Below are positions 1 through 64,000 of a stretch of 64,000 nucleotides of DNA, one piece after another; the first letter of the stretch is position 1; every line of letters starts with the position of its first letter. Source of the DNA: Neisseria zoodegmatis. Its GTDB lineage: Bacteria > Pseudomonadota > Gammaproteobacteria > Burkholderiales > Neisseriaceae. The notes below the pieces were generated by a model that saw only the letters and a program-made list of their open reading frames with translations, ran no database searches and had not been told where the DNA came from. A program made the position numbers and the translations under genes. The DNA is taken from the NCBI RefSeq assembly GCF_900187305.1, contig NZ_LT906434.1, positions 1,984,001 through 2,048,000 of the forward strand, in the 5' to 3' direction.

Positions 1-14
1 TCATGGTTGCGCAG

Positions 15-1238
15 TTATGGTTTCTCAACCGGCTCGGGAATTTGAAACACCTGCCGCAAATAGGCGAGGAAGGTATTGTTGTCGGTCATGGTTTTGCCCG
101 GGCTGTCGGAAAGTTTGGCAACCGATTGGCCGTTGCACTCCACCAGTTTCAACACGATATTCAGCGTCGTGTGGCCTAAATCGTTGGTGAGATTGGTACC
201 GATACCGAAGCTGGTTTTGAAGCGGTCTTTAAAATATTGATGCAATGCCCATGATTTTTCGATATTCAGGCCGTCTGAAAAAGTCAGCATTTTGGTGCGG
301 CTGTCGATTTTGAGCTTTTTGTAGTGGGCATAGGCTTTGTCGCCCCAAACATAAGGATCGCCGCTGTCGTGGCGCAGACCGTCAAACAGTTTGGCGAAAT
401 AAAGGTCGAAATCGCGCAGGAAAGCGTCCATGCCTACTACGTCGGTTAGGGCGATACCGAGGTCGCCGCGGTATTCTTTCACCCATGCTTCCAGCGCGGC
501 TTTTTGGAAATCGCGCAGGCGCACATCCAGAGCTTGGAAAGCTTGCAGAAATTCGTGTGCCATCGTGCCGATGGGCGTGATGCCGAGTTTCTTAGCCAAA
601 TAAACATTGCTGGTACCGCGGACAACATCAGGCGCGGCAGCCAGCAAAGTGCGGACAACGTGCTCTTGCCAAGCCAAGTTATAGCGGCGGCGCGTGCCGA
701 AGTCGGAAATCAGGAACGGCGGATCGTAAGGCTTTTGAGCGGCGGCCAACTCTTTCAAACGCGCCGCTTTGGCTTGCAGACGGCGCTCGCCTTCGGCCAG
801 CACTTCGGGCGTTTCGAGGCGGCGGAAATAAAGTTCGTTAACGATGGCAAGAATGTAAATCTCGAAGAACATCGCCTGTATCATCGGCCCTTCCACTTTA
901 ATGTGCAGGCGGCCTTCGTCGTCGGTGCTCACTTTGACAAAACGGCGTTTGAGCTGGAAAAGCTCCATGTAATCCACAAAATCGCTCTTGATGAAACGCA
1001 GCCCGCGCAGATAATCCAGCTCGTCTTGAGTGAGCTGCAAGCGGCACAAGTCGTCCAACTCACGCTCCAAATCGGCTTGGATTTCGGCGAGCGGGTAAAC
1101 GGTTTGATCGTTGTTGCGGCAACGGAACTCATACACACCGTGCGCTTGGGGAAATTGATGGAGAATCACCTGCAACATGCTGAATTTGTATAAATCAGTG
1201 TCGAGCAGCGATTGGATAATTGGAGCGTTCGGTTTCAT
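15..1238 (-). CDS. pncB: Nicotinate phosphoribosyltransferase
   Basis: Makes nicotinate mononucleotide from nicotinate and PRPP with ATP, the first step of NAD salvage (Preiss-Handler pathway), in the cytosol. The 407-residue length is usual for the proteobacterial enzyme. Recognisable motifs are [11 protein letters not shown] near residues 11-21, FGTRRRYN near 180, the GTMAHE segment near 225 that carries the histidine phosphorylated during the ATP-coupled cycle in homologues, and HDSGDP further on. ATG start at 1238. It is transcribed away from the Y RNA-rsr module and appears independent of it. An in-frame DUS encodes the FSDGLN segment. Confidence 0.96.
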
Positions 1239-1357
1239 GGTAATCGTCTCATCCCTTATCTAATTGGGCCGGATTGTCATTAAACCATGTTTGACAGACT
1301 TTGTGGTTTTTTGTTTCAGACGGCCTCTTTACTATCCCGGCTTATTCATCTATCTAT

Positions 1358-1377
1358 ATTTCTAATTTACTAGAAAT
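1358..1377. promoter_or_regulatory. Inverted repeat, possible activator site for the sigma-54 promoter
   Basis: A perfect 7-bp inverted repeat, ATTTCTA and TAGAAAT separated by 6 bp, lies in AT-rich DNA about 110 bp upstream of the -24 element at 1485. This is the distance at which sigma-54 activators (bacterial enhancer-binding proteins) usually bind. The assignment to an RtcR-like activator is inference from the gene context only. Confidence 0.35.
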
Positions 1378-1483
1378 TAAACTATTTTTCTTTCATGTCG
1401 ATATGATTGCCGATTTTCTCATAAAAATTTTATTTCATTTAAAATCAAAACACTAAAAATTTTTCACAAATAAAAATCAAACA

Positions 1484-1499
1484 TGGCACGGCGTTTGCA
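1484..1499 (+). promoter_or_regulatory. Sigma-54 (-24/-12) promoter
   Basis: TGGCACG, four bases, then TTGCA: an exact match to the sigma-54 consensus TGGCACG-N4-TTGCW with the GG and GC dinucleotides 10 bp apart. It points to a start near 1509-1511, just before the predicted Y RNA. Known rsr-Y RNA-rtcBA operons in enterobacteria use sigma-54 with the activator RtcR. No RtcR gene is in this window. Confidence 0.78.
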
Positions 1500-1509
1500 A
1501 TATACCCAT

Positions 1510-1660
1510 CAAGCACCCGGCACAAATGCCGGAGGAATTACAGCCTAGTGAAGCTCGAGGTCGCGGGTTCGAGTCCCGTCTCTGCCGCCACGATGGCAGA
1601 GTAGCTCAGATGGATAGAGCGCGTAACATTTCTCCACCTCTTGTTGTGAAAGGTGCCCTT
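1510..1660 (+). ncRNA. YrlA-like bacterial Y RNA with permuted tRNA module
   Basis: This stretch has the parts of a tRNA in the wrong order. First comes a T arm (stem 1563-1567/1575-1579, loop TTCGAGT 1568-1574), then acceptor 3' strand CTCTGCC (1580-1586), then GCCACGAT as a closing loop, then acceptor 5' strand GGCAGAG (1595-1601, 7 perfect pairs), then a D arm (GCTC 1604-1607, GAGC 1617-1620). Where the anticodon arm would be, the flanks form a long bulged helix: 1531-1537 with 1629-1635, and TTAC 1538-1541 with GTAA 1623-1626. That is the architecture of YrlA-type Y RNAs, whose long helix binds Rsr and whose other end mimics tRNA. A 5' hairpin (CCGGCA/TGCCGG, 1517-1532) could compete with the helix. 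Ends are approximate. Position directly before rsr supports the call. Confidence 0.85.
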
Positions 1661-1668
1661 TATTCCAA

Positions 1669-1720
1669 AGGCCGTCTGAAAATCAGTTATTGCTACAACC
1701 ACCATCTTTTCAGACGGCCT
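1669..1720 (+). terminator. Inverted DUS pair after the Y RNA
   Basis: Two DUS copies in inverted order form a 14-bp stem (1669-1682 with 1707-1720) with a 24-base loop. No strong T run follows, so it may end or process the Y RNA transcript while allowing read-through into rsr. From here to the rsr start (1721-1967) I see no gene. Confidence 0.45.
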
Positions 1721-1967
1721 CAAGCCTTAAAAACCAAACTAAAGAAAACCGTTTGGCAAGCGTTTGGGCGCGGCAAGCGAATGCCGAAGCACTAATGTGA
1801 AAGTTATTTCTCATCGCCCAACCACCGCTTTTTTTCGGCGGATGCCGGCAGGATTACATTTTTCGGAGACTGCAAAAAGCAGATATCTTGCCACCACCTA
1901 GCCGCCACCTATTTAAGCCATACCTGCCGGTACACAGCGGCAGGCGCAATCAGAAAAGGATAATGAA

Positions 1968-3533
1968 ATGGCCAACATCAGCCTGTTCCAATCCATTAAA
2001 AACCGTTTAACCGCCGCCGACACTTATAACGAAGCGGGCGGCTTGGCTTACAGCTTAACGCCCAAGCAACAGCTTGCCCAACTGGCCGCCACCGGCTGCT
2101 TAAACAACACGTTCTACGCTACGGCCGAAAGCCAACTGGCCAAAGTCAGCGAGCTTGCCGAAAAATTAGACGCAGAATTCATCGCCAAAACCGCCGTATA
2201 TGCGCACCAAAAAGGCTATATGAAAGACATGCCCGCCCTGCTGCTGGCGATTTTGGCGCACAAAGACGTTTCTATGCTGGCACGTGTGTTCGACCGCGTT
2301 GCAGACAACGGCAAAATGCTGCGCAACTTCGTTCAAATCATCCGCAGCGGCACCACCGGTCGGCAATCGTTCGGTTCGCGCCCGAAAAAGCTGATTCAGC
2401 ACTGGCTGCTTACCGCCAACGAAAAACAGCTGCTGAACGCTGCGATTGGCAACAACCCTTTTTTGGCCGACATTGTGAAAATGGTTCACCCCAAGCCCAA
2501 AGAAGCTTGGCGTGCCGCTTGGTTCGCGTGGTTGATCGGCAAACCTTTCAACGAAGCCGATTTGCCGCCGCTTACCCGCGCCTTTGAAATCTACAAACGC
2601 GAACGCAGCGGCCCGCTGCCCGACGTGCCGTTCCAAATGTTGACTTCCCTGAATCTCGACAACGGCGGCTGGGCGCAAATCGCCCGTAACGGCTCATGGC
2701 AGCAAGTGCGTCAAAACCTGAACACTTTCCACCGCCACGGCGTGTTTGAAAAGCAGAAAAACGTGCACCACATCGCCAAGAAACTGCGCAACAAACAGGC
2801 TATCGCCAAAGCACGCGTATTGCCCTACCAGCTGCTGACCGCTTTTCAGACGGCCTCAAAAAACTTGCCGTCTGAAATCAGCAACGCCTTGCAGGACGCA
2901 ATGGAAACCGCTGTCCAAAACGTACCCAAGCTGGCAGGCAAAGTGGTTGTCTGCCCCGACGTATCCGGCTCCATGCACAGCCCCGTTACCGGCTACCGCC
3001 ACTCGGCCACCAGCAAAACCCGTTGCGTGGACGTGGCCGCGCTGGTGTCCGCCGCTTTTCTGCGCACCAACCCGGAAGCGCGCGTTATCCCGTTTGAAAC
3101 CATCGTGGTCGGCGTCGAGCTTAATCCGCGCGACAGCATCATGACCAACGCCGAAAAGCTCGCCCAAATAGGCGGTGGCGGCACATCATGCAGCGCGCCT
3201 TTGGCAAAACTCAACAAAGAGAAAGCGCATGTCGATCTGCTGATTATGGTTTCAGACAACGAAAGCTGGGCCGACCTCGGGCGAACAAACGGCAAAACCG
3301 GCCTGATGAGAGAGTGGGAAATCTTGAAACGCCGCTGCCCCAAAGCCAAAATGGTGTGCATCGACATCCAGCCCTACACCAGCGCGCAAACGCCCAACCG
3401 CAGCGATATCCTGAATATCGGCGGCTTCAGCGACAACGTGTTTGAGCTGATCGGTGATTTTGCCCGCAACGGTTTAGAACAAGATTTGTGGGTGAAACAG
3501 ATTGAGCAGATAGAATTGGCGCCGATTCAGTAA
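1968..3533 (+). CDS. rsr: Ro60/Rsr orthologue, TROVE and vWA domain RNA-binding protein
   Basis: Ring-shaped RNA-binding protein that holds Y RNA and takes part in RNA quality control, rRNA maturation or tethering of PNPase in studied bacteria. Of 521 residues, the N-terminal two thirds is the TROVE domain (TGCLNNTFY near 42-50, helical repeats). The C-terminal vWA-like domain has a MIDAS metal site, DVSGSM from residue 331 with GGGTS and VSDNE segments later. Length matches Deinococcus Rsr. ATG at 1968 follows AAAAGGA at a good distance. Two DUS lie inside the gene (FQTASKNLPSE). The upstream neighbour is the Y RNA; the RNA ligase RtcB, often encoded beside rsr, is absent here. Confidence 0.93.
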   Translation: MANISLFQSIKNRLTAADTYNEAGGLAYSLTPKQQLAQLAATGCLNNTFYATAESQLAKVSELAEKLDAEFIAKTAVYAHQKGYMKDMPALLLAILAHKDVSMLARVFDRVADNGKMLRNFVQIIRSGTTGRQSFGSRPKKLIQHWLLTANEKQLLNAAIGNNPFLADIVKMVHPKPKEAWRAAWFAWLIGKPFNEADLPPLTRAFEIYKRERSGPLPDVPFQMLTSLNLDNGGWAQIARNGSWQQVRQNLNTFHRHGVFEKQKNVHHIAKKLRNKQAIAKARVLPYQLLTAFQTASKNLPSEISNALQDAMETAVQNVPKLAGKVVVCPDVSGSMHSPVTGYRHSATSKTRCVDVAALVSAAFLRTNPEARVIPFETIVVGVELNPRDSIMTNAEKLAQIGGGGTSCSAPLAKLNKEKAHVDLLIMVSDNESWADLGRTNGKTGLMREWEILKRRCPKAKMVCIDIQPYTSAQTPNRSDILNIGGFSDNVFELIGDFARNGLEQDLWVKQIEQIELAPIQ

Positions 3534-3592
3534 ATGATGCGTGCTGACTCTCTACACCGTTCTAAGCTGTTTAATACACAAGCAAAAAACTC

Positions 3593-3624
3593 AGGCCGTC
3601 TGAAAAAAACTTTTCAGACGGCCT
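3593..3624. terminator. Bidirectional DUS hairpin terminator
   Basis: Inverted DUS copies form a 14-bp perfect stem (3593-3606/3611-3624) with a 4-base loop and an A/T run on each side. It ends rsr on the plus strand and overlaps the stop of the convergent gene on the minus strand. Confidence 0.85.
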
Positions 3625-4255
3625 ATTTTTTAAAATCACACCACTTTGCTTTTTTCCCACAACCACAAGGGCAAGCTAGATAGGGGGAGTAATGCGGGTG
3701 CAATTGAAAAACTTGAGGTGCAAGCTGCATAAGTTTGTTTGTTATTTGCTTCATCTGCGCCTCTTCCTTGCCAAATAGTTCTATTTCTCCATATTGGTCT
3801 TGTCTACCATTAGCATTTAAGAGGTTAAATTTTTCATCACACATTCCGAAAAATTCCTCCAAAAGAGGATTTGGGCGATACAGTTGTCGAATATTATTTT
3901 TCTGATTACCTTCATAAATAAGTTTATCATCAGGTACAAATAAAATTCGCCTTTGCACTTCATTTTTAGGTGTAATATTAATATATTGACCATTTTTTTC
4001 CCAAACAGCATGAAATTCTGCTTCTACATATAAAGTAGGCAATTCCCAAATGGCCCATCCTAAAGCCATTTCTCCCCCATGCTTTTCAATATGTTTAAGA
4101 ACATTGTGAAAACATTCATTAGCCTCCGCCCCATTCTCTAGAATAACTTCTACATAAATAGGTTTTTCTTCACTCAAGCTCGTGCAGAATTGATTAATAA
4201 CATCATTTTGAACGGGAGTTACTGGATGTTGGTAACGTAATTGGTAACGTAACAT
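3623..4255 (-). CDS. Hypothetical protein with C-terminal SEC-C zinc motif
   Basis: A 210-residue protein of unknown role. The C-terminus (CPCGCGKKAKWC) is a SEC-C motif, a small zinc-binding module also found at the end of SecA and in many uncharacterised proteins. The rest shows no motif I know; it is rich in aromatic and acidic residues. The gene is clearly more AT-rich than its neighbours, lacks internal DUS and stands alone between terminators, which suggests acquisition by transfer. ATG at 4255 fits the reading frame. Plausible alternative: a conserved accessory protein with an immunity-like or chaperone role; nothing in the sequence proves it. Confidence 0.72.
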   Translation of the reverse strand: MLRYQLRYQHPVTPVQNDVINQFCTSLSEEKPIYVEVILENGAEANECFHNVLKHIEKHGGEMALGWAIWELPTLYVEAEFHAVWEKNGQYINITPKNEVQRRILFVPDDKLIYEGNQKNNIRQLYRPNPLLEEFFGMCDEKFNLLNANGRQDQYGEIELFGKEEAQMKQITNKLMQLAPQVFQLHPHYSPYLACPCGCGKKAKWCDFKK

Positions 4256-4297
4256 GTAGAATTCCTTTTTTGAAAAGTGAGTCCTAATAATAATATA

Positions 4298-4319
4298 AGA
4301 CCCTGATTTTTCAGGGTCT
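4298..4319. terminator. Rho-independent terminator
   Basis: Perfect 9-bp stem AGACCCTGA/TCAGGGTCT with a TTTT loop, flanked by AT-rich tracts. On the minus strand it lies just beyond the stop of the DeoR-type gene and before the SEC-C gene, so it should end the former. Confidence 0.8.
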
Positions 4320-4359
4320 ATTATTAATATTAGAAAATCTTTACTTGATTATGGCGAGC

Positions 4360-5145
4360 CTATTCTTCATCGGCGCCGCGTTCCGCCACATACCATTTCA
4401 CGCCCTGCGCTTCGAGCTGTTTGCACATGGTTTCATCGGGCGTTTGGTCGGTAAACACCGCGTCAAACTCGGTAATATCGCCCATCCGCACCAAAGCATT
4501 GCGGCCGAATTTGCTGTGATCGACACCCAAATAACACATACGCGCATTGGCCATCATCGCCTGCATCACGCTGACTTCTTTGTAGTCGAAATCCAGCAGC
4601 GAGCCGTCGGCATCCACGCCCGACGCGCTCAACACGGCATAATCGGTTTTGAACTGATTAATAAAATCCACCGTCGCCACGCCGGTTACGCCGCCGTCAA
4701 TCGGGCGCACCACGCCGGAGGTAATAATCACGGTGTAATCGCTGCGCCCCGATACAATCGACGCCACATGAATATTATTGGTAATGATGCACAGGCCTTT
4801 GCGCTTTTTCACCAACGCCATTGCCACGGCCTCAATCGTGGTACCGATACTCAAAAACAGCGACGCGTTGTCGGGAATATGCTCGGCAATCAAATCGGCA
4901 ATGTGGATTTTCTCGTTTTGCAGCTTGGCTTTATGAGTGTTCAAATCCTCGTTTTCCAAGCTGTCGCCCAAAGTCGCACCGCCGTGATAACGCCGCAGAA
5001 TGTTCTCTTCGCACAGCTGGTTGATGTCGCGGCGGATGGTTTGCGGCGTCACGTCCAGCTCCCGAGCCAGCTGCTCGATAGGCATGAAGTTGTATTCGCG
5101 CACTAAGGCAATGATTTTTTCGTGACGTTGTATGCGGGGAGGCAT
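4360..5145 (-). CDS. DeoR/GlpR-family transcriptional repressor
   Basis: Sugar-metabolism type repressor of 261 residues. The N-terminal winged helix-turn-helix is classic for DeoR proteins (residues 1-60, with LARELDVTPQTIRRD as recognition region and RRYHGGA after it). The C-terminal DeoRC sensor domain has FLSIGTT near 95-101, ITNNIHVA, and a phosphosugar-binding arrangement (SASGVD, GVDHSKFG). The effector is probably a phosphorylated sugar or glycerol-3-phosphate, but the neighbours (a LysO-type exporter and a SEC-C protein) do not reveal the regulon. Named glpR in some Neisseria annotations; I leave the symbol open. Confidence 0.88.
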   Translation of the reverse strand: MPPRIQRHEKIIALVREYNFMPIEQLARELDVTPQTIRRDINQLCEENILRRYHGGATLGDSLENEDLNTHKAKLQNEKIHIADLIAEHIPDNASLFLSIGTTIEAVAMALVKKRKGLCIITNNIHVASIVSGRSDYTVIITSGVVRPIDGGVTGVATVDFINQFKTDYAVLSASGVDADGSLLDFDYKEVSVMQAMMANARMCYLGVDHSKFGRNALVRMGDITEFDAVFTDQTPDETMCKQLEAQGVKWYVAERGADEE

Positions 5146-5240
5146 GGCTTATGTGACTTTATCAATTGTTAAAATAATTTTACATCATCAACTTATGCGG
5201 CGAATTGTGCCAAATTCGGCGTGGTGGCGCAAGCGCGCGC

Positions 5241-6146
5241 TTAAAAGTGCATATTGGAGAAAACCACCATCAGAAACGGAGCCAGCACGTTCACGATAAA
5301 ACCGAAGCTGATCGCCAGCGGCACAACCTGCAAACCGCCCGAGCTTTGAATCACCGGCAGCGTAAAATCCATACTCGTCGCCCCGCCGGAGCCGACCGCC
5401 GCGCTCGGGTGCTTACGCATCAGCACCGGAATAAACACCAAAGCAAAAAATTCGCGCGACAAATCGTTCAACAAAACAATACTGCCCCACACCGGCCCGT
5501 AAGCTTCGGTCATCACAATGCCTGAGAGCGAATACCAACCGAAGCCCGAAGCCAAGGCCAAACCTTTGCTCCACGACACTTCGGGCATCAGTGCCGCAAA
5601 CACAATGCCGCCGATGAGTGACGACACGGTAAACAGCACGCCGGTCTGCACGCCCCTGCGGTTTACCAACACCTGCCGCAAAGTAATGCCGCTGCTGCGC
5701 AACTGCACACCGACCAGCAACACCATCAGCATCAAACAATAATTGCCCGTGCTTTCCGGCGGGAGCCAGTGGCCTGCCATCGCTTTACCCAGCACAAAAC
5801 CCGCCGCCACGCAGCCCAACTGCCGCGTACTGCCCGCCATACTCACCCTGCTTTTCTTGCCGCTGCCTTGCGTTTGGCGGGGATAACGGCGGTCGAACCA
5901 CATCAAAACCAGCAGGTTCATACCCATCACACACCCGAAAAGCAAGGCCGCCGCACCGGCAATCGTATCCAACTGCGCAACCAAATTATCCACGCGCGAC
6001 AGCGACACGCCGATCAACAGCAGAATAATATAAACCAGCCACGCCAAAGCCTTATCCACCAGCCGTACATAATGTTTGGGCACGCTGATAAAAAAGCCGA
6101 GAAACAGCGGTATCAACACGGAAATTAACGTAAGCAGACTATCCAT
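5241..6146 (-). CDS. lysO: LysO-family (DUF340) amino acid exporter
   Basis: Polytopic inner-membrane protein of 301 residues with about eight to nine hydrophobic segments, resembling E. coli LysO (YbjE), which exports lysine and thialysine. Characteristic features are the short N-terminal half (LIPLFLGFFI, LLLIGVSLS), a basic loop near residues 85-105, and the conserved C-terminal half with GFGWYSLSGI, LNDLSREF and GATSMDFTLP. The LysR/ArgP-type control known in E. coli cannot be seen here. Single gene; DUS at 6163-6173 lies upstream. Confidence 0.85.
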   Translation of the reverse strand: MDSLLTLISVLIPLFLGFFISVPKHYVRLVDKALAWLVYIILLLIGVSLSRVDNLVAQLDTIAGAAALLFGCVMGMNLLVLMWFDRRYPRQTQGSGKKSRVSMAGSTRQLGCVAAGFVLGKAMAGHWLPPESTGNYCLMLMVLLVGVQLRSSGITLRQVLVNRRGVQTGVLFTVSSLIGGIVFAALMPEVSWSKGLALASGFGWYSLSGIVMTEAYGPVWGSIVLLNDLSREFFALVFIPVLMRKHPSAAVGSGGATSMDFTLPVIQSSGGLQVVPLAISFGFIVNVLAPFLMVVFSNMHF

Positions 6147-6333
6147 AAGCCATTTATTCAGTTTTCAGACGGCCTCAAGCACAGACAAACCGTGCTTTGC
6201 ACTTAATCCGGCGGTTCGGCAAAAGGATTGTCTCGCCTTTTCAACCAAGCCGCGCAAAAGGCGGAATTATACCCGAATCAGCTTGCTCCGCCTTCCCGCC
6301 CGGGGCGCAGCACCTTTGTTCCGCATTGTGAAG

Positions 6334-6348
6334 TGTTATGATATATCG
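6334..6348 (+). promoter_or_regulatory. Zur-box-like site
   Basis: TGTTATGATATATCG matches 13 of 15 positions of the Zur consensus I recall for N. meningitidis (TGTTATDNHATAACA). It lies 30 bp before the -35 element of the histidine-rich protein gene. A further inverted repeat, CTATT-N6-AATAG, is at 6358-6373, next to the -35. Zinc control is inference. Confidence 0.45.
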
Positions 6349-6377
6349 AAATAAAATCTATTATAAACAATAGGTTA

Positions 6378-6406
6378 TTTACAATCATGCTTTTTAGTCG
6401 TATGAT
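6378..6406 (+). promoter_or_regulatory. Sigma-70 promoter of the histidine-rich gene
   Basis: TTTACA (5 of 6 of the -35 consensus), exactly 17 bp, then TATGAT (5 of 6 of the -10 consensus), 34 bp before the start codon at 6440. Confidence 0.75.
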
Positions 6407-6439
6407 GAAAAGTATCAACCTCCCATCAAAGGAAAAGCC

Positions 6440-6778
6440 ATGAGCGATTGCAAAACCCACCCCAATCACGAACATGTACACGGTAAAGGCTGCGGCCACA
6501 CCGCCATCAAACACGGCGACCATGTTGACTATCTGCACGACGGCCATCTGCATCACGAGCACAACGGCCATTACGACGAGCACCGTTTGGACGTGAATGA
6601 AACCAATCCCGACGGCTGCCATCCCGTTCACGGTTGCGCCGGCCATGTTCACGGCCCCGGCTGCGGTCACGAAGCCGTACCGCACGGCGACCACACCGAC
6701 TACATCGTTAACGGCCGTCTGCACCACCAACACGGCGACCACTGCGACGACCACGGCCCCGTAGAAATCGTCAAATAA
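6440..6778 (+). CDS. Histidine-rich metal-binding protein with duplicated repeat
   Basis: A 112-residue protein with 26 histidines and 6 cysteines. It consists of two related halves: HVHGKGCGH...HGDHVDY...LHHEH near residues 12-40, and HVHGPGCGH...HGDHTDY...LHHQH near 69-100. No signal peptide or membrane segment is visible, so it is probably a cytosolic metal buffer or chaperone (zinc, nickel or copper). SD AAAGGAAAA precedes the ATG. A good sigma-70 promoter and a Zur-like site lie upstream, and a strong bidirectional terminator follows. The exact family name is unknown to me; metal binding is inferred from composition. Confidence 0.82.
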   Translation: MSDCKTHPNHEHVHGKGCGHTAIKHGDHVDYLHDGHLHHEHNGHYDEHRLDVNETNPDGCHPVHGCAGHVHGPGCGHEAVPHGDHTDYIVNGRLHHQHGDHCDDHGPVEIVK

Positions 6779-6812
6779 ACAGCACAACCGTTTATCTCAT
6801 CAAGCAAAAAAC

Positions 6813-6865
6813 AAGACCTTTGCCGCGCACTGCAATAAAAGAGTGCAGCGTGCGGCAAAGGTCTT
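6813..6865. terminator. Strong bidirectional terminator
   Basis: Long near-perfect stem: 6813-6834 pairs with 6844-6865 (AAGACCTTTGCCGC at the base), A run on the left and T run on the right. It separates the convergent histidine-rich gene and nth. This is not a DUS hairpin. It contains GACCTTTGC, as do the ends of the MITE found elsewhere in the window, possibly by chance. Confidence 0.85.
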
Positions 6866-6875
6866 TTGTTTATCC

Positions 6876-7514
6876 TTATAACGGCACGGTTTTGGCCGGG
6901 TATTCGCACAAATCGTTAATCAAACACTTTTCACACAAAGGCTTCTGCGCTTTGCAGGTGTAACGCCCGTGCAGAATCAGCCAATGATGCGCGTCTTGCA
7001 GAAACTCTTTCGGCACAAACTTCATCAGCTTATCTTCCACCTCGCGCACGTTTTTCCCCGGCGCAATCTTGGTGCGGTTCGACACGCGGAAAATGTGCGT
7101 ATCCACCGCCATCACAGGTTGCCCGAAGGCCGTATTCAACACCACATTGGCCGTTTTGCGCCCTACGCCCGGCAGCGCTTCGAGCGCTTCGCGGTTCGCC
7201 GGCACTTCGCCACCGTATTGTTCCAACAAAATCCGACAGGTTTCCATGATGTGCTTGGATTTCGTTTTGTACAGGCCGATGGTTTTGGTGTATTCCATCA
7301 TACCTTCCAACCCCAAATCCAGCATGGCCTGCGGTGTGGAAGCGACGGGAAACAGCTTAGCCGTGACTTTATTCACGCCCACGTCGGTTGCCTGTGCGGA
7401 AAGCAGCACGGCAATCAGCAGCTCAAACGGGCTGTTGAAATTCAGCTCGGTCGTAGGATGCGGATTGGCCGCGCGCAAACGCTCGAATATTTCTTGGCGG
7501 ATCTGTTTATTCAT
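6876..7514 (-). CDS. nth: Endonuclease III
   Basis: Bifunctional DNA glycosylase and AP lyase that removes oxidised pyrimidines in base excision repair. The 212 residues match the usual length. The helix-hairpin-helix is LEALPGVGRKTANVV (near 112-126) containing the catalytic lysine, and the catalytic aspartate sits in AVDTHIFRVSNR (near 139). The 4Fe-4S cluster loop at the end has the C-X6-C-X2-C-X5-C spacing (CKAQKPLCEKCLINDLC). Monocistronic by appearance. Confidence 0.97.
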   Translation of the reverse strand: MNKQIRQEIFERLRAANPHPTTELNFNSPFELLIAVLLSAQATDVGVNKVTAKLFPVASTPQAMLDLGLEGMMEYTKTIGLYKTKSKHIMETCRILLEQYGGEVPANREALEALPGVGRKTANVVLNTAFGQPVMAVDTHIFRVSNRTKIAPGKNVREVEDKLMKFVPKEFLQDAHHWLILHGRYTCKAQKPLCEKCLINDLCEYPAKTVPL

Positions 7515-7626
7515 GATAGTGGTTTGTTTGGAAATAAAATTATTTTTGATATTCAGTCAGTAAGGTCGTCTGAAATATTTCAGACGGCCTGAACTGTAAA
7601 CTTCTACACCCGCATAAGCATAAGCG

Positions 7627-8433
7627 CTATATCAAACGCCACAGCATTCTGCCGGCAATCACCAGCAGCAAAATACCGAAAGCCAGCTTGAGTTTGGCAG
7701 GCGGCAACTTGTGCGCGGCTTTCACGCCCAACGGCGCGCACACTACTGTTGCCACGCTCAACACCGCCACCGCGGGCAGATACCAAAAGCCGAACGACCC
7801 TTCGGGCAAGCCGCTGATATTCCAGCCGGAATACAGATAACCGAGCGCACCCGCCACCGCAATCGGCCAAGCCAAACCGGCGGAAGTGCCCACCGCTTTA
7901 TGCACGGGCACGTTGCAATACATCATAAACGGCACCGATAAAGAACCGCCGCCGATACCGACCCAGCTCGAAACGACGCCGAACAAAGTGCCCACCGCAC
8001 TCAAACCCGCGCCTCCCGGCAGGCTGCGCGACGGTTTGGGCTTGGCATCCGCCAGCGTTTTCAAAGCAATCAGCACGGTAAACACAATAAAGAAAATCTG
8101 CAAAGCGCCGTTGGAAATGTGTTTAGCAATAAACGAACCGAGCAGCACGCCGAAAATCATGCCCGGCGCCATACGCTTCACCACCTGCCAATCCACCGCA
8201 CCTTTGCGGTTTTGCGCCATCATGCTGGAGAACGTAGTAAACACCATAATCGCAAACGACGTGCCCACCGCCAAATGCTGCGCGTGGGCGATGTTTTCCA
8301 TGCCCTGCATTTGCAGCACCCACAACACCACCGGCACGATAATCATCCCGCCGCCGATACCGAGCAGCCCCGCGATGAAACCGGCGAAACTGCCCACCGC
8401 CAGCATGATAATAATTAATTGAATATCCAGCAT
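7627..8433 (-). CDS. TauE/SafE family permease
   Basis: Inner-membrane protein of 268 residues with about eight hydrophobic segments. The N-terminal GSFAGFIAGLLGIGGGMIIVP and the second-half repeat GVVSSWVGIGGGSLSVPFM are the duplicated glycine-rich motif of the TauE/SafE (DUF81) family, members of which export sulfite, sulfonates or organic anions. The substrate cannot be read from the sequence. It stands alone between nth and pssA. Confidence 0.9.
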   Translation of the reverse strand: MLDIQLIIIMLAVGSFAGFIAGLLGIGGGMIIVPVVLWVLQMQGMENIAHAQHLAVGTSFAIMVFTTFSSMMAQNRKGAVDWQVVKRMAPGMIFGVLLGSFIAKHISNGALQIFFIVFTVLIALKTLADAKPKPSRSLPGGAGLSAVGTLFGVVSSWVGIGGGSLSVPFMMYCNVPVHKAVGTSAGLAWPIAVAGALGYLYSGWNISGLPEGSFGFWYLPAVAVLSVATVVCAPLGVKAAHKLPPAKLKLAFGILLLVIAGRMLWRLI

Positions 8434-8493
8434 TTTTCTTCTTTATAGCTTCTTTGTAGATGATATAGACAACAATGGTTTTTGTTTTTAAGC

Positions 8494-8552
8494 CAAGCTC
8501 GTTTTAGCGAAGCTCGCAAGTTCGTTTTAGCGAAACTCGCCAAGCTCGTTTT
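8494..8552. repeat. Tandem AGCGAAGCTC module joined to a DUS
   Basis: About 2.5 copies of a 23-24 bp unit (CAAGCTCGTTTTAGCGAAGC and variants) at 8494-8516, 8517-8540 and 8541-8552, running straight into a DUS at 8552. The same module with a DUS occurs once at 19318-19354 and inverted at 22480-22524. Confidence 0.7.
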
Positions 8553-9307
8553 CAGACGGCCTGACGGCGTTTTTTCCACCACCGCCAGCCAAACATCACA
8601 TAGCCCGACAAACTGTATCCTAAGAAAAACAGAAACAGCACCAAAGAAGGCTCCGATGCTGCCACCGCCAAAATCAGCATGAAAATAATCATGGCGAAAA
8701 ACGGCACTTTGCGGCGCACGTTGATTTCCTTAAAGCTCCAAAACGGAATCTGCACCACCATAGACAAGCCCGCAAACAGCGTAATAATCAGGCACAACCA
8801 CTGCACATAAGGCAGGCGCTCGTAGCTGTGGTTTACCCAAATCATGCCCACAATCAAAGCTGCCGCCGTGGGGCTGGGAATGCCGATAAACCAGCGTTTG
8901 TCCACGCGCCCGATTAATGTGTTGAACAAAGCCAAACGCAACGCCGCACACGCGCAATAAATAAACGCAATCGAATAGCCGATTTTGCCGAACTGCCACA
9001 GCTGCCATTTGTAGGCAATCAAAGCGGGCGCCACGCCGAAGCTGACCATGTCGGCCAAGCTGTCGAGCTGCTCGCCGAACGCGCTTTGGCTATTTGTCCA
9101 ACGTGCCACCCGCCCGTCCATACCGTCGAGCAGCATGGCAATGAATACCGCAATCGCCGCCGTTTCATAATGCCCGTGCATGGCTTGGGTGATGGCGAAA
9201 AACGCAGCAAACAAGGCGGCGATGGTAAAGGAATTGGGCAGCAGATAAATACTGTGCTTACGCAAAGACGCGCGGTGCCGCTGGGTTGGATTTTGCTGTA
9301 TATCCAT
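8552..9307 (-). CDS. pssA: CDP-diacylglycerol-serine O-phosphatidyltransferase
   Basis: Makes phosphatidylserine from CDP-diacylglycerol and serine at the inner membrane, the precursor of phosphatidylethanolamine. The 251-residue protein has the CDP-alcohol phosphotransferase signature DG-X2-AR-X8-G-X3-D-X3-D near residues 61-83 (DGMDGRVARW...GEQLDSLAD) and several membrane segments. It is of the integral-membrane type II class. The last codons and stop (Ala-Val-stop) are provided by a DUS. Confidence 0.94.
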   Translation of the reverse strand: MDIQQNPTQRHRASLRKHSIYLLPNSFTIAALFAAFFAITQAMHGHYETAAIAVFIAMLLDGMDGRVARWTNSQSAFGEQLDSLADMVSFGVAPALIAYKWQLWQFGKIGYSIAFIYCACAALRLALFNTLIGRVDKRWFIGIPSPTAAALIVGMIWVNHSYERLPYVQWLCLIITLFAGLSMVVQIPFWSFKEINVRRKVPFFAMIIFMLILAVAASEPSLVLFLFFLGYSLSGYVMFGWRWWKKRRQAV

Positions 9308-9408
9308 GTTTTTTCCGATAAGGCTGTTTTCTAAGAAATAAGCGTTTCGTGATGCTGTTTATTCATTTCATTATAGCGAAGAAACGCCCCGATGAGGCCG
9401 AAGGCTGC

Positions 9409-9732
9409 TTACAAACCCAGCTGCGCCTTCATCCAACGCAGATACGGCACAAAGCCTCTGCTCACCGGCTGCATCAGAATTTGCGGGCAGTCGTAGCTGT
9501 GGTTTTGCACGATGGTTTTTTCCACCGCTTTATAGTGGCAGCGGGCGGTTTTAATCACGATGCGGATTTCTTCATCGTTGCACAATTCGCCGTCCCACAC
9601 ATATTGGCTGCGGATGGTTTCGTATTGCACGCAGGCGGCGAGACGGTTTTCCAGCAGTAGACCGCCGATGCGTTCGGCTTCTTCGCGGTTGGGCGCAGTG
9701 GTTACGACGACAACAGGTTTGAATTGGGGCAT
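9409..9732 (-). CDS. cutA: Divalent-cation tolerance protein CutA
   Basis: Small trimeric cytosolic protein of the CutA1 family, 107 residues, linked to copper tolerance in E. coli though its true role is unclear. Motifs are VVVTTAPNREEAERIG at the N-terminus, LAACVQ near 31-36, and the C-terminal HSYDCPQIL and YLRWM segments. It lies 12 bp downstream of the HAD phosphatase gene, so is probably in the hda transcript. Confidence 0.93.
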   Translation of the reverse strand: MPQFKPVVVVTTAPNREEAERIGGLLLENRLAACVQYETIRSQYVWDGELCNDEEIRIVIKTARCHYKAVEKTIVQNHSYDCPQILMQPVSRGFVPYLRWMKAQLGL

Positions 9733-9743
9733 TTCAGACGGCC

Positions 9744-10412
9744 TTATCGAAAATTCAGCACGGGCCAGCCTTTTTCTTCGGCTTCCTGCTGCAAGGTTTC
9801 ATCGGGGTTGACGGCTACGGGGTCGCTCACCAAACGCAGCAGCGGCAAATCGTTTTTGGAATCGCTGTAAAAATAGGTTTTGCCATAGCTTTCGAGCGTT
9901 TCGCCACGTGCGGCCAGCCATTCGTTCAGGCGGGTGATTTTGCCTTCTTTCAGACTGGGCGTGCCGACGTACAGGCCGGTGTAACGGCCGTCCGAACCGG
10001 TTTCGAGCTGCGTGCCGATAATGTTTTCAATGCCGAAGATATGGCAAATCGGGGTGATGATGAATTCGTTGGTGGAAGAGATGACCAACAGCTCGTCGCC
10101 TGCATCGCGGTGGCTCTGCACCAGCATTTTGGCCATCGGCGAGATGCGCGGGGCGATAAATTCGGCGGTAAATTCGCGATGCATTTCGGCCAGCTCTTCT
10201 TTGCTGAAGCGGCTTAAAGGTTCGAGATGGAATTTAAGAAACTCGTCGATATCCAAACAGCCGTTTTGGTAGTCGCGGTAAAACTTGTCGTTTTGGGCGC
10301 GGGTGTATTCGATATCGACCACGCCTTTTTTCATTAAGTATTGCGGCCAAGAATGGTCGGAATCGGTGTTGATCAAGGTGTTGTCCAAATCGAAAATGGC
10401 GAGGTTTTTCAT
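9744..10412 (-). CDS. HAD-IB family phosphatase (SerB-like)
   Basis: A 222-residue hydrolase of the haloacid dehalogenase superfamily, subclass IB. Motif I is FDLDNTLI near residues 7-14, motif II the LLVISSTNEF segment near 110, motif III lysine in KEGKITRL, and motif IV YSDSKNDLPLL near 183. Substrate is unknown; close relatives are annotated as phosphoserine phosphatase-like. A longer open frame extends upstream to 10655 but only antisense-free overlap with hda supports the MKNLAIF start: its ATG overlaps the hda stop by 4 bp (ATGA), indicating translational coupling. Confidence 0.9.
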   Translation of the reverse strand: MKNLAIFDLDNTLINTDSDHSWPQYLMKKGVVDIEYTRAQNDKFYRDYQNGCLDIDEFLKFHLEPLSRFSKEELAEMHREFTAEFIAPRISPMAKMLVQSHRDAGDELLVISSTNEFIITPICHIFGIENIIGTQLETGSDGRYTGLYVGTPSLKEGKITRLNEWLAARGETLESYGKTYFYSDSKNDLPLLRLVSDPVAVNPDETLQQEAEEKGWPVLNFR

Positions 10413-11077
10413 TCTGTTTCCTGTTGTTTTAAGAGTTGACGCAGCAGCGGCAGGGTGATGCGTTTGCCCATCATCACGGCGTAGTTGTCGAGCGTGTCGA
10501 GCATCTGCATCAAGCTGTCCATATCGCGCCGCCAGTGGTTGAGCAGGTATTGGAAGATTTCCGGCTCTACGGTTAATTGCCGCGCTGCCGCCATGCTGAT
10601 TAATGCGTTGATTTTTTCTTGGTCGGTTAAAGGCTTGACATCGTAAACCAAACAATAGCCCATGCGTGTGCGCAAGTCTTCGCGGATCAACAGTTGCGGC
10701 GGCGGCACGTCGGCACTCAGCAACAGAAAGCCGTGTTTGCTGTTACGGAAGCGGTTGAAGGCTTCAAACAATACCGCCTGCTCGCCGTCGTTGAGTTTGT
10801 CAACCTGATCCACCGCCAGATAGTCGGCTTCGAGCACTTGGTCGGTCAGCGGCGTGCAGGCGGCATCGATATAAACGGCGTTGTGCCCCGCCTGCAAAGC
10901 CTGCGCCACCCAAGCCTGCAAAAGATGGCTTTTGCCGGAACCCTGCTGCCCCCAAACGTAAATAAACTGCCCGTGCTGCTGTTGCAAAACGTGCAGAAGT
11001 TCGGCGTTCGACGTGCCTAAAAATTTGTCGAACGAAGGGTAATCGCGGGCGGCAAAATCAAAAATAAGCTGGTTCAC
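10409..11077 (-). CDS. hda: DnaA regulatory inactivator Hda
   Basis: DnaA-like AAA+ protein that, with the beta clamp, stimulates ATP hydrolysis by DnaA and limits re-initiation. The start is chosen as GTG 11077, giving NQLIFDFAARDYPSF, which matches the N-terminal clamp-binding motif (QLxLxF type) of known Hda proteins. An in-frame TTG at 11140 would only add residues encoded by a DUS. The Walker A motif is GQQGSGKS, with the box VII arginine region DLRTRMGY later. No C-terminal DNA-binding domain, as expected. Length 222 residues. Confidence 0.9.
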   Translation of the reverse strand: MNQLIFDFAARDYPSFDKFLGTSNAELLHVLQQQHGQFIYVWGQQGSGKSHLLQAWVAQALQAGHNAVYIDAACTPLTDQVLEADYLAVDQVDKLNDGEQAVLFEAFNRFRNSKHGFLLLSADVPPPQLLIREDLRTRMGYCLVYDVKPLTDQEKINALISMAAARQLTVEPEIFQYLLNHWRRDMDSLMQMLDTLDNYAVMMGKRITLPLLRQLLKQQETE

Positions 11078-11277
11078 GGAAACGGTTTTCAAACGGCTTT
11101 CAGACGGCACATTGTACGTTGTTTCAACAAACGGCAGCAAGCTGCGGCAGGCGTTTGGCAGGATTTAACGTTTTCACTTAAAATGGCGAACTTTATACTT
11201 GTCGGGCCGTCTGAAACCTTTAAATTTAGATATTTGTTCAGACGGCCTTTGTGCCCATTTTTCCGAAAGCACGCCCG

Positions 11278-11928
11278 ATGGAATTTATTTCAGCCATTAT
11301 CGACTTTATCCTGCATATCGACCAACACCTTACCGAGCTGGCCGCCCAATACGGCGTGTGGATTTACGCCATTCTGTTTCTGATTATTTTCTGCGAAACG
11401 GGGCTGGTGGTTACGCCGTTTCTGCCCGGCGATTCGCTGCTGTTTGCCGCCGGCGGCATTGCGGCCATCGGTGAAATGAATATCCATGTGATGGTGGCGT
11501 TGCTGATTACCTCGGCCATCATCGGCGACGCGGTGAACTTTATGATCGGCAAATACTTCGGTGCCAAGCTGTTTGCCAACCCCGATTCCAAAATCTTCAA
11601 ACGCAGCTATCTCGACAAAACCCACAAGTTTTACGAAAAATACGGCGGCAAAACCATCATCATCGCCCGCTTCGTGCCCATCGTGCGCACTTTCGCCCCG
11701 TTTGTAGCAGGCATGGCGAATATGCACTACGGCCGCTTTATCCGCTTCAACGTGATCGGCGCCGTTTTGTGGGTGGTGCTGTTTTCCTACGCGGGCTATT
11801 TCTTCGCCAATATTCCGGTGGTGAAAAACAATCTGGGCTTGGTGCTGGGCGCGATTATCGTGATTTCGGTGCTACCCGGCGTGATTGAAGTGATCCGCGC
11901 CAAACGCGCAGGCAAACGCGGCGGATAA
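11278..11928 (+). CDS. DedA family membrane protein
   Basis: Inner-membrane protein of 216 residues in the DedA (SNARE-associated/VTT) family; members flip undecaprenyl phosphate or phospholipids and affect membrane potential and cell division. Features are [22 protein letters not shown] near residues 37-58 and the conserved [14 protein letters not shown] segment with basic and acidic residues. The ATG at 11278 is preferred to the GTG at 11251 because it begins the homologous region and has GAAAG upstream. Single gene closed by a DUS hairpin. Confidence 0.9.
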
Positions 11929-11964
11929 AGCGCCAAGCATTTCCAATATAGTTGAGAAACCTTA

Positions 11965-11998
11965 GAGGCCGTCTGAAACATCATTTTCAGACGGCCTC
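11965..11998. terminator. DUS hairpin terminator
   Basis: Inverted DUS pair, 14-bp stem (11965-11978/11985-11998), T-rich tail on the plus strand; ends the DedA gene. Confidence 0.82.
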
Positions 11999-12085
11999 TT
12001 TCATTTGGTTATAAACAAATAAACAAACATTCCTTTTATAGCCTGCGGCGGTGGGCGCACAATATCAACCAACATTGAGCATACC

Positions 12086-12245
12086 GAGACCTTTGCAAAA
12101 CCCTCAGATGTGGATGCAGTTCAAGGCGTAGCAGCACAGCGGGTGCAGACATATCATATAGATAGGCAAACGAGCGAGCAGTACCCCTAGGGCATAAACG
12201 CACAACGCAAAAATGCGCCGCAGATGAGGGATTTGCAAAGGTCTC
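12086..12245. mobile_element. MITE, copy 1 (160 bp)
   Basis: Non-coding element bounded by GAGACCTTTGCAAA and its inverted copy; the imperfect terminal inverted repeats extend to about 28 bp. It is flanked by a 5-bp direct repeat ATACC (12081-12085 and 12246-12250), a target-site duplication. Copies 2 and 3 are at 34373-34515 and 40881-41020. Copy 1 has about 17 extra bases internally. The ends resemble those I recall for IS5-group elements of Neisseria, which may mobilise it. Confidence 0.85.
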
Positions 12246-12277
12246 ATACCGTTTAAACACACGAAACCCATACCGCT

Positions 12278-13009
12278 ATGTCTCTACACACTCCCAAATT
12301 CTGGCAAATCCCCGCCCCCGACCCAACCCAATCAGGCCGTCTGAAACATTTGGAAGCAACGCTCGGCGAACGCTTGAACGATATTGCCGCGCGTTTTCCG
12401 CAGGCGGTGTTTGCATCCAGCCTTGCTGCGGAAGATATGGTGATTGCAGACATGATAGGCCGTCTGAAACTGCCTCTGCGCATCATCACGCTCGACACGG
12501 GCAAGCTCAACCCCGAAACCTCGGCCTTAATCGGCGAAACCAATATACGCTATCCGTTTGAAATCGAAGTGTTCCGCCCCGATGCCGAAGCTGCCGCCGC
12601 ATTCGAGCGCGCGTTCGGCCAAGCCGCCATGTATGAAAGCGTGGACTTGCGCCGCCAATGCTGCCACATCCGCAAAATCGAACCGCTCAACCGCGCCCTC
12701 GCCCAAGCACCGGCATGGTTAACCGGACAGCGGCGCAGCCAGTCCGATACCCGCAGCGGGTTGGATTTTGAAGAGTTCGACGGCGCACGCGGCATTGCCA
12801 AGTTCAATCCGATTTTCGACTGGGAAGAAGCCGACGTTTGGGCTTACGCACACGCGCATAATGTGCCGCTGAACGCACTTTACCGCTGCGGCTACCCCAG
12901 CATAGGCTGCGAACCCTGCACCCGCCCCGTGAAACTGGGCGAAAACATCCGTGCGGGGCGTTGGTGGTGGGAAAACAAAGACAGCAAAGAATGCGGGCTG
13001 CACAAATAA
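12278..13009 (+). CDS. cysH: Adenylyl-sulfate reductase, assimilatory (CysH family)
   Basis: Reduces activated sulfate to sulfite for cysteine synthesis. The 243-residue protein ends in the catalytic ECGLHK motif. It also carries CC in QCCHIRK (near residues 128-129) and CEPC (near 211-214), the cysteine pairs that hold a 4Fe-4S cluster in enzymes that use APS; PAPS reductases such as E. coli CysH lack them. So the substrate is probably adenylyl sulfate. Two in-frame DUS encode GRLK segments. The MITE lies 33 bp before the start codon, so expression may depend on element sequence. Confidence 0.92.
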   Translation: MSLHTPKFWQIPAPDPTQSGRLKHLEATLGERLNDIAARFPQAVFASSLAAEDMVIADMIGRLKLPLRIITLDTGKLNPETSALIGETNIRYPFEIEVFRPDAEAAAAFERAFGQAAMYESVDLRRQCCHIRKIEPLNRALAQAPAWLTGQRRSQSDTRSGLDFEEFDGARGIAKFNPIFDWEEADVWAYAHAHNVPLNALYRCGYPSIGCEPCTRPVKLGENIRAGRWWWENKDSKECGLHK

Positions 13010-13053
13010 GGTTTTGCACCCACCGGTTTGAAACGGATTAGATATATTTCAGA

Positions 13054-13193
13054 TATAGCCAATCCACTTAGGTTTAATAACAAAACCGTCATACTCGGGC
13101 TTGACCCGAGTATCTTGAGTTTCAGCAAATTTTGGGATACCCGGGTCAAGCCCGAGTATGGTGTATATCCTACTTTTAAATTGATTAACTATA
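13054..13193. repeat. Correia-like palindromic repeat, copy A
   Basis: A 140-bp element with TATAG-type ends (TATAGCCAATCCA at left, TTGATTAACTATA at right), containing two hairpins made of ATACTCGGGCTTGACCCGAG and its inverted partner. The copy at 36765-36899 is similar in the opposite orientation, including flanks outside the hairpins. Ends and size recall the Neisseria Correia/NEMIS element (TATAGTGGATTAA ends, TA target), but the core differs. No gene in 13010-13392. Confidence 0.6.
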
Positions 13194-13291
13194 TTATTGA
13201 AGAATACAAAAGCACGCTTGAGGCCGTCTGAAAGCGGGTCGTGCGGATTTCTTATAAAACGAAACGGCGAGCCGCGCTGAAATCAGCTTTG

Positions 13292-13321
13292 TAGGGGCGG
13301 AGCGGATTACACATCCGCCCG
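13292..13321. repeat. GGGCGGA/TCCGCCC inverted repeat
   Basis: Short imperfect inverted repeat in the intergenic stretch before pth; a related sequence (ending CATATCCGCCCGC) is at 19452-19480. Role unknown; possibly a remnant of a dispersed small repeat. Confidence 0.4.
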
Positions 13322-13392
13322 CGTATGATTTTCAGTAACGGAACATCGAAACCAATATTTTAGTTACCAACTGATTTCAAAAAGCTTTCACA

Positions 13393-13968
13393 TTACTTGC
13401 TGTGAAGAAAACGGGTCGCCTCTTCCCATTGACCCGACAACACCAGCGGCAAGCCCTGTATGGATTTGGCGATGGCATCGTCTATCGCCTGCCGGTCTTC
13501 GGCGCTGGGCTTGTTAAGCACATAGCCAACCACCAGATTGCGGTCGCCGGGGTGGTCGATGCCCAAACGCAGGCGGTAAAAACCGGGCGTGCCCAGTCTG
13601 GCTTGAATGTCTTTCAGGCCGTTATGCCCGCCGTTGCCGCCGCCGAGCTTGAAGCGGATGCGCCCGCAAGGGATGTCCAATTCGTCGTGCACCACCAAAA
13701 TTTCTTCCGGCTTGATTTTGTAAAACGACGCCAATGCCGCCACCGCCTGACCGGAGCGGTTCATAAACGTATTCGGTTTCAGCAGCCATATTTCCCCTTC
13801 GGGGCGGGTAACGCGCGCCACTTCGCCGAAAAATTTTTTCTCTTCTTTCAAGCGGGCGTTCCATGCCCAAGCCAATTCGTCTATCAGCCAAAATCCGGCG
13901 TTGTGGCGCGTGTGTGTGTATTCCGCGCCGGGGTTGCCCAGCCCGACGATTAATTTGATTTCCGACAT
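13393..13968 (-). CDS. pth: Peptidyl-tRNA hydrolase
   Basis: Releases tRNA from prematurely dropped peptidyl-tRNA; essential and cytosolic. The 191-residue protein has the family signatures LIVGLGNPGAEYTHTRHNAGF at residues 6-26 with the catalytic histidine in TRHN, NRSGQAV near 69, VVHDELD near 91-97, and GGGNGGHNGLK near 108-118. It is followed by no co-directional gene; rnfH-ratA lies upstream in the same direction behind a DUS hairpin. Confidence 0.97.
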   Translation of the reverse strand: MSEIKLIVGLGNPGAEYTHTRHNAGFWLIDELAWAWNARLKEEKKFFGEVARVTRPEGEIWLLKPNTFMNRSGQAVAALASFYKIKPEEILVVHDELDIPCGRIRFKLGGGNGGHNGLKDIQARLGTPGFYRLRLGIDHPGDRNLVVGYVLNKPSAEDRQAIDDAIAKSIQGLPLVLSGQWEEATRFLHSK

Positions 13969-13987
13969 TTTATCTTTCCATATTTAT

Positions 13988-14011
13988 GGCCGTCTGAAAT
14001 TTCAGACGGCC
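13988..14011. terminator. DUS hairpin, loopless palindrome
   Basis: GGCCGTCTGAAA joined directly to its inverse, between the rnfH stop and the pth start on the minus strand; probably ends the ratA-rnfH transcript. Confidence 0.65.
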
Positions 14012-14081
14012 TGATGTATCTTCTGATTCGCCTATTTATTTAATATCAAAAAAGCACAGCCGCCATATCGCCAAACACGGC

Positions 14082-14366
14082 TCAATCGGCTTCTTTATTA
14101 TTCCGCACGCGCAAACGGCGGGCTTCTTTGGGATCAATCAACAGCGGACGGTACACTTCCACGCGGTCTTTATCGCGCAACACCGTATCGTCTTTCACCG
14201 CTTTGCCGAAAATACCCAACGGCGCATTGTGCACGTCTGCTTCGGGAAACTCTTCGGCAATACGGCTCTGCAACACCGCCTCACGCGCGGTTGTCCCTTC
14301 CGCAACGGAAAGGCGCTGCAAAAGCTGGCGCTCCGCCGTGCCGTAAACAATTTCAATTTCAACCAT
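14082..14366 (-). CDS. rnfH: RnfH family ubiquitin-fold protein
   Basis: Small beta-grasp protein (94 residues) of the RnfH family, of unclear biochemical role. It is recognised by [13 protein letters not shown] at the start, [20 protein letters not shown] middle ([17 protein letters not shown]), and RVEIYRPL-like end ([17 protein letters not shown]). Overlaps the end of ratA by 8 bp; the ratA-rnfH pair is a conserved operon across beta- and gamma-proteobacteria. Confidence 0.92.
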
Positions 14367-14790
14367 AGCGGCGGTCGGCCTCTTTAACGAATGCGTCCAC
14401 CAGCGTGCGCGAAAGGTGGCTGAACACCGGCGAAATCAGCGCGGAAAGCAGGCTGCTGGAAAAATCGTATTGCAGTTTGAATTCGATTTTGCAGGCATCA
14501 TCGCCCACGGGAATAAACTTCCATGTGCCTTGCAGGGTTTTGAACGGCCCTTCGAGCAAGTTCATACGGATTTCGCGCCCCGGCACGTTGTGGTTGTGCG
14601 TGGCGAAAGACTGCTGAACTTTCATATAGTCCATAAATAAACGCGCTTTCAGCTCGTTGCCGCTGCGCTCGATGATTTCGGTTTTGCTGTACCACGGCAG
14701 AAACTGCGGATAATCTTCCACCCTATCCACCAGCTCGAACATCTGCTCGGCACTGTGCAGCACCAACATATTTTTTTCTACGGTTTTCAT
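14359..14790 (-). CDS. ratA: RatA/coenzyme Q-binding START-like protein
   Basis: A 143-residue START-domain (Coq10-type) protein. In E. coli RatA was reported as a toxin that blocks 70S ribosome association; eukaryotic relatives (Coq10) bind ubiquinone. Motifs are [22 protein letters not shown] near residues 12-33 and the [14 protein letters not shown] core. The FL/PW region matches the lipid-binding family well. Upstream of and coupled to rnfH. Confidence 0.9.
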
Positions 14791-14879
14791 ACGGTTTTGT
14801 ACGCGCTAAAAGGCGGCATTATAACAAATAAAACCGGCAACTTGCCCGCCCTGCATGCCCATCTCTTCCCAGCCCATAC

Positions 14880-14901
14880 TTTTCAGACGGCCGTCTGAAA
14901 A
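14880..14901. terminator. Overlapping DUS palindrome at gene end
   Basis: Perfect 22-bp palindrome built of two DUS sharing the central GGCC. It overlaps the 3' end of the TauE/SafE-like gene, encoding its last residues (Gln-Thr-Ala-Val-stop), and can form a hairpin in the transcript. Confidence 0.6.
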
Positions 14902-15560
14902 AACACCGCCAACTGCCACACCGCCCATGCCGATACGGTCAAACCCGCGCACGAACGCACCGTTTTATGTTGCAGCCACGCTTTCAACTGCGCCGCGAAA
15001 AAGCCCATCGCCAGCAGGTTGGGCAGCGTACCCAATGCAAAAGCCAGCATATACATGCCGCCCTGCGCCGCGCTGCCGCTGCCCAAAGCATACAGCGACG
15101 CGCTATATACCAAACCGCACGGCAGCCAGCCCCACAACATGCCCACGGCAAAACAGGCCGGCACACTGCGTATCGGCAGCAACTTATTCAGCAGCGGGTT
15201 CAAACGCCTCCACACCGGCCTGCCCACTGCCTCCACTTTCACCACTAAGGCCGACAAGCCGGCAAGATACAGCCCCAACAGCAACAGCAGCACATTCGCC
15301 GCCACAAACAAACCGTTTTGCAGCCACCGCGTTTCATCCAACGAAATCCCCACCTGCCCCAGCAAGCCGAGCAGCACGCCGATCAGCACATAACTGCTGA
15401 TCCGCCCCGCATTCAGCAACACAATCAGCCAAAAGCGGTTGATATGCGGCGGCAACTGCAAAGCAAACGCGCTGCTCAACCCGCCGCACATGCCCACGCA
15501 ATGCCCGCCGCCGAAAAAACCGATCAGGAATAAAGTCAGAAAAGTAATGTCGCCGCCCAT
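14883..15560 (-). CDS. TauE/SafE-like (DsbD_2 superfamily) membrane protein
   Basis: Inner-membrane protein of 225 residues with six or so hydrophobic segments. The N-terminal GFFGGGHCVGMCGG (near residues 14-27) and the second-half WGWLPCGLVYSA (near 144-155) place it in the family annotated as sulfite exporter TauE/SafE-like or DsbD_2, often encoded near cytochrome cbb3 oxidase assembly genes and suspected in copper or thiol transfer. The conserved cysteines suggest such a role; no oxidase genes are present nearby. Its stop is within a DUS palindrome. Confidence 0.84.
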   Translation of the reverse strand: MGGDITFLTLFLIGFFGGGHCVGMCGGLSSAFALQLPPHINRFWLIVLLNAGRISSYVLIGVLLGLLGQVGISLDETRWLQNGLFVAANVLLLLLGLYLAGLSALVVKVEAVGRPVWRRLNPLLNKLLPIRSVPACFAVGMLWGWLPCGLVYSASLYALGSGSAAQGGMYMLAFALGTLPNLLAMGFFAAQLKAWLQHKTVRSCAGLTVSAWAVWQLAVFFQTAV

Positions 15561-15928
15561 ATCACCGCCGTGCCGCCCAAGCCCTTGCCCGCCGCCCGAA
15601 ACGCAAACGTAAGCTACGCAGGCAAAGGTCGGGCAAACGCTTCAAAATATGTGTTGAAAAATCCCGTTATTGTAACAATGATTGCCGCTACGATGGGCGG
15701 CTCTCACTTCATGACGGTTCGGCCGCACAAATCTTTCAGACGGCCTCAAACCTCTGCCCGACGGCATATCCGCAACGGTTTTTGCCACGAATTGTAAGGA
15801 AGAGTGAAAAACAGTGAAAACATCTGTTTAAATGGAATATATGCACTTGTTTTCGCCGTGCAGGGTTCTATATTTTCATTTACAATCACAACTTTGCAAT
15901 TCAACGAATCTGTTTTAAAGGAAACATT
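15561..15928. other. Intergenic region before the DegQ-like gene
   Basis: 368 bp without a convincing gene. It contains one DUS (15738-15747) and an AT-rich stretch at 15840-15905 likely to carry the promoter of the downstream protease gene. I cannot assign -10/-35 elements with confidence. Confidence 0.5.
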
Positions 15929-17419
15929 GTGAACAAAACGCCAAAATACATTGCCTTGGTGCTTGCTTCAGCCTTAGCCTTAAACGGCTGCGACAAAGTG
16001 GACAGCTTTTTCGGCAAGCAAGACGAGCCGCAAAAAGATTTGGTACAAAAAGTAGAAACACAAACCGAAAGCGGCAAAGTAGAAATGCTCCTGCCGGACT
16101 TCACCAAGCTGGTCGAGCAAGAAGGCCAAACCGTGGTCAACATCCAAGCCATCCAAACGTCGTCGGGCAAACGCAGCCAAGACAACATGGATCTAAACCA
16201 GTTTCCCGACAACGATCCGTTTTATGAATTCTTCAAACGCCTCGTGCCCAACCTGCCCGAAATTCCCGAGCAGGAAGACGACCACGATCTGAATTTCGGT
16301 TCGGGCTTCATCATCAGCCCCGACGGCTACATCCTCACCAACACCCACGTCGTCCACGGCATGAACAACATCAAAGTGCTGCTCAACGACAAACGCGAAT
16401 TTACCGCCAAGCTGATCGGTTCCGACGTTCAATCCGACGTAGCCCTGCTGAAAATCGACGCGGAAAACCTGCCCGTAATCAAAGTGGGCAACGCCAAAGA
16501 CTTAAAACCGGGCGAATGGGTGGCCGCCATCGGTGCACCGTTCGGCTTTGACAACAGCGTGACCGCAGGCATCGTATCCGCCAAAGGCCGCAGCCTGCCG
16601 AACGAAAACTACACGCCGTTTATCCAAACCGATGTGGCCATCAACCCCGGCAACTCCGGCGGCCCGCTGTTTAACCTGAAAGGCCAAGTGGTCGGCATCA
16701 ACTCGCAGATTTACAGCCGCAGCGGCGGATTTATGGGCATTTCGTTTGCCATTCCGATTGACGTGGCCATGAACGTGGCCGAACAGCTCAAAGCCGGCGG
16801 CAAAGTGCAGCGCGGCCAGCTTGGCGTGATTATTCAGGAAGTTTCTTATAATCTGGCCAAATCGTTCGGCCTCGACAAAGCTTCCGGCGCCTTAATCGCC
16901 CGCGTACTGCCCGGCAGCCCCGCCCTGAAAGCCGGCCTGCAACCCGGCGACATCGTGCGCAGCGTGAACGGCGAAGAGGTGCGCCAATCCAGCGACCTGC
17001 CTGTGATGGTCGGCGCAATGGCTCCGGGCAAAGAAGTAACGCTCAACGTATGGCGTAAAGGCAAAGAGCAGCAAATCAAAGTAATACTCGGCGCCAGCGG
17101 TAACGACACCGAAGCCGGCAACGCAGGCGTAGACGATCCGATGTTTTCCACCGACGGCCAAGCATTTACGGTGGAACAAACCGGCCTGACCCTGAAAGTG
17201 CGCACGTCCAATACCGGCAGAAAACTGGTGGTGGTAAAAGCCGAAGCCGCTGCCGAACGTGCCGGCTTGAGACGCGGCGATGAAATCATCACCGTCAACC
17301 ATATTAACGTTGAAGACGAGGCTTCGCTTAAAAGCGCATTGGAAGGCGCGGGCAAAAACATTCCACTGCTGATCGAGCGCGACGGCGATATGCTTTTTAT
17401 GGCTTTAAACCTGCCTTAA
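15929..17419 (+). CDS. degQ: DegQ/HtrA-type periplasmic serine protease, probable lipoprotein
   Basis: Envelope protease and chaperone that degrades misfolded periplasmic proteins. Of 496 residues, the trypsin-like domain has the catalytic triad His140 (TNTHVV), Asp170 (SDVALLKID) and Ser243 (GNSGGPL), followed by two PDZ domains (about 290-385 and 405-495). Unlike E. coli DegP/DegQ, the N-terminus ends in LNGC at residue 21, a lipobox-like cleavage site, so the protein may be anchored as a lipoprotein; the N. meningitidis orthologue looks the same. GTG start at 15929 with AAAGGAAAC upstream. Symbol is by family; degP or mucD would also be used. Confidence 0.92.
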   Translation: MNKTPKYIALVLASALALNGCDKVDSFFGKQDEPQKDLVQKVETQTESGKVEMLLPDFTKLVEQEGQTVVNIQAIQTSSGKRSQDNMDLNQFPDNDPFYEFFKRLVPNLPEIPEQEDDHDLNFGSGFIISPDGYILTNTHVVHGMNNIKVLLNDKREFTAKLIGSDVQSDVALLKIDAENLPVIKVGNAKDLKPGEWVAAIGAPFGFDNSVTAGIVSAKGRSLPNENYTPFIQTDVAINPGNSGGPLFNLKGQVVGINSQIYSRSGGFMGISFAIPIDVAMNVAEQLKAGGKVQRGQLGVIIQEVSYNLAKSFGLDKASGALIARVLPGSPALKAGLQPGDIVRSVNGEEVRQSSDLPVMVGAMAPGKEVTLNVWRKGKEQQIKVILGASGNDTEAGNAGVDDPMFSTDGQAFTVEQTGLTLKVRTSNTGRKLVVVKAEAAAERAGLRRGDEIITVNHINVEDEASLKSALEGAGKNIPLLIERDGDMLFMALNLP

Positions 17420-17458
17420 AATCAAGCTGAAGTCTTTGCCGTTCAGGCGTTTACACTT

Positions 17459-17488
17459 TTTCAGACGGCCTCAAGAGGCCGTCTGAAA
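17459..17488. terminator. DUS hairpin terminator
   Basis: Inverted DUS pair with a 14-bp stem and 2-base loop followed by TCTTTT; ends the protease gene. Confidence 0.78.
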
Positions 17489-17531
17489 TCTTTTGGCACA
17501 ACCTTTTAGACCTTTAGAAAGGAACACAATC

Positions 17532-17933
17532 ATGTCTGCCAATCCCAGCATTCTTTCCCACGTATCGCTCGGTACCAACCGTTTTGAAGAAGCGGTGGCG
17601 TTTTACGACAAAGTGTTGGCTACGCTCGGTATCGGGCGGGTTTTGGATTTAAGCGAACACCGAGCCGTGGCTTACGGTCGCGCCTATCCCGAATTTTGGA
17701 TTCAGGCTCCGCACGACAAACAACACGCACAAACTGCCAATGGCGTACACATTGCCTTTTACGCCGAAACCCGCGAAGAAGTCGATGCCTTCTATCAAGC
17801 GGCTTTGGCTGCAGGCGCGAAATACGACGGTGCACCCGGCCCGCGCCCGCACTACGGCAAAGAATATTACGGCTGCTTTGTGCGCGATTTGGACGGCCAC
17901 AAAATCGAAGCAATGGCTTGGCTGACCGCGTAA
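17532..17933 (+). CDS. VOC (glyoxalase/bleomycin resistance) family protein
   Basis: A 133-residue vicinal oxygen chelate fold protein. It has SHVSLGTNRFEEAVAFYDKVLATLG near residues 9-33 with a metal-ligand histidine, NGVHIAFYAETREEVDAFY near 65-83, and RDLDGHKIEAM at the end with the typical glutamate. Substrate unknown; relatives are annotated as glyoxalase or lactoylglutathione lyase-like. ATG at 17532 is preferred to 17493 because AGAAAGGA lies just upstream. Confidence 0.87.
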   Translation: MSANPSILSHVSLGTNRFEEAVAFYDKVLATLGIGRVLDLSEHRAVAYGRAYPEFWIQAPHDKQHAQTANGVHIAFYAETREEVDAFYQAALAAGAKYDGAPGPRPHYGKEYYGCFVRDLDGHKIEAMAWLTA

Positions 17934-17952
17934 AACGACTAATGCTTGGTTA

Positions 17953-17985
17953 AGGCCGTCTGAAAACCCGCTTTTCAGACGGCCT
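17953..17985. terminator. DUS hairpin terminator
   Basis: 14-bp inverted DUS stem, 5-base loop, just after the VOC gene. Confidence 0.78.
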
Positions 17986-18091
17986 CTCTATATAAACGCC
18001 ACACTATCGGCCACATGCCTACTGCCTGCCGTTTCAGTCTTGTATAATCTTCCCTTTTCCGCACCACCTTCCCTATTTGTTGAGAAAACTT

Positions 18092-19177
18092 ATGACCAAA
18101 CCCATTATCCCGCGCGGCCCCGTGATGGCCGATGTCCACGCCTTCCGTCTCACCGACGAAGAAAAACAACGCCTGCTCGACCCTGCCGTCGGCGGCGTGA
18201 TTTTGTTCCGCCGCAATTTTGAAAACGTTGCCCAACTCAAAGAGTTGGTAAGTGAAATCAAAGCATTGCGCTCGCCCGAGCTGATTATCGCCGTCGATCA
18301 CGAAGGCGGACGCGTGCAGCGGTTTATCGACGGCTTTACCCGTCTGCCCGCCATGAATGTGCTCGGCGAAATTTGGGATACGCAAAGCCCCGAAACGGCC
18401 AAAGCGCAGGCCGAGCAGGTGGGCTGGGTGTTGGCAACCGAATTGAGCGCGTGCGGCGTGGATTTGTCGTTTACGCCCGTGCTGGATTTGAACTGGGGGC
18501 AATGCGCCGTGATCGGCAACCGCAGCTTCCACGGCAACGCCGAAATCGTTACCGAGCTGGCGCTGGCTTTGCAGAAAGGCTTGAACAAAGGCGGCATGAA
18601 ATCGTGCGGCAAACACTTCCCCGGCCACGGTTTCGTCGAAGGCGACAGCCACCACGTTTTGCCGCAAGACGACCGCAGTTTGAACGAATTGGAAGCCGCC
18701 GACATCGTGCCCTTCCGCCGCATGAGCGCGGCAGGCATGGCGGCCTTGATGCCCGCGCATGTGATTTACCCGCAAGTCGACAGCCAACCGGCGGGCTTTT
18801 CGGTCAAATGGCTGAAAGATATTCTGCGTGAAGACATCGGCTTCAACGGCGTGATTTTTTCAGACGACCTCACTATGGAAGGCGCGTGCGGAGCGGGCGG
18901 CATCAAAGAGCGGGCAAAATTATCGTTTGATGCCGGCTGCGACATCGTGCTGGTGTGCAACCGCCCCGATTTGGTCGACGAATTGCGCGAAGGCTTTGTG
19001 ATTCCGGCTAACCCCGCATTGGCCGACCGCTGGCAATACATGGCGAACACCCTGCCCGCCGAACGAGCTGCCGCCATGATGGAAACGCATGAATTCAAAG
19101 CTGCCCAAGCCGCCACGGCAAAACTGGCCACGCCGAAAGATATTGCCGGCGGCGTGAAAGTGGGCGAGGCGTTTTAA
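18092..19177 (+). CDS. nagZ: Beta-N-acetylhexosaminidase
   Basis: Cytosolic family 3 glycoside hydrolase that cuts GlcNAc from anhydro-muropeptides in cell-wall recycling. The 361-residue product is collinear with the N. meningitidis enzyme. Key motifs are DHEGGRVQRF (near 65-74), KHFPGHGFVEGDSHH (near 174-188, with the loop histidine general acid) and the nucleophile in FSDDLTMEG (near 256). ATG 18092 gives the MTKPIIPRGPVM start seen in homologues; an in-frame TTG at 18077 is less likely. Confidence 0.96.
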   Translation: MTKPIIPRGPVMADVHAFRLTDEEKQRLLDPAVGGVILFRRNFENVAQLKELVSEIKALRSPELIIAVDHEGGRVQRFIDGFTRLPAMNVLGEIWDTQSPETAKAQAEQVGWVLATELSACGVDLSFTPVLDLNWGQCAVIGNRSFHGNAEIVTELALALQKGLNKGGMKSCGKHFPGHGFVEGDSHHVLPQDDRSLNELEAADIVPFRRMSAAGMAALMPAHVIYPQVDSQPAGFSVKWLKDILREDIGFNGVIFSDDLTMEGACGAGGIKERAKLSFDAGCDIVLVCNRPDLVDELREGFVIPANPALADRWQYMANTLPAERAAAMMETHEFKAAQAATAKLATPKDIAGGVKVGEAF

Positions 19178-19513
19178 ACACACCGTTTTCGGGAATCTGC
19201 TTGATAAGCGGGGCATTCACAGTTAAATAATTGCTGCCGCGTGCAGATTGAAACCGATCATGAACGTTCGGCTCATCAACTATCAGGTAAAACAAACACA
19301 GGCCGTCTGAAAAGATATTTTAGCGAAGCTCACAAGTTCGCTTTCAGACGGCCTGTGTTCTTTGGCAGCAAACGTAGGTTGGGTCGTGACCCAACAAAAA
19401 ATACTCAACTCTTCTACCACTACAGGGAGGCTAAAATTTTCCAAAGCAAGTGTAGAGACGAATTGCATATCCGCCCGCAGGATGCTTTCAGACGGCCTGT
19501 ATCCATACAAAAC
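19178..19513. other. Intergenic region with small repeats
   Basis: 336 bp without a gene. It holds the AGCGAAGCTC-DUS module (19318-19354) between two DUS, a palindrome GTTGGGTC-GT-GACCCAAC followed by six A (19378-19401), and a TCCGCCC repeat remnant before another DUS at 19489. It separates convergent nagZ and the ABC permease operon. Confidence 0.6.
19378..19395. terminator. GTTGGGTC palindrome
   Basis: Perfect 8-bp arms with a 2-base gap, followed by an A run: a hairpin that could terminate either convergent transcript, or a dispersed repeat. Confidence 0.45.
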
Positions 19514-20650
19514 CTAAGGCTGTTCGCCACTCTTGCCGCTTTTCACATACCACCACAACACCAGCAAATAAACCGCCAGCAAACCCGCCAGCACCCACAG
19601 CAGATACGCGCCGTCGGCAAGCGGCGTGCCGATTTGGTTGAAGCGTACCGATGCCTGAATCGCCGAAGTGCTCGGTATCAGCCAGCGCAACCATTGCAAA
19701 GGCAACGGCAAAGATTCAGACGGCCACGCATAGCCGCTGAGGAAAAACATCGGAATCGAGGTAAACATCAAGAGCTGGAGCGCCCGCTCGCGCTTTTGAA
19801 ACCACAAGCCGAACAAACAGCCCAGCGTCGCCACCGCAGGCGCAAACAGCACCGTCAAGGCCAGCATACCGCCGATGTTTTGCCCGCGGGCGTAGTCTTG
19901 GATATAAAACACCCAGCCGAAGTAAAACAGCGAAGCCAGCCAGCCCATCAGCGACAAAGCCGAAATCCGCCCCAGCCATACCCGCATCGAAGCATGTTGC
20001 CGCCGCTGTTCGCGCCATGTGCCGACCAGCAGCGCCGATCCCATCAGCAACACCTGTTGGATAATCAGCACCGCCACGCCGGGCACCACATAATTGCCGT
20101 AACCCTGCGTCGGGTTGTATTGCACTTGAAGCTGAAACGGTATCGGGTTTTGCGCAGCAAACGCCTGCTCTTTCTCCATGCCGCCCGCCTGCAAACGCTT
20201 GATTTGAATGCCTGCCGACACCGTGCCCACTACTTCGGCAAAGCCCGTTTGAACCTCTTTGCTCACCAAAAGATAGCTGCCGTTAGCCAACACGCCTACC
20301 CGCGCCGGCCGCTGCATTACCACATCGCTTTTCAAACCCGCCGGAATCACCATATAGCCGCCGATTTCCTGCCGCCACAAAGCCTGCTTGGCTTCGCGCT
20401 CGCTCTGCATCACCCTCACCGCCAAGCGCGGACTGCCTTCGGCCATCTGAATGATTTTGTTCGACAACGTGCTGTGGTCTTCATCCACAACCGCAACCGG
20501 AATCCGACGCGCCGCCTGCGTACTATACGGCCACGGATAGAAAAAACCGTAGATAAACGGCGCAATCACCAACATCAGCAACACGCCCTTATCGGTAAAA
20601 ATGTTGCGGATGGTGTCGGCAAACGCTGTAAAAAACATACTTTTCTTCAT
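19514..20650 (-). CDS. ABC-2 type transporter permease (YhhJ/YbhR-like)
   Basis: Membrane subunit of 378 residues: N-terminal transmembrane helix (residues 18-36), a large extracytoplasmic domain (DEDHSTLSNKIIQ), then five or so helices, including FLSGYAWPSESLP typical of the YbhR/YhhJ/YbhS group. These usually work with an ATPase and a HlyD-type adaptor in drug or macromolecule export. It is the second gene of a pair, 24 bp after the other permease, and neither ATPase nor adaptor is encoded beside them. Confidence 0.88.
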   Translation of the reverse strand: MKKSMFFTAFADTIRNIFTDKGVLLMLVIAPFIYGFFYPWPYSTQAARRIPVAVVDEDHSTLSNKIIQMAEGSPRLAVRVMQSEREAKQALWRQEIGGYMVIPAGLKSDVVMQRPARVGVLANGSYLLVSKEVQTGFAEVVGTVSAGIQIKRLQAGGMEKEQAFAAQNPIPFQLQVQYNPTQGYGNYVVPGVAVLIIQQVLLMGSALLVGTWREQRRQHASMRVWLGRISALSLMGWLASLFYFGWVFYIQDYARGQNIGGMLALTVLFAPAVATLGCLFGLWFQKRERALQLLMFTSIPMFFLSGYAWPSESLPLPLQWLRWLIPSTSAIQASVRFNQIGTPLADGAYLLWVLAGLLAVYLLVLWWYVKSGKSGEQP

Positions 20651-20674
20651 GTTATTCCGTACCTTTCGCCGCCG

Positions 20675-21883
20675 TTATCTCGCGCCCCAACGCTGCGGCA
20701 AAGCATACGCGCGCTGCGAAAGTTTGGCCGCCGCCAAGAGAAGCATCAAGGCCGCCAGCGAAGACCATCCCAGCGGCTTCACCGCCCATTGCCACGGAAT
20801 CCCCATTTCCAGCAAGCCCTGCTGCAATTCCAGATAATGCGTCAGCGGCAGCATATCCGACCACTTCTGCGCCCAAGTCGGCATCGCCAAGCGCGGGAAT
20901 GCAATGCCCGAAAAGGCAAAAGCGGGCGCGGAAATGAAGCCGGTGGCCGACAGCCCCGTACGCATCGACATCGGCAGCGCAGAAAATATCACGCCCAGCC
21001 ACAGCGACACCAGCATCATCAGCCACAAGCCTAAATAATTCAGCAGCCACGATATCGCAGCCACTTCATGCGTCTGCGCCAGCATCCACAGCAGCACGCC
21101 GCCCCAAAGCGTAAAAGCCAGCATCGGCCACACCAGCTTGCCGCCCAAAGCAAACGCGGCATCGGCAAAGCGCACATGCCCGTTGCGGACGCGGCAGCCC
21201 GCCTTGCCCAACCAATTGTGCAGGCTCTTATCGCGGATTTCCCTGCCGAACGCCACCGCCCCGGCCGTCATCGCCAAAATATGCAGCAGCCCGGGAATCA
21301 GCGTCGTGCCGAGAAACTGCTGGTAATCGGTGGAAATATTAAACAGCGCCGAAGTAACCGTGCGTATCGGGCTGAACGTATGCTCCGCCTGCCGTACCGA
21401 TTCACCGCGCTTGTTTAACGCTTTCATCTCCACGCCCGCCGACAAAGTGCCTGCCACCGCCTGCACATCGCGCACCAGCAAACCCGAAAACGAACCGAAT
21501 TGGCCGTTGAGCTGCAAAATCAGCGGCGAAGCCCCGCCCTGCTTGAGTTGGCGGGAAAAATCATCGGGTATCACCACCACGCCGTACACATCCACCCTAT
21601 CCATAGCCTGCTGCGCTTCGCGCTCGTCGGCATAAGTCTGCACCACTTTCAAAGCCGGCGCGCTGTCGAGATACTGCACCGTCTGCCGCGACAATGCACT
21701 GTGGTCTTTATCCAGCACACCGATGGGCAAATCGGTGATGGCGGCGCGGGCAAACATCCACCACACCAGCAGCACACTCGCCAGCGGCAGCCACAACAGC
21801 AGCGACAGCTCCCAGCGCTCGCGGATCAAGTAGCGCCATTCGAGGCGGGCGCTGCGCCAAAAGATATCGAGAAGTCGGTTCAT
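20675..21883 (-). CDS. ABC-2 type transporter permease (YbhS-like)
   Basis: First gene of the permease pair, 402 residues. Same architecture as its partner: a helix near residues 25-45, an extracytoplasmic segment with DKDHSALSRQTVQYLDSAP, then a bundle of helices with FSGIAFPRLAMPTWAQ near the end. The partners probably form a heterodimer. ATG 21883 is chosen over GTG 21892 because AAAGG lies 8 bases upstream; that SD is part of a DUS flank. The energising ATPase must be encoded elsewhere, or the system is incomplete. Confidence 0.87.
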   Translation of the reverse strand: MNRLLDIFWRSARLEWRYLIRERWELSLLLWLPLASVLLVWWMFARAAITDLPIGVLDKDHSALSRQTVQYLDSAPALKVVQTYADEREAQQAMDRVDVYGVVVIPDDFSRQLKQGGASPLILQLNGQFGSFSGLLVRDVQAVAGTLSAGVEMKALNKRGESVRQAEHTFSPIRTVTSALFNISTDYQQFLGTTLIPGLLHILAMTAGAVAFGREIRDKSLHNWLGKAGCRVRNGHVRFADAAFALGGKLVWPMLAFTLWGGVLLWMLAQTHEVAAISWLLNYLGLWLMMLVSLWLGVIFSALPMSMRTGLSATGFISAPAFAFSGIAFPRLAMPTWAQKWSDMLPLTHYLELQQGLLEMGIPWQWAVKPLGWSSLAALMLLLAAAKLSQRAYALPQRWGAR

Positions 21884-22004
21884 CCTATCCACCTTTCAGA
21901 CGGCCTTTACAGCATGAGGCCGTCTGAAAATCCAATATGCTTGACCTTGATATAGAAGTGCTTAAAACGCGGGCACGGGTATGCCGTTTCCGCAAGCGGT
22001 TCGG

Positions 22005-22370
22005 CTATACCGCATTGTCTTGCCGAATCAATTTATGTTTCTCACATTCTAGCGCATATTCCGTACCCCAACGGTGCATGGCTTCAATCACCGGCATCAG
22101 CGTCAGGCCGAACTCAGTAAGCGAGTATTCCACTTTCGGCGGCACCTGCGGATACACTTCGCGGTGCACAATGCCGTCGCTTTCCAACTCGCGCAGCTGC
22201 AAAGTGAGCATACGCTGGGTAACGGCGGGCATCAGCCGCTGCAATTCGTTGAAACGGCGGGTTTGGGTGTTTAAATGGTAAAGAATCAATACTTTCCATT
22301 TGCCGCCGATAATATCGAGCGTGGTGCTGACGGGGCAGCAATTGTCGTGTGGTGCGTCGGGATGGTTCAT
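22005..22370 (-). CDS. HxlR-family transcriptional regulator
   Basis: Winged helix regulator of 121 residues, recognised by [22 protein letters not shown] near 12-33 and the [25 protein letters not shown] helix-turn-helix. Two adjacent cysteines near the N-terminus (DNCCPVS, 11-12) are placed like the redox-sensing cysteine of YodB/HypR-type members that sense quinones or disulfide stress. It is divergent from the DUF896-pirin operon, with a symmetric operator between them, so it probably represses both directions. Confidence 0.92.
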
Positions 22371-22397
22371 GGTTAGCCCTTGTCGGTTATCGTTTAC

Positions 22398-22403
22398 AGT
22401 ATA
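22398..22403 (-). promoter_or_regulatory. Probable -10 element of the HxlR gene
   Basis: TATACT on the minus strand (5 of 6 of consensus), 28 bp before the start codon at 22370. No clear -35; the operator covers that position. Confidence 0.45.
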
Positions 22404-22414
22404 AAAAATGTGCG

Positions 22415-22445
22415 TACTTGTTTATAAGCAGGTACTGCGTATAAT
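22415..22445 (+). promoter_or_regulatory. HxlR operator and forward promoter
   Basis: A 20-bp dyad at 22415-22434, TACTTG...CAGGTA around a TTATAA centre, is symmetric at 16 of 20 positions and has the TAC/GTA half-site layout of HxlR-family operators. A perfect -10 TATAAT follows at 22440-22445, and the -35 (TTGTTT, 22418-22423) lies inside the dyad, so binding should block transcription of the DUF896-pirin operon. Confidence 0.72.
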
Positions 22446-22479
22446 ACGCCTTAACACGAAAAAAGCCCAGTAAAAACCA

Positions 22480-22524
22480 AGGCCGTCTGAAAGTGAATTT
22501 GTGAGCTTCGCTAAAACAGGCTCG
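22480..22524. repeat. DUS plus inverted AGCGAAGCTC module
   Basis: Third occurrence of the DUS-linked module (GAGCTTCGCTAAAAC on the plus strand), in the untranslated leader of the DUF896 gene. Confidence 0.6.
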
Positions 22525-22558
22525 ACGTTTTGCAGGCAAACACCATCAGGAGTCCATC

Positions 22559-22792
22559 ATGCGTATTACAGAATTAGACCGTATCAACGAGCTGGCTCAT
22601 AAAGCCAAAACCATCGGGCTGACGGAAGCCGAATCGGCCGAGCGCGACACTTTGCGCCGAGCCTATATCCGCCAAGTGTGCGGGCAAATCAACAATATGC
22701 TGTCCACCGTAACCGTTGTCGATCCCGAAGGCACAGACGTTACTCCCGCCAAACTGCGCGAAGCACAGGCCGCAGGTATGCAGGTACATTAA
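22559..22792 (+). CDS. DUF896 (YnzC-like) small protein
   Basis: A 77-residue soluble helical protein of the DUF896 family (YnzC in Bacillus, part of the SOS-linked yneA operon there, function unknown). The signature is ITELDRINELAHKAKTIGLTEAESAERDTLRRAYI. It is the first gene of the operon with pirin, 57 bp upstream, under the HxlR-type operator. SD AGGAG precedes the ATG. Confidence 0.9.
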   Translation: MRITELDRINELAHKAKTIGLTEAESAERDTLRRAYIRQVCGQINNMLSTVTVVDPEGTDVTPAKLREAQAAGMQVH

Positions 22793-22849
22793 GCCCTGCC
22801 GACAACTTACCGACACAGCACACACAATCAGATCAGAAAGGAAAACCAC

Positions 22850-23719
22850 ATGAGAAACGTACGCCAAATCTACCGCGCCGACAGCCAACACTGGGTAGGC
22901 AACGGCTTTTTGGTACAGCCCTTGTTTTCACACATGGGCGACGACCGCGGCACCGACCCGTTTTTGATGCTTGATTACGCCGCACCGCACGAGTTTGCTC
23001 CCAACGAAGCGCGCAGCCCGCGCGGCGTGGGCCAACATCCGCACAAAGGTTTTGAAACCGTTACCATCGCCTATCACGGCGAAGTCGCCCACCGCGACTC
23101 TTCCGGCGGAGGCGGCGTCATCAAAGCCGGCGATGTGCAATGGATGACTGCCGGAGCAGGCATTATTCATGAAGAGTTCCACTCCGAAGCCTTCAGCAAA
23201 ACAGGCGGGCTTTTCGAGATGGTGCAACTGTGGGTCAACCTGCCTGCCGAACACAAAAACGTAGCGCCGCACTACCAACACCTCGCCAAAGAAAACATTC
23301 CCGTGGTGCAGCTGCCCAATGAAGCCGGCCATCTGCGCCTGATTGCGGGCGAGTACGCAGGCACTCAAGGCGCTGCCGACACCTATACCGAAATGAATGT
23401 GTGGGACGTCGTGATTCACCCCGGCAAAGAAGCCGCCCTTACCCTGCCCGCCAACCACAGCCTCTCTATGGTGGTCTTGCGCGGCGAGGCAGTCTTTAAC
23501 GGTAAAGAACGCGCAGGCGCAGGCCAATTGGTCGGCTTTGAACACGGCGGCGGAGAAGTGCGCATCGCCGCAGGCAGCGAAGAAGTGAAAATCCTCCTGC
23601 TCTCCGGCGTGCCGATTGCAGAGCCGGTGGTCGGTTACGGCCCGTTTGTGATGAACACCGCCGAAGAAATCCGCGAGGCCATCCACGATTTCAACAATGG
23701 CCGTTTCGGTAATATTTAA
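22850..23719 (+). CDS. Pirin family protein
   Basis: Bicupin iron protein of 289 residues. The N-terminal cupin carries the metal ligands HPHKGFETVTI (near residues 63-73) and the EFHSE segment (near 107-111). Bacterial pirins such as YhaK/YhhW can act as quercetin dioxygenases or redox-sensitive regulators. Control by an HxlR-type, possibly quinone-sensing, regulator would fit such a role. SD AAAGGAAAA, ATG at 22850. Ended by a DUS hairpin. Confidence 0.93.
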   Translation: MRNVRQIYRADSQHWVGNGFLVQPLFSHMGDDRGTDPFLMLDYAAPHEFAPNEARSPRGVGQHPHKGFETVTIAYHGEVAHRDSSGGGGVIKAGDVQWMTAGAGIIHEEFHSEAFSKTGGLFEMVQLWVNLPAEHKNVAPHYQHLAKENIPVVQLPNEAGHLRLIAGEYAGTQGAADTYTEMNVWDVVIHPGKEAALTLPANHSLSMVVLRGEAVFNGKERAGAGQLVGFEHGGGEVRIAAGSEEVKILLLSGVPIAEPVVGYGPFVMNTAEEIREAIHDFNNGRFGNI

Positions 23720-23745
23720 TTACCCAATCCCTTCCATCAACTTAA

Positions 23746-23794
23746 AGGCCGTCTGAAAACACCGTTTCAAATAAACAGTGTTTTCAGACGGCCT
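23746..23794. terminator. Extended DUS hairpin terminator
   Basis: Inverted DUS copies whose stem continues past the DUS (AACAC/GTGTT and GTTT/AAAC); ends the pirin gene and, on the other strand, the feo operon. Confidence 0.8.
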
Positions 23795-23816
23795 CATACC
23801 GTAAAAGCGTTACTCC

Positions 23817-23963
23817 CTAATGGCAGCCGCCGCTTTTACCGCCGCCGCAGCGGTCGCAACCGCCGCAGGCCGAACCGCTGTTTTTCGGTTTAAACACAAA
23901 CTTGCGCAAGATATATAAGGTGCACAGCAGCACGATGGCACCGACGATAATATATTGTTCCAT
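23817..23963 (-). CDS. FeoB-associated Cys-rich membrane protein
   Basis: A 48-residue protein: MEQYIIVGAIVLLCTLYIL forms one membrane helix, then a basic stretch and a Cys/Gly-rich tail (CGGCDRCGGG...GGC). This is the small FeoB-associated family (PF12669-type) encoded after feoB in many bacteria, thought to assist ferrous iron uptake, like FeoC in enterobacteria. Its ATG overlaps the feoB stop by one base (TGATG), so the two are translationally coupled. It is shorter than usual gene-finder limits. Confidence 0.9.
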   Translation of the reverse strand: MEQYIIVGAIVLLCTLYILRKFVFKPKNSGSACGGCDRCGGGKSGGCH

Positions 23964-25837
23964 CAGAAAATCCTCGAAGTTACCTGATACACGATAAAGG
24001 CAAACACATAGGCAAGCCCGAACAGATACGCCGTGATCATAAAGGTTTTCCGTGCCGATTTGGTTTCACGCTTGATTACCGCCAATGTGGCCATACACAT
24101 CGGCGCGTAAATATACCAAGCCAAGAACGCAAAAGCGGTCGGTAGCCCCCAGTTGTTGTGCACAATCGGAATCAGCGCGTTTTGCACGGCATCTTCCGAA
24201 CCAGCGCCCACGGCATACACCGTACCCAAAGCAGCCACCACCACTTCGCGCGCGGCGATACCCGGAATCATGGCGATACACATCTGCCAAGTGAAACCCA
24301 GCGGTGCAAACAGAGACTCGATAAAGTGGCCGATCGTACCGGCAAAGCTGTAATCAATCGCCGCGCCCGTCGCTCCGGCAGGCGGAGCGGGAAAACTCAC
24401 CAACGCCCACAACACCACGCTCAAGGCAAAAATAATCGTACCCGCACGTTTTAAAAACGCTTTCACACGGTCCCACAAGCTCACCATGATATGTTTGAAG
24501 TTGGGCATACGGTATGTCGGCAGCTCCATCAGCAACGGAAACTGCTTGATGCCTTGCTTACCGCGGGCAAAATATTTCATCACATAAGCCGTAGCCGCCG
24601 CCGACAGGATGCCGGCCACATACAGCCCAAACAAAGTCAGCCCTTGCAGATTAAACACGCCCATCACCGTTTGATTGGGAATCACCGCCGCAATAATCAG
24701 CGCATAAATCGGCAGGCGCGCAGAGCAAGTGAGCATCGGCGCAATCATGATGGTAACCAGCCGTTCGCGCGGATCGTGAATGGTACGCGCCGACATCACC
24801 GCCGGTACCGCACAAGCAAAGCTCGACAGCAAAGGAATGAAAGAACGACCTGAAAGCCCTGATTTCGACAGCAGGTTATCCAGCAAAAACGCCGCACGGG
24901 GCAGATAGCCCGAATCTTCCAGCAGCAAAATAAAGGCAAACAAAATCGTAATTTGCGGCAAAAACACCAGCACGCTGCCGATACCGGCAATCACACCGTT
25001 CACCAGCAAATCCTGCAAAATACCCGCCGGAATCACGGTTGTTACCCACTCTCCGAGCGCACCGAAGCCGTCCTCAATCGCGCCCATCAAAGGTTCCGAC
25101 CACGAATAAACGGCCTGAAACACCAGCAGCAAAATCACCAACAAAATGGCAAAACCCCAAATCGGGTGCAGCACAATGCTGTCTAAACGGCGGTGCCATG
25201 GCGGCAGTTTCATTTCCGTGCTCACGACCTGCCGCAAAATATCTTCCACTTGGGCATACAGCTCGTTACTGTCGAGCCGGTTGAGCGTTTGCTCCGCCTC
25301 TTCCACATTGATGGGGTCGGCACGGCGCGGCAGTTTCGCCACCGCTTCACGCACGGCGCGGATACCTTCTTTACTCACCGCCACCGTTTCCAACACCGGC
25401 ACGCCTAGCAGCTTGCTCAATTTGTCCGCATCAATTTTCAAACCGCGCGAACGGGCCACATCGCTCAAATTGAGGGAAACCGCCATCGGCAGCCCGAGCG
25501 TTTTCAGCTCCAGCATCATCCGCAGCGTCATGCGCAGGTTGGTCGCATCCGCCACCGCAATAATCGCATCCGGCTGCTGGCCGAGCTTACCCAGTACCAC
25601 ATCCCGCGCCACCGCTTCATCAGGACTGGTAGTGCGCAGGCTGTATGTACCCGGCAAATCGATAATATGAACAGACGTATCGTCGATAAACACACCCTCG
25701 CGTTTATCCACCGTTACGCCCGGATAATTGGCTACTTTGGCATGCGCACCGGTAAGGCCGTTAAACAATACCGTCTTACCGCAGTTCGGCGCGCCCACCA
25801 AAGCGAAATAGCTTAAAGCCGACGCAGAAGCACTCAT
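23963..25837 (-). CDS. feoB: Ferrous iron transport protein B
   Basis: Inner-membrane GTP-dependent Fe(II) permease, 624 residues. The N-terminal G domain has G1 GAPNCGKT (15-22), G2/G3 region with DLPGTYSL, and G4-like NLSD; then a helical spacer, and about eight membrane helices with the two Gate motifs (CAVPAVMSAR, CSARLPIY). It is shorter than E. coli FeoB (773) but close to Neisseria homologues. ATG at 25837 is chosen because AAAGGA lies just upstream; the GTG at 25852 is unlikely. Operon order feoA, feoB, small Cys-rich protein. Confidence 0.95.
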   Translation of the reverse strand: MSASASALSYFALVGAPNCGKTVLFNGLTGAHAKVANYPGVTVDKREGVFIDDTSVHIIDLPGTYSLRTTSPDEAVARDVVLGKLGQQPDAIIAVADATNLRMTLRMMLELKTLGLPMAVSLNLSDVARSRGLKIDADKLSKLLGVPVLETVAVSKEGIRAVREAVAKLPRRADPINVEEAEQTLNRLDSNELYAQVEDILRQVVSTEMKLPPWHRRLDSIVLHPIWGFAILLVILLLVFQAVYSWSEPLMGAIEDGFGALGEWVTTVIPAGILQDLLVNGVIAGIGSVLVFLPQITILFAFILLLEDSGYLPRAAFLLDNLLSKSGLSGRSFIPLLSSFACAVPAVMSARTIHDPRERLVTIMIAPMLTCSARLPIYALIIAAVIPNQTVMGVFNLQGLTLFGLYVAGILSAAATAYVMKYFARGKQGIKQFPLLMELPTYRMPNFKHIMVSLWDRVKAFLKRAGTIIFALSVVLWALVSFPAPPAGATGAAIDYSFAGTIGHFIESLFAPLGFTWQMCIAMIPGIAAREVVVAALGTVYAVGAGSEDAVQNALIPIVHNNWGLPTAFAFLAWYIYAPMCMATLAVIKRETKSARKTFMITAYLFGLAYVFAFIVYQVTSRIF

Positions 25838-25939
25838 ATTGAATCCTTTCACTATTGCGTATCAAGCCGCCCCTTCGCTAGTTAAGAGGCCGTCTGAAAA
25901 TGCTGAATATTAAAAATGAAGATAAAGAAACCCAACCGC

Positions 25940-26212
25940 TTAGAAATGATCGGTTACCACCCGGCACATCACTTTGGAAGCTTCGGGCGCACGCAAGGCA
26001 AACTGCGACTGGTTGCCCAAACGCACGGCATAAGGCCCTTTGCCGAGCACGCCGACAGCCATTACTTCCAAAGACATACCGTTGGAAAAACCCAAGTCGG
26101 CCAAACGGCGGCTTACCAAAGAATCCAACTCACCGAAAACCGGGTTGTCTTGAATAAATTCGATATGGGCACAAGTGCCTTTACTTAATTGAGAGAGCGG
26201 GATAACAGACAT
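25940..26212 (-). CDS. feoA: FeoA family protein
   Basis: A 90-residue SH3-like cytosolic protein needed for FeoB activity. It has LSQLSKGTCAHIEFI, RRLADLGFSNGMSLEV (near 36-51) and the C-terminal LRAPEASKVMCRVV. It precedes feoB by about 100 bp with a DUS in between. The upstream region (26213-26340) is AT-rich and has two GATATT hexamers (26288-26301) that could be a weak Fur-type site; I would not rely on it. Confidence 0.93.
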   Translation of the reverse strand: MSVIPLSQLSKGTCAHIEFIQDNPVFGELDSLVSRRLADLGFSNGMSLEVMAVGVLGKGPYAVRLGNQSQFALRAPEASKVMCRVVTDHF

Positions 26213-26751
26213 AAAAGCCTACTTTCTTGTTTTGATACAAAAGTTAAGCTTAAGACGGAGACCCCTGAACGTGACAGAACTGCGTCTGATATTATGATAT
26301 TAATTTTTATTCAGGTTTAATCATATCTTAATGTTTTTTAGTTGAATTTGCAATGAAAAATGAATTTCTTCTGCCGGCGGAGAAACATGCAAGCCATGCC
26401 GCCGTTTCATCAAACCTCATATAAACAAAAGAAGAATCAAGAAATTAGAAATTAATATTTTGAAATTCACCGCCTGCTCTTATGAGGCCGTCTGAAAACA
26501 AATCGACACTTTTTTGAGCTGCATCAGAAGAAAGCTAGAGAATTATCGACCGTCAAACCACTTATCAAGTAACCGTAACGTCATACCTGCTTTTACCCGA
26601 ATATTTTCAGACGGCCTCAACCATAGCGGCGCTTTGAAATAAAGACCATTCCTTCAACAAGCCTATCTCCCCCTGCTTACCGCAAATAAAAACAAAGGCT
26701 GCCGACATTCAGCCGACAGCCTTTATTGATGCGTTTCACTTTATTGAGTGA
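26213..26751. other. Intergenic region between feoA and the YwqK-like gene
   Basis: 539 bp, AT-rich near feoA, presumably with the feo promoter. Two DUS (26484-26493, 26608-26617) in opposite orientation and a terminator at the far end. No gene is visible on either strand. Confidence 0.55.
26694..26724 (-). terminator. Rho-independent terminator
   Basis: AAAGGCTG/CAGCCTTT stem with an inner CCGAC/GTCGG-like extension, followed on the minus strand by TTTGTTTTTATTT. Ends the aldehyde dehydrogenase-YwqK operon. Confidence 0.8.
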
Positions 26752-27492
26752 TTAATCCGACAGCACATAGCCGTCTTCATCCCACACCGTTTTCTTAACC
26801 AGCGAGCCGTTTAAATACACCGCTTCAGATTTTTTCGCGCCGTTGGGATGCCAATCGAGCACGATACCGTTGCGTCTGCCGCCTTCCATCGTGATTTCGG
26901 TGAGCAGCAAGCCGTTTTCGTTCCAACTGACGATGCTGTTGGGTTTGTCGTCAACCATCATCATTTCCGTTTTGGGCTGGCCGTTCGCATACCACTGCTT
27001 CCAGTAGCCGTTGGCCTTATTGTCTTTAAACTGGATTTCGCTCTCTTTATTGCCGTTGCGGTAATAGCGCGAACCCGTGCCCTCGCTTCTGCCTTCCACA
27101 TAAGGCATCACCGCCGATTTTTTACCGTTGGGATACCAGTTTATCCACACGCCGTCGGGCTTGCCGTTTTTATAGCGGCCACTCATTTTCTTTTGGCCGT
27201 TGAAATGCCACAAAGTCAACTCGCCGCTATTCGGCGTAGGAACGAAATTCTTGATTTGCCCCGCCGCCACCTGATAGGGATCGGAATATTTCTTCATCGA
27301 GGGATAATAGAAATCCTGAGCTTGGGCGACGCCGTCTTTCACTTCGTACTGGCGCACATAAGCCACCGCCGACATATTCGCGGTGATCTGCCCTTGCTGA
27401 TTGAAATACAGTTCTTGCATCTGCGCAGCCGCCGCCAGCGGAAAACCCGCCAGCAATACAGCTTGAAGCCCTGTATACCATATTGATTTCAT
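26752..27492 (-). CDS. Secreted MORN-variant (YwqK-like) repeat protein
   Basis: A 246-residue protein with a Sec signal peptide (cleavage likely after AAAAQ, residue 23 or so) and at least six repeats of the type WYPNGKKS, YYRNGNKESE, WYANGQPKTE, WHPNGAKKSE. These are MORN-like repeats of the YwqK family, often labelled toxin-antitoxin antitoxins though the secreted versions have no known antitoxin role. It starts 1 bp after the aldehyde dehydrogenase stop and is co-transcribed with it. Confidence 0.85.
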   Translation of the reverse strand: MKSIWYTGLQAVLLAGFPLAAAAQMQELYFNQQGQITANMSAVAYVRQYEVKDGVAQAQDFYYPSMKKYSDPYQVAAGQIKNFVPTPNSGELTLWHFNGQKKMSGRYKNGKPDGVWINWYPNGKKSAVMPYVEGRSEGTGSRYYRNGNKESEIQFKDNKANGYWKQWYANGQPKTEMMMVDDKPNSIVSWNENGLLLTEITMEGGRRNGIVLDWHPNGAKKSEAVYLNGSLVKKTVWDEDGYVLSD

Positions 27493-27493
27493 A

Positions 27494-28843
27494 TTATTTT
27501 TGCCAATAAGATTTCACGTTTACAAATTCATAAATCCCAAACTCAGACAGCTCCCTGCCGTAGCCCGAATCTTTCACGCCGCCGAAAGGCAGATGCAGAT
27601 CGCTGCTGGTGTGGCGGTTGATATACACCGCACCGGTTTGCAGTTTGGAGGCATATTCCCACGCTTTTTCATGGTTTTGCGAATAAATGCTCGCCCCTAA
27701 ACCATATGGGTTATCGTTGGCCAATGCAATGGCGTGTTCTTCGCCCAAAGCCCGCATAATTACTGCTACCGGGCCGAATACTTCTTCGTGGTACACGCGG
27801 CAATTGTGGTTCACATGATCCAACACCGTAGCGGGATAAAACCAGCCTTGCTCGGTACATTCGGGAATCTGCCCGCCTTGAAGCACGGTGGCGCCGTTTA
27901 CCAAAGCATCAATCACCTGCGAATGGATGCGTTCGCGCAAATCGCGGCGGTGCAGCGGAGCCAGCGTGGTTTCGGGATCCATAGGATCGCCGGTTTTCAG
28001 TTTGGCGCATTCTGCCAAAAACAGGCTGATAAATTCTTCGGCCACAGATTCCGTCACAATAATGCGCTTGGCCGCATTGCACGATTGGCCTGCGTCACGA
28101 AAGCGCGAATAGCAGGCATCTTTGGCGGCTTGTGCCAAATCGGCGTCCGACATCACGATAAAGGCATTGCTGCCGCCCAATTCCATCACATTCTTTTTCA
28201 GGTACAACCCGGCTTGGGCTGCCAAACGGCGCCCTGTGTCGGCGGAGCCGGTGAAGGCCAGCGCATCGGTGCAGGCAACGGCGCGGCGCACTTCGGCGTG
28301 ATCAAGCCACGCCACTTCCATGGGCAGGCTGCTGCCGATGATTTCAAACAGGGCTTCGGTTACCCTGCCGACGCTGGGCGCGGGTTTCACCATACAGGCA
28401 TTGCCGGCGCACAAAGCGGGAATGGCAAAACGCAACACCTGCCACACCGGGTAATTCCACGGCATCACGGCAAACACCACGCCCAAAGGCTCGAATCTTA
28501 CTTGGCTTAGACTGGCTTGAGTCTCAATAGTTTTATGTGCCAGCAATTCCGGGGCTTTGCGCGCGTAATAGCGCACCAACTCAACCGATTTGTTCATCTC
28601 GGCTTTGCACTCGCGCAGGCAACGGCCGACTTCTTCGCAAATCATTACCGCCAAGCGGCCGCGGTTGGCTTCCAAGCGGTCGGCAAAGGCGCTGAGTAAC
28701 TCGGAGCGTTGGGTAACTGAAAGTTCGGCAAACGCCTGTTGGCGCTTTCTCAAACGCCGCAAGTGGTATTCGAACTCTTCCCATGATTGAGCTTCACGCT
28801 CGTATAAGGTTTCTCCGTTTAAAATATGTGTGCTGAAAAACAC
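27494..28843 (-). CDS. NAD(P)-dependent aldehyde dehydrogenase, succinate-semialdehyde type
   Basis: Aldehyde dehydrogenase of 449 residues, closest in memory to the short succinate-semialdehyde dehydrogenases Sad/YneI. Motifs are the cofactor-binding PWNYPVWQV (near 124-132), FTGSADTGRRL, general base Glu in ELGGSNAF, and the catalytic cysteine in DAGQSCNAAKR (near 257). GTG start at 28843 is supported by GGAG 6 bases upstream. Physiological substrate is not shown by the neighbours. Confidence 0.9.
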   Translation of the reverse strand: MFFSTHILNGETLYEREAQSWEEFEYHLRRLRKRQQAFAELSVTQRSELLSAFADRLEANRGRLAVMICEEVGRCLRECKAEMNKSVELVRYYARKAPELLAHKTIETQASLSQVRFEPLGVVFAVMPWNYPVWQVLRFAIPALCAGNACMVKPAPSVGRVTEALFEIIGSSLPMEVAWLDHAEVRRAVACTDALAFTGSADTGRRLAAQAGLYLKKNVMELGGSNAFIVMSDADLAQAAKDACYSRFRDAGQSCNAAKRIIVTESVAEEFISLFLAECAKLKTGDPMDPETTLAPLHRRDLRERIHSQVIDALVNGATVLQGGQIPECTEQGWFYPATVLDHVNHNCRVYHEEVFGPVAVIMRALGEEHAIALANDNPYGLGASIYSQNHEKAWEYASKLQTGAVYINRHTSSDLHLPFGGVKDSGYGRELSEFGIYEFVNVKSYWQK

Positions 28844-29119
28844 GGGCAGCTCCGAAAAATGCGGCGGCCGATTTGGCCGGAATATAAAAATTATTGTGAG
28901 TAGGAAATTTTATAATCAATGGCAGATGCCGTCTGAAAACACCGTTAAACGGCTTTCTGCTCATATAATCGGCTGTTCGGTTTTCGGTTAAAGTTTCTCG
29001 ATGTAATTGCTGATAGGTTTATTGTACCTGAATAAAACAGATTGCGGGCGGGCTTATTTCTTTATCGGAACGCCAGCTGATATCCCTATCCGCGCTTATT
29101 TTTCTCTCATATAACAAAA

Positions 29120-29844
29120 GAGGCTGAAGTAGATTAGCAGTCATGATAGGCTGCCAAAATGAAGATAACCCACTGTAAGTTAAAGAAGAGTCTGCAAAGA
29201 AAACTGCTTGAATATTTTGTATTGGAAGTAACCGCACGTTCTGCTGCCGATATCTTGGGTATTCAGCCCAATACGGCTATTCTCTTCTACCGTAAAATCC
29301 GTCTTGTTATCAGCCATCATTTGGCTTTGGAAGCAGATCAGGTTTTTGAGGGCACTATAGAATTGGATGAGAGCTATTTCGGCGGTAAGCGTAAAGGAAA
29401 GCGCGGTAGGGGAGCAGCAGGTAAAGTGGTGGTTTTCGGTATCCTTAAACGTGGAGGTAAGGTTTATACGGTTGTAGTGAATAATGCCCGAAAGGAAAGT
29501 TTATTTCCTGTTATTACAAGGAAAATTACACCTGATAGCGTAGTTTATACGGACTGCCTGAGCAGTTACGACGTGTTGGATGTCAGCTTGGATGTCAGCG
29601 GTTTTCACCATCACAGGATTAATCACAGCAAAAAGTTTGCCGACCGACACAACCATATCAACGGCATTGAGAATTTTTGGAATCAGGCGAAACGTGTCTT
29701 GCGCAAATACAACGGAATCGACCGAAAATCTTTTCCTCTGTTCTTGAAAGAATGTGAGTTTCGTTTTAACTTCGGGACACCAAAGCAGCAGTTAAAAACT
29801 TTGCGGCTTTGGTGTGGTATTTAGGGCTAATCTACTTCAGCCCC
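29120..29844 (+). mobile_element. Complete IS1595-family (IS1016-like) insertion sequence
   Basis: A 725-bp element with near-perfect 19-bp terminal inverted repeats (GAGGCTGAAGTAGATTAGC left; inverted GGGGCTGAAGTAGATTAGC right) flanked by an 8-bp direct repeat TAACAAAA (29112-29119 and 29845-29852). Size, TSD length and transposase fit the IS1595 family, IS1016 group, known from Neisseria and Haemophilus. The target is the T run of a hairpin terminator after ttcA. Confidence 0.95.
29159..29824 (+). CDS. IS1595-family transposase
   Basis: DDxN/E-type transposase of 221 residues, the ISXO2-like (IS1016) group. The catalytic core has ELDESYFGGKRKGKRGRG (first Asp near 70), VYTDCLSSYDVLD (second Asp near 130) and HINGIENFWNQAKRVLRKYNG (Asn/Glu region near 168), with the family's FRFNFG-like ECEFRFNF end. 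N-terminal helix-turn-helix-like segment lies at residues 20-50; the zinc ribbon seen in longer members is absent. The frame is intact, so the element could be active. Confidence 0.94.
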   Translation: MKITHCKLKKSLQRKLLEYFVLEVTARSAADILGIQPNTAILFYRKIRLVISHHLALEADQVFEGTIELDESYFGGKRKGKRGRGAAGKVVVFGILKRGGKVYTVVVNNARKESLFPVITRKITPDSVVYTDCLSSYDVLDVSLDVSGFHHHRINHSKKFADRHNHINGIENFWNQAKRVLRKYNGIDRKSFPLFLKECEFRFNFGTPKQQLKTLRLWCGI

Positions 29845-29848
29845 TAAC

Positions 29849-29877
29849 AAAATGCTGCCCGCAACAGGCAGCATTTT
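29849..29877 (-). terminator. Terminator of ttcA
   Basis: AAAATGCTGCC/GGCAGCATTTT, 11-bp perfect stem with a 7-base loop. Read on the minus strand it is followed by TTTTGTTA, the TSD of the adjacent insertion sequence. Confidence 0.85.
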
Positions 29878-29932
29878 CATCAAACATATTTTCAGACGGC
29901 CTCAACACGCCTGAATCCGCATTCAACTTTAT

Positions 29933-30877
29933 TCAGCTTTTAGGCTTGCTGGCCAAGATATTGATCACTTTTTTCACGGGAATTTCGGGCGAAATGGTGA
30001 TTTCGTTACCCTCGCGACCGTCTGAAAACTGCTGCGGCACAGTTTCTTTGTCGAAAGCCAAATCGCCGCCGTGTTTCAACACCTGCCCGCGTTGCAAACC
30101 GGCGAAGTCGAATAATGTAGTGTCGGCCAAATGCGAAGGCACAACGTTTTGCAGGGCGGAAAACATGGATTCGATGCGGCCGGGGAAGCGTTTGTCCCAA
30201 TCTTGCAGCATTTCCTTAATCACCTGACGTTGCAGATTGGGCTGCGAGCCGCACAGGTTGCACGGAATAATCGGAAACTGTTTCAACTCGGCATAACGTT
30301 CCAAGTCTTTTTCTTTCACATACGCCAGCGGGCGGATAACGATATGCTCACCGTTGTCGCTTACCAGCTTGGGCGGCATGGCTTTAAGTTTGCCGCCGTA
30401 AAACATATTCAAAAACAGCGTTTCCAGAATATCGTCGCGATGGTGGCCGAGCGCGATTTTGGTGCAGCCCAGTTCTTTAGCTACGCGGTACAGCACGCCG
30501 CGGCGCAAACGGCTGCACAGCGAACAGGTGGTTTTGCCCTCTTCAATCACGCGCTTGACCACGGAATAAGTGTCTTCTTCGATGATTTTGTAAGGCACGC
30601 CGATGCTTTCGAGGTATTCGGGCAAAACGTGCTCGGGAAATCCGGGCTGCTTTTGGTCGAGATTGACGGCAATCAGCTCGAAATCGACCGGCGCGCTGGC
30701 CTGCAACTGGCGCAGAATGTCCAGCAAGGCGTAGCTGTCTTTGCCGCCCGACAAGCAGACCATGATTTTGTCGCCCTGCTCGATCATGTTGAAATCGTTG
30801 ATGGCATCGCCCACGGCATGGCGCAGGCGTTTATTTAACTTGTTGTTTTCTAATTCGTGTTTGGGTTTCTTAGACAT
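29933..30877 (-). CDS. ttcA: tRNA 2-thiocytidine biosynthesis protein TtcA
   Basis: Iron-sulfur enzyme that thiolates C32 of certain tRNAs. The 314-residue protein has the PP-loop [11 protein letters not shown] (near residues 44-54), and two CxxC pairs, [10 protein letters not shown] (near 118-127) and [12 protein letters not shown] (near 209-220), that hold the 4Fe-4S cluster. Length is normal. Bounded by terminators on both sides. Confidence 0.96.
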
Positions 30878-30923
30878 GACTGAAACGTGAAAAACAAAGG
30901 CCGGATTGTACCTTAAATATTAG

Positions 30924-30965
30924 GAGGCCGTCTGAAAAAAGCTGCGGGCTTTTTCAGACGGCCTC
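30924..30965. terminator. DUS hairpin terminator
   Basis: Inverted DUS pair with 16-bp stem between ttcA and argB (both minus strand); ends argB. Confidence 0.8.
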
Positions 30966-31005
30966 TCTGTTGATGAAGCAGGTTTTCACTCTGTTCGGAA
31001 GCGCT

Positions 31006-32040
<1,035 letters not shown>

Positions 32041-32059
32041 TCAGACGGCCTTTTCAACT

Positions 32060-33025
32060 ATGCAGCTTATTCTTGCCCCGATGCAGGGGCTGGTGGACGA
32101 CGTGATGCGCGACCTGCTGACCCGTATCGGCGGGTTCGACGAATGCGTGAGCGAATTTGTGCGCATTACCCATACCGTGCATTCGCGTCAGACTTGGCTG
32201 AAACATGTGCCGGAAATCGCCGGCAACAACCGAACGCCCGCCGGCGTACCCTGCACCGTGCAGCTTCTAGGCAGCGATGCGGACAACATGGCGGTAAACG
32301 CGCTCGAAGCCGTGCGTTTCGGCGCAGATAAAATCGACCTTAATTTCGGCTGCCCCGCACCCACCGTAAACAAACACAAAGGCGGCGCGGTGCTGTTGAA
32401 AGAGCCGGAGCTGATTCACCATATCGTCCTCACTTTGCGCCGAAGCCTGCCCGACCATATTCCGCTCACCGGCAAAATGCGTTTGGGTTTTGAAGACAAA
32501 ACGCTCGCGCTCGAATGTGCCGCCGCCATTGCCGACGGTGGTGCCTGCGGCCTGACCGTGCATGCGCGCACCAAAGTGGAAGGCTACGAACCGCCCGCAC
32601 ATTGGGAATGGGTGCGCAAAATCCGCGAGGCCGTGCAGATTCCGGTAACGGCCAACGGCGATGTGTTTGCCTTGCAGGATTATCTCGACATTAAAGAGGT
32701 AAGCGGCTGCGATAGCGTGATGCTCGGGCGCGGCGCGGTGATGCGCCCGGATTTGGCGCGGCAGATTAAGCAGTTTGAACGCGGCGAAAGCGTTACCGAA
32801 GCGGATTTTGCCGAAATCGCGGGCTGGATAAACCTGTTTTTTGACCTGTGCCTTGCCAAAGAAGCCAACAACAAATACCCCGTCGCCCGTTTGAAACAAT
32901 GGCTGGGCATGATGAAAAAAGTGTATCCGCAGGCGCAGGAATTGTTTGAACGCATCCGCACCTTGAAAGAAGCGGACGAAGTGAAAAACGTATTGATTGC
33001 GTTTGAACAGGCGCAACGCCGTTAA
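32060..33025 (+). CDS. dusC: tRNA-dihydrouridine(16) synthase DusC
   Basis: Flavin enzyme that reduces U16 in the D loop of tRNAs. The 321-residue protein has LAPMQGLVD at the FMN site (5-13), DLNFGCPAP (near 94-102) with the catalytic cysteine, the basic residues KMRLGF (near 140) and ANGDVFALQDY, GRGAVMRPD near 222. The subgroup follows from the MQGLVD start and C-terminal helical RNA-binding domain. Upstream DUS at 32040. Confidence 0.94.
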   Translation: MQLILAPMQGLVDDVMRDLLTRIGGFDECVSEFVRITHTVHSRQTWLKHVPEIAGNNRTPAGVPCTVQLLGSDADNMAVNALEAVRFGADKIDLNFGCPAPTVNKHKGGAVLLKEPELIHHIVLTLRRSLPDHIPLTGKMRLGFEDKTLALECAAAIADGGACGLTVHARTKVEGYEPPAHWEWVRKIREAVQIPVTANGDVFALQDYLDIKEVSGCDSVMLGRGAVMRPDLARQIKQFERGESVTEADFAEIAGWINLFFDLCLAKEANNKYPVARLKQWLGMMKKVYPQAQELFERIRTLKEADEVKNVLIAFEQAQRR

Positions 33026-33159
33026 ATATCAACGGCTTTTAGTGTTATCCATTAAATCACATTCCTCCCTCTCACTCAGGCTCTTAGCTGCCGTCTGAAA
33101 AATCATTCGGAATCAGTTAAGATACGGCCTGATACTTTTTCAGACGGCCTGATCACACC

Positions 33160-34374
33160 ATGCAGATTTATCTTGTCGGCGGCGCAGTCCGCGATACTTT
33201 ACTCAACATCACCGTTACCGACCGCGATTGGGTTGTTGTCGGCGCCGATGCCGCGGCCATGCTGGCGCAAGGCTTCCAGCCCGTCGGCAAAGACTTCCCC
33301 GTGTTTCTGCACCCCGACAGCCACGAAGAATACGCCCTCGCCCGCACCGAGCGCAAAACCGCCAAAGGTTATGCCGGCTTTGCTTTTTATGCCGATAAAG
33401 ACGTTACCCTCGAGCAAGACTTAATGCGCCGCGATCTCACCATCAACGCCATGGCTCAAGATTCAGACGGCCTGATTATCGACCCTTTCGGCGGCCAAGA
33501 AGATTTGCGCAACGGCGTTTTGCGCCATGTTTCCGAAGCCTTCGCCGAAGACCCCGTGCGCATTCTCCGCACCGCACGTTTTGCCGCCCGCTACGGTTTC
33601 AGCGTTGCCCCCGAAACCATGGAGCTGATGAAACAGATGGTGCGCGACGGTGAAGCCGATGCTTTGGTAGAAGAACGCGTGTGGCAGGAATTGGCCAAAG
33701 GGCTGATGGAAAAACAGCCGCGCAAAATGATCGAAATCCTGCGCGAATGCGGGGCTTTAAAAGTGTTGCTGCCCGAAGTGGACGCCCTTTTCGGCGTGCC
33801 GCAACGCGCCGACTACCATCCCGAAATCGACAGCGGCATCCACACGCTGATGGTATTGCAACGCGCCGCCGACATGGGTTTGACCCTGCCCGAACGCTAC
33901 GCCGCCCTGCTGCACGACTTGGGCAAAGCACTCACACCCGCCGACATTCTGCCCAAACACCACGGCCACGATATAGCGGGCGTAACGCCCGTGCGCGCCG
34001 TCAACGCCCGCTGGAAAGTGCCCAAAGCCTGTTCCGAATTGGCCGAACTGGTTTGCCGCTGGCACATCATGTTGCACAGCGTCGAAAACCTGAAACCGCA
34101 AACCGTGTTGAAAACCTTAAAGCAAACCGATGCTTTCAGACGGCCCGAACGTTTTCAGACGGCCTTAAACGTTTGCGTGGCCGATACGCAAGGCCGTCTG
34201 AACCGTGAAAACGAACCCTACCCGCAACGCGAACACTGGCTGGCTCTGCTCGATGCCGCCAACAGCGTCAACACCGCCGAAATCGCCGCCGCCCACGCCG
34301 ATGCGCCGCACAAAATTGCCGAAGCAATTGATAGGGCGCGGCTGGAAAAAATCAAACCGCTGCATACGGCCTGA
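33160..34374 (+). CDS. cca: CCA-adding enzyme, C-terminus altered by MITE
   Basis: Adds or repairs the 3' CCA of tRNA. Of 404 residues, the nucleotidyltransferase head has YLVGGAVRDTLL (4-15) and DRDWVVVG with RRDLTINAMA near 90, and the HD phosphohydrolase domain contains LLHDLGKA near 249-256, as in bifunctional gamma/beta-proteobacterial enzymes. The stop TGA (34372-34374) lies across the junction with MITE copy 2. Removing the element and one copy of its 5-bp TSD would extend the frame by 8 codons to TAA at 34543-34545, giving 412 residues. Three DUS are inside the 3' part. Confidence 0.95.
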   Translation: MQIYLVGGAVRDTLLNITVTDRDWVVVGADAAAMLAQGFQPVGKDFPVFLHPDSHEEYALARTERKTAKGYAGFAFYADKDVTLEQDLMRRDLTINAMAQDSDGLIIDPFGGQEDLRNGVLRHVSEAFAEDPVRILRTARFAARYGFSVAPETMELMKQMVRDGEADALVEERVWQELAKGLMEKQPRKMIEILRECGALKVLLPEVDALFGVPQRADYHPEIDSGIHTLMVLQRAADMGLTLPERYAALLHDLGKALTPADILPKHHGHDIAGVTPVRAVNARWKVPKACSELAELVCRWHIMLHSVENLKPQTVLKTLKQTDAFRRPERFQTALNVCVADTQGRLNRENEPYPQREHWLALLDAANSVNTAEIAAAHADAPHKIAEAIDRARLEKIKPLHTA

Positions 34375-34515
34375 GACCTTTGCAAAACCCTCAGATGTGG
34401 ATGCAGTTCAAGGCGTAGCAGCACAGCGAGTGCAGACATATCATATAGATAGGCAAACGAGCGAGCAGCGCACAACGCAGAAATGCGCCGCAGATGGGGG
34501 TTTTGCAAAGGTCTC
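34373..34515. mobile_element. MITE, copy 2 (143 bp), inserted in the end of cca
   Basis: GAGACCTTTGCAAA ends as in copy 1, with 5-bp direct repeats GGCCT immediately outside (34368-34372 and 34516-34520). It provides the last two bases of the cca stop codon and separates cca from ribE. Confidence 0.9.
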
Positions 34516-34572
34516 GGCCTACTGCGAGGGTTCCGCCACCTCATAAACCGCCGCTTTACCGGCCTTTCATCC

Positions 34573-34609
34573 GTTTTTTAGTTTTTTTAGTTTTTTTTAG
34601 TTTTTTTAA
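34573..34609 (+). repeat. Imperfect GT(6-8)A repeat before ribE
   Basis: Four units, GT6A, GT7A, GT8A and GT7AA, end immediately before the AAGGA ribosome-binding site of ribE. Runs of seven and eight T are prone to slippage, so length may vary between cells and alter promoter or leader spacing. Role in expression is inference. Confidence 0.7.
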
Positions 34610-34618
34610 GGAATCAAG

Positions 34619-35233
34619 ATGTTTACAGGCATAGTACAAGGCATGGGGCACATTGTCGCCAAAGATGCGCCTTCCGCCGACTTTTGCACCTACACGGTCG
34701 AGCTGCCCGAAGACATGGCACACAACCTGCAAATCGGCGCATCGGTAGCCAATAACGGCTGCTGCCTCACCATTACCCGCATCAACGGCCGCCAAGTCGA
34801 TTTCGACCTGATGGCGGAAACCTTGTCCAAAACCAACCTCGGCACATTGGAAACCGGCAGCCCGGTCAACCTCGAGCGCGCCGCCCGCTTCGGCGACGAA
34901 ATCGGCGGCCATGTGATGAGCGGCCACATTATCGCCGTTACCCCGATCACCCGCATCGAAGAGAGCGAACACAACCGCACCATATGGTTTGCCCTTCCGC
35001 CCGAGCTGAAACCTTATATCCTGACCAAAGGTTTTGTGGGGCTGGACGGTTGCAGCCTTACCATCGGCAGCGTAACCGACACCGAATTCAACGTGCATCT
35101 GATTCCCGAAACCCTGCAACGCACATTGTTCGGCACGCGCCAAGCGGGCAACCTTGTGAATATAGAAATCGACCCGCAAACCCAAGCCGTGGTCGATACC
35201 GTTGCACGGATTATGTCGGCGCAGCAAAGCTGA
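34619..35233 (+). CDS. ribE: Riboflavin synthase, alpha chain
   Basis: Trimeric enzyme that forms riboflavin from two 6,7-dimethyl-8-ribityllumazines. The 204-residue protein is two similar barrels: MFTGIVQGMG (1-10) with GCCLT near 51-55, and SGHI near residue 100 with GLDGCSLT near 141-148. No FMN riboswitch is visible upstream. ATG follows AAGGA. Its stop overlaps the start of the UDG-like gene (TGATG). Confidence 0.95.
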   Translation: MFTGIVQGMGHIVAKDAPSADFCTYTVELPEDMAHNLQIGASVANNGCCLTITRINGRQVDFDLMAETLSKTNLGTLETGSPVNLERAARFGDEIGGHVMSGHIIAVTPITRIEESEHNRTIWFALPPELKPYILTKGFVGLDGCSLTIGSVTDTEFNVHLIPETLQRTLFGTRQAGNLVNIEIDPQTQAVVDTVARIMSAQQS

Positions 35234-35853
35234 TGCCCAAACTGACTGCGGCAGCCGCCATGAACCCGACCGTTGAAACCCACCCGCTCGCCCCGTTCGC
35301 GCCCGCAAACGCCACCCTGCTGATGCTCGGTTCGTTTCCGCCGCCGCGCGCCCGCTGGAAAATGGATTTTTACTACCCCAATTTTCAAAACGACATGTGG
35401 CGGATTTTCGGCTTGGTGTTTTTCGGCGACAAAGATTATTTTGTCGAACCCGGCGGCAAAGCCTTTAAAGAAGCGCTTATCCGCAGCTTTCTCACTGAAC
35501 GCGGCATCGCCATCAGCGATACGGCGCATCAGGTTATCCGTTTGCAGGGCAACGCTTCCGACAAGTTTTTGCAGATTGTGAAGCCGGTCGATTTGGCCGC
35601 GCTGCTCGACACCCTGCCGCACTGCCGCACCATCATGACCACGGGCGAGCTGGCTACCGACACCCTGCTCTCGCTGATGCCGTCTGAAACCGCCAAACCC
35701 GCCATCGGCCGGTATTCCGAAACCGAATTTGCCGGCAGGCCGCTGCGCCTGTACCGCCTGCCGTCGTCATCGCGCGCCTATCCTTTGCCGCTGGCGGAAA
35801 AAGCCGCAGCCTACGGTGCGTTTTTCCGCGAAATCGGCTTGGCAAACCCATAA
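35233..35853 (+). CDS. Uracil-DNA glycosylase superfamily protein (Mug-like)
   Basis: A 206-residue protein with LMLGSFPPPRARWKMDFYYPNFQNDMWRIFG near residues 30-60 and LPSSSRAYPLPLAEK near the end. Both are typical of a UDG-superfamily branch related to Mug that is often annotated hypothetical or uracil-DNA glycosylase family. The catalytic residues of classical UDG are not all recognisable, so activity is unproven. The start ATG shares a base with the ribE stop; an internal ATG at 35260 is an alternative. A DUS of the AT dialect is inside the gene. Confidence 0.82.
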   Translation: MPKLTAAAAMNPTVETHPLAPFAPANATLLMLGSFPPPRARWKMDFYYPNFQNDMWRIFGLVFFGDKDYFVEPGGKAFKEALIRSFLTERGIAISDTAHQVIRLQGNASDKFLQIVKPVDLAALLDTLPHCRTIMTTGELATDTLLSLMPSETAKPAIGRYSETEFAGRPLRLYRLPSSSRAYPLPLAEKAAAYGAFFREIGLANP

Positions 35854-35964
35854 AACGCCAACCTTATTACCCTTTACACCCACCTGTTTTTCAGACGGCC
35901 TCGAAAGCCCTGTGCCGCCCAAACCCTGTATAATGCCGTCTGAAACTTTCACACAAAGCAAAAC

Positions 35965-36714
35965 ATGGCAAACCAACGACTTATCTACGGCTTTCACGCC
36001 GTTAACGCCCGATTGTGGCAAAACCCGAAAAGCATTACCGAGCTGTATGTCCAAGAAGGCAAACACGACGCCCGCACCCGCGACGTGCTGGAAAAAGCCG
36101 CCGCCGAAAACGTGCGCGTGCATTTTGCCGCCGCCGAACGCTTAAACACCATCAGCAAAGGCGCGCGCCATCAAGGGGTGGTCGGCTTTATCGACGCATC
36201 CAAAAACCACGTCCACCTCGAAGACGTGTTGGAAAACCTGCGCGAACCGGCGCTGCTGCTGGTGCTCGACGGCATCACCGACCCGCATAACCTCGGCGCA
36301 TGTCTGCGTACCGCCGACGCAATGGGCGTTCACGCCGTGATTGCGCCGAAAGACAAAAGCGCGGGGCTGAACGCCACCGTGAGCAAAGTGGCCTGCGGCG
36401 CAGCCGAAACCGTGCCCTACATCACCGTAACCAACCTCGCCCGCACCCTGCGCGAATTGAAAGAATACGGCATCTGGGTGGTGGGCACCGACATGGGCGG
36501 CGAGGCCGATCTGTATCACGCCAAACTGCCCGAAAGCATCGCATGGGTAATGGGCAACGAAGGCGAAGGCATGCGCCGCCTCACCCGCGAACATTGCGAC
36601 ATGCTCGTTTCCGTGCCCATGTTCGGCACAGTGGAAAGCATGAACGTATCGGTAACGGCAGGCATGGTATTGAGCGAAACCCGCCGCCAACGGGTGTTGG
36701 ACGCCGAAAAATAA
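35965..36714 (+). CDS. rlmB: 23S rRNA (guanosine-2'-O-)-methyltransferase RlmB
   Basis: SPOUT-class enzyme that methylates G2251 of 23S rRNA at the ribosomal P site. The 249 residues comprise an N-terminal substrate-binding domain (GFHAVNARL near 8-16, HQGVVGF) and a knotted catalytic domain with [18 protein letters not shown] (near 100-117), [12 protein letters not shown] (near 192-203) and [18 protein letters not shown] (near 216-233). Preceded by an AT-dialect DUS. Confidence 0.96.
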
Positions 36715-36764
36715 ACCGTTTCCGTTTAAAAGGCCGTCTGAACACTCTTTGCGTAAACCGTTTA

Positions 36765-36899
36765 TATAGTCAATCAACTTAAAAACAGTACATCCGTCAT
36801 ACTCGGGCTTGACCCGAGTATCTTGAGTTTCAGCAAATTTACGAGATACTCGGGTCAAGCCCGAGTATGACGGTTTTGTTGTTAAACAGATTAGCGATA
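36765..36899. repeat. Correia-like palindromic repeat, copy B
   Basis: 135 bp, inverted relative to copy A at 13054-13193. Left end TATAGTCAATCAACTTAAA, two ATACTCGGG-type hairpins, right end TTAGCGATA. The hairpin pair at 36796-36870 could act as a terminator for rlmB. Confidence 0.6.
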
Positions 36900-37011
36900 C
36901 TTTTTGCTTAAACCTTTTCAGACGGCCTTTTTACCGTTCCCGCCGAAAACATTGAATTTTCGCCGAGAGTCTTTATCATTCATTTGATTGAAACAACAAA
37001 GGGGGCAACTC

Positions 37012-37440
37012 ATGATCGCTTGGTTTATCGCCGCCATATTGGTGCTGATTTTAGAACTGTTCGTCGGCACGATTTACCTGCTGGTGGTCAGCGCCGCCCT
37101 GTTCGGCGCAGGCATTGCCGCATGGCTGTTCGACAGTACCAGCATCAGCATCATCACCGCTGCCGCGCTTTCTTCCGTGGGCATCTGGTGGGCGCACGGC
37201 TGGATAAAAAAACACCGCCGCTCACCTGTCGACGAATCCGCCCGCAACGATTTGGACATCGGGCAAACCGTACAAATCAACCGCCACCTGCACGGCAATC
37301 TGTATGAAGTGCATTACCGCGGCACCGTGTGGCAAGCTCAGGCCGACAATGGTGCTGATCACGCTGCCGGACAAACCGCCGTTATCACCGGCAAAAACGG
37401 CAATATTCTGCTTATTCATCTGCATTCATCATCAAACTAA
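37012..37440 (+). CDS. NfeD family membrane protein
   Basis: A 142-residue protein: two or three membrane helices within residues 1-60, then a C-terminal OB-fold domain (IGQTVQINRHLHGNLYEVHYRGTVWQAQA). NfeD proteins are encoded with stomatin-type SPFH proteins and are thought to help organise membrane complexes. ATG 37012 after AAAGGGGG is preferred to an upstream TTG. The slipin gene follows after 9 bp. Confidence 0.9.
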   Translation: MIAWFIAAILVLILELFVGTIYLLVVSAALFGAGIAAWLFDSTSISIITAAALSSVGIWWAHGWIKKHRRSPVDESARNDLDIGQTVQINRHLHGNLYEVHYRGTVWQAQADNGADHAAGQTAVITGKNGNILLIHLHSSSN

Positions 37441-37449
37441 GGAAAAACC

Positions 37450-38415
37450 ATGGATTTCAGCCTGTTTCTCAGCTTTCCCATCCTGATTCTTATTGCCGTT
37501 GTCGTATTCGGCTTCAAATCGTTTACCGTTGTGCCGCAACAGGAAGCCTATGTAGTCGAACGCTTGGGCCGCTTCTATAAAATCCTTAATCCCGGCCTGA
37601 ACATTCTGATTCCGTTTATCGACCGCATCGCCTACAAACACACGTTGAAAGAAATCCCGCTCGACGTGCCGAGCCAAGTGTGTATTACCCGCGACAACAC
37701 ACAGCTTACCGTCGACGGCATCATCTATTTCCAAGTAACCGACCCGAAACTCGCTTCATACGGCTCGAGCAACTACATCATGGCGATTACTCAGCTTGCC
37801 CAAACCACGCTGCGTTCGGTTATCGGCCGCATGGAATTGGACAAGACCTTTGAAGAGCGCGACGAAATCAACAGCATCGTCGTTTCCGCGCTCGACGAAG
37901 CCGCCGTATCGTGGGGCGTGAAAGTGTTGCGCTACGAAATCAAAGACTTGGTGCCGCCGCAAGAAATCCTGCGCTCGATGCAGGCGCAAATTACCGCCGA
38001 ACGCGAAAAACGCGCCCGCATCGCCGAATCGGAAGGCCGCAAAATCGAGCAGATCAACCTCGCCAGCGGCCAACGCGAAGCCGAAATCCAACAGTCCGAA
38101 GGTGAAGCCCAAGCCGCCATTAATGCTTCAAACGGCGACAAAGTGGCCCGCATCAACCGTGCCCAAGGCGAAGCCGAAGCCTTGCGCTTGGTGGCCGAAG
38201 CCAATGCCGACGCCATCCGCCTGATTGCCGACGCCCTGCAAAGCCCCGGCGGCAACGAAGCCGTGAACCTGAAAGTGGCCGAGCAATATGTAGAAGCCTT
38301 CAGCAAACTGGCCAAAGAAAACAACACGCTGATTATGCCCGCCAACGTGGCCGACATCGGCAGCTTGGTTTCTGCCGGACTGAAAATTGTCGAGGGCAAT
38401 AAAACGGTGAAATAA
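37450..38415 (+). CDS. SPFH/band 7 protein (slipin, QmcA-like)
   Basis: Stomatin-type membrane protein, 321 residues: N-terminal membrane anchor (residues 5-22), SPFH domain with VVPQQEAYVVERLGRFYKILNPGLN, DNTQLTVDGIIYFQVTDP and the KDLVPPQEILRSMQAQITAEREKRA segment, then a charged coiled coil (EAEIQQSEGEAQAAI). It resembles E. coli QmcA, which forms large cages around FtsH complexes with other SPFH proteins. Operon with NfeD, the classic pairing. Confidence 0.93.
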   Translation: MDFSLFLSFPILILIAVVVFGFKSFTVVPQQEAYVVERLGRFYKILNPGLNILIPFIDRIAYKHTLKEIPLDVPSQVCITRDNTQLTVDGIIYFQVTDPKLASYGSSNYIMAITQLAQTTLRSVIGRMELDKTFEERDEINSIVVSALDEAAVSWGVKVLRYEIKDLVPPQEILRSMQAQITAEREKRARIAESEGRKIEQINLASGQREAEIQQSEGEAQAAINASNGDKVARINRAQGEAEALRLVAEANADAIRLIADALQSPGGNEAVNLKVAEQYVEAFSKLAKENNTLIMPANVADIGSLVSAGLKIVEGNKTVK

Positions 38416-38470
38416 TCCGAGTGAAGCGGCGTTTACCCAAGATTCAGGATACGCCGTTCCAGCATTTGAT

Positions 38471-38505
38471 TTTCAGACGGCCTCTTTACCGGAGGCCGTC
38501 TGAAA
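38471..38505. terminator. DUS hairpin terminator
   Basis: 14-bp inverted DUS stem with 7-base loop after the nfeD-slipin operon. Confidence 0.78.
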
Positions 38506-38650
38506 TATTTTAAACAGGCGTTTCGGTGCGCTTACCGAATCCGAACACTTCAAAAAAAGCCGCATCAGCCCTTCCCGCCCGTTTTCCAAGCCGCACGATT
38601 ACAGGCATAATACCGCTTCATCTTTTTTATCGTTCACGGAAAGAAAAACA

Positions 38651-39943
38651 ATGACCGAATCCGTCCGCCTGCCCGCCGCCACACTCAAGCCCTCCACCGT
38701 CGCCCTGCCCGGCTCGAAAAGCATCAGCAACCGCACGCTGCTCTTGGCGGCATTGTCGGATAATGTGTGCGAAATCCATTCTTTATTAAAATCCGACGAC
38801 ACCGACCGCATGCTCGAAGCCTTGGAAAAACTCGGTGTCGAACTGGAGTTTATCTCGGAAGGCCGTCTGAAAGTGCACGGCACGGGCGGGCGTTTTCCCA
38901 ACCGTGAGGCGGATTTGTTTCTCGGCAACGCAGGCACGGCGTTCCGCCCGCTTACCGCAGCCTTAGCGGTGCTGGGCGGCAACTACCACCTGCACGGCGT
39001 GCCGCGCATGCACGAACGCCCCATCGGCGATTTGGTCGATGCCCTGCGCACAGCCGGTGCCGATGTGCAATACCTCGGCAACGAACACTATCCGCCGCTG
39101 CGTATCCGCGAACGCACCGACAACGGCGTGCGCGTGATTCCGATTAAAGGCAACGTATCGAGCCAATTTTTGACCGCGCTCTTGATGGCGCTGCCACTGA
39201 CCGGCCAAGCGTTTGAAATCGAAATGGTCGGCGAGCTGATTTCCAAACCCTATATCGACATCACGCTGAAACTGATGGCGCAATTCGGTGTTCACGTCGA
39301 AAACCAAAACTACCGCGTGTTCAAGCTGCCTGCCGGCGCGCGTTACCATGCACCGGAAAATCTGCATGTGGAAGGCGACGCTTCGAGTGCGTCTTATTTT
39401 CTCGCCGCCGGCCTGCTTTCCGGCCAACCCGTGCGCGTTACCGGCATCGGCACCCACAGCATTCAGGGCGATGTGGCATTTGCGCGCGAGTTGGAAAAAA
39501 TCGGTGCCGATGTAACATGGGGCAACCATTTCATCGAAGTCTCCCGCCCTGCCAACCGCCCTATCCAAGCCTTTGATTTGGATGCAAACCACATTCCCGA
39601 TGCCGCCATGACCTTAGCCGTCGTCGCCCTTGCCGCCGGTGCACCGTGCACTCTGCGCAACATCGGCAGCTGGCGCGTGAAAGAAACCGACCGCATTGCG
39701 GCAATGGCGGCGGAACTGCGCAAAGTCGGCGCGACCGTTACCGAAGAGCCGGAAGCCATCCACGTCATTCCGCCCGCCGCACTCACGCCCGATGCGCAAA
39801 TCGACACCTACGACGACCACCGCATGGCCATGTGCTTCTCTCTCGTTTCCCTGCTCGGCGTGCCCGTGGTCATCAACGACCCCAAATGCACCCACAAAAC
39901 CTTTCCCACCTATTTTAAAGTGTTTGCTTCGTTGCAAAAATAA
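38651..39943 (+). CDS. aroA: 3-phosphoshikimate 1-carboxyvinyltransferase (EPSP synthase)
   Basis: Sixth step of the shikimate pathway. The 430-residue protein has class I signatures: [17 protein letters not shown] near 19-35 with PEP and shikimate-3-phosphate contacts, [14 protein letters not shown] near 96-109, and [15 protein letters not shown] with DDHRMAM near 340-400. Several DUS are in and around the gene. Probably monocistronic. Confidence 0.97.
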
Positions 39944-39961
39944 ACCGACACCGATAAATGC

Positions 39962-39992
39962 GGCCGTCTGAAACAATGGTTTCCAGACGGCC
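39962..39992 (+). terminator. Imperfect DUS hairpin terminator
   Basis: GGCCGTCTGAAAC pairs with GTTTCCAGACGGCC (one bulged base), then TTTTTAC. Ends aroA. Confidence 0.75.
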
Positions 39993-40085
39993 TTTTTACA
40001 AAGCTATGCTTATGTAAAATATGAATTTTCAAGCGGCCTATTGATATATAATCAAAAATACACAATAACAAATACCGAGCACATT

Positions 40086-40853
40086 ATGACCCCCGTACCC
40101 GTTACCATTACCTCTTACAACATGCACAAAGGCATGTCGGCACTCAACCGCAAAGTGCAGGTAGGCAACATGGCCGAAGCCTTGCAAAAGCTGAATTCAG
40201 ACATTTTATTTTTACAAGAAGTGCAAGGCGAACACCAAATCCGCCGTTCCAAACTGCCCGACTTCCCGCACCGCCCGCATTACGACATTCTCAGCGAGCA
40301 CCTGTCGTTCAACAGCAGCTACGGCAAAAACGCCGTTTACCCCGAACGGCACCACGGCAATGCGATTCTCAGCCACATGCCCATCGACACCCGCCACAAT
40401 CTCAATATCACGGTCAACAAACTCGAGCAGCGCGGCGTGCTGCATTGCGAAATTCAGCCCGAATATTGGGAACACCCGCTCGTGTGCCTGTGCGCCCATC
40501 TCAACCTGCGCGAACCCGACCGCATGAAACAGTATCAGGCGATTTTCGAATACGTTTCCCAGCAGGTTGACCCGCACAGCCCGCTGATTATCGCCGGCGA
40601 CTTCAACGACTGGCGTTCCAAGTCTGCCGCCGCACTCGGCAAAGCCTTAAACCTCGAAGAAGTATTTGTAGATGCCAACGGCAAACGCCCCAAAACTTTC
40701 CCCTCGCGCATGCCCGTATTGAGCCTCGACCGCATCTACACCCGCAACCTCGAAGTGCTCGATTCGCAAATCCACAAAGAAAAACAATGGCAGCTGCTCT
40801 CCGACCACCTGCCCTTGAGCGTGAAAGTGCTGCCGCGCATCAAACAGCCCTAA
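40086..40853 (+). CDS. Endonuclease/exonuclease/phosphatase (EEP) family protein
   Basis: A 255-residue member of the DNase I-like EEP superfamily. Motifs are ITSYNMHKG (7-15), FLQEVQGEH (near 41-49) with the metal-ligand glutamate, IIAGDFNDWRSK near 173-184 and SDHLPLSV near the end with the catalytic Asp-His. Relatives include YbhP/ExoIII-like phosphodiesterases; nucleic-acid or lipid-phosphate substrate is undecided. ATG 40086 rather than the upstream TTG (40041) begins the conserved region. Confidence 0.9.
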   Translation: MTPVPVTITSYNMHKGMSALNRKVQVGNMAEALQKLNSDILFLQEVQGEHQIRRSKLPDFPHRPHYDILSEHLSFNSSYGKNAVYPERHHGNAILSHMPIDTRHNLNITVNKLEQRGVLHCEIQPEYWEHPLVCLCAHLNLREPDRMKQYQAIFEYVSQQVDPHSPLIIAGDFNDWRSKSAAALGKALNLEEVFVDANGKRPKTFPSRMPVLSLDRIYTRNLEVLDSQIHKEKQWQLLSDHLPLSVKVLPRIKQP

Positions 40854-40880
40854 TCGGTTTGCTGCATAAACAAACAGGCT

Positions 40881-41020
40881 GAGACCTTTGCAAAACCCTC
40901 AGATGTGGATGCAGTTCAAGGCGTAGCAGCGCAGCGAGTGCAGACATATCATACAGATAGGCAAGCGAGCTAGCAGCGCACAACGCAGAAATGCGCCGCA
41001 GATGGGGGTTTTGCAAAGGT
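40881..41020. mobile_element. MITE, copy 3 (140 bp)
   Basis: Same family as copies 1 and 2. The left end is intact (GAGACCTTTGCAAA) but the right end stops at TTTGCAAAGGT, missing the last three bases. AACAGGC occurs on both sides (40873-40879 and 41021-41027), a possible longer duplication or the result of repair at the right end. Confidence 0.85.
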
Positions 41021-41023
41021 AAC

Positions 41024-41055
41024 AGGCCGTCTGAAAAAGATTTTTCAGACGGCCT
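41024..41055. terminator. DUS hairpin terminator
   Basis: 15-bp inverted DUS stem with a 2-base loop, immediately right of MITE copy 3 and downstream of the greA stop on the minus strand. Confidence 0.8.
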
Positions 41056-41086
41056 ATACCGTTTTAAAGCAGTCAAACAACCTAGA

Positions 41087-41563
41087 TTAAATATACTCTA
41101 CCGCAACAATATCGTACTCGCGCATACCGCCCGGAGCCTGAACTTCGGCCACATCGCCTTCTACTTTGCCGATAAGCGCACGGGCAATGGGTGAGCCGAC
41201 AAAAATTTTATTGTTTTTGATGTCCGCTTCGTCTTCGCCCACAATTTGATAACGCACCTGCTCTTCGGTATCCAAGTCTTCCAGCGTTACCGTCGCACCA
41301 AATACCACCTTGCCTTCTGCATGAATTTCGGCGGGATTGATGATGTGTGCCATCGACAATTTATGCTCTACTTCCGCAATGCGGCCTTCGATAAAACCTT
41401 GACGCTCTTTGGCCGCTTCGTATTCGGCATTCTCCGACAAATCACCGTGCGAACGCGCCTCGGCAATCGCTTCGATCACTTGCGGGCGGGCAACGCTTTT
41501 GAGCTGTTGTAATTCTTCTTTCAATAATTCTGCACCGCGTGCGGTTAACGGAATTTTCTGCAT
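41087..41563 (-). CDS. greA: Transcription elongation factor GreA
   Basis: Rescues backtracked RNA polymerase by stimulating transcript cleavage. The 158-residue protein has the N-terminal coiled coil with conserved acidic tip ([23 protein letters not shown], near 39-61) and the C-terminal FKBP-like domain ([24 protein letters not shown]). Length is standard. Separated from the upstream patatin gene by a terminator. Confidence 0.97.
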
Positions 41564-41623
41564 GAAACTTTTCTCCAGTCGGTAACGGCTGATACGCCGT
41601 CAGAATAATAGGCAAATAAAAAT

Positions 41624-41650
41624 ACAAGCCGCCTGAAACCGGCGGCTTGT
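41624..41650. terminator. Bidirectional terminator
   Basis: ACAAGCCGCC/GGCGGCTTGT stem with 7-base loop, T run on the right and A run on the left. On the minus strand it ends the patatin gene. Confidence 0.82.
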
Positions 41651-41795
41651 TTTTAAGAAGTTGTATGGGACGGGATTGTATCAAAAACATCTGCTTAGGC
41701 AAAGCTTTCCGGCCATTTCCCTGAAAATATGTTGCAATAGGGGAAATGCAGTCAAACTGAATACAAACGCCTCCGCATATCTTCAAACATCAAAA

Positions 41796-43292
41796 TTACG
41801 GTGCGCGCAGCGACTCAAGATCATACCCTGCCGGCACCTCCGACTGCGGTAACTGCGGCCCTTCGCCGACAAACCAAACGGGCTTGTTGAGCACCGGTTC
41901 CTTTCCCACAACAGGCTCTACCGACAAATCCGCCAACAGCCGTTTGTATTCGGTCGATTGCTGCAACAAAGCACGGGCGGCGGATTTCAAATCATTGATA
42001 TCGTTCGGCGGCAGATAAAAGGTTGTGGGAATGTTCAACACGTTTTTACGCAACTGCGACTCGGGCAATTCGCGCAGGTTGAGGCTCACAAAATACATGC
42101 CGGTTTGGTTGCGGTTGCGCCCCGTGCGGGTGCTTTCGTTCCATTGGTCGGCAAATGCGCGGAAGCGGCGCAGAGATTCTTGCGAATATTTGTCTATCGG
42201 AATGTCGATAATCGCGCTCACCACATCCGCCAAACCGGGGACAGCCGCCGATTGGTCGATGCTGCTGCTGATTTTGTTTTGCGCGTTCACATTGATAATC
42301 ACAATGCGGCGGATGCGCTCGTCGGCCAATTGCCGCTGCAACATGCTGCTGGAGCGGGCATCGGCTACATCGAGCAAGCCGCGCAGGCCGAGATTGTCGG
42401 TCAGGCCGCCGTCAAGCAGATGAATGTAGGGGCGTTTGGTGCTGTCGTTGTATTGCAGATAGCTTTGTACAAATTCGCGCTGGGTTTGGCGTTGCAAACC
42501 TTTGCTGCTCTCGGCCGCTGCTTTCCGCACTTCTTCAGGCACGGCATAGCCGCACTTGCCGCCGTTGTTGTTCAGCGTAATCGGACTAAACACCAAAGGC
42601 ACGGCACTGGAAGCCGCCACCGCCCGTGCAATCCGCAGTTGCGACAAATCCAAACACATCATATCGAAATATTCCTGCGTGAAATCCAAGCGGCTGCCAG
42701 CCGCCATATCGGTCGCAGAAATCACGACAAACGGGCCTTTTCTGTTTCTATCCAAATCACCGAAAGTTGCATCGCGAAACAGCGTGTTTTCAAACTGCTC
42801 CTGCAACAAATCGCCCCTGCCGTATTCCGGTGAAGTCAACCGCGGCACATTAGCCAGCGAAAACAGCTGTTTGGTAAATTGGCGTTGAAAATTCTGCTTT
42901 AAAAACCGACGCTCGAAAGCAGGCACGGTTTCGGCTCCGTGCATCGAAAAATAAGCCGCCAATACCGAGCCGCCCGATACGCCGTACACCATATCCACAT
43001 TGTCCAGCAGGCTTTTCTGCTTGCCGCCGATATTGACCTGCTGCTTTTTCAGCTCTTCCAGCACGCCGTAGCCCAAAGCCGCCGCACGCGTACCGCCGCC
43101 CGAAAAAATCAGCACCACAAACGTATCGTCTTCCGCACGCCGGTTCAAGGCTTTCTCCAAGCGGTAGCCTTTGTTGACATCAATCTGATCAATGGTTTGC
43201 AAAGGCCGGTATTGCACCAAAGCACAAGAAGACAATAAACAAGCTAGAGATATGGCCGCACATTTTTTCAGGCCGTCTGAAAAATTCCACAT
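41796..43292 (-). CDS. Patatin-like phospholipase lipoprotein
   Basis: A 498-residue patatin-family acyl hydrolase. The N-terminus has a lipoprotein signal (SLACLLSSC), so it is likely anchored in the envelope. The oxyanion loop is FSGGGTRAAALG near 63-74, the nucleophile serine is in GVSGGS near 102-107, and the dyad aspartate in LDGGLTDNLG. Relatives are annotated NTE-family or YchK-like; substrate probably phospholipid. ATG 43292 follows AAGGA by 8 bases; a GTG is three bases upstream. DUS encodes FSDGLKK at the start. Confidence 0.9.
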   Translation of the reverse strand: MWNFSDGLKKCAAISLACLLSSCALVQYRPLQTIDQIDVNKGYRLEKALNRRAEDDTFVVLIFSGGGTRAAALGYGVLEELKKQQVNIGGKQKSLLDNVDMVYGVSGGSVLAAYFSMHGAETVPAFERRFLKQNFQRQFTKQLFSLANVPRLTSPEYGRGDLLQEQFENTLFRDATFGDLDRNRKGPFVVISATDMAAGSRLDFTQEYFDMMCLDLSQLRIARAVAASSAVPLVFSPITLNNNGGKCGYAVPEEVRKAAAESSKGLQRQTQREFVQSYLQYNDSTKRPYIHLLDGGLTDNLGLRGLLDVADARSSSMLQRQLADERIRRIVIINVNAQNKISSSIDQSAAVPGLADVVSAIIDIPIDKYSQESLRRFRAFADQWNESTRTGRNRNQTGMYFVSLNLRELPESQLRKNVLNIPTTFYLPPNDINDLKSAARALLQQSTEYKRLLADLSVEPVVGKEPVLNKPVWFVGEGPQLPQSEVPAGYDLESLRAP

Positions 43293-43319
43293 CACATCAT
43301 TCCTTCAAGCCAAATCAAA

Positions 43320-43339
43320 AAAGCAGCCGAAGCTGCTTT
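43320..43339. terminator. Terminator of plsY
   Basis: AAAGCAGC-CGAA-GCTGCTTT hairpin with a stable tetraloop; on the minus strand followed by TTTTGATTTG. Lies just below the plsY stop. Confidence 0.82.
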
Positions 43340-43342
43340 CCG

Positions 43343-43966
43343 TTATTGTTCAGAATCGGATTTTTCTACTTTTTCTCCGATTTTTCCTTCTTTACCGCTC
43401 ATCAAGTTTTGGATATTGCTCTTATGGCGGTACAGCACCAGCAAGGCAATCGCCACGGTTGACCAAACCCACGAATCATAGGGCATGAAGAAGAAAGCCA
43501 AAATCGGGCTGAGTACGGTAGCAACCAAAGCCGCCAGCGACGACACTTTAAATCCGAACGCCATCACCAGCCAAATCAGCGCACACACCAGCGCAGTCGG
43601 CCACGACAAAGCCAGCAGCACGCCTAAAGCCGTAGCCACACCCTTGCCGCCCTTAAAGCGGAAAAACAGCGGCCACATATGCCCCACTAATGCCGCCACG
43701 CCTACCAGCGCAATGGTTGCATTATCCAAGGCCAACGGTTCTTGCAGATAACGCGCCAGCAGCACGGCTGCCAGACCTTTGAGCGCGTCGCCCAGCAGTG
43801 TCAGCGCTGCGGCTTTCTTTTTACCGCTGCGCAAAACATTGGTTGCTCCGGGGTTACCCGAGCCGTAAGTGCGCGGATCATCCATGCCGTAAAATTTGGA
43901 TACAATCACGGCAAACGACAGCGAACCTATCAGATAGCCGGAAGTAATCATCAAGAAATTGAACAT
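43343..43966 (-). CDS. plsY: Glycerol-3-phosphate acyltransferase PlsY
   Basis: Inner-membrane enzyme that uses acyl-phosphate to make lysophosphatidate, the first acylation of phospholipid synthesis. The 207-residue product has LIGSLSFAVIVSK, the loop YGSGNPGATNVLR (near 36-48, motif 1), FRFKGGKGVATALG (near 105-118, motif 2) and about five helices. ATG 43966 begins the homologous region; the longer frame up to 44053 would run into folB. Divergent from folB, 61 bp apart. Confidence 0.95.
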   Translation of the reverse strand: MFNFLMITSGYLIGSLSFAVIVSKFYGMDDPRTYGSGNPGATNVLRSGKKKAAALTLLGDALKGLAAVLLARYLQEPLALDNATIALVGVAALVGHMWPLFFRFKGGKGVATALGVLLALSWPTALVCALIWLVMAFGFKVSSLAALVATVLSPILAFFFMPYDSWVWSTVAIALLVLYRHKSNIQNLMSGKEGKIGEKVEKSDSEQ

Positions 43967-44027
43967 TGCAAAAACTTTTGTTTTAGAATGGAGCCGTGAT
44001 TTTAACGTGAAAACGGCGTAACACAAA

Positions 44028-44381
44028 ATGGATAAAATCTTTTTACACGGCATGAAAGCCGAAACCCTGATCGGGCTTTATGATTGGGAACGCAAGCAAA
44101 AGCAGACTTTGGTACTTGACTTGGTTATCGGCGTCCCTGAAAAATCGGCGGCCGACGACAACATCAACGATACCGTCCATTATGCCGACGTATGCGAAGC
44201 GGTGCGCAGCAGCTTGAAAAACCAACAATTTTTACTGCTCGAGGCCTTAGCCGAACACGTTGCCGGACTGATATTGTCCGATTTCGGTGCCGTTTGGGTG
44301 CGCGTTCGCATTGTTAAACCGGGCATTCTGCCTGACGTGCGGGAAGTCGGCGTGGAAATCGAACGCAGCAGGGAAATCTAA
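44028..44381 (+). CDS. folB: Dihydroneopterin aldolase
   Basis: Folate pathway enzyme that cleaves 7,8-dihydroneopterin. The 117-residue protein has KIFLHGMKAETLIGLYDWERKQKQ (3-26) with the conserved glutamate and LLEALAEHVAGLIL with the catalytic lysine region (VRIVKPG). Short spacing to divergent plsY suggests overlapping promoters, as in many proteobacteria. Confidence 0.95.
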   Translation: MDKIFLHGMKAETLIGLYDWERKQKQTLVLDLVIGVPEKSAADDNINDTVHYADVCEAVRSSLKNQQFLLLEALAEHVAGLILSDFGAVWVRVRIVKPGILPDVREVGVEIERSREI

Positions 44382-44462
44382 AGCCTTTTTAAACCGATTA
44401 CCTCTTGCTGTTCCTTTTAACACACAGGCCGTCTGAAAATAACATTCTCCGCTTCACACATC

Positions 44463-45089
44463 ATGAATACACCCCAACATCCGATAAACACCGTTACCCT
44501 CGCCTTTACCGGCGCATCGGGCATGCCCTACGGCATCCGCCTGCTCGAATGCCTGCTGCAAAGCGGCAAAACCGTGTGGCTTTTATATTCGCAAGCCGCG
44601 CAAATTGTTGCCCGCCAAGAAATGAACCTCACTCTGCCCGCGTCGCCTTCCGAATGCCAAGCGTTTTTGTGTGAACGGTATCAAGTATCGCCCGCCCAAC
44701 TGCGCGTATTCGGCAAAGACGAATGGTTCGCCCCGTCCGCGTCGGGTACCAACCCTGCCGATGTCATGATCGTCTGCCCGGCCAGCATGGGCGTGGTGGC
44801 CGCAATCGCACATGGAACCTCCGATCATCTGATCGAACGTGCCGCAGACGTTTGCATCAAAGAACGCCGGCCACTGATTATCGTTCCACGGGAAACACCG
44901 CTTTCTGCCCTGCACTTGGAAAACCTGCTCAAACTTTCGCAGCTCGGTGTCGTTATCCTGCCGCCGTCGCCGGGTTTTTATCACCACCCCAGTACATTAA
45001 ACGATCTGATTGATTTCGTGGTTGCACGCATTCTCGACCAGCTGCGCATTCCCCACCGCTTAATGAACAAATGGGGAGAAGAAAATTAA
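44463..45089 (+). CDS. ubiX: Flavin prenyltransferase UbiX
   Basis: Makes prenylated FMN, the cofactor of the UbiD decarboxylase in ubiquinone synthesis. The 208-residue protein has AFTGASGMPYGIRLLE (12-27, flavin binding), PASMGVVAAIAHGTSDHLIERAADVCIKERRPLIIVPRETPLS compactly after residue 100, and ILPPSPGFYHHPSTLNDLIDFV near the end. Length is standard. No ubiD in the window. Confidence 0.96.
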   Translation: MNTPQHPINTVTLAFTGASGMPYGIRLLECLLQSGKTVWLLYSQAAQIVARQEMNLTLPASPSECQAFLCERYQVSPAQLRVFGKDEWFAPSASGTNPADVMIVCPASMGVVAAIAHGTSDHLIERAADVCIKERRPLIIVPRETPLSALHLENLLKLSQLGVVILPPSPGFYHHPSTLNDLIDFVVARILDQLRIPHRLMNKWGEEN

Positions 45090-45143
45090 ATCCAACTATT
45101 TCAAAAAGATAAAAAACAAAAGAGCAAAAAAACCAAATAAACG

Positions 45144-45173
45144 TTGACAATTTTCAACGCCCTGATTTACATT
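45144..45173 (+). promoter_or_regulatory. Promoter of the attenuated leader transcript
   Basis: Perfect -35 TTGACA (45144-45149) and a weak -10 TACATT (45168-45173) with 18 bp between. The predicted start (about 45180) would be at or next to the leader ATG at 45181, implying a leaderless message, unless the start is placed slightly differently. Confidence 0.6.
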
Positions 45174-45180
45174 GACCGCT

Positions 45181-45261
45181 ATGAACACATTAAACATTCG
45201 CCCCTTTGCTTATTATTACTGGTACCACACAAACGTGCGGTACTCTTTTGCGCTTGTCTGA
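45181..45261 (+). CDS. Leader peptide rich in Tyr and Trp
   Basis: A 26-codon open frame, MNTLNIRPFAYYYWYHTNVR and six more residues, ending in TGA at 45259-45261. The run Phe-Ala-Tyr-Tyr-Tyr-Trp-Tyr-His is typical of an attenuator control peptide for aromatic amino acids. The codons TGG-TAC-CAC form the 5' arm of a hairpin, GTACC/GGTAC plus CAC/GTG (45222-45243), and a rho-independent terminator follows. No good SD is visible, consistent with a leaderless message. The peptide is inferred from layout; there is no homologue I recall. Confidence 0.6.
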   Translation: MNTLNIRPFAYYYWYHTNVRYSFALV

Positions 45262-45316
45262 AACACAGATAAACCAAGCAAACGCGAAACAGAAGCCGCC
45301 CGATTTTTCAGGCGGC
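45222..45316 (+). promoter_or_regulatory. Transcription attenuator
   Basis: Region 1/2 hairpin at 45222-45243 overlaps the Tyr/Trp codons. Region 2 (GTGCGGT) can instead pair with GCCGC at 45295-45299, the 5' arm of the terminator. The terminator GCCGCC/GGCGGC (45295-45300/45311-45316) plus GA/TC near the loop is followed by CTTTTTATT. This is the 1:2, 2:3, 3:4 logic of trp/phe-type attenuators: ribosome stalling would allow read-through into the gene at 45369. Confidence 0.62.
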
Positions 45317-45368
45317 CTTTTTATTGTGTTGCCGCCTGTAGCACCCGACACCACAGGAGCAGATAATC

Positions 45369-45872
45369 ATGAAAACCGCCACTTTACCGATTGAAACCGA
45401 AACCGCCGTTTTGCAAAGCGTACATTTGATTGTGAACGGCAATATCCACCGCCCCGACTTGTGCACCCCGGCAGCCATACCAACCGGCGGCATCCAAATC
45501 AGTGAAGCACTTTTGCCGCAAATCCGCACCGTAGCCACGCTGATTGCCGCCATGCGACACGATTTCACCGGCCGCAGTCCCGATGTTTTCACCGAAGAGG
45601 CCGATTGGTTTGCCGCCCGTATTATCGTATTGGGTGTAAAACGTTTCCATCTCGACATCACCTTGCTGCCCATGTTGAAGCTCGCCAACCAGCGTGCACG
45701 CGCTTTCGCCGCTTCCCGCCACTTACCTTTCATTCCCGCAGAAATCCGCATGAGCCTGCATGCAGGCCGCCCTGTTAATCTCTTGATTGCTGAAACCGAA
45801 CTCGATATTGCAAACTGCGGCAATATGGTTGCCAACAGCATGGCGTTGAAAAAACAACTTGTGAATTTTTAA
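45369..45872 (+). CDS. Hypothetical protein behind an attenuator
   Basis: A 167-residue, probably cytosolic protein I do not recognise. No signal peptide, membrane helix or cofactor motif is visible. Notable segments are PTGGIQISEALLPQIRTVATLIAAMRHDFTG, ADWFAARIIVLGVKRFHLD and MLKLANQRARAFAASRHLPFIP. It has few aromatic residues itself. ATG follows ACAGGAGCAG. Its position behind a leader with a Tyr/Trp run suggests regulation by aromatic amino acid supply, which is unusual for a gene without an obvious biosynthetic domain. It is followed by a DUS terminator and convergent flotillin gene, so it is a single-gene operon. Confidence 0.8.
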   Translation: MKTATLPIETETAVLQSVHLIVNGNIHRPDLCTPAAIPTGGIQISEALLPQIRTVATLIAAMRHDFTGRSPDVFTEEADWFAARIIVLGVKRFHLDITLLPMLKLANQRARAFAASRHLPFIPAEIRMSLHAGRPVNLLIAETELDIANCGNMVANSMALKKQLVNF

Positions 45873-46005
45873 AGTCGGCACCTTTTGCTTGATTATTTGC
45901 TTATCTGTTTGTGTGTAATCCAAGCCTGCGCTGAAAGTCGGTTAAAGCGCAGGCACAAAAACTATATAAAAATGCGCACAACTATCTTGGAGCGCCCTAT
46001 ACATC

Positions 46006-46035
46006 AGGCCGTCTGAAAACTTTTTCAGACGGCCT
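46006..46035. terminator. DUS hairpin terminator
   Basis: 14-bp inverted DUS stem with 2-base loop between convergent genes; ends both the unknown gene and the flotillin gene. Confidence 0.8.
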
Positions 46036-46055
46036 GAATGCTTTGCTTAGCGTAT

Positions 46056-47771
46056 TTATTGAGGTTTATGCGTTATATTTTTATCCAACACCTGAGTAAG
46101 GCCGTTGATATCGCCCCCGTTCAAACCCAATTCTTTCATCAGATTATCAACCAAAGGCGCTTGGCTGCGGTAGCGTAACGCACTGTTTACCAATTGATCA
46201 GAAAGGCTTGCTTGTGCATTTTGGCCGTCTGAAACTTCCGCTCCGGCAGAGCTGGTGCCGAATCCGCCCAAACCGTTCACTTGCAGAATCTTAATGTCGT
46301 CGATATTTTCCATCGGGCGCACGGATTCGCGGATGATATCGGGCAGGTGTTTCAGCAAGGCCAAGCGCACTTGCATTTCTACCTGTTCCACACTCAATAC
46401 ATTGGCGGCTTCGTTCACAGCACGCGTACCTTCCGCATCCACTTTATATTGCTGCTCTTGCGCTTGAGCCAGCAGCATTTTGGCATCCGCCTCACCTTTG
46501 GCTTGCAGACGTTGTTTCTCGGCTTCCGCTTCGGCGGCAATACGCACGGCTTCCGCTCGGTCTTGCGCGGCCTGTTTCTCTGCATCTGCAGCAACCGTTA
46601 ATGCGATGGCATCTTTCTGCGCTGCTTCTTGCGCCGCAATCAATTCAACGGCTTTGGCACGCTCGGCGCGCTCGGTTTCGCGCACGGTAATCACGCTTTC
46701 TTCTTCGCGTACGGCAGCGGCACGGGCTTTATCGGCTTCAGCTTTGGCTTCGGATTCGGCACGGGATTTTTCTGCTACGGCAATGGCGCGGTCTTGCTCT
46801 GCCAACTCAATCGCTTTGCGGCGTTCCACTTCAGCCTGCTCGATAGCCTGTGCTTTGCGGATGTCTTCGTTTTTAATGTCGCGCTCGGCGCTGATGCGTT
46901 TCAAATCGACTTCGCGGGCAGCGGCAATTTGGGCTTCTTCGGCTTCACGTTTTTTCTGCGCTTCCTGTTCGGCGATGCTGGCTTCTTGCTCGGCACGGCG
47001 CACGGCGATTTCGCGTTCTTGCTCAAGTTTCGCGTATTCTTCTTCACGCAAGATGTTCAGGCGGGTGCGTTCTGCTTCGAGATTTTTGGTTTTGATGGCC
47101 AAATCGGTATCTTGCTCGATGTCGTTACGTTTTTTACGGCGCACTTCGATGGTTTCGGTCAAGCGGGTCAAACCTTCGGCGTCAAACGCGTTTTGCGGAT
47201 TGAAAAACTCGAAACTCGTTTGGTCTAAGCCGGTCAGCGATACGGTTTCCAACTCCAAACCGTTTTTAAATAAATCTTCGGAAACAACCTGCTGCACTTT
47301 CTGAACGAAATCCACGCGCTTTTCATGCAGCTCTTCCATGGCCATTTCCGCTGCAACGGCACGCAAGGCGTCAACAAATTTACCTTCAACCAATTCTTTC
47401 AACTGCTCGGGCGACATGGTTTTCATACCCAATGTTTGGGCGGCGGTGGCGATGCTTTCGGCGCTGGGTTTCACGCGCACATAAAACTCGGCCATGACGT
47501 CGACACGCATACGGTCGCGCGTAATCAAAGCCTGCTCGGCGGCACGGCGGACTTCCAAACGCAGGGTATTCATGTTAACCGGAATGATTTCATGCAATAC
47601 CGGCAACACCATCGCACCGCCGTTCATAATTACTTTTTCGCCGCCGAAACCGGTGCGGACAAACGAAACTTCTTTGCTCGCTCTGCGGTAAAGGCGGGTA
47701 AGAATCAGGCCGAGGATAATCAGTGCGACCAGAATAATACCGGCGATGCTGGCAATCGTAATCAAACCCAT
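46056..47771 (-). CDS. Flotillin family protein (YqiK-like)
   Basis: Large SPFH protein of 571 residues: N-terminal membrane helix (residues 4-25), SPFH domain (VRTGFGGEKVIMNGGAMVLPVLHEIIPV near 38-65), a very long Ala/Glu/Lys/Arg coiled coil (about 215-440) and a C-terminal flotillin region (LLKHLPDIIRESVRPMENIDDIKILQVNG). It belongs to the bacterial YqiK/flotillin group that forms membrane microdomains. Last gene of the cluster; YqiJ precedes it by 126 bp, the widespread yqiJ-yqiK order. Confidence 0.94.
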   Translation of the reverse strand: MGLITIASIAGIILVALIILGLILTRLYRRASKEVSFVRTGFGGEKVIMNGGAMVLPVLHEIIPVNMNTLRLEVRRAAEQALITRDRMRVDVMAEFYVRVKPSAESIATAAQTLGMKTMSPEQLKELVEGKFVDALRAVAAEMAMEELHEKRVDFVQKVQQVVSEDLFKNGLELETVSLTGLDQTSFEFFNPQNAFDAEGLTRLTETIEVRRKKRNDIEQDTDLAIKTKNLEAERTRLNILREEEYAKLEQEREIAVRRAEQEASIAEQEAQKKREAEEAQIAAAREVDLKRISAERDIKNEDIRKAQAIEQAEVERRKAIELAEQDRAIAVAEKSRAESEAKAEADKARAAAVREEESVITVRETERAERAKAVELIAAQEAAQKDAIALTVAADAEKQAAQDRAEAVRIAAEAEAEKQRLQAKGEADAKMLLAQAQEQQYKVDAEGTRAVNEAANVLSVEQVEMQVRLALLKHLPDIIRESVRPMENIDDIKILQVNGLGGFGTSSAGAEVSDGQNAQASLSDQLVNSALRYRSQAPLVDNLMKELGLNGGDINGLTQVLDKNITHKPQ

Positions 47772-47897
47772 AGTGTTTTTCCTTTTTGATGTTTTATCTA
47801 TAAAAAATGATTGAATGAAACTACCGAAATTTTGTTAAGCACTACCGCTTCTGCTTAAATCGAACTGCATTTATTTAAAGTGAGCATATGTTTTGCT

Positions 47898-48566
47898 TTA
47901 ATCGACCAAACTTCCGCTCGGGTTGGCTATGACCTTGAATACCGTGCCTTCTACAGACACCAGCAACACCGCTTCTCCCTGTCTCAAAATCAGGCCGTCT
48001 GAATCGGGTTCTGCCATCACATAATGCTGCTGGCCGTGGCCGTCTTTCACCCTTACCTGCGCAGGGCTGCCCTGCTTTGCCTCTCCCAGCACAACCACGC
48101 CCACTCTTCCTACCAAGCTGCTTTGCTCGATAGCTGTGGTTTCGTCTTTGGGCATGACTTTATACAAACCTGCCGCAACCATACGCACGACCGGCAAGCT
48201 GAGAAACCATACTCCTGCCGCAGCCAACCAGCCGTTAAGATAAAACCCGGCAATGCTGTTGAAGGCCGTCTGAAACAAATAGCCCAGCGTACCGAATACG
48301 GCGAGAAACACCACCATCAGCATCAGCAGCGGCACTTTACCCACATACAGCCAGCTTAAAAAACGGATAAACAAACCCGGGTCTACCACGTCCAAACCCA
48401 CTTCGGCGTGAGCAGTTTCAGTCAAACTATCGGGCAACAAATTGTCTATCCAATCATTTACGCCACCCATCAACAGCGAAACGATTTCGGCCACGCCGAG
48501 CAACAGCATCAGCATAATCGCAATACCGAAAATTTCAGTCTGCGGTGCGTTAATCAGATTCCACAT
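47898..48566 (-). CDS. YqiJ-like OB-fold membrane protein
   Basis: A 222-residue protein with three or four membrane segments (residues 12-32, 70-92, 105-125) and a C-terminal OB-fold domain (SLVGRVGVVVLGEAKQGSPAQVRVKDGHGQQHYVMAEPD). It is the NfeD-like partner of YqiK. ATG 48566 follows GGAAAC; upstream codons belong to a DUS. Together with the flotillin it probably forms a membrane scaffold. Confidence 0.9.
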   Translation of the reverse strand: MWNLINAPQTEIFGIAIMLMLLLGVAEIVSLLMGGVNDWIDNLLPDSLTETAHAEVGLDVVDPGLFIRFLSWLYVGKVPLLMLMVVFLAVFGTLGYLFQTAFNSIAGFYLNGWLAAAGVWFLSLPVVRMVAAGLYKVMPKDETTAIEQSSLVGRVGVVVLGEAKQGSPAQVRVKDGHGQQHYVMAEPDSDGLILRQGEAVLLVSVEGTVFKVIANPSGSLVD

Positions 48567-48810
48567 TTTGTTTCCTTCTTGGTATTCAGACGGCCTCAAA
48601 TTTTACTGAGACCCGAGAGGCCGTCTGAAAAAGCTGTGTCAAATGCTTCGTTGATGGTTATCTAGCCGTGTTCGTTTTGGTTCGTTTGAATGACAGACAT
48701 ACCTTTTACCCATCAACTCACGCTGCAACGGCTACCTTTGAAAACAGCAAATTATGCCATTAAACTACAAAAAACACTAATAAAACATAATGTAAACAAA
48801 AAATCTTATG

Positions 48811-49794
48811 TTACTTTTCGTTAGCGGAAGCCAAAGCGGTTTCGGCCATCATGTGCTTAACCATTGCCGCATCATCCCATTCAGTCCACTCTTGCAGATA
48901 TTCTTCGGCATATTTCTGGTCGCTGCTGCTCAAATTGCTCCACATACGGCGTTCTGCCCATTTTATTTTCAGACGGCCCCACCAAGACAAATCGCTGCTG
49001 ATGCTTTGGTTTGCCCTTACCAACAGGGCATAAGCGATTGCCGGATCGTAATATTGTTGGCTGCACCTGCGCAGGGAAAAGCAATCAGACAAAGCAACCA
49101 GCGCATGTTTATGCCCGTTTATCGCTGCCTTGCCCAACCAATACAGCCCTTTCGCAGCATCTTTGGCTTCGCTGTGTCCATGCAAATACATTTTCGCCAA
49201 AGCAAACTCGTCGTTTAATGCACTTTCTTCCTTCTTCTTTTGAAGCAAGTCCATCGTTTCCGCATCAATCGGGCGAGACGCCTCAATACTGCACATACTG
49301 AGGTTCTCCAACACCTTATCGTCTAAGCTGTTTTTGGCGGCACGCTCAATCCACATACACCCAAGCTGCTCGTCTTTACCGACACCGCGACCTTCCATAT
49401 AAGCAACGCCGAGATTATTTTGCGCCTTCCAGTGCCCGGCTTCTGCCGCTTTTTCCAGCCACGACACGGCTTCTTTCCAGTCGCCCGAATGCATATAAGC
49501 TCTAGCCTGCGCATACCATTGTTCCGCCTCCCTTTGCGGCATAACTTCAACAGAAGGCAGAGCTTCCGGCTTGGGTAAATCAGCGGCAATTTGAACTTCC
49601 CGTGTCGACACCGTTTTTTCAGACGGCCTCTTCTTATTTAAAGAAGGTTCAACATGCGCTATTGCTTCGTGTTGAGTGCTTTCAGTATCTTGTTGATCAA
49701 CAATCAATCCAATCACACTCAACACAAGCAAAAACAAAGCCAACGCCAACCATTTTTTGTTTATCTTCGGCGCTTGATAAGGATTCTGCTGCAT
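48811..49794 (-). CDS. Membrane-anchored Sel1-like repeat protein
   Basis: A 327-residue protein: N-terminal membrane anchor (residues 13-32), a low-complexity acidic linker, then Sel1-type TPR repeats (AVSWLEKAAEAGHWKAQNNLGVAYMEGRGVGKDEQLGCMWIERAA, and KGLYWLGKAAINGHKHALVALSD) from about 105 to 250. Such proteins act as adaptors. It lies between the PspA gene and yqiJ, 24 bp after the PspA gene, suggesting a joint function in envelope integrity. No catalytic motif. Confidence 0.88.
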   Translation of the reverse strand: MQQNPYQAPKINKKWLALALFLLVLSVIGLIVDQQDTESTQHEAIAHVEPSLNKKRPSEKTVSTREVQIAADLPKPEALPSVEVMPQREAEQWYAQARAYMHSGDWKEAVSWLEKAAEAGHWKAQNNLGVAYMEGRGVGKDEQLGCMWIERAAKNSLDDKVLENLSMCSIEASRPIDAETMDLLQKKKEESALNDEFALAKMYLHGHSEAKDAAKGLYWLGKAAINGHKHALVALSDCFSLRRCSQQYYDPAIAYALLVRANQSISSDLSWWGRLKIKWAERRMWSNLSSSDQKYAEEYLQEWTEWDDAAMVKHMMAETALASANEK

Positions 49795-49818
49795 TCCCCA
49801 ACATTACAGCTGTTCGGT

Positions 49819-50487
49819 TTATTTTTGCCGGGCTTTCAATACAGCCAGCCGCTCTGCAATGCGGTTTTGGCGACTTAAATCTTCAAGTTCTTTCAGCTTT
49901 GCCAATTGCGCAGCATCCGTACTGCTGTGTACGGCATTTTGGCGGTTCATAATGCGGTCAAAAGCATTGCTGCTTTTTTCAGCATCACGGGCAACTCGGT
50001 TTAAATCACTCCCGCCTGCATTTGGTGAGCTTGAAGCAATGCTCTGCTGTGCCGCACGCCATTCCTGCAATTGCTGCTGCATTTCACGTTTTTTGGCTTG
50101 CAATGCGGCGATAAAACCTTCCAATTCCTTTTCTTGCGCCGCACAATCGGCTATGGTGTTTTCCAACACAGGCAAGCGGGCTTCAATATCCATTTGTTCG
50201 GCAATCCCAGCCTCGGCCAAATCATCACGTCCGGCATCCACCGCCGCTTGCAGGCTGGCACTCAAAGCTTCATGGCGGTTGCTTTCATCTGCCATTTTCT
50301 TCGCCGCCAAATGTTTTTGAGCCAATACTTTACCCAACTCTGCACGTACTTCATCTACGACACGTTCAATTTCACGGATGCTTTCATTCATCACCGCTTC
50401 CGGCGCTAAATTTTCTGCCGCGTCAACAATAGCGTGGAAACCACCGCTTACCAAGCGCCCTACTCTGCGTGCTAACGTTTCACTCAT
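49819..50487 (-). CDS. PspA/IM30 family protein
   Basis: Phage-shock type ESCRT-III-like protein of 222 residues, long coiled-coil (LVSGGFHAIVDAAENLAPEAVMNESIREIERVVDEVRAELG near 13-54). Members stabilise the inner membrane under stress. The N-terminus lacks a strong amphipathic helix 0, as in the YjfJ branch. ATG 50487 (MSETLARR) follows AAAGGAATTGAG; the longer frame is DUS-derived. Second gene of the cluster. Regulators PspF/PspBC are not present. Confidence 0.9.
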   Translation of the reverse strand: MSETLARRVGRLVSGGFHAIVDAAENLAPEAVMNESIREIERVVDEVRAELGKVLAQKHLAAKKMADESNRHEALSASLQAAVDAGRDDLAEAGIAEQMDIEARLPVLENTIADCAAQEKELEGFIAALQAKKREMQQQLQEWRAAQQSIASSSPNAGGSDLNRVARDAEKSSNAFDRIMNRQNAVHSSTDAAQLAKLKELEDLSRQNRIAERLAVLKARQK

Positions 50488-50539
50488 CTCAATTCCTTTC
50501 CGGTATGGATAACAAAACACAAAACCGCTACTGCCGTTT

Positions 50540-51049
50540 TCAGACGGCCTCATCTTCATAGCGCTGCCACACAATCCGTGCCAGCTTTAAAGTATTTTCC
50601 AACTCAGCCAAAACCGCATCATCATAAGCTGCGCCCCTGCCCGTGACCGCAAGCTGCAAAATGCTGTCTGCCAAGCGCACTACACGCCGCATAATTTCCT
50701 GCTCATATTTTTTCAAGCTATCCAAATCTGCTTCTTCCGGCAGATCCGATGCCAGAGTGGCGCTCAAATCCGGCAACAATTCAAACACCCTTGCCAAAAT
50801 AGGCGAATGCACTCCCAACTGCTTTTCCGCATGCAGCACTTCATGCTTGGCCGTCTGAAAAAACTGCTCGGCCTGATTCAATGCCGCACCGTAATCCTGC
50901 TGTTGCGCATTCATCAAACGCGCCTGCTTCAATATTTCACGGATTTTCTCAGAAGGCGTATTCGCTCCCTCCAAATTCAAACCGGCAATAAAATCAGCAT
51001 CTTCCTGAGAAATTCTGACACTAAGAGGAATTCTGTTGCTTGCGTTCAT
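50540..51049 (-). CDS. Hypothetical protein, first gene of the PspA-flotillin cluster
   Basis: A 169-residue protein without a known name. The N-terminal SNRIPLSVRISQEDADFIAGLNLEGANTPSEKIREILKQA resembles a ribbon-helix-helix type start, so it could bind DNA, while the rest is helical (GAALNQAEQFFQTAKHEVLHAEKQLG). Position at the head of a PspA operon would suit a regulator, as an alternative to a structural partner. ATG 51049 is chosen; TTG 51055 is 6 bases upstream. No strong SD. Confidence 0.75.
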   Translation of the reverse strand: MNASNRIPLSVRISQEDADFIAGLNLEGANTPSEKIREILKQARLMNAQQQDYGAALNQAEQFFQTAKHEVLHAEKQLGVHSPILARVFELLPDLSATLASDLPEEADLDSLKKYEQEIMRRVVRLADSILQLAVTGRGAAYDDAVLAELENTLKLARIVWQRYEDEAV

Positions 51050-51262
51050 ATTCAATTAAAAATTTTTGTATTCATTTGAATACAAATATACAAAAATAAA
51101 AACGCTTTGGCAAGCGCTAAATAAAATTCCATAACAATATTTTTATGAACTACATCCAATCGAAAAATCCCCATGCTTTTGTCGGCATGATTTACTTGAT
51201 TTAAATACCAAACATTGCGGCTTTTAGCTTGTTTCTGATATGCAAGAAAAAAGCACATAAAA

Positions 51263-51286
51263 AATAGCAGCCCGAAGGCTGCTATT
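51263..51286 (-). terminator. Terminator of ftsH
   Basis: AATAGCAGCC-CGAA-GGCTGCTATT hairpin; on the minus strand followed by a T-rich run, seven bases beyond the ftsH stop. Confidence 0.85.
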
Positions 51287-51293
51287 GGGAAAA

Positions 51294-53309
51294 TTAAAGT
51301 TTATTTTCATTTTGCGGCTGATCGGCTTCCGGTTGTTCTTGCGAAGGAGCTTGTTGCGCTTCAACTTCCGCAGAAGCAGGAACTTCTTTTACCGAAGATT
51401 CTTCCTGAGCATCCAAAGCATTATCCACCACAATCAACTCTTCTTCTTTGCGCACATTATGGCTGTAATCTTTAGGCGGACTAGGTTGCTTGCCTTCCAT
51501 GATTTCAAGCACTTGGTCGCGGTCGATGGTTTCCCATTCCATCAATGCTTTGCACATGGTTTCCATCTTATCGCGGTTTTCGTCCAAGATTTTATAAGCC
51601 ACGGCATATTGCTCATCCAAAATACGGCGCACTTCGGCATCTACTTCCTGCTGGGTTTTTTCGGAAATGTGCTGCGAACGGGTAATAGAACGGCCTAAGA
51701 ATACTTCGCCTTCGTTCTCGGCATAAACCATCGCACCCATTTTATCGCTCATACCGAAACGCGTTACCATCTCACGGGCAATTTGGGTTGCACGTTCAAA
51801 GTCGTTGGAAGCGCCGGTGGAAATGCGGCCTACAAAAATGTCTTCCGCAATCCGACCACCGTACAAAATGGAAATTTGGCTCAACATTTGGTCTTTATAC
51901 ATGCTGATACGGTCACGTTCAGGAAGCTGCCAAGTCAAACCCAAAGCACGACCGCGCGGCATGATGGTTACTTTGTGAACCGGATCGGTAAAGTCCAAAC
52001 TTTCAGCCACAATAGCATGACCAGCTTCATGATAGGCAGTCGCACGTTTTTCATCTTCGTGCATCACCATCGAGCGGCGCTCGGGCCCCATATAGATTTT
52101 GTCTTTGGCATCTTCAAAGTCGCTTTGATCGACCTTGATTTTATTGCGACGACCGGCAAACAAAGCTGCTTCATTAACCAAGTTGGCCAAATCGGCACCT
52201 GAGAAGCCCGGCGTACCGCGCGCCAAAGAAACCAAATCTACCGATTCGTCCAAAGGCACTTTTTTCGCATGTACTTTCAAAATCTGCTCGCGACCACGGA
52301 TATCGGGCAGGGGCACTACCACTTGGCGGTCGAAACGTCCCGGGCGTTGCAATGCCGGATCAAGCACATCAGGGCGGTTGGTAGCCGCAATCACAATTAC
52401 AGTTTGATTGCTTTCGAAACCATCCATTTCAACCAGCAATTGGTTCAAGGTTTGTTCACGCTCGTCGTTACCGCCGCCCAAACCTGCTCCACGTTGGCGG
52501 CCTACGGCATCAATTTCATCGATAAAGATGATACAAGGGGCATTTTTCTTGGCCTGCTCAAACATATCGCGGACACGGCTGGCACCTACGCCGACAAACA
52601 TTTCTACGAAGTCGGAACCTGAAATGCTGAAAAACGGCACTTGTGCTTCACCGGCAATGGCTTTGGCCAACAAGGTTTTACCGGTACCGGGACTGCCTGC
52701 CAACAAGATACCGCGCGGCACACGACCACCCAAACTTTGATAGCGGTTGGGTGCTCTCAAATAGTCCACAATCTCTTGAACTTCTTCTTTGGCTTCGTCG
52801 CAACCCGCTACATCGGCGAAAGTGACTTTATTGGTATCTTTATCCAGCAATTTGGCACGGCTTTTGCCGAATGAAAAAGCCCCGCCTTTGCCACCGCCGC
52901 CGGATTGCATCCGCATGAAATAAAACCATGCACCGATCAGCAGCATCACCGGCAACAAGCTGAAAAACAGGCTGGTCAGCATACTCGGTTTTTCTTCGGG
53001 AATGACTTTTACACGCACTTGCTTGTCCAGCAGCGTTTTAACCAGGTTGTCATCCAAAGGTGCATTGGTAAAGAAACGGGATTTGTCGGTACGTTCACCT
53101 TTAATCAAATAACCGCTCAAGCCCGAGCCTTCAATATTGACATTGGCTACTTCGCCTTTATTGACTTGCTCGATAAATTGCGAGTATTCGATTTGCTGTT
53201 TGCTTTCCTGTTTGTCGTTAAGGGCATTGAAAGCGGCCATTAAGGCAACACCTAACACCAGCCAAACTAAAACATTCTTAAAAATATTCCCCACTGAAAC
53301 AGGCTCCAT
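51294..53309 (-). CDS. ftsH: ATP-dependent zinc metalloprotease FtsH
   Basis: Membrane-bound AAA+ protease for quality control and regulated turnover (for example LpxC, RpoH in E. coli). Of 671 residues, two N-terminal membrane helices (12-28, 112-132) flank a periplasmic domain. The ATPase has Walker A GSPGTGKT (205-212), Walker [12 protein letters not shown] and the SRH arginines; the zinc site is HEAGH near 424. C-terminus is Glu/Gln-rich. Downstream of rlmE in the same direction, the conserved rlmE-ftsH order. SPFH proteins in this window (QmcA- and YqiK-like) are plausible partners. Confidence 0.97.
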
Positions 53310-53357
53310 ACAAGGGTAAAAGACAAAAACGGATTTTAAATCAGGCTATCTGCATTG

Positions 53358-53978
53358 TCAGCGTTTATTTTTGCCCAATAAATAAATCTCACTGGAACGA
53401 TTGCGCGAAGCTTGCGGTTTGCGTGTTTGCACGGAGGCAAATACTTCGCGCATGGCCGCCATATATTCTTGGTAACCGGCGCCCTGAAATACTTTCACTA
53501 AAAAATTTCCGCCCGGTTTCAAATGGTTGGCGGCAAAATCCAAAGCCAGTTCACATAAATAATAGCTGCGTGCCTGATCTGTTACTGCATTTCCCGACAT
53601 ATTGGGTGCCATATCTGAAATTACAAGGTCTAAAGGGCGCTTGTTCAGCAAGGCTTCAAACTCGGCCAGCACGCTGTCTTCTCTAAAATCACCTTGAATA
53701 AAAGAGACGCCCTCAATAGCATCCATCGGCAAGATATCGAGGGCGAACACCTGCCCTTTTTCGCCAACCAGCCCCGCGGCAACTTGCGACCAGCTTCCCG
53801 GCGCGCTGCCTAAATCGGCCAACACCGTACCCGGACGGATTAATTTGTCTTTTTCATTGATTTCCAAAAGCTTATAAGCTGCTCTTGCCCGATAGCCGTC
53901 TTTTTGCGCCATATGGACATAATGGTCGTTTACATGCTCGTTGAGCCATGCTTTGGAAGATTTTGAGCGGACAGACAT
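53358..53978 (-). CDS. rlmE: 23S rRNA (uridine-2552-2'-O)-methyltransferase RlmE
   Basis: Methylates U2552 in the A loop of 23S rRNA (FtsJ/RrmJ). The 206-residue protein has the SAM site [12 protein letters not shown] (near 55-66) and the K-D-K-E tetrad: Lys in RSRAAYKL-like YRARAAYKL, Asp in SDMAPNMSG, Lys in NFLVKVFQG and the C-terminal Glu in SSEIYLLG. First gene before ftsH. Confidence 0.97.
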
Positions 53979-54083
53979 AACAGATCACTGCAAATAAAGA
54001 GCGCTATTGTACGTTATTTTCCCCTTAACCATGCAGTTTCGCGTAAAATACTGCGTTTATATTGTTTTAAGAATTTCAAGAAA

Positions 54084-54365
54084 ATGACCGACAAATTAAC
54101 CACGCGCGAGATTTTAGAGCTTAAAGCGCGCGCCCATCATTTGAATCCTGTTGTAATGATAGGACAACACGGCCTAACCGATTCTGTGATTAAAGAAACC
54201 GACGCGGCGCTGACTGCACACGAGTTAATCAAAGTGCGCGTTTTGGGTGACGACCGTGCAGAGCGGATTGAAATATGCGAAGCTTTGTGCCAAGCGGTAG
54301 ATGCGCAGCTGGTGCAACACATCGGCAAGCTTTTGGTTTTGTGGCGTAAGAAACCGGAAGCCTAA
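54084..54365 (+). CDS. yhbY: YhbY-type CRM-domain RNA-binding protein
   Basis: Ribosome-associated protein of 93 residues with a CRM domain, involved in 50S assembly. It has LTTREILELKARAHHLNPVVMIGQHGLTDSVIKETDAALTAHELIKVRV, including the GQHGLT version of the GxxG loop. Divergent from rlmE-ftsH, as in E. coli where yhbY is beside rlmE and greA. Terminated by a DUS hairpin. Confidence 0.95.
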   Translation: MTDKLTTREILELKARAHHLNPVVMIGQHGLTDSVIKETDAALTAHELIKVRVLGDDRAERIEICEALCQAVDAQLVQHIGKLLVLWRKKPEA

Positions 54366-54400
54366 GCTCGACCGCCTTACCTAAGACTTACCTAAACTAG

Positions 54401-54431
54401 AAAGGCCGTCTGAAATTTTCAGACGGCCTTT
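54401..54431. terminator. DUS hairpin terminator
   Basis: AAAGGCCGTCTGAAA and its inverse with a one-base loop between convergent yhbY and the lipoprotein gene; bidirectional. Confidence 0.85.
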
Positions 54432-54456
54432 CGATTTAAACATTATCTACAAACGA

Positions 54457-54951
54457 TTAATGTTTGCTTTTGCCCGGTTTTTCAGGCATCAGCGAAGAGT
54501 GGTGGGAAGAAATCAGCCACGCGTTGCCGTCCCAACCGTAAGTGAATGTATAACGGCCTGAATGTTTGGTACCGTCTGCATAAGTAAATGTGTACAAACC
54601 ATTATCCATCGCCAAGTTACATCCGATCTGGATATGGCTCATGTCAATCGAGCCTACGGGTTTGTGCGATAAGAAATGAGTGAAGTAATCTTCTTTCTCT
54701 TCCGGCGTTAAACGTGGTTTGTTGGAAACCGTCGGCAACAGGATTGAACCGGGCGCATAGTTAGCCACCACTTGCTTGGGGTCACCTGTTTTCAGCGAGT
54801 TGTTCCACCGGTCAAACAATGCCGCTATTTCCTGCTTGCTCACGGCTTTGCAGCTTACCGTATCGGTTGAAGGCAATTTGCCTTTGCCGCTACCTGCACA
54901 TGCAGCCAATACTGAAGACATAGCCAGAACGGCCAACAGACTCATTTTCAT
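54457..54951 (-). CDS. DUF4440/SnoaL-like lipoprotein
   Basis: A 164-residue protein with a lipoprotein signal (VLAMSSVLAAC near residues 8-18) and a small NTF2-like domain of the SgcJ/EcaC or CaMKII-association type: EIAALFDRWNNSLKTGDPKQVVANYAPGSILLPTV and HSGRYTFTYGWDGNAWLISSHHSSLMP. The His-His near the end is typical. Function unknown; relatives are annotated as oxidoreductases without evidence. ATG 54951 is supported by GGAG 8 bases upstream. Confidence 0.86.
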   Translation of the reverse strand: MKMSLLAVLAMSSVLAACAGSGKGKLPSTDTVSCKAVSKQEIAALFDRWNNSLKTGDPKQVVANYAPGSILLPTVSNKPRLTPEEKEDYFTHFLSHKPVGSIDMSHIQIGCNLAMDNGLYTFTYADGTKHSGRYTFTYGWDGNAWLISSHHSSLMPEKPGKSKH

Positions 54952-54975
54952 ATTGGTTTCTCCTTTTCTTTTCAC

Positions 54976-55299
54976 GATTTTAACGAGGTTGGTCGGGAAG
55001 CAATTGGAAGCAGAATAGCATCAATACTCCTTTGCTGGAATATGCTTGCCCCTTATTTGATTTACAATAAACAATCTTTTTAAATAACTATCGAAAATTA
55101 AATAAAAGGTTTTGATTTTTATAAAAAACATAAAAACAAAACAGATATTAACAATCATATGAAATAAATTCAGCTGTAAATCAGTAAGAGGCCGTCTGAA
55201 AATGATTTTCAGACGGCCTCTTCGGCTTTTAAATTAACTTATCCCTCACACCGGATTCATGCTTCATCTACAAGCATGCTAAAAATCCCGTAACACTAC
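54976..55299. other. AT-rich intergenic region with DUS hairpin
   Basis: Gap between two minus-strand genes. The part 55050-55170 is very AT-rich and probably includes the promoter of the lipoprotein gene. No gene seen. Confidence 0.5.
55188..55220. terminator. DUS hairpin terminator
   Basis: 16-bp inverted DUS stem downstream of the DUF1287 gene on the minus strand. Confidence 0.78.
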
Positions 55300-55869
55300 T
55301 TATCTGGGCAAGCGGTAATGCCCTGTAATTTTGTAGCGGTAAAGAATATCCTCTTCTCTCGTGCCGCGGCCGATGTTGTGGATAATCAGCGGGGTGCCGC
55401 GTATACTTCTGTCAGACACAATACCGATGTGCGTTAAGCCTTTGCCTAAGTCCCAAGTTACCACATCGCCCGCCTGATAAGCGCCGGCACGGACGCGGTA
55501 GCCTTTGCGGTCAAAATAAGTGGCGATATTCGGCACGCGGCGGTGGTCGATGTTGCGGTCGGTTGCGGTCAGCCCCCATTTTTTCGGATATACGGAAAAG
55601 TTTTTCGACATATCCTCATGAATCATCTGCTGCAAATCCCATCCCTGCTTGCGCAAAGCACGGATTACCACATCCGTACACACGCCTTTATGCAGCGGCA
55701 CATCGCCCATCGGATAGTTGAGCCGCGTGTAGGCGGGATCGTAAGATACTGTTCTACCGATTTGCCAACGTGCATCCTGCACCAATTTCTGCGGCGACAG
55801 CGCCCAAGCAGGCAATGTATGGAAACCGACTGCCAAAGCAGCAAACATAGCGGGGCTGAAAAATTTCAT
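55300..55869 (-). CDS. Secreted DUF1287 protein, probable NlpC/P60-like fold
   Basis: A 189-residue secreted protein: Sec signal (residues 1-20, cut near AWA), then a DUF1287 domain with KGVCTDVVIRALRKQGWDLQ (cysteine near 73) and AGDVVTWDLGKGLTHIGIVSDR (histidine near 147). The Cys-His arrangement is that of NlpC/P60 amidases, suggesting cell-wall hydrolysis, but the activity of DUF1287 proteins is not established. ATG 55869 is supported by TTGGAG upstream. Confidence 0.87.
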   Translation of the reverse strand: MKFFSPAMFAALAVGFHTLPAWALSPQKLVQDARWQIGRTVSYDPAYTRLNYPMGDVPLHKGVCTDVVIRALRKQGWDLQQMIHEDMSKNFSVYPKKWGLTATDRNIDHRRVPNIATYFDRKGYRVRAGAYQAGDVVTWDLGKGLTHIGIVSDRSIRGTPLIIHNIGRGTREEDILYRYKITGHYRLPR

Positions 55870-56039
55870 GTGACACTCCAAATCTTCACAAAACCCGCAT
55901 ATCATAATCAAGCTTTATGTATTCAGACGGCATCACAAAGTTAAGTTGTATAAATATTGCCCTACCGCGGTAACTGTTTCAGGCCGTCTGAAAATCGTTA
56001 CCCACCCACCGAACGATTCAGCCAAACAAGGAGCATCTT

Positions 56040-56975
56040 ATGTACCCGATTCAAGAGCCTTATAAAAGCGGCCTGTTGAAAGTATCCGCCATCCATCAAA
56101 TCTATTGGGAAGAATCCGGCAATCCGCACGGCATTCCGGTGATTTTTCTGCACGGCGGGCCGGGGGCGGGCGCGTCGCCGAAAGCGCGCGGCTTTTTCAA
56201 CCCCGACAAATACCGCGTGGTGATTATCGACCAGCGCGGCTGCGGGCGTTCGCTGCCGTATGCCGAAACCGATGAAAACACCACTTGGGATTTGGTGGCC
56301 GACATCGAAAAAGTGCGCGAAATGCTCGGCATACACAGTTGGCTGGTATTCGGCGGCTCTTGGGGCAGCACGCTTTCGCTGGCTTACGCGCAAACCCATC
56401 CGAACCGTGTGCGCGGCTTGATTTTGCGCGGCATATTCTTGGGGCGGCAGAGTGAAATCGACTGGCTGAACGAGCAAGGCGGCGCGGAACACATTTATCC
56501 CCAACAGTGGCAGCATTACCTCGCCCCCGTGGTCGAAGAAAAGCGCGGCGCAATCGTGCAGGCTTATCATGAAATGCTGTTCGGCCAAGACCGCGAACAG
56601 GCTTTGCGGGCGGCGAAAGCATGGGCGGAATGGGAAAGCTGGCTGGTGCAGTTCGACCCGAAACCGGTAGAAGAAGATGCGGAACAGGCGTTGGCGATTT
56701 CACGCATCGAAAACCATTATTTCGTCAACGGCTGCTGGCTGGAAAACGAAAAAGCGTTGCTGGCGAATATAGACAAAATCCGCCATATCCCCACCGTAAT
56801 CGTGCAGGGGCGTTACGATATCTGCACACCGATGCAGAGCGCGTGGGAGCTGAAGCAGGCGTTTCCCGAGGCCGATTTGCGGATTGTGCAGGGCGGCCAT
56901 GCCTCGTTTGAAGGCGAAGTGGCCAAAGGTTTGGTGCGGGCGGCGGACGAGTTTGCCGACAAATTGGCCGTCTGA
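56040..56975 (+). CDS. pip: Prolyl aminopeptidase
   Basis: Alpha/beta hydrolase that removes N-terminal proline, 311 residues. Motifs are IFLHGGPGAG (near 35-44, oxyanion), GCGRS, the nucleophile in GGSWGSTLSLAYA (serine near 107), catalytic Asp in GRYDICTP and His in GGHASFEG. N. gonorrhoeae is known for high activity of this enzyme. The final Ala-Val-stop comes from a DUS that also starts a terminator hairpin. Confidence 0.96.
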   Translation: MYPIQEPYKSGLLKVSAIHQIYWEESGNPHGIPVIFLHGGPGAGASPKARGFFNPDKYRVVIIDQRGCGRSLPYAETDENTTWDLVADIEKVREMLGIHSWLVFGGSWGSTLSLAYAQTHPNRVRGLILRGIFLGRQSEIDWLNEQGGAEHIYPQQWQHYLAPVVEEKRGAIVQAYHEMLFGQDREQALRAAKAWAEWESWLVQFDPKPVEEDAEQALAISRIENHYFVNGCWLENEKALLANIDKIRHIPTVIVQGRYDICTPMQSAWELKQAFPEADLRIVQGGHASFEGEVAKGLVRAADEFADKLAV

Positions 56976-57003
56976 AAAGAGCGGCCGTGTTTTTCAGACG
57001 GCC
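56966..57003 (+). terminator. DUS hairpin at the pip stop
   Basis: Inverted DUS pair, 13-bp stem; its first DUS contains the pip stop codon. Confidence 0.7.
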
Positions 57004-57076
57004 TCAAACCGCAGGCTTTCAGGCCGTCTGAAATCCCGTACAATACGCCGACCGTTTTTTAAAGGAATCCGCCTCG

Positions 57077-57835
57077 ATGAATACCGTGAAAATCAAAAAC
57101 ACCGTGCTGGGCGCAGGCAGCCCGAAAATCTGCGTGCCGCTGGTGGCAAAAGATTCAGACGGCCTGCAAACCGCTTTGGCAGGCTTGCAGGGCTTGGCTT
57201 TTGATGTGGTGGAATTCCGTGCGGACTTTCTCGAACGCGCAGCCGACGGCGGCTATATCGTGGAACGCCTGCGCGAAGTGCGCGCCGCCCTGCCGGATAC
57301 GCCGCTACTGTTTACCTTCCGCCGCGCCGAAGAAGGCGGCGAGTGCCCCGTGCCGCCGGAAGTTTATTTTTCTCTGGTTCAGACGGCCATACGCTTTGGC
57401 CTGACCGACATCATCGATATCGAGCTGTTTGCAGGCGAAGACAAAGTGAAAGAAACCGTAGCGCTGGCCAAAGCCAACGGCGTAGCGGCCTTGCTGTGCA
57501 ACCACGATTTCGATAAAACGCCGCCGAAAGAAGAGATCATAGGCCGTCTGAAAACCATGCAGGATTGGGGCGCGGACATCTGCAAAATCGCCGTGATGCC
57601 GCAATCCGCCGCCGACGTGCTGGTATTGCTCGATGCCACGCAAACCATGTTCCACCAATATGCACGGCAGCCGCTGGTAACGATGGCGATGGGCAAACTG
57701 GGCGTGGTAAGCCGCTTGGCGGGCGAAACCTTCGGCTCGGCAATGACTTTCGGCTCGGCGGGAACCGCTTCCGCACCCGGGCAGATCGGTGCGAACGATT
57801 TACGCTTTATTTTGAATGTGTTGGCAGGCAAGTAA
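57077..57835 (+). CDS. aroD: 3-dehydroquinate dehydratase, type I
   Basis: Third step of the shikimate pathway, Schiff-base mechanism. The 252-residue protein has VEFRADFLE near 43-51, LLFTFRRAEEGG near 75-86, catalytic histidine in LLCNHDFDKTP (near 146) and Schiff-base lysine in ADICKIAVMP (near 172), and GSAMTFGS near the end. Second shikimate-pathway gene in the window besides aroA. SD AAAGGAATCC. Confidence 0.96.
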   Translation: MNTVKIKNTVLGAGSPKICVPLVAKDSDGLQTALAGLQGLAFDVVEFRADFLERAADGGYIVERLREVRAALPDTPLLFTFRRAEEGGECPVPPEVYFSLVQTAIRFGLTDIIDIELFAGEDKVKETVALAKANGVAALLCNHDFDKTPPKEEIIGRLKTMQDWGADICKIAVMPQSAADVLVLLDATQTMFHQYARQPLVTMAMGKLGVVSRLAGETFGSAMTFGSAGTASAPGQIGANDLRFILNVLAGK

Positions 57836-57842
57836 TATCGGC

Positions 57843-57874
57843 AGGCCGTCTGAAAACGTATTTTCAGACGGCCT
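57843..57874 (+). terminator. DUS hairpin terminator
   Basis: 14-bp inverted DUS stem with tetraloop CGTA, after aroD. Confidence 0.8.
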
Positions 57875-57976
57875 TATACTTTTCGATTATAAAGAATAGA
57901 AGCAAGCGTTCTTTGTATTGTGTTTTTGATTATCGTACAATGCGCGCTTCTTTATCGACGCTTTACTGGAGTGATT

Positions 57977-58819
57977 ATGTTGAAAAAATTCGCACTCGGC
58001 GGCATGGCTGCTTTTGTGTTGGCCGCTTGCGGCAACGGCGGCGGTTCTTCTGCCGGAACGGCGTCCGCCCCGGCTTCTTCCGCTCCTGAAACCCAAGTTG
58101 CAGGTTCGCTGCTGGAGCGCATCAACAACAAAGGCACGATCACCGTAGGCACCGAAGGTACTTATGCTCCCTTCACTTATCATGACGAAAGCGGCAAATT
58201 GACCGGTTACGATGTGGAAGTTACCCGCGCCGTAGCTGAAAAATTGGGCGTTAAAGTGGATTTCAAAGAAACCCAATGGGACGCCATGCTGGCCGGTTTG
58301 AAAGCGGAACGTTTCGATATCGTGGCCAACCAAGTGAGCCTGACCACGCCCGAACGCCGCGCCACTTTCGACAAATCCGCCGAATACAGCTATTCCGGCC
58401 CGATGGCGGTTGACCGCAAAGACGACAACCGCATCAAAACGCTGGCGGACGTGAAAGGCTTGTCTGCCGCGCAAACCCTGAGCAGCAACTACGGCGAAAT
58501 GGCGCAAAAAGCCGAAGCCAAAATCATTCCGGTCGACGGCATGGCTCAGGCTTTGGCGTTGGTACAGCAAAAACGTGCCGATTTCACGTTTAACGATTCC
58601 CTCGCCCTGCTCGACTATCTCAAGAAAAACCCGAACTCCGGCTTGAAAACCGCATGGACTGCGCCTGCGGAAGAAAAATTAGGTGCGGGATTTATTGTCA
58701 ACAAAAACAACGATGAAGCCTTGGCAAAAATCAGCGGCGCGGTTGAAGAACTTCGTGCGGACGGCACGCTGAAAAAATTAGGCGAACAATTCTTTGGCGT
58801 AGATGTAAGTGTTAAGTGA
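57977..58819 (+). CDS. Amino acid ABC transporter substrate-binding lipoprotein
   Basis: A 280-residue family 3 solute-binding protein. Lipoprotein signal ends in VLAAC (Cys near 20); then a Gly/Ser/Ala linker and the SBP_bac_3 domain (ITVGTEGTYAPFTYHDESGKLTGYDVEVTRAVAEKLG near 54-90, AERFDIVANQVSLTTPER). Best match in memory is the neisserial cystine/polar amino acid binding protein. ATG 57977 gives a proper signal peptide. First of three genes of the importer. Confidence 0.93.
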   Translation: MLKKFALGGMAAFVLAACGNGGGSSAGTASAPASSAPETQVAGSLLERINNKGTITVGTEGTYAPFTYHDESGKLTGYDVEVTRAVAEKLGVKVDFKETQWDAMLAGLKAERFDIVANQVSLTTPERRATFDKSAEYSYSGPMAVDRKDDNRIKTLADVKGLSAAQTLSSNYGEMAQKAEAKIIPVDGMAQALALVQQKRADFTFNDSLALLDYLKKNPNSGLKTAWTAPAEEKLGAGFIVNKNNDEALAKISGAVEELRADGTLKKLGEQFFGVDVSVK

Positions 58820-59525
58820 TCTTTTAAGTGCGTTGCCGTTTATGACCGAGGCCCGTGCGGCTTTGGTCATAAACGCATTTTGGCCGATGGTAAAAGCGGG
58901 ATTCTTATATTCGATTCCGCTCGCCGTCGCTTCTTTTATTTTCGGCATTCTGATTGCGCTGGCCGTTGCGTTGGTGCGCGTGATCCCCGTATCGGGCGTA
59001 TTGCACCGTGTGCTGCTGGGCTTGGTAAAGTTTTATGTTTCAGCCATCCGCGGCACGCCGATGCTGGTACAGTTGATGGTGGTGTTTTACGGCTTGCCCG
59101 CCATCGGCATCACGCTTGACCCGCTACCGACTGCGGTGATCGGCTTTTCGCTGAACATCGGTGCTTATGCTTCCGAAACCATACGCGCGGCGATTTTATC
59201 GGTGCCCAAAGGCCAATGGGAAGCGGGTTTTTCCATCGGCATGACTTATATGCAGACCTTCCGCCGCATCATCATGCCGCAAGCGTTCCGTGTTTCCGTA
59301 CCGCCTTTGAGCAACACCTTTATCAGTCTGTTTAAAGAAACTTCGCTGGCTTCCGTCGTAACCATTACCGAGCTTTTCCGCGTGGCACAGCAGATTGCCA
59401 ATGCCAGCTACGACTTTTTACCCGTGTATATCGAAGCCGGTTTGGTTTATTGGGTGTTCTGTTTCTTCCTGTTTATCGGACAGGCCAAGCTGGAAAAACG
59501 GCTTGACCGCTACGTTGCCAAGTGA
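58809..59525 (+). CDS. Amino acid ABC transporter permease
   Basis: Inner-membrane permease of 238 residues, HisM/GlnP type, with about five helices and the EAA loop (SVPKGQWEAGFSIGMTYMQTFRRIIMPQAF near 137-166) that contacts the ATPase. GTG start at 58809 overlaps the binding-protein gene by 11 bp; ATG 58842 is an alternative. A single permease, so probably a homodimer. Confidence 0.92.
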   Translation: MLSDLLSALPFMTEARAALVINAFWPMVKAGFLYSIPLAVASFIFGILIALAVALVRVIPVSGVLHRVLLGLVKFYVSAIRGTPMLVQLMVVFYGLPAIGITLDPLPTAVIGFSLNIGAYASETIRAAILSVPKGQWEAGFSIGMTYMQTFRRIIMPQAFRVSVPPLSNTFISLFKETSLASVVTITELFRVAQQIANASYDFLPVYIEAGLVYWVFCFFLFIGQAKLEKRLDRYVAK

Positions 59526-59534
59526 GCATAAACC

Positions 59535-60293
59535 ATGATTAAAATCCGTAATATCCATAAAGCTTTCGGCAACAATTCGATTTTGAACGGCATTGATTTG
59601 GACGTAGCCAAAGGCAGCGTAGTGGTGATTCTCGGCCCGTCGGGTTCGGGAAAAACAACCTTCCTGCGCTGCTTGAACGCCTTGGAAATGCCGCAACAAG
59701 GCAGCATCGAGTTTGACGGCGATAAACCGCTGCTCATTGATTTTGCCGCCCACCCTTCCAAAAAAGACATCCTTGCCCTTCGCCGCAAATCGGGGATGGT
59801 GTTTCAACAATACAATCTGTTCCCGCACAAAACCGCATTGGAAAACGTGATGGAAGGCCCCGTCGCCGTGCAAGGCGTTTCATCGGCCGATGCGCGGCAA
59901 AAAGCGCTGGCATTGTTAGGCAAAGTCGGCTTGGCCGATAAAGTGGATTTGTACCCATTCCAGCTTTCAGGCGGCCAACAGCAGCGCGTCGGCATCGCCC
60001 GCGCACTTGCCATCCAACCGGATTTGATGCTGTTCGACGAACCAACCTCCGCACTTGATCCCGAATTGGTGCAAGATGTATTGAACACCATGAAAGAGCT
60101 GGCTAAAGAAGGCTGGACAATGGTTGTGGTAACGCATGAAATCAAGTTCGCCATGGAAGTGGCCGATTTGGTGGTTGTGATGGACGGCGGTGTGATTGTC
60201 GAGCAAGGCGCGCCGGAAACTTTGTTTGAAAACCCTCAGCACGAGCGAACCAAACGCTTCCTACATCAAATCCGTAGAGACGAAAACGATTAA
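59535..60293 (+). CDS. Amino acid ABC transporter ATP-binding protein
   Basis: Cytosolic ATPase of the importer, 252 residues. Walker A GPSGSGKT (34-41), Q-loop [11 protein letters not shown], signature LSGGQQQR, Walker [13 protein letters not shown] and the switch histidine in [10 protein letters not shown]. Belongs to the polar amino acid subfamily (GlnQ/TcyN type). Nine bases after the permease stop. Confidence 0.95.
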
Positions 60294-60383
60294 CTGCCCG
60301 TTGAGAAGCAGTTGAGTATCGAAACCAACTGCTTATTCACGGCTTACTCAGGCATTCCATATTCAATCATGACAAAACAAACT

Positions 60384-60418
60384 GAGACCGTCTGAAAAAT
60401 ACAATTTCAGACGGCCTC
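60384..60418 (+). terminator. DUS hairpin terminator
   Basis: Inverted DUS pair (one mismatch, GAGACCGTC versus GACGGCCTC) after the importer operon. The stretch 60294-60557 otherwise has no gene. Confidence 0.72.
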
Positions 60419-60480
60419 ATTTAAAAGTGCTCAAACTCAACCTTATATCAAGCTGAAAAACAGCTTGTTCCGACAAATAA

Positions 60481-60508
60481 AAAGCCGTAGAGTCAATACT
60501 ACGGCTTT
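60481..60508 (-). terminator. Terminator of the gmk-rpoZ-spoT operon
   Basis: AAAGCCGTAG/CTACGGCTTT 10-bp stem, 8-base loop, followed on the minus strand by TTTATTTG. Confidence 0.85.
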
Positions 60509-60557
60509 CATTATTCATCACATTCAATTAATCCGCATGAAGCAGTATAAATCCCTG

Positions 60558-62711
60558 CTACACCCTCACCACGCGGCGGACGTCGGTAATCGCATGCAAG
60601 GCGCGGATGATTTCATTAAGTTGGTCGATGCCGCTAACCTTAATGAAGAATTTAAACTCGATAAACCCTTCTGTCCCCGGCTGTTTTTGAGGCGTTTCCA
60701 CCGACTCGATATCCGCACCGGCAGACGAAATGGCTTGAGCCATCAAGGCCAACAAACCGCGGGTATCGCGCGCGCCCACGATCAGCGTCGTACGGAAAGT
60801 CTGATCGGGAATACTCTCCCAGTCGGCATCGAGCTGCTGTTCGGGATCAACTTTCAACACATTCGGACAAGTGTCGCGGTGGATAACCAAACCTTGATCT
60901 TTGATTAAAACCGCGCGGACAGCATCGCCGGGCAACGGTTGGCAACATTGCGCGAGATGTACCCTTCCTGTTTCGCTGCCGTTGATTTTAATCGGGCTTA
61001 AGCGCACTTCTCCGCCGAAGTGTTCACCGGCCAAATCGGCAATGTGCATGGCCACGGTAATCGGCAGAGTATGCCCCATACCCACGCTGTACAACACGTC
61101 TTCAAAAGTGGTTTGTTTATGGTTGAGATCGGAAAGGTATTTTTCTTTGAGGCCGTCTGAAAGCAATACGTTTTGCGGCAACAAGCTGGATAAAGCTTTT
61201 TGCAGCAGGCTTTCGCCCAAGGTAACCGCATCTTGGCGGTTCATGTTTTTGATGTAATTGCGGATGGCGCTGCGCGCACGGCTTGAAACGGCAAAATTCA
61301 ACCATGCCGGATTGGGCTTGGCTTGTTCGGAAGTAATTACTTCCACAGAATCGCCGGTTTTCAATTTGGTACGCAGCGGCATCATGGTATTGTTAACGCG
61401 TGCGGCAACAGTATGATGGCCTACATCGGTATGCACGGCATAAGCAAAGTCGATAGGCGTGGCACCTTTCGGCAAGGTAAGGATTTTGCCTTTCGGCGTG
61501 AGGATATAAACCTCGTTGGGGAATAAATCGACTTTAACAGCCTCAAGAAATTCGATGGCATTGGAACTGCCTGCCTGCAAATCCAAAATGTTTTTCAACC
61601 AGCGATTGGTGTGGAGGGTCGCCTGATCGACTGTGCTTTCGCCTGATTTGTAAATCCAATGTCCGGCCACGCCGCCTTCTGCCACAGCATCCATTTCGTG
61701 AGTGCGTATCTGCACTTCTATCGGCAAACCGTAAGGGCCCACCAATGTGGTGTGCAGGCTTTGATAGCCGTTGCTTTTGGGAATGGCGATATAGTCTTTA
61801 AACCGCCCCGGCTTGGGCTGATAGAGGCTGTGCAAAGCACCCAGCGCGGCATAGCAAGCCGGAATACTGTTGACGATAACGCGAAATCCGTAAATATCCA
61901 TCACATCGGCAAAACGCAGATTTTTCGCCTGCATTTTCTGATGAATGCTGTACAGGTTTTTCTCACGGCCTTTGATTTTGGCTTCGATATTGGCATCGAC
62001 CAAGCGCATACTGAACGCGCGCAACACTTTGCCGACCACATCGCGCCGGTTTCTCCTGCTTGCTTTCATGGCTTTTTGCAGGGTTTCATAACGGCGCGGA
62101 TGAAGGTTTTGGAATGATAAGTCCTGAAGCTCTTGATAGGCGTTGTTTAAACCGATGCGGTTGGCTATTTGTGCGTAGATTTCAAGTGTTTCCTGAGCAA
62201 TCCGGCGGCGTTTTTCAGGGCGCATCGAGCCTAATGTACGCATATTGTGCAGGCGGTCTGCCAATTTGACGACAATCACGCGCACATCTTTGGTCATGGC
62301 GAGAATCAGTTTGCGGAAGCTTTCCGCCTGATGCTCGGCTTGGCTGTTGTATTCAAGTTTTTCCAACTTGGAGAGGCCGTCTACCATTTCGGCAATGGTG
62401 TTGCCAAATTCGGCAGCCATTTCGACTTTGGATACACCGGTGTCTTCCAACACATCGTGCATCACCCCCGCGCACAAACCCTGTATATCCATGTGCCAAA
62501 TTGCCAGCTGGGTCGCCACGGCAATCGGATGGGTAATATAAGGTTCGCCACTTTTGCGGGTTTGTCCGTCATGGGCATGAAAGGCGTAAGCACAGGCTTT
62601 TTCAAGCTGCTGCTGCTCTTGCTCGTTGAGATACGAAGCGGTGCGAAACAATAAATCGCGCGCTTCTGCCGTTAACGGATCATAAGGAGCGGTAGGTAGA
62701 GGCTGTTGCAT
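60558..62711 (-). CDS. spoT: Bifunctional (p)ppGpp synthetase/hydrolase
   Basis: Rel/Spo protein of 717 residues controlling the stringent response. The hydrolase HD domain is intact (THPIAVA near 60-66, HDVLEDT near 85-91), so it is the SpoT type, not RelA. The synthetase domain follows (DVMDIYGFRVIV, RFKDYIAIPKSNGYQSLHTTL), then TGS (PKGATPIDFAYAVHTDVGH), a zinc-finger region and C-terminal ACT. The operon gmk-rpoZ-spoT is the same as in E. coli. Confidence 0.97.
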   Translation of the reverse strand: MQQPLPTAPYDPLTAEARDLLFRTASYLNEQEQQQLEKACAYAFHAHDGQTRKSGEPYITHPIAVATQLAIWHMDIQGLCAGVMHDVLEDTGVSKVEMAAEFGNTIAEMVDGLSKLEKLEYNSQAEHQAESFRKLILAMTKDVRVIVVKLADRLHNMRTLGSMRPEKRRRIAQETLEIYAQIANRIGLNNAYQELQDLSFQNLHPRRYETLQKAMKASRRNRRDVVGKVLRAFSMRLVDANIEAKIKGREKNLYSIHQKMQAKNLRFADVMDIYGFRVIVNSIPACYAALGALHSLYQPKPGRFKDYIAIPKSNGYQSLHTTLVGPYGLPIEVQIRTHEMDAVAEGGVAGHWIYKSGESTVDQATLHTNRWLKNILDLQAGSSNAIEFLEAVKVDLFPNEVYILTPKGKILTLPKGATPIDFAYAVHTDVGHHTVAARVNNTMMPLRTKLKTGDSVEVITSEQAKPNPAWLNFAVSSRARSAIRNYIKNMNRQDAVTLGESLLQKALSSLLPQNVLLSDGLKEKYLSDLNHKQTTFEDVLYSVGMGHTLPITVAMHIADLAGEHFGGEVRLSPIKINGSETGRVHLAQCCQPLPGDAVRAVLIKDQGLVIHRDTCPNVLKVDPEQQLDADWESIPDQTFRTTLIVGARDTRGLLALMAQAISSAGADIESVETPQKQPGTEGFIEFKFFIKVSGIDQLNEIIRALHAITDVRRVVRV

Positions 62712-62736
62712 TCAGACGGCCTTTTGTTTTTTACTT

Positions 62737-62943
62737 TTATTTGTTGCGCTTGAGCAGTTCCACACCGATTTCGCCGGCAGCAATTTCGCGCAAAGCGGTA
62801 ACGGTGGGTTTGTTGTTGCGGATATCGTCAACCAAAGGGGCGTTGCCGTTTTCAAGCTGGCGCGCACGACGGGCGGCAGTCAGGGTCAAATCGAAGTGGT
62901 TTGGGATTTTAGTGATGCAGTCTTCTACGGTAATACGTGCCAT
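62737..62943 (-). CDS. rpoZ: RNA polymerase omega subunit
   Basis: A 68-residue subunit that helps assemble RNA polymerase and, in E. coli, contributes to a ppGpp site. Signatures: [30 protein letters not shown] compactly at the start and [17 protein letters not shown]. Shorter than E. coli omega (91) but of usual Neisseria size. Between gmk and spoT. Confidence 0.96.
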
Positions 62944-63003
62944 TCTAAATGGTTCCTTTTAGAAACGGATTTAAAAATAATAATGTTGTATTGTCGCTGT
63001 TTT

Positions 63004-63621
63004 TTAAGAATTTTCCAACAGATTTTCAATAAATAAGTGTTGGCAGGATTGTTTCAAACGGTGTGCTCTGATAATCGACAGCAAATCGGCTTCGGCCTCA
63101 ACCAAATCGTTATTTACCACTACATAATCAAACATATACGCTTGCTCGATTTCTTTGCGTGCCTTGCCTAAGCGGTGTGCAATCACTTCCGGGCTGTCTG
63201 TTCCCCGACCGACCAAACGCTGTGCCAACACTTGAAATGAAGGTGGAAGGATGAAAATACTGCACGCGCCCGGCCAAGCTCTACGCACTTGTTCGGCGCC
63301 CTGAATGTCGATTTCCAAAATCACATCGTAGCCTTGCTCGCGCAAGATATTCACGCCTTCTACACTGGTGCCGTAATAATTGTCGAATACTTTTGCATAT
63401 TCGAGAAATGCGCTCTCGCTGATTAATGTTTCGAATTTAGGCACATCCACAAAATAATAGTGCTTGCCGTGCTCTTCGCCTTCGCGCGGTTGGCGGGTCG
63501 TGTGGGAAATGGAAACTTTAATGTCGTCGTGATGATTGATTATACGCGAAACCAAAGTGGTTTTTCCCGTGCCGGATGCGGCGGAAATGATAAAAATATT
63601 GCCTTTGGAAGATGAGCGCAT
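63004..63621 (-). CDS. gmk: Guanylate kinase
   Basis: Converts GMP to GDP, 205 residues. P-loop is ISAASGTGKTTLV near 12-24, the GMP-binding segment SISHTTRQPREGEEHGKHYYFVD near 38-60, and the lid HRLGKARKEIEQA. First gene of the operon with rpoZ and spoT. Confidence 0.97.
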   Translation of the reverse strand: MRSSSKGNIFIISAASGTGKTTLVSRIINHHDDIKVSISHTTRQPREGEEHGKHYYFVDVPKFETLISESAFLEYAKVFDNYYGTSVEGVNILREQGYDVILEIDIQGAEQVRRAWPGACSIFILPPSFQVLAQRLVGRGTDSPEVIAHRLGKARKEIEQAYMFDYVVVNNDLVEAEADLLSIIRAHRLKQSCQHLFIENLLENS

Positions 63622-63809
63622 GGTCGTTCCGAAAATGAAAAATTTAAGTGGTTATTATGCCATACCGCCCAAAGGCTTTGCAAAACCGCCTGTCTATTGC
63701 ACTCGCACTTTAAAATCAAAGCCTAGCAACAAACAAAAGCGACTTTTTGTTAAAATAGCTCGTTTTGTTTTGAACTATTGATACAGATTTGATATTTACG
63801 GGTAATGTT

Positions 63810-64000
63810 ATGTTGATTCATCCTGATGTGATGGGCGTAGAAGCGCTTGCTGCGAAAATCCGCAAAATACCGGATTGGCCTAAAAAAGGCATTTTATTTC
63901 ACGATATTACACCTGTACTCCAAAGCCCCGAATATTTCCGCTTATTGGTGGATTTGCTGGTTTACCGCTATATGGGTCAAAAAATCGACGTAGTGGCAGG
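63810..64000 (+). CDS. apt: Adenine phosphoribosyltransferase, partial
   Basis: The first 63 codons of apt run to the window end: [35 protein letters not shown] with the family's PDFPKPGI(L/V)FRDITP-type signature. Purine salvage enzyme forming AMP from adenine and PRPP. Divergent from gmk. The PRPP-binding motif lies beyond the window. Confidence 0.92.

Follow-up and report, generated by a model that had tools for sequence, protein, structure and literature searches.

Rsr is the bacterial relative of the human Ro60 autoantigen, and the described system closest to the locus analyzed here is the rsr-yrlBA-rtcBA operon of Salmonella and Burkholderiales, which combines a divergent rtcR, a sigma-54 promoter, Rsr, and tRNA-mimicking Y RNAs. 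RtcR is described as binding tRNA 5' halves that end in a cyclic phosphate, with RtcA needed for its activity in some mutants or backgrounds and dispensable in others (accessible part of PMC7790460); in E. coli, RtcR activity is reported to require both RtcA and RtcB (accessible part of PMC9650030). Comparisons can also be drawn with the Deinococcus Rsr-Y RNA-PNPase complex (RYPER) and with circularly permuted tRNA genes and two-piece tmRNA.

The locus lies in a window of 64,000 nucleotides, positions 1984001 to 2048000 of a complete 2,552,522-base Neisseria genome (labeled G000). It resembles the rsr-yrlBA-rtcBA operon in its RtcR, sigma-54 promoter, Rsr, and tRNA-mimicking Y RNAs, but the Neisseriaceae form has neither rtcB nor rtcA in the operon, and two to seven Y RNA units precede rsr, between promoter and gene, whereas the Y RNAs of Burkholderiales operons come after rsr. 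In the window itself, rtcR is unlinked and a short YrlB lacking the tRNA-like domain adjoins rsr. As in RYPER, a homologue of Deinococcus Rsr (2NVO) has Y RNA alongside, but the regulation of the Neisseriaceae module is predicted to be different. Rsr, YrlA, RtcR, and RtcB2-PrfH are known families; their combination—RtcR control without RtcBA, Y-first arrays, a short YrlB, and an encoded CCA—is best read as a variant of rsr-yrlBA-rtcBA that our search of open papers did not turn up. Titles and abstract openings yielded none on an Rsr-Y RNA module in Neisseria; we make no claim to a first report, since these species, the presence of several Y RNAs, or tests with RNase P may already be covered by key papers on bacterial Y RNAs. 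We consider it likely that the Neisseriaceae locus is an RNA-damage-responsive operon whose output is an Rsr-Y RNA particle in place of RNA repair enzymes, and the switch probably senses broken RNA.

Promoter and predicted enhancer of the rsr locus

A total of 729 bases separate the nicotinate phosphoribosyltransferase gene (minus strand, 15 to 1238) from rsr (plus strand, 1968 to 3533), and the 5'-to-3' order read from the sequence is enhancer motif, sigma-54 site, YrlA, short YrlB, and rsr. An initial annotation of this DNA had placed a sigma-54 site, a permuted tRNA-like RNA, and an intact rsr in that order, which our coordinates for the three (1484 to 1498, 1517 to 1653, and 1968 to 3533) confirm; it had overlooked the second Y RNA (1833 to 1910) and the predicted enhancer (1341 to 1386). 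Its description of a response reduced to Rsr and its Y RNA is right in that the local module consists of Y RNAs plus Rsr but has to be amended to two Y RNAs, not one.

The promoter, TGGCACGGCGTTTGC at 1484 to 1498 on the plus strand, is an exact match to the sigma-54 consensus, as first annotated. From base composition, 1.33 exact sites would be expected by chance per genome and 1e-4 in the 485 nt 5' of rsr. The pattern TGGCACR-N4-TTGC gave nine sites, four with G, versus one for the pattern read backwards. A second exact site in the window, at 52853, lies inside an ORF and is probably due to chance. Transcription is predicted to start at about 1509 to 1511, a position derived from the usual sigma-54 geometry. 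Seventeen array loci (14 Neisseriaceae and 3 Cardiobacterium) have Y units between a sigma-54-like site and rsr. In six of them (G000, G003, G021, G065, G066, and G082) the site is 30 to 33 nt before the first modeled Y unit, and in the other 11 it is 26 to 155 nt away, with mismatches; the scan demanded GG and GC, so that sites were present by construction. By eye, some of the 11 loci have a diverged Y-like stretch, missed by the models, between the site and the first unit.

A predicted enhancer, or RtcR-type upstream activating sequence, spans 1341 to 1386 and consists of two overlapping CTA/TAG-type dyads (1341 to 1366 and 1361 to 1386) that begin at −143 and −123 relative to the sigma-54 site. 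It was found with a 26-base palindromic motif trained on the upstream regions of 69 related rsr loci, Neisseriaceae being held out; the training pool comprised 74 loci outside Neisseriaceae and Cardiobacterium, from which 5 without a usable site were dropped, and 68 of the 69 training promoters have an RtcR match in the same locus. The two dyads are the top two motif sites of the entire 64-kb window (17.3 and 15.8 bits), and the 12 training sites listed span −122 to −136. In the held-out test, the motif ranked first at −150 to −110 in 14 of the 17 array loci, a count reached by none of 300 column-permuted motifs across the same loci (mean, 2.63; maximum, 13). It failed in three loci (G040, G065, and G082), and its site in L029 was weak (9.1 bits). 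The window alone is a weaker test, with 2 of 300 permuted motifs scoring as high and 21 of 300 ranking first. The regions scanned are AT-rich. Computationally, then, the rsr promoter carries a predicted RtcR binding site, and because rtcR is not adjacent in the window, this site is not simply part of an rtcR promoter. The rtcR loci of two genomes lacking rsr (G045 and G002) had no Y RNA and no strong enhancer near rtcR.

Several minor features were noted. An AT-rich, possibly IHF-like element was read by eye at 1428 to 1448, and a similar stretch was seen, also by eye, at about the same distance (−56/−57) in G065, G066, and G082; the element matches the IHF consensus only partly. Between the two Y RNAs, at 1671 to 1718, lies an inverted repeat of what is presumably the DNA uptake sequence, at which no intrinsic terminator was called and a MAT2A_C Rfam match was judged spurious. 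The terminator scan placed a terminator-like inverted repeat with a T run 3' of rsr (3593 to 3624, plus strand), in a region with 6 such sites versus 4.6 expected by shuffling.

Rsr and the two Y RNAs

Rsr (521 amino acids) matched the vWA_Ro60 (1.1e-18) and TROVE (8.1e-9) profiles, and its residues 12 to 500 matched Deinococcus Rsr 2NVO (E value, 2.1e-21). Five MIDAS residues—D331, S333, S335, T406, and D430—were invariant across 12 Rsr sequences, so the intact rsr with a MIDAS claimed initially is upheld. The AlphaFold model (pLDDT, 83.5; pTM, 0.82) has the Ro60 fold, a helical-repeat ring plus a vWA domain: all 13 PDB matches at an E value of ≤0.001 were Ro60, Rsr, or TROVE chains, with query TM scores of 0.63 to 0.74, and the best three were 9nfa, 9nep, and 1yvp (0.71 to 0.74). 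Rsr scored 89.8 bits against the NCBIfam equivalog NF041674, which needs 900, placing it in the same superfamily but another subfamily; PADLOC gave no match for Rsr. Phylogenetic analysis placed the Rsr proteins of Neisseriaceae and Cardiobacterium in a single clade (100/100), which in the midpoint-rooted tree lay among Burkholderiales-type Rsr (38 of 89 proteins used). Such a tree would be compatible with the Y-first, RtcBA-free form having arisen once and passed, in either direction, between the two lineages.

The first Y RNA, YrlA (1517 to 1653, plus strand), was located with Rfam and clade models. Rfam YrlA (RF02553) matched 1519 to 1653 at 64.9 bits (E value, 1.8e-14 in the 761 bases searched) versus a gathering score of 69, which units of related arrays do reach (up to 99.2 bits); neither Rfam at gathering thresholds nor ARAGORN had any match within the window. 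The clade model R1, built from 16 A-type sequences including this one, scored it at 128.5 bits. As in RF02553, a Y stem with an AUGC loop is joined to a permuted T arm, acceptor, and D arm. The outer stem (1521 to 1525/1644 to 1648) is followed by the 5' loop AUGCC (1526 to 1530), the inner stem (1531 to 1538/1628 to 1635), and the 3' loop (1636 to 1643). The circularly permuted tRNA-like domain parsed from the sequence (1563 to 1620, plus strand) has a 7-bp acceptor plus T and D arms: the T arm (1563 to 1579) leads into one acceptor strand (1580 to 1586), the loop GCCACGAT (1587 to 1594) opens with a discriminator G and CCA (1587 to 1590), and the second acceptor strand (1595 to 1601) and D arm (1603 to 1620) follow. 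Compensatory change was seen in 11 of 22 predicted pairs across the 16 sequences. The permuted tRNA-like RNA of the initial annotation is thereby borne out, as a predicted Rsr-binding stem plus tRNA-like domain with covarying pairs. Folded as a single sequence, YrlA was no better than shuffles (z score, −0.42), and its lowest-energy fold pairs GGCA with UGCC at the 5' end, replacing the outer Rsr-binding stem; single-sequence folding is therefore uninformative, and the structure rests on covariation.

The second Y RNA, of YrlB type (1833 to 1910, plus strand), is without a tRNA-like domain and without an Rfam listing. It has an outer stem (1837 to 1841/1902 to 1906), the 5' loop AUGCC, and an inner stem (1847 to 1854/1885 to 1892). 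The B-type clade model R2, from 12 sequences with this one among them, gave 74.2 bits, and the A-type model R1, from which 1833 to 1910 was absent, also matched it (36.3 bits; E value, 3.6e-7). Compensatory change was found in 8 of 13 pairs across the 12 sequences, and the fold z score was −1.92, equaled by 12 of 200 shuffles. Common to both Y RNAs is a core in which the AUGC loop lies between outer and inner stems and the 3' loop closes with CU-G or a similar sequence. Of the two RNAs in the window, YrlA alone has the permuted T arm, acceptor, and D arm; in relatives, some B units carry a T arm along with a short hairpin.

The window has the smallest array, with 2 Y units, compared with 4 to 7 in the other 13 Neisseriaceae and 4 to 5 in Cardiobacterium; in all 17 array loci the unit nearest rsr is of B type. 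In five relative loci Rfam found 3 YrlA versus 29 units found by the clade models, so these arrays would stay hidden from Rfam alone. Seven other loci were scanned with Rfam (five Burkholderiales-type, one Rhodanobacter, and one Lysobacteraceae), and YrlA lay 3' of rsr in all six that had a match.

Distribution of the module and of RNA repair genes

The genome encodes an intact RpoN (450 amino acids) with AID, CBD, and DBD all present, consistent with the working sigma-54 presumed in the initial annotation; active RpoN in commensal Neisseria, acting with Npa at pilE, is already published (accessible part of PMC6528607). RtcR is also intact (546 amino acids; NF038308, 808.6 bits versus a cut-off of 650), is 58% identical to E. 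coli RtcR, and retains the GAFTGA loop. It was correctly noted at the outset that rtcBA and rtcR are not adjacent to rsr: rtcR lies unlinked, about 580 kb away. The sigma-54 promoter and RtcR of the rsr-yrlBA-rtcBA operon thus both have predicted counterparts here, with rtcR in trans; neither rtcB nor rtcA adjoins rsr. The absence of RtcB stated initially holds for canonical RtcB, and RtcA was not found in the genome either, but the genome's only RtcB match is of the RtcB2 type, encoded elsewhere and followed by prfH. We considered RtcR control of this rtcB2-prfH pair and rejected it, as no sigma-54 site (0 to 1 mismatches) and no strong enhancer match occurs within 15 kb around rtcB2. Three additional sigma-54 activators are encoded in the genome.

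Among 83 Neisseriaceae genomes, rsr occurs in 14 and rtcR in 24, comprising all 14 with rsr and 10 of the 69 without; in 8 of the 14, rtcR is divergent from rsr and 0.9 to 1.7 kb away. An RpoN DNA-binding domain was found in 71 genomes, including all 14 with rsr (open frames of 455 to 487 amino acids). RtcA was found in none of the 83 and canonical RtcB in none of the 14; canonical full-type RtcB matches came from 11 genomes, all in a single genus (g10) and all lacking rsr. RtcB2-like matches, meaning two-segment matches of ~180 to 199 bits, occur in 34 genomes (plus one partial, G015): all 14 with rsr and 20 of the 69 others. The RtcB2 family model TIGR03073 was passed by all 11 rsr genomes tested (G000 and ten more), with prfH nearby in the 10 of them that were checked for it (G000 and nine more, all but G021), and in G003, G065, and G066 the RtcB2 call is that of the two-segment match alone. 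The best YrlA-model matches, 128 to 149 bits, were in exactly the 14 rsr genomes; in the other 69, the best E value was at least 2.2e-8 or nothing matched, and the listed matches did not exceed 43.8 bits. Many of these weaker matches span just the tRNA-like part of the model.

Beyond these genomes, 80 rsr loci from genome contigs were examined (84 relatives found, 80 kept). An RtcB match was present in the fetched stretch of 71, two of these matches being merely 24 to 27% identical, and an RtcR match likewise in 71, some loci being cut by contig ends. All six Neisseria and Cardiobacterium loci fall among the nine loci without RtcB.

Function and alternative readings

In the reading we consider likely, RtcR would sense RNA damage and activate the sigma-54 promoter, yielding Y RNAs and Rsr. 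Rsr would bind the AUGC-containing stems of both Y RNAs, short YrlB being a ligand for Rsr only, and the particle may act by tethering PNPase as in Deinococcus or by decoying tRNA-acting enzymes. Since E. coli RtcR is reported to need RtcA and RtcB, RtcR might be silent in this genome; with RtcA and canonical RtcB absent, either RtcR works alone, or RtcB2 substitutes, or the system is silent. Of these three options, we prefer an RtcR that works without RtcA and canonical RtcB. Points against an RNA-damage-responsive Rsr-Y RNA operon are the smallest array, the unlinked rtcR, a YrlA below the Rfam cut-off with a competing 5' fold, the motif misses in 3 of 17 loci, the three other sigma-54 activators, and the 10 of 24 rtcR genomes without rsr.

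The module might instead still serve repair: RtcB2-PrfH would stand in for RtcB, and broken RNA would be presented to it, or protected for it, by Rsr and Y RNA. The co-occurrence of RtcB2-like matches with rsr (14 of 14 versus 20 of 69; Fisher P = 5e-7, partial G015 excluded) speaks for this, as do the family-model and prfH results, but the genomes are related, so that the P value overstates the link and is not used as a probability. Given also the 20 genomes with the ligase but without rsr, the bare surroundings of rtcB2 in this genome, and published RtcB2-PrfH activity on colicin E3-cleaved 16S rRNA (accessible part of PMC9223846), we regard continued repair as unlikely. It is less probable still that the operon, originally gained as an array, is now a decaying remnant that this species is losing and does not usefully express. 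Such decay would account for the 2 Y units versus 4 to 7 in the other 13 genomes, the distance to rtcR, and the low-scoring YrlA with its competing 5' hairpin; yet rsr is full length with conserved residues kept, the sigma-54 site is exact, the enhancer motif is retained despite the non-adjacent rtcR, and the AUGC core and stems persist in both Y RNAs. Control by another activator, for example of the Npa type, draws on the three other sigma-54 activators in the genome and on the RpoN-Npa pair at pilE (PMC6528607). We judge it very unlikely, as rsr is always accompanied by rtcR across the 83 genomes and is divergent from it at close range in 8 of 14, and the enhancer motif itself comes from promoters with an RtcR match in 68 of 69 loci.

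With Rsr and Y RNAs as its predicted output, the module separates the RtcR signal from the repair enzymes. Because RtcR is kept in all 14 rsr genomes without RtcA or canonical RtcB, these species can test the independence of RtcR. They also suit asking what Rsr and Y RNAs do alone, a role that the Salmonella study, by its authors' account, did not address (accessible part of PMC7790460), and the arrays, in which some Y RNAs have the tRNA-like domain and others lack it, provide natural variants for testing Rsr and Y RNA roles. The carriers include N. elongata and Cardiobacterium, bacteria of the human mouth and airways. A possible triggering of lupus autoimmunity by commensals that carry Rsr particles has been reported (mentioned in the accessible part of PMC8394870).

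Unlike RF02553, many Neisseriaceae and some Cardiobacterium units encode discriminator-CCA in the acceptor loop. Among parsed A-type units, the acceptor 3' strand runs directly into discriminator-CCA in 14 of the 19 from Neisseriaceae, 3 of the 8 from Cardiobacterium, and none of the 53 from elsewhere; units that come from related genomes are not independent. In Neisseriaceae, those 14 loops begin with GCCA, continue with 2 to 9 variable bases and AT, and lead into the 5' acceptor strand. Known RNase P determinants include discriminator-CCA and a U preceding the 5' strand. In algal permuted tRNAs, RNase P and tRNase Z probably excise the intervening sequence at this same position (accessible part of PMC3978253). 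On this basis, the encoded CCA suggests a putative processed, two-piece Y RNA, in which RNase P would cut YrlA between discriminator-CCA and the 5' acceptor strand. YrlA is like permuted tRNA genes and two-piece tmRNA in that the 3' half comes first, a short linker joins it to the 5' half, and CCA and the acceptor stem are encoded (PMC3978253), but it has an Rsr-binding stem in place of the anticodon arm, and linker cleavage is only predicted. A broader proposal is doubtful: that the RtcR damage regulon of Neisseriaceae and Cardiobacterium has switched from RNA repair to making a whole set of tRNA mimics bound by Rsr, and that YrlA is a genuine circularly permuted tRNA, which RNase P would split to give a two-piece Y RNA whose CCA 3' end would be usable by, or would trap, tRNA enzymes, perhaps a synthetase. 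The loop may also be merely inherited from a tandem tRNA origin, which would count against the two-piece reading; at four loci, Rfam tRNA matches span two successive Y units, combining the 5' half of the first with the 3' half of the second, as would fit such an origin.

Loci with rtcR in genomes without rsr

At locus L189 (G002:C3:1304500-1314000; region of interest 1300-6145, with coordinates on the strand of that locus), rtcR (4529-6145, +) is adjoined by a gene (1968-3482, -; PF09511, 1e-8) whose product is of the T4 RNA ligase 1 type and carries a P-loop domain at its N terminus, and neither rsr nor a Y RNA was found beside rtcR. An ORF at 1300-1953 (-) resembles a metallophosphoesterase by eye, and a Pfam search with it gave no match. 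The locus also has a sigma-54-like site at 4366 (-) that departs from the consensus at one position. Together, rtcR, the ligase gene, and the phosphoesterase-like ORF perhaps constitute another RNA repair cassette, which RtcR would control. At locus L188 (G045:C1:591000-600500), which carries rtcR at 3258-4880, searches for rsr, Y RNA, and RtcB found none of the three. An ORF ~3.5 kb from this rtcR (8403-9056, +) resembles, by eye, the L189 phosphoesterase-like ORF.

tRNA-like matches and array variants

Four Rfam tRNA matches span two Y units (L029:3617-3738, L035:5873-6007, L089:6002-6150, and L187:3246-3383, numbered within each locus), combining the D arm of one unit with the T arm of the following unit. 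In these matches the Y arrays look as if they were derived from tandem tRNA genes carrying an insert at the anticodon. L029 is one of two rsr loci in a single Cardiobacterium hominis genome, the other being L028; each has a Y RNA array. Among N. elongata-type arrays, a small ORF of 127 aa (L026:3037-3420) without a match in a Pfam search sits amid the Y RNA units, as do similar ORFs in L027 and L104.

RtcB2-PrfH and other sites in the N. zoodegmatis genome

RtcB2-like matches were recovered from 34 of the 83 Neisseriaceae genomes, plus one partial match; the N. zoodegmatis genome itself carries an intact rtcB2-prfH pair (L005:5954-7753). This genome also has a further exact sigma-54 site, besides the one ahead of rsr, at L017:1515 (G000:C1:2417133-2417147, -), and the start of the downstream ORF resembles, by eye, a trimeric autotransporter adhesin. 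This adhesin-like ORF is a possible further sigma-54 target. In the same genome, a gene ~3 kb from rtcR (L006:2790-3317) encodes a small protein that contains a beta-trefoil lectin domain of the ricin type.
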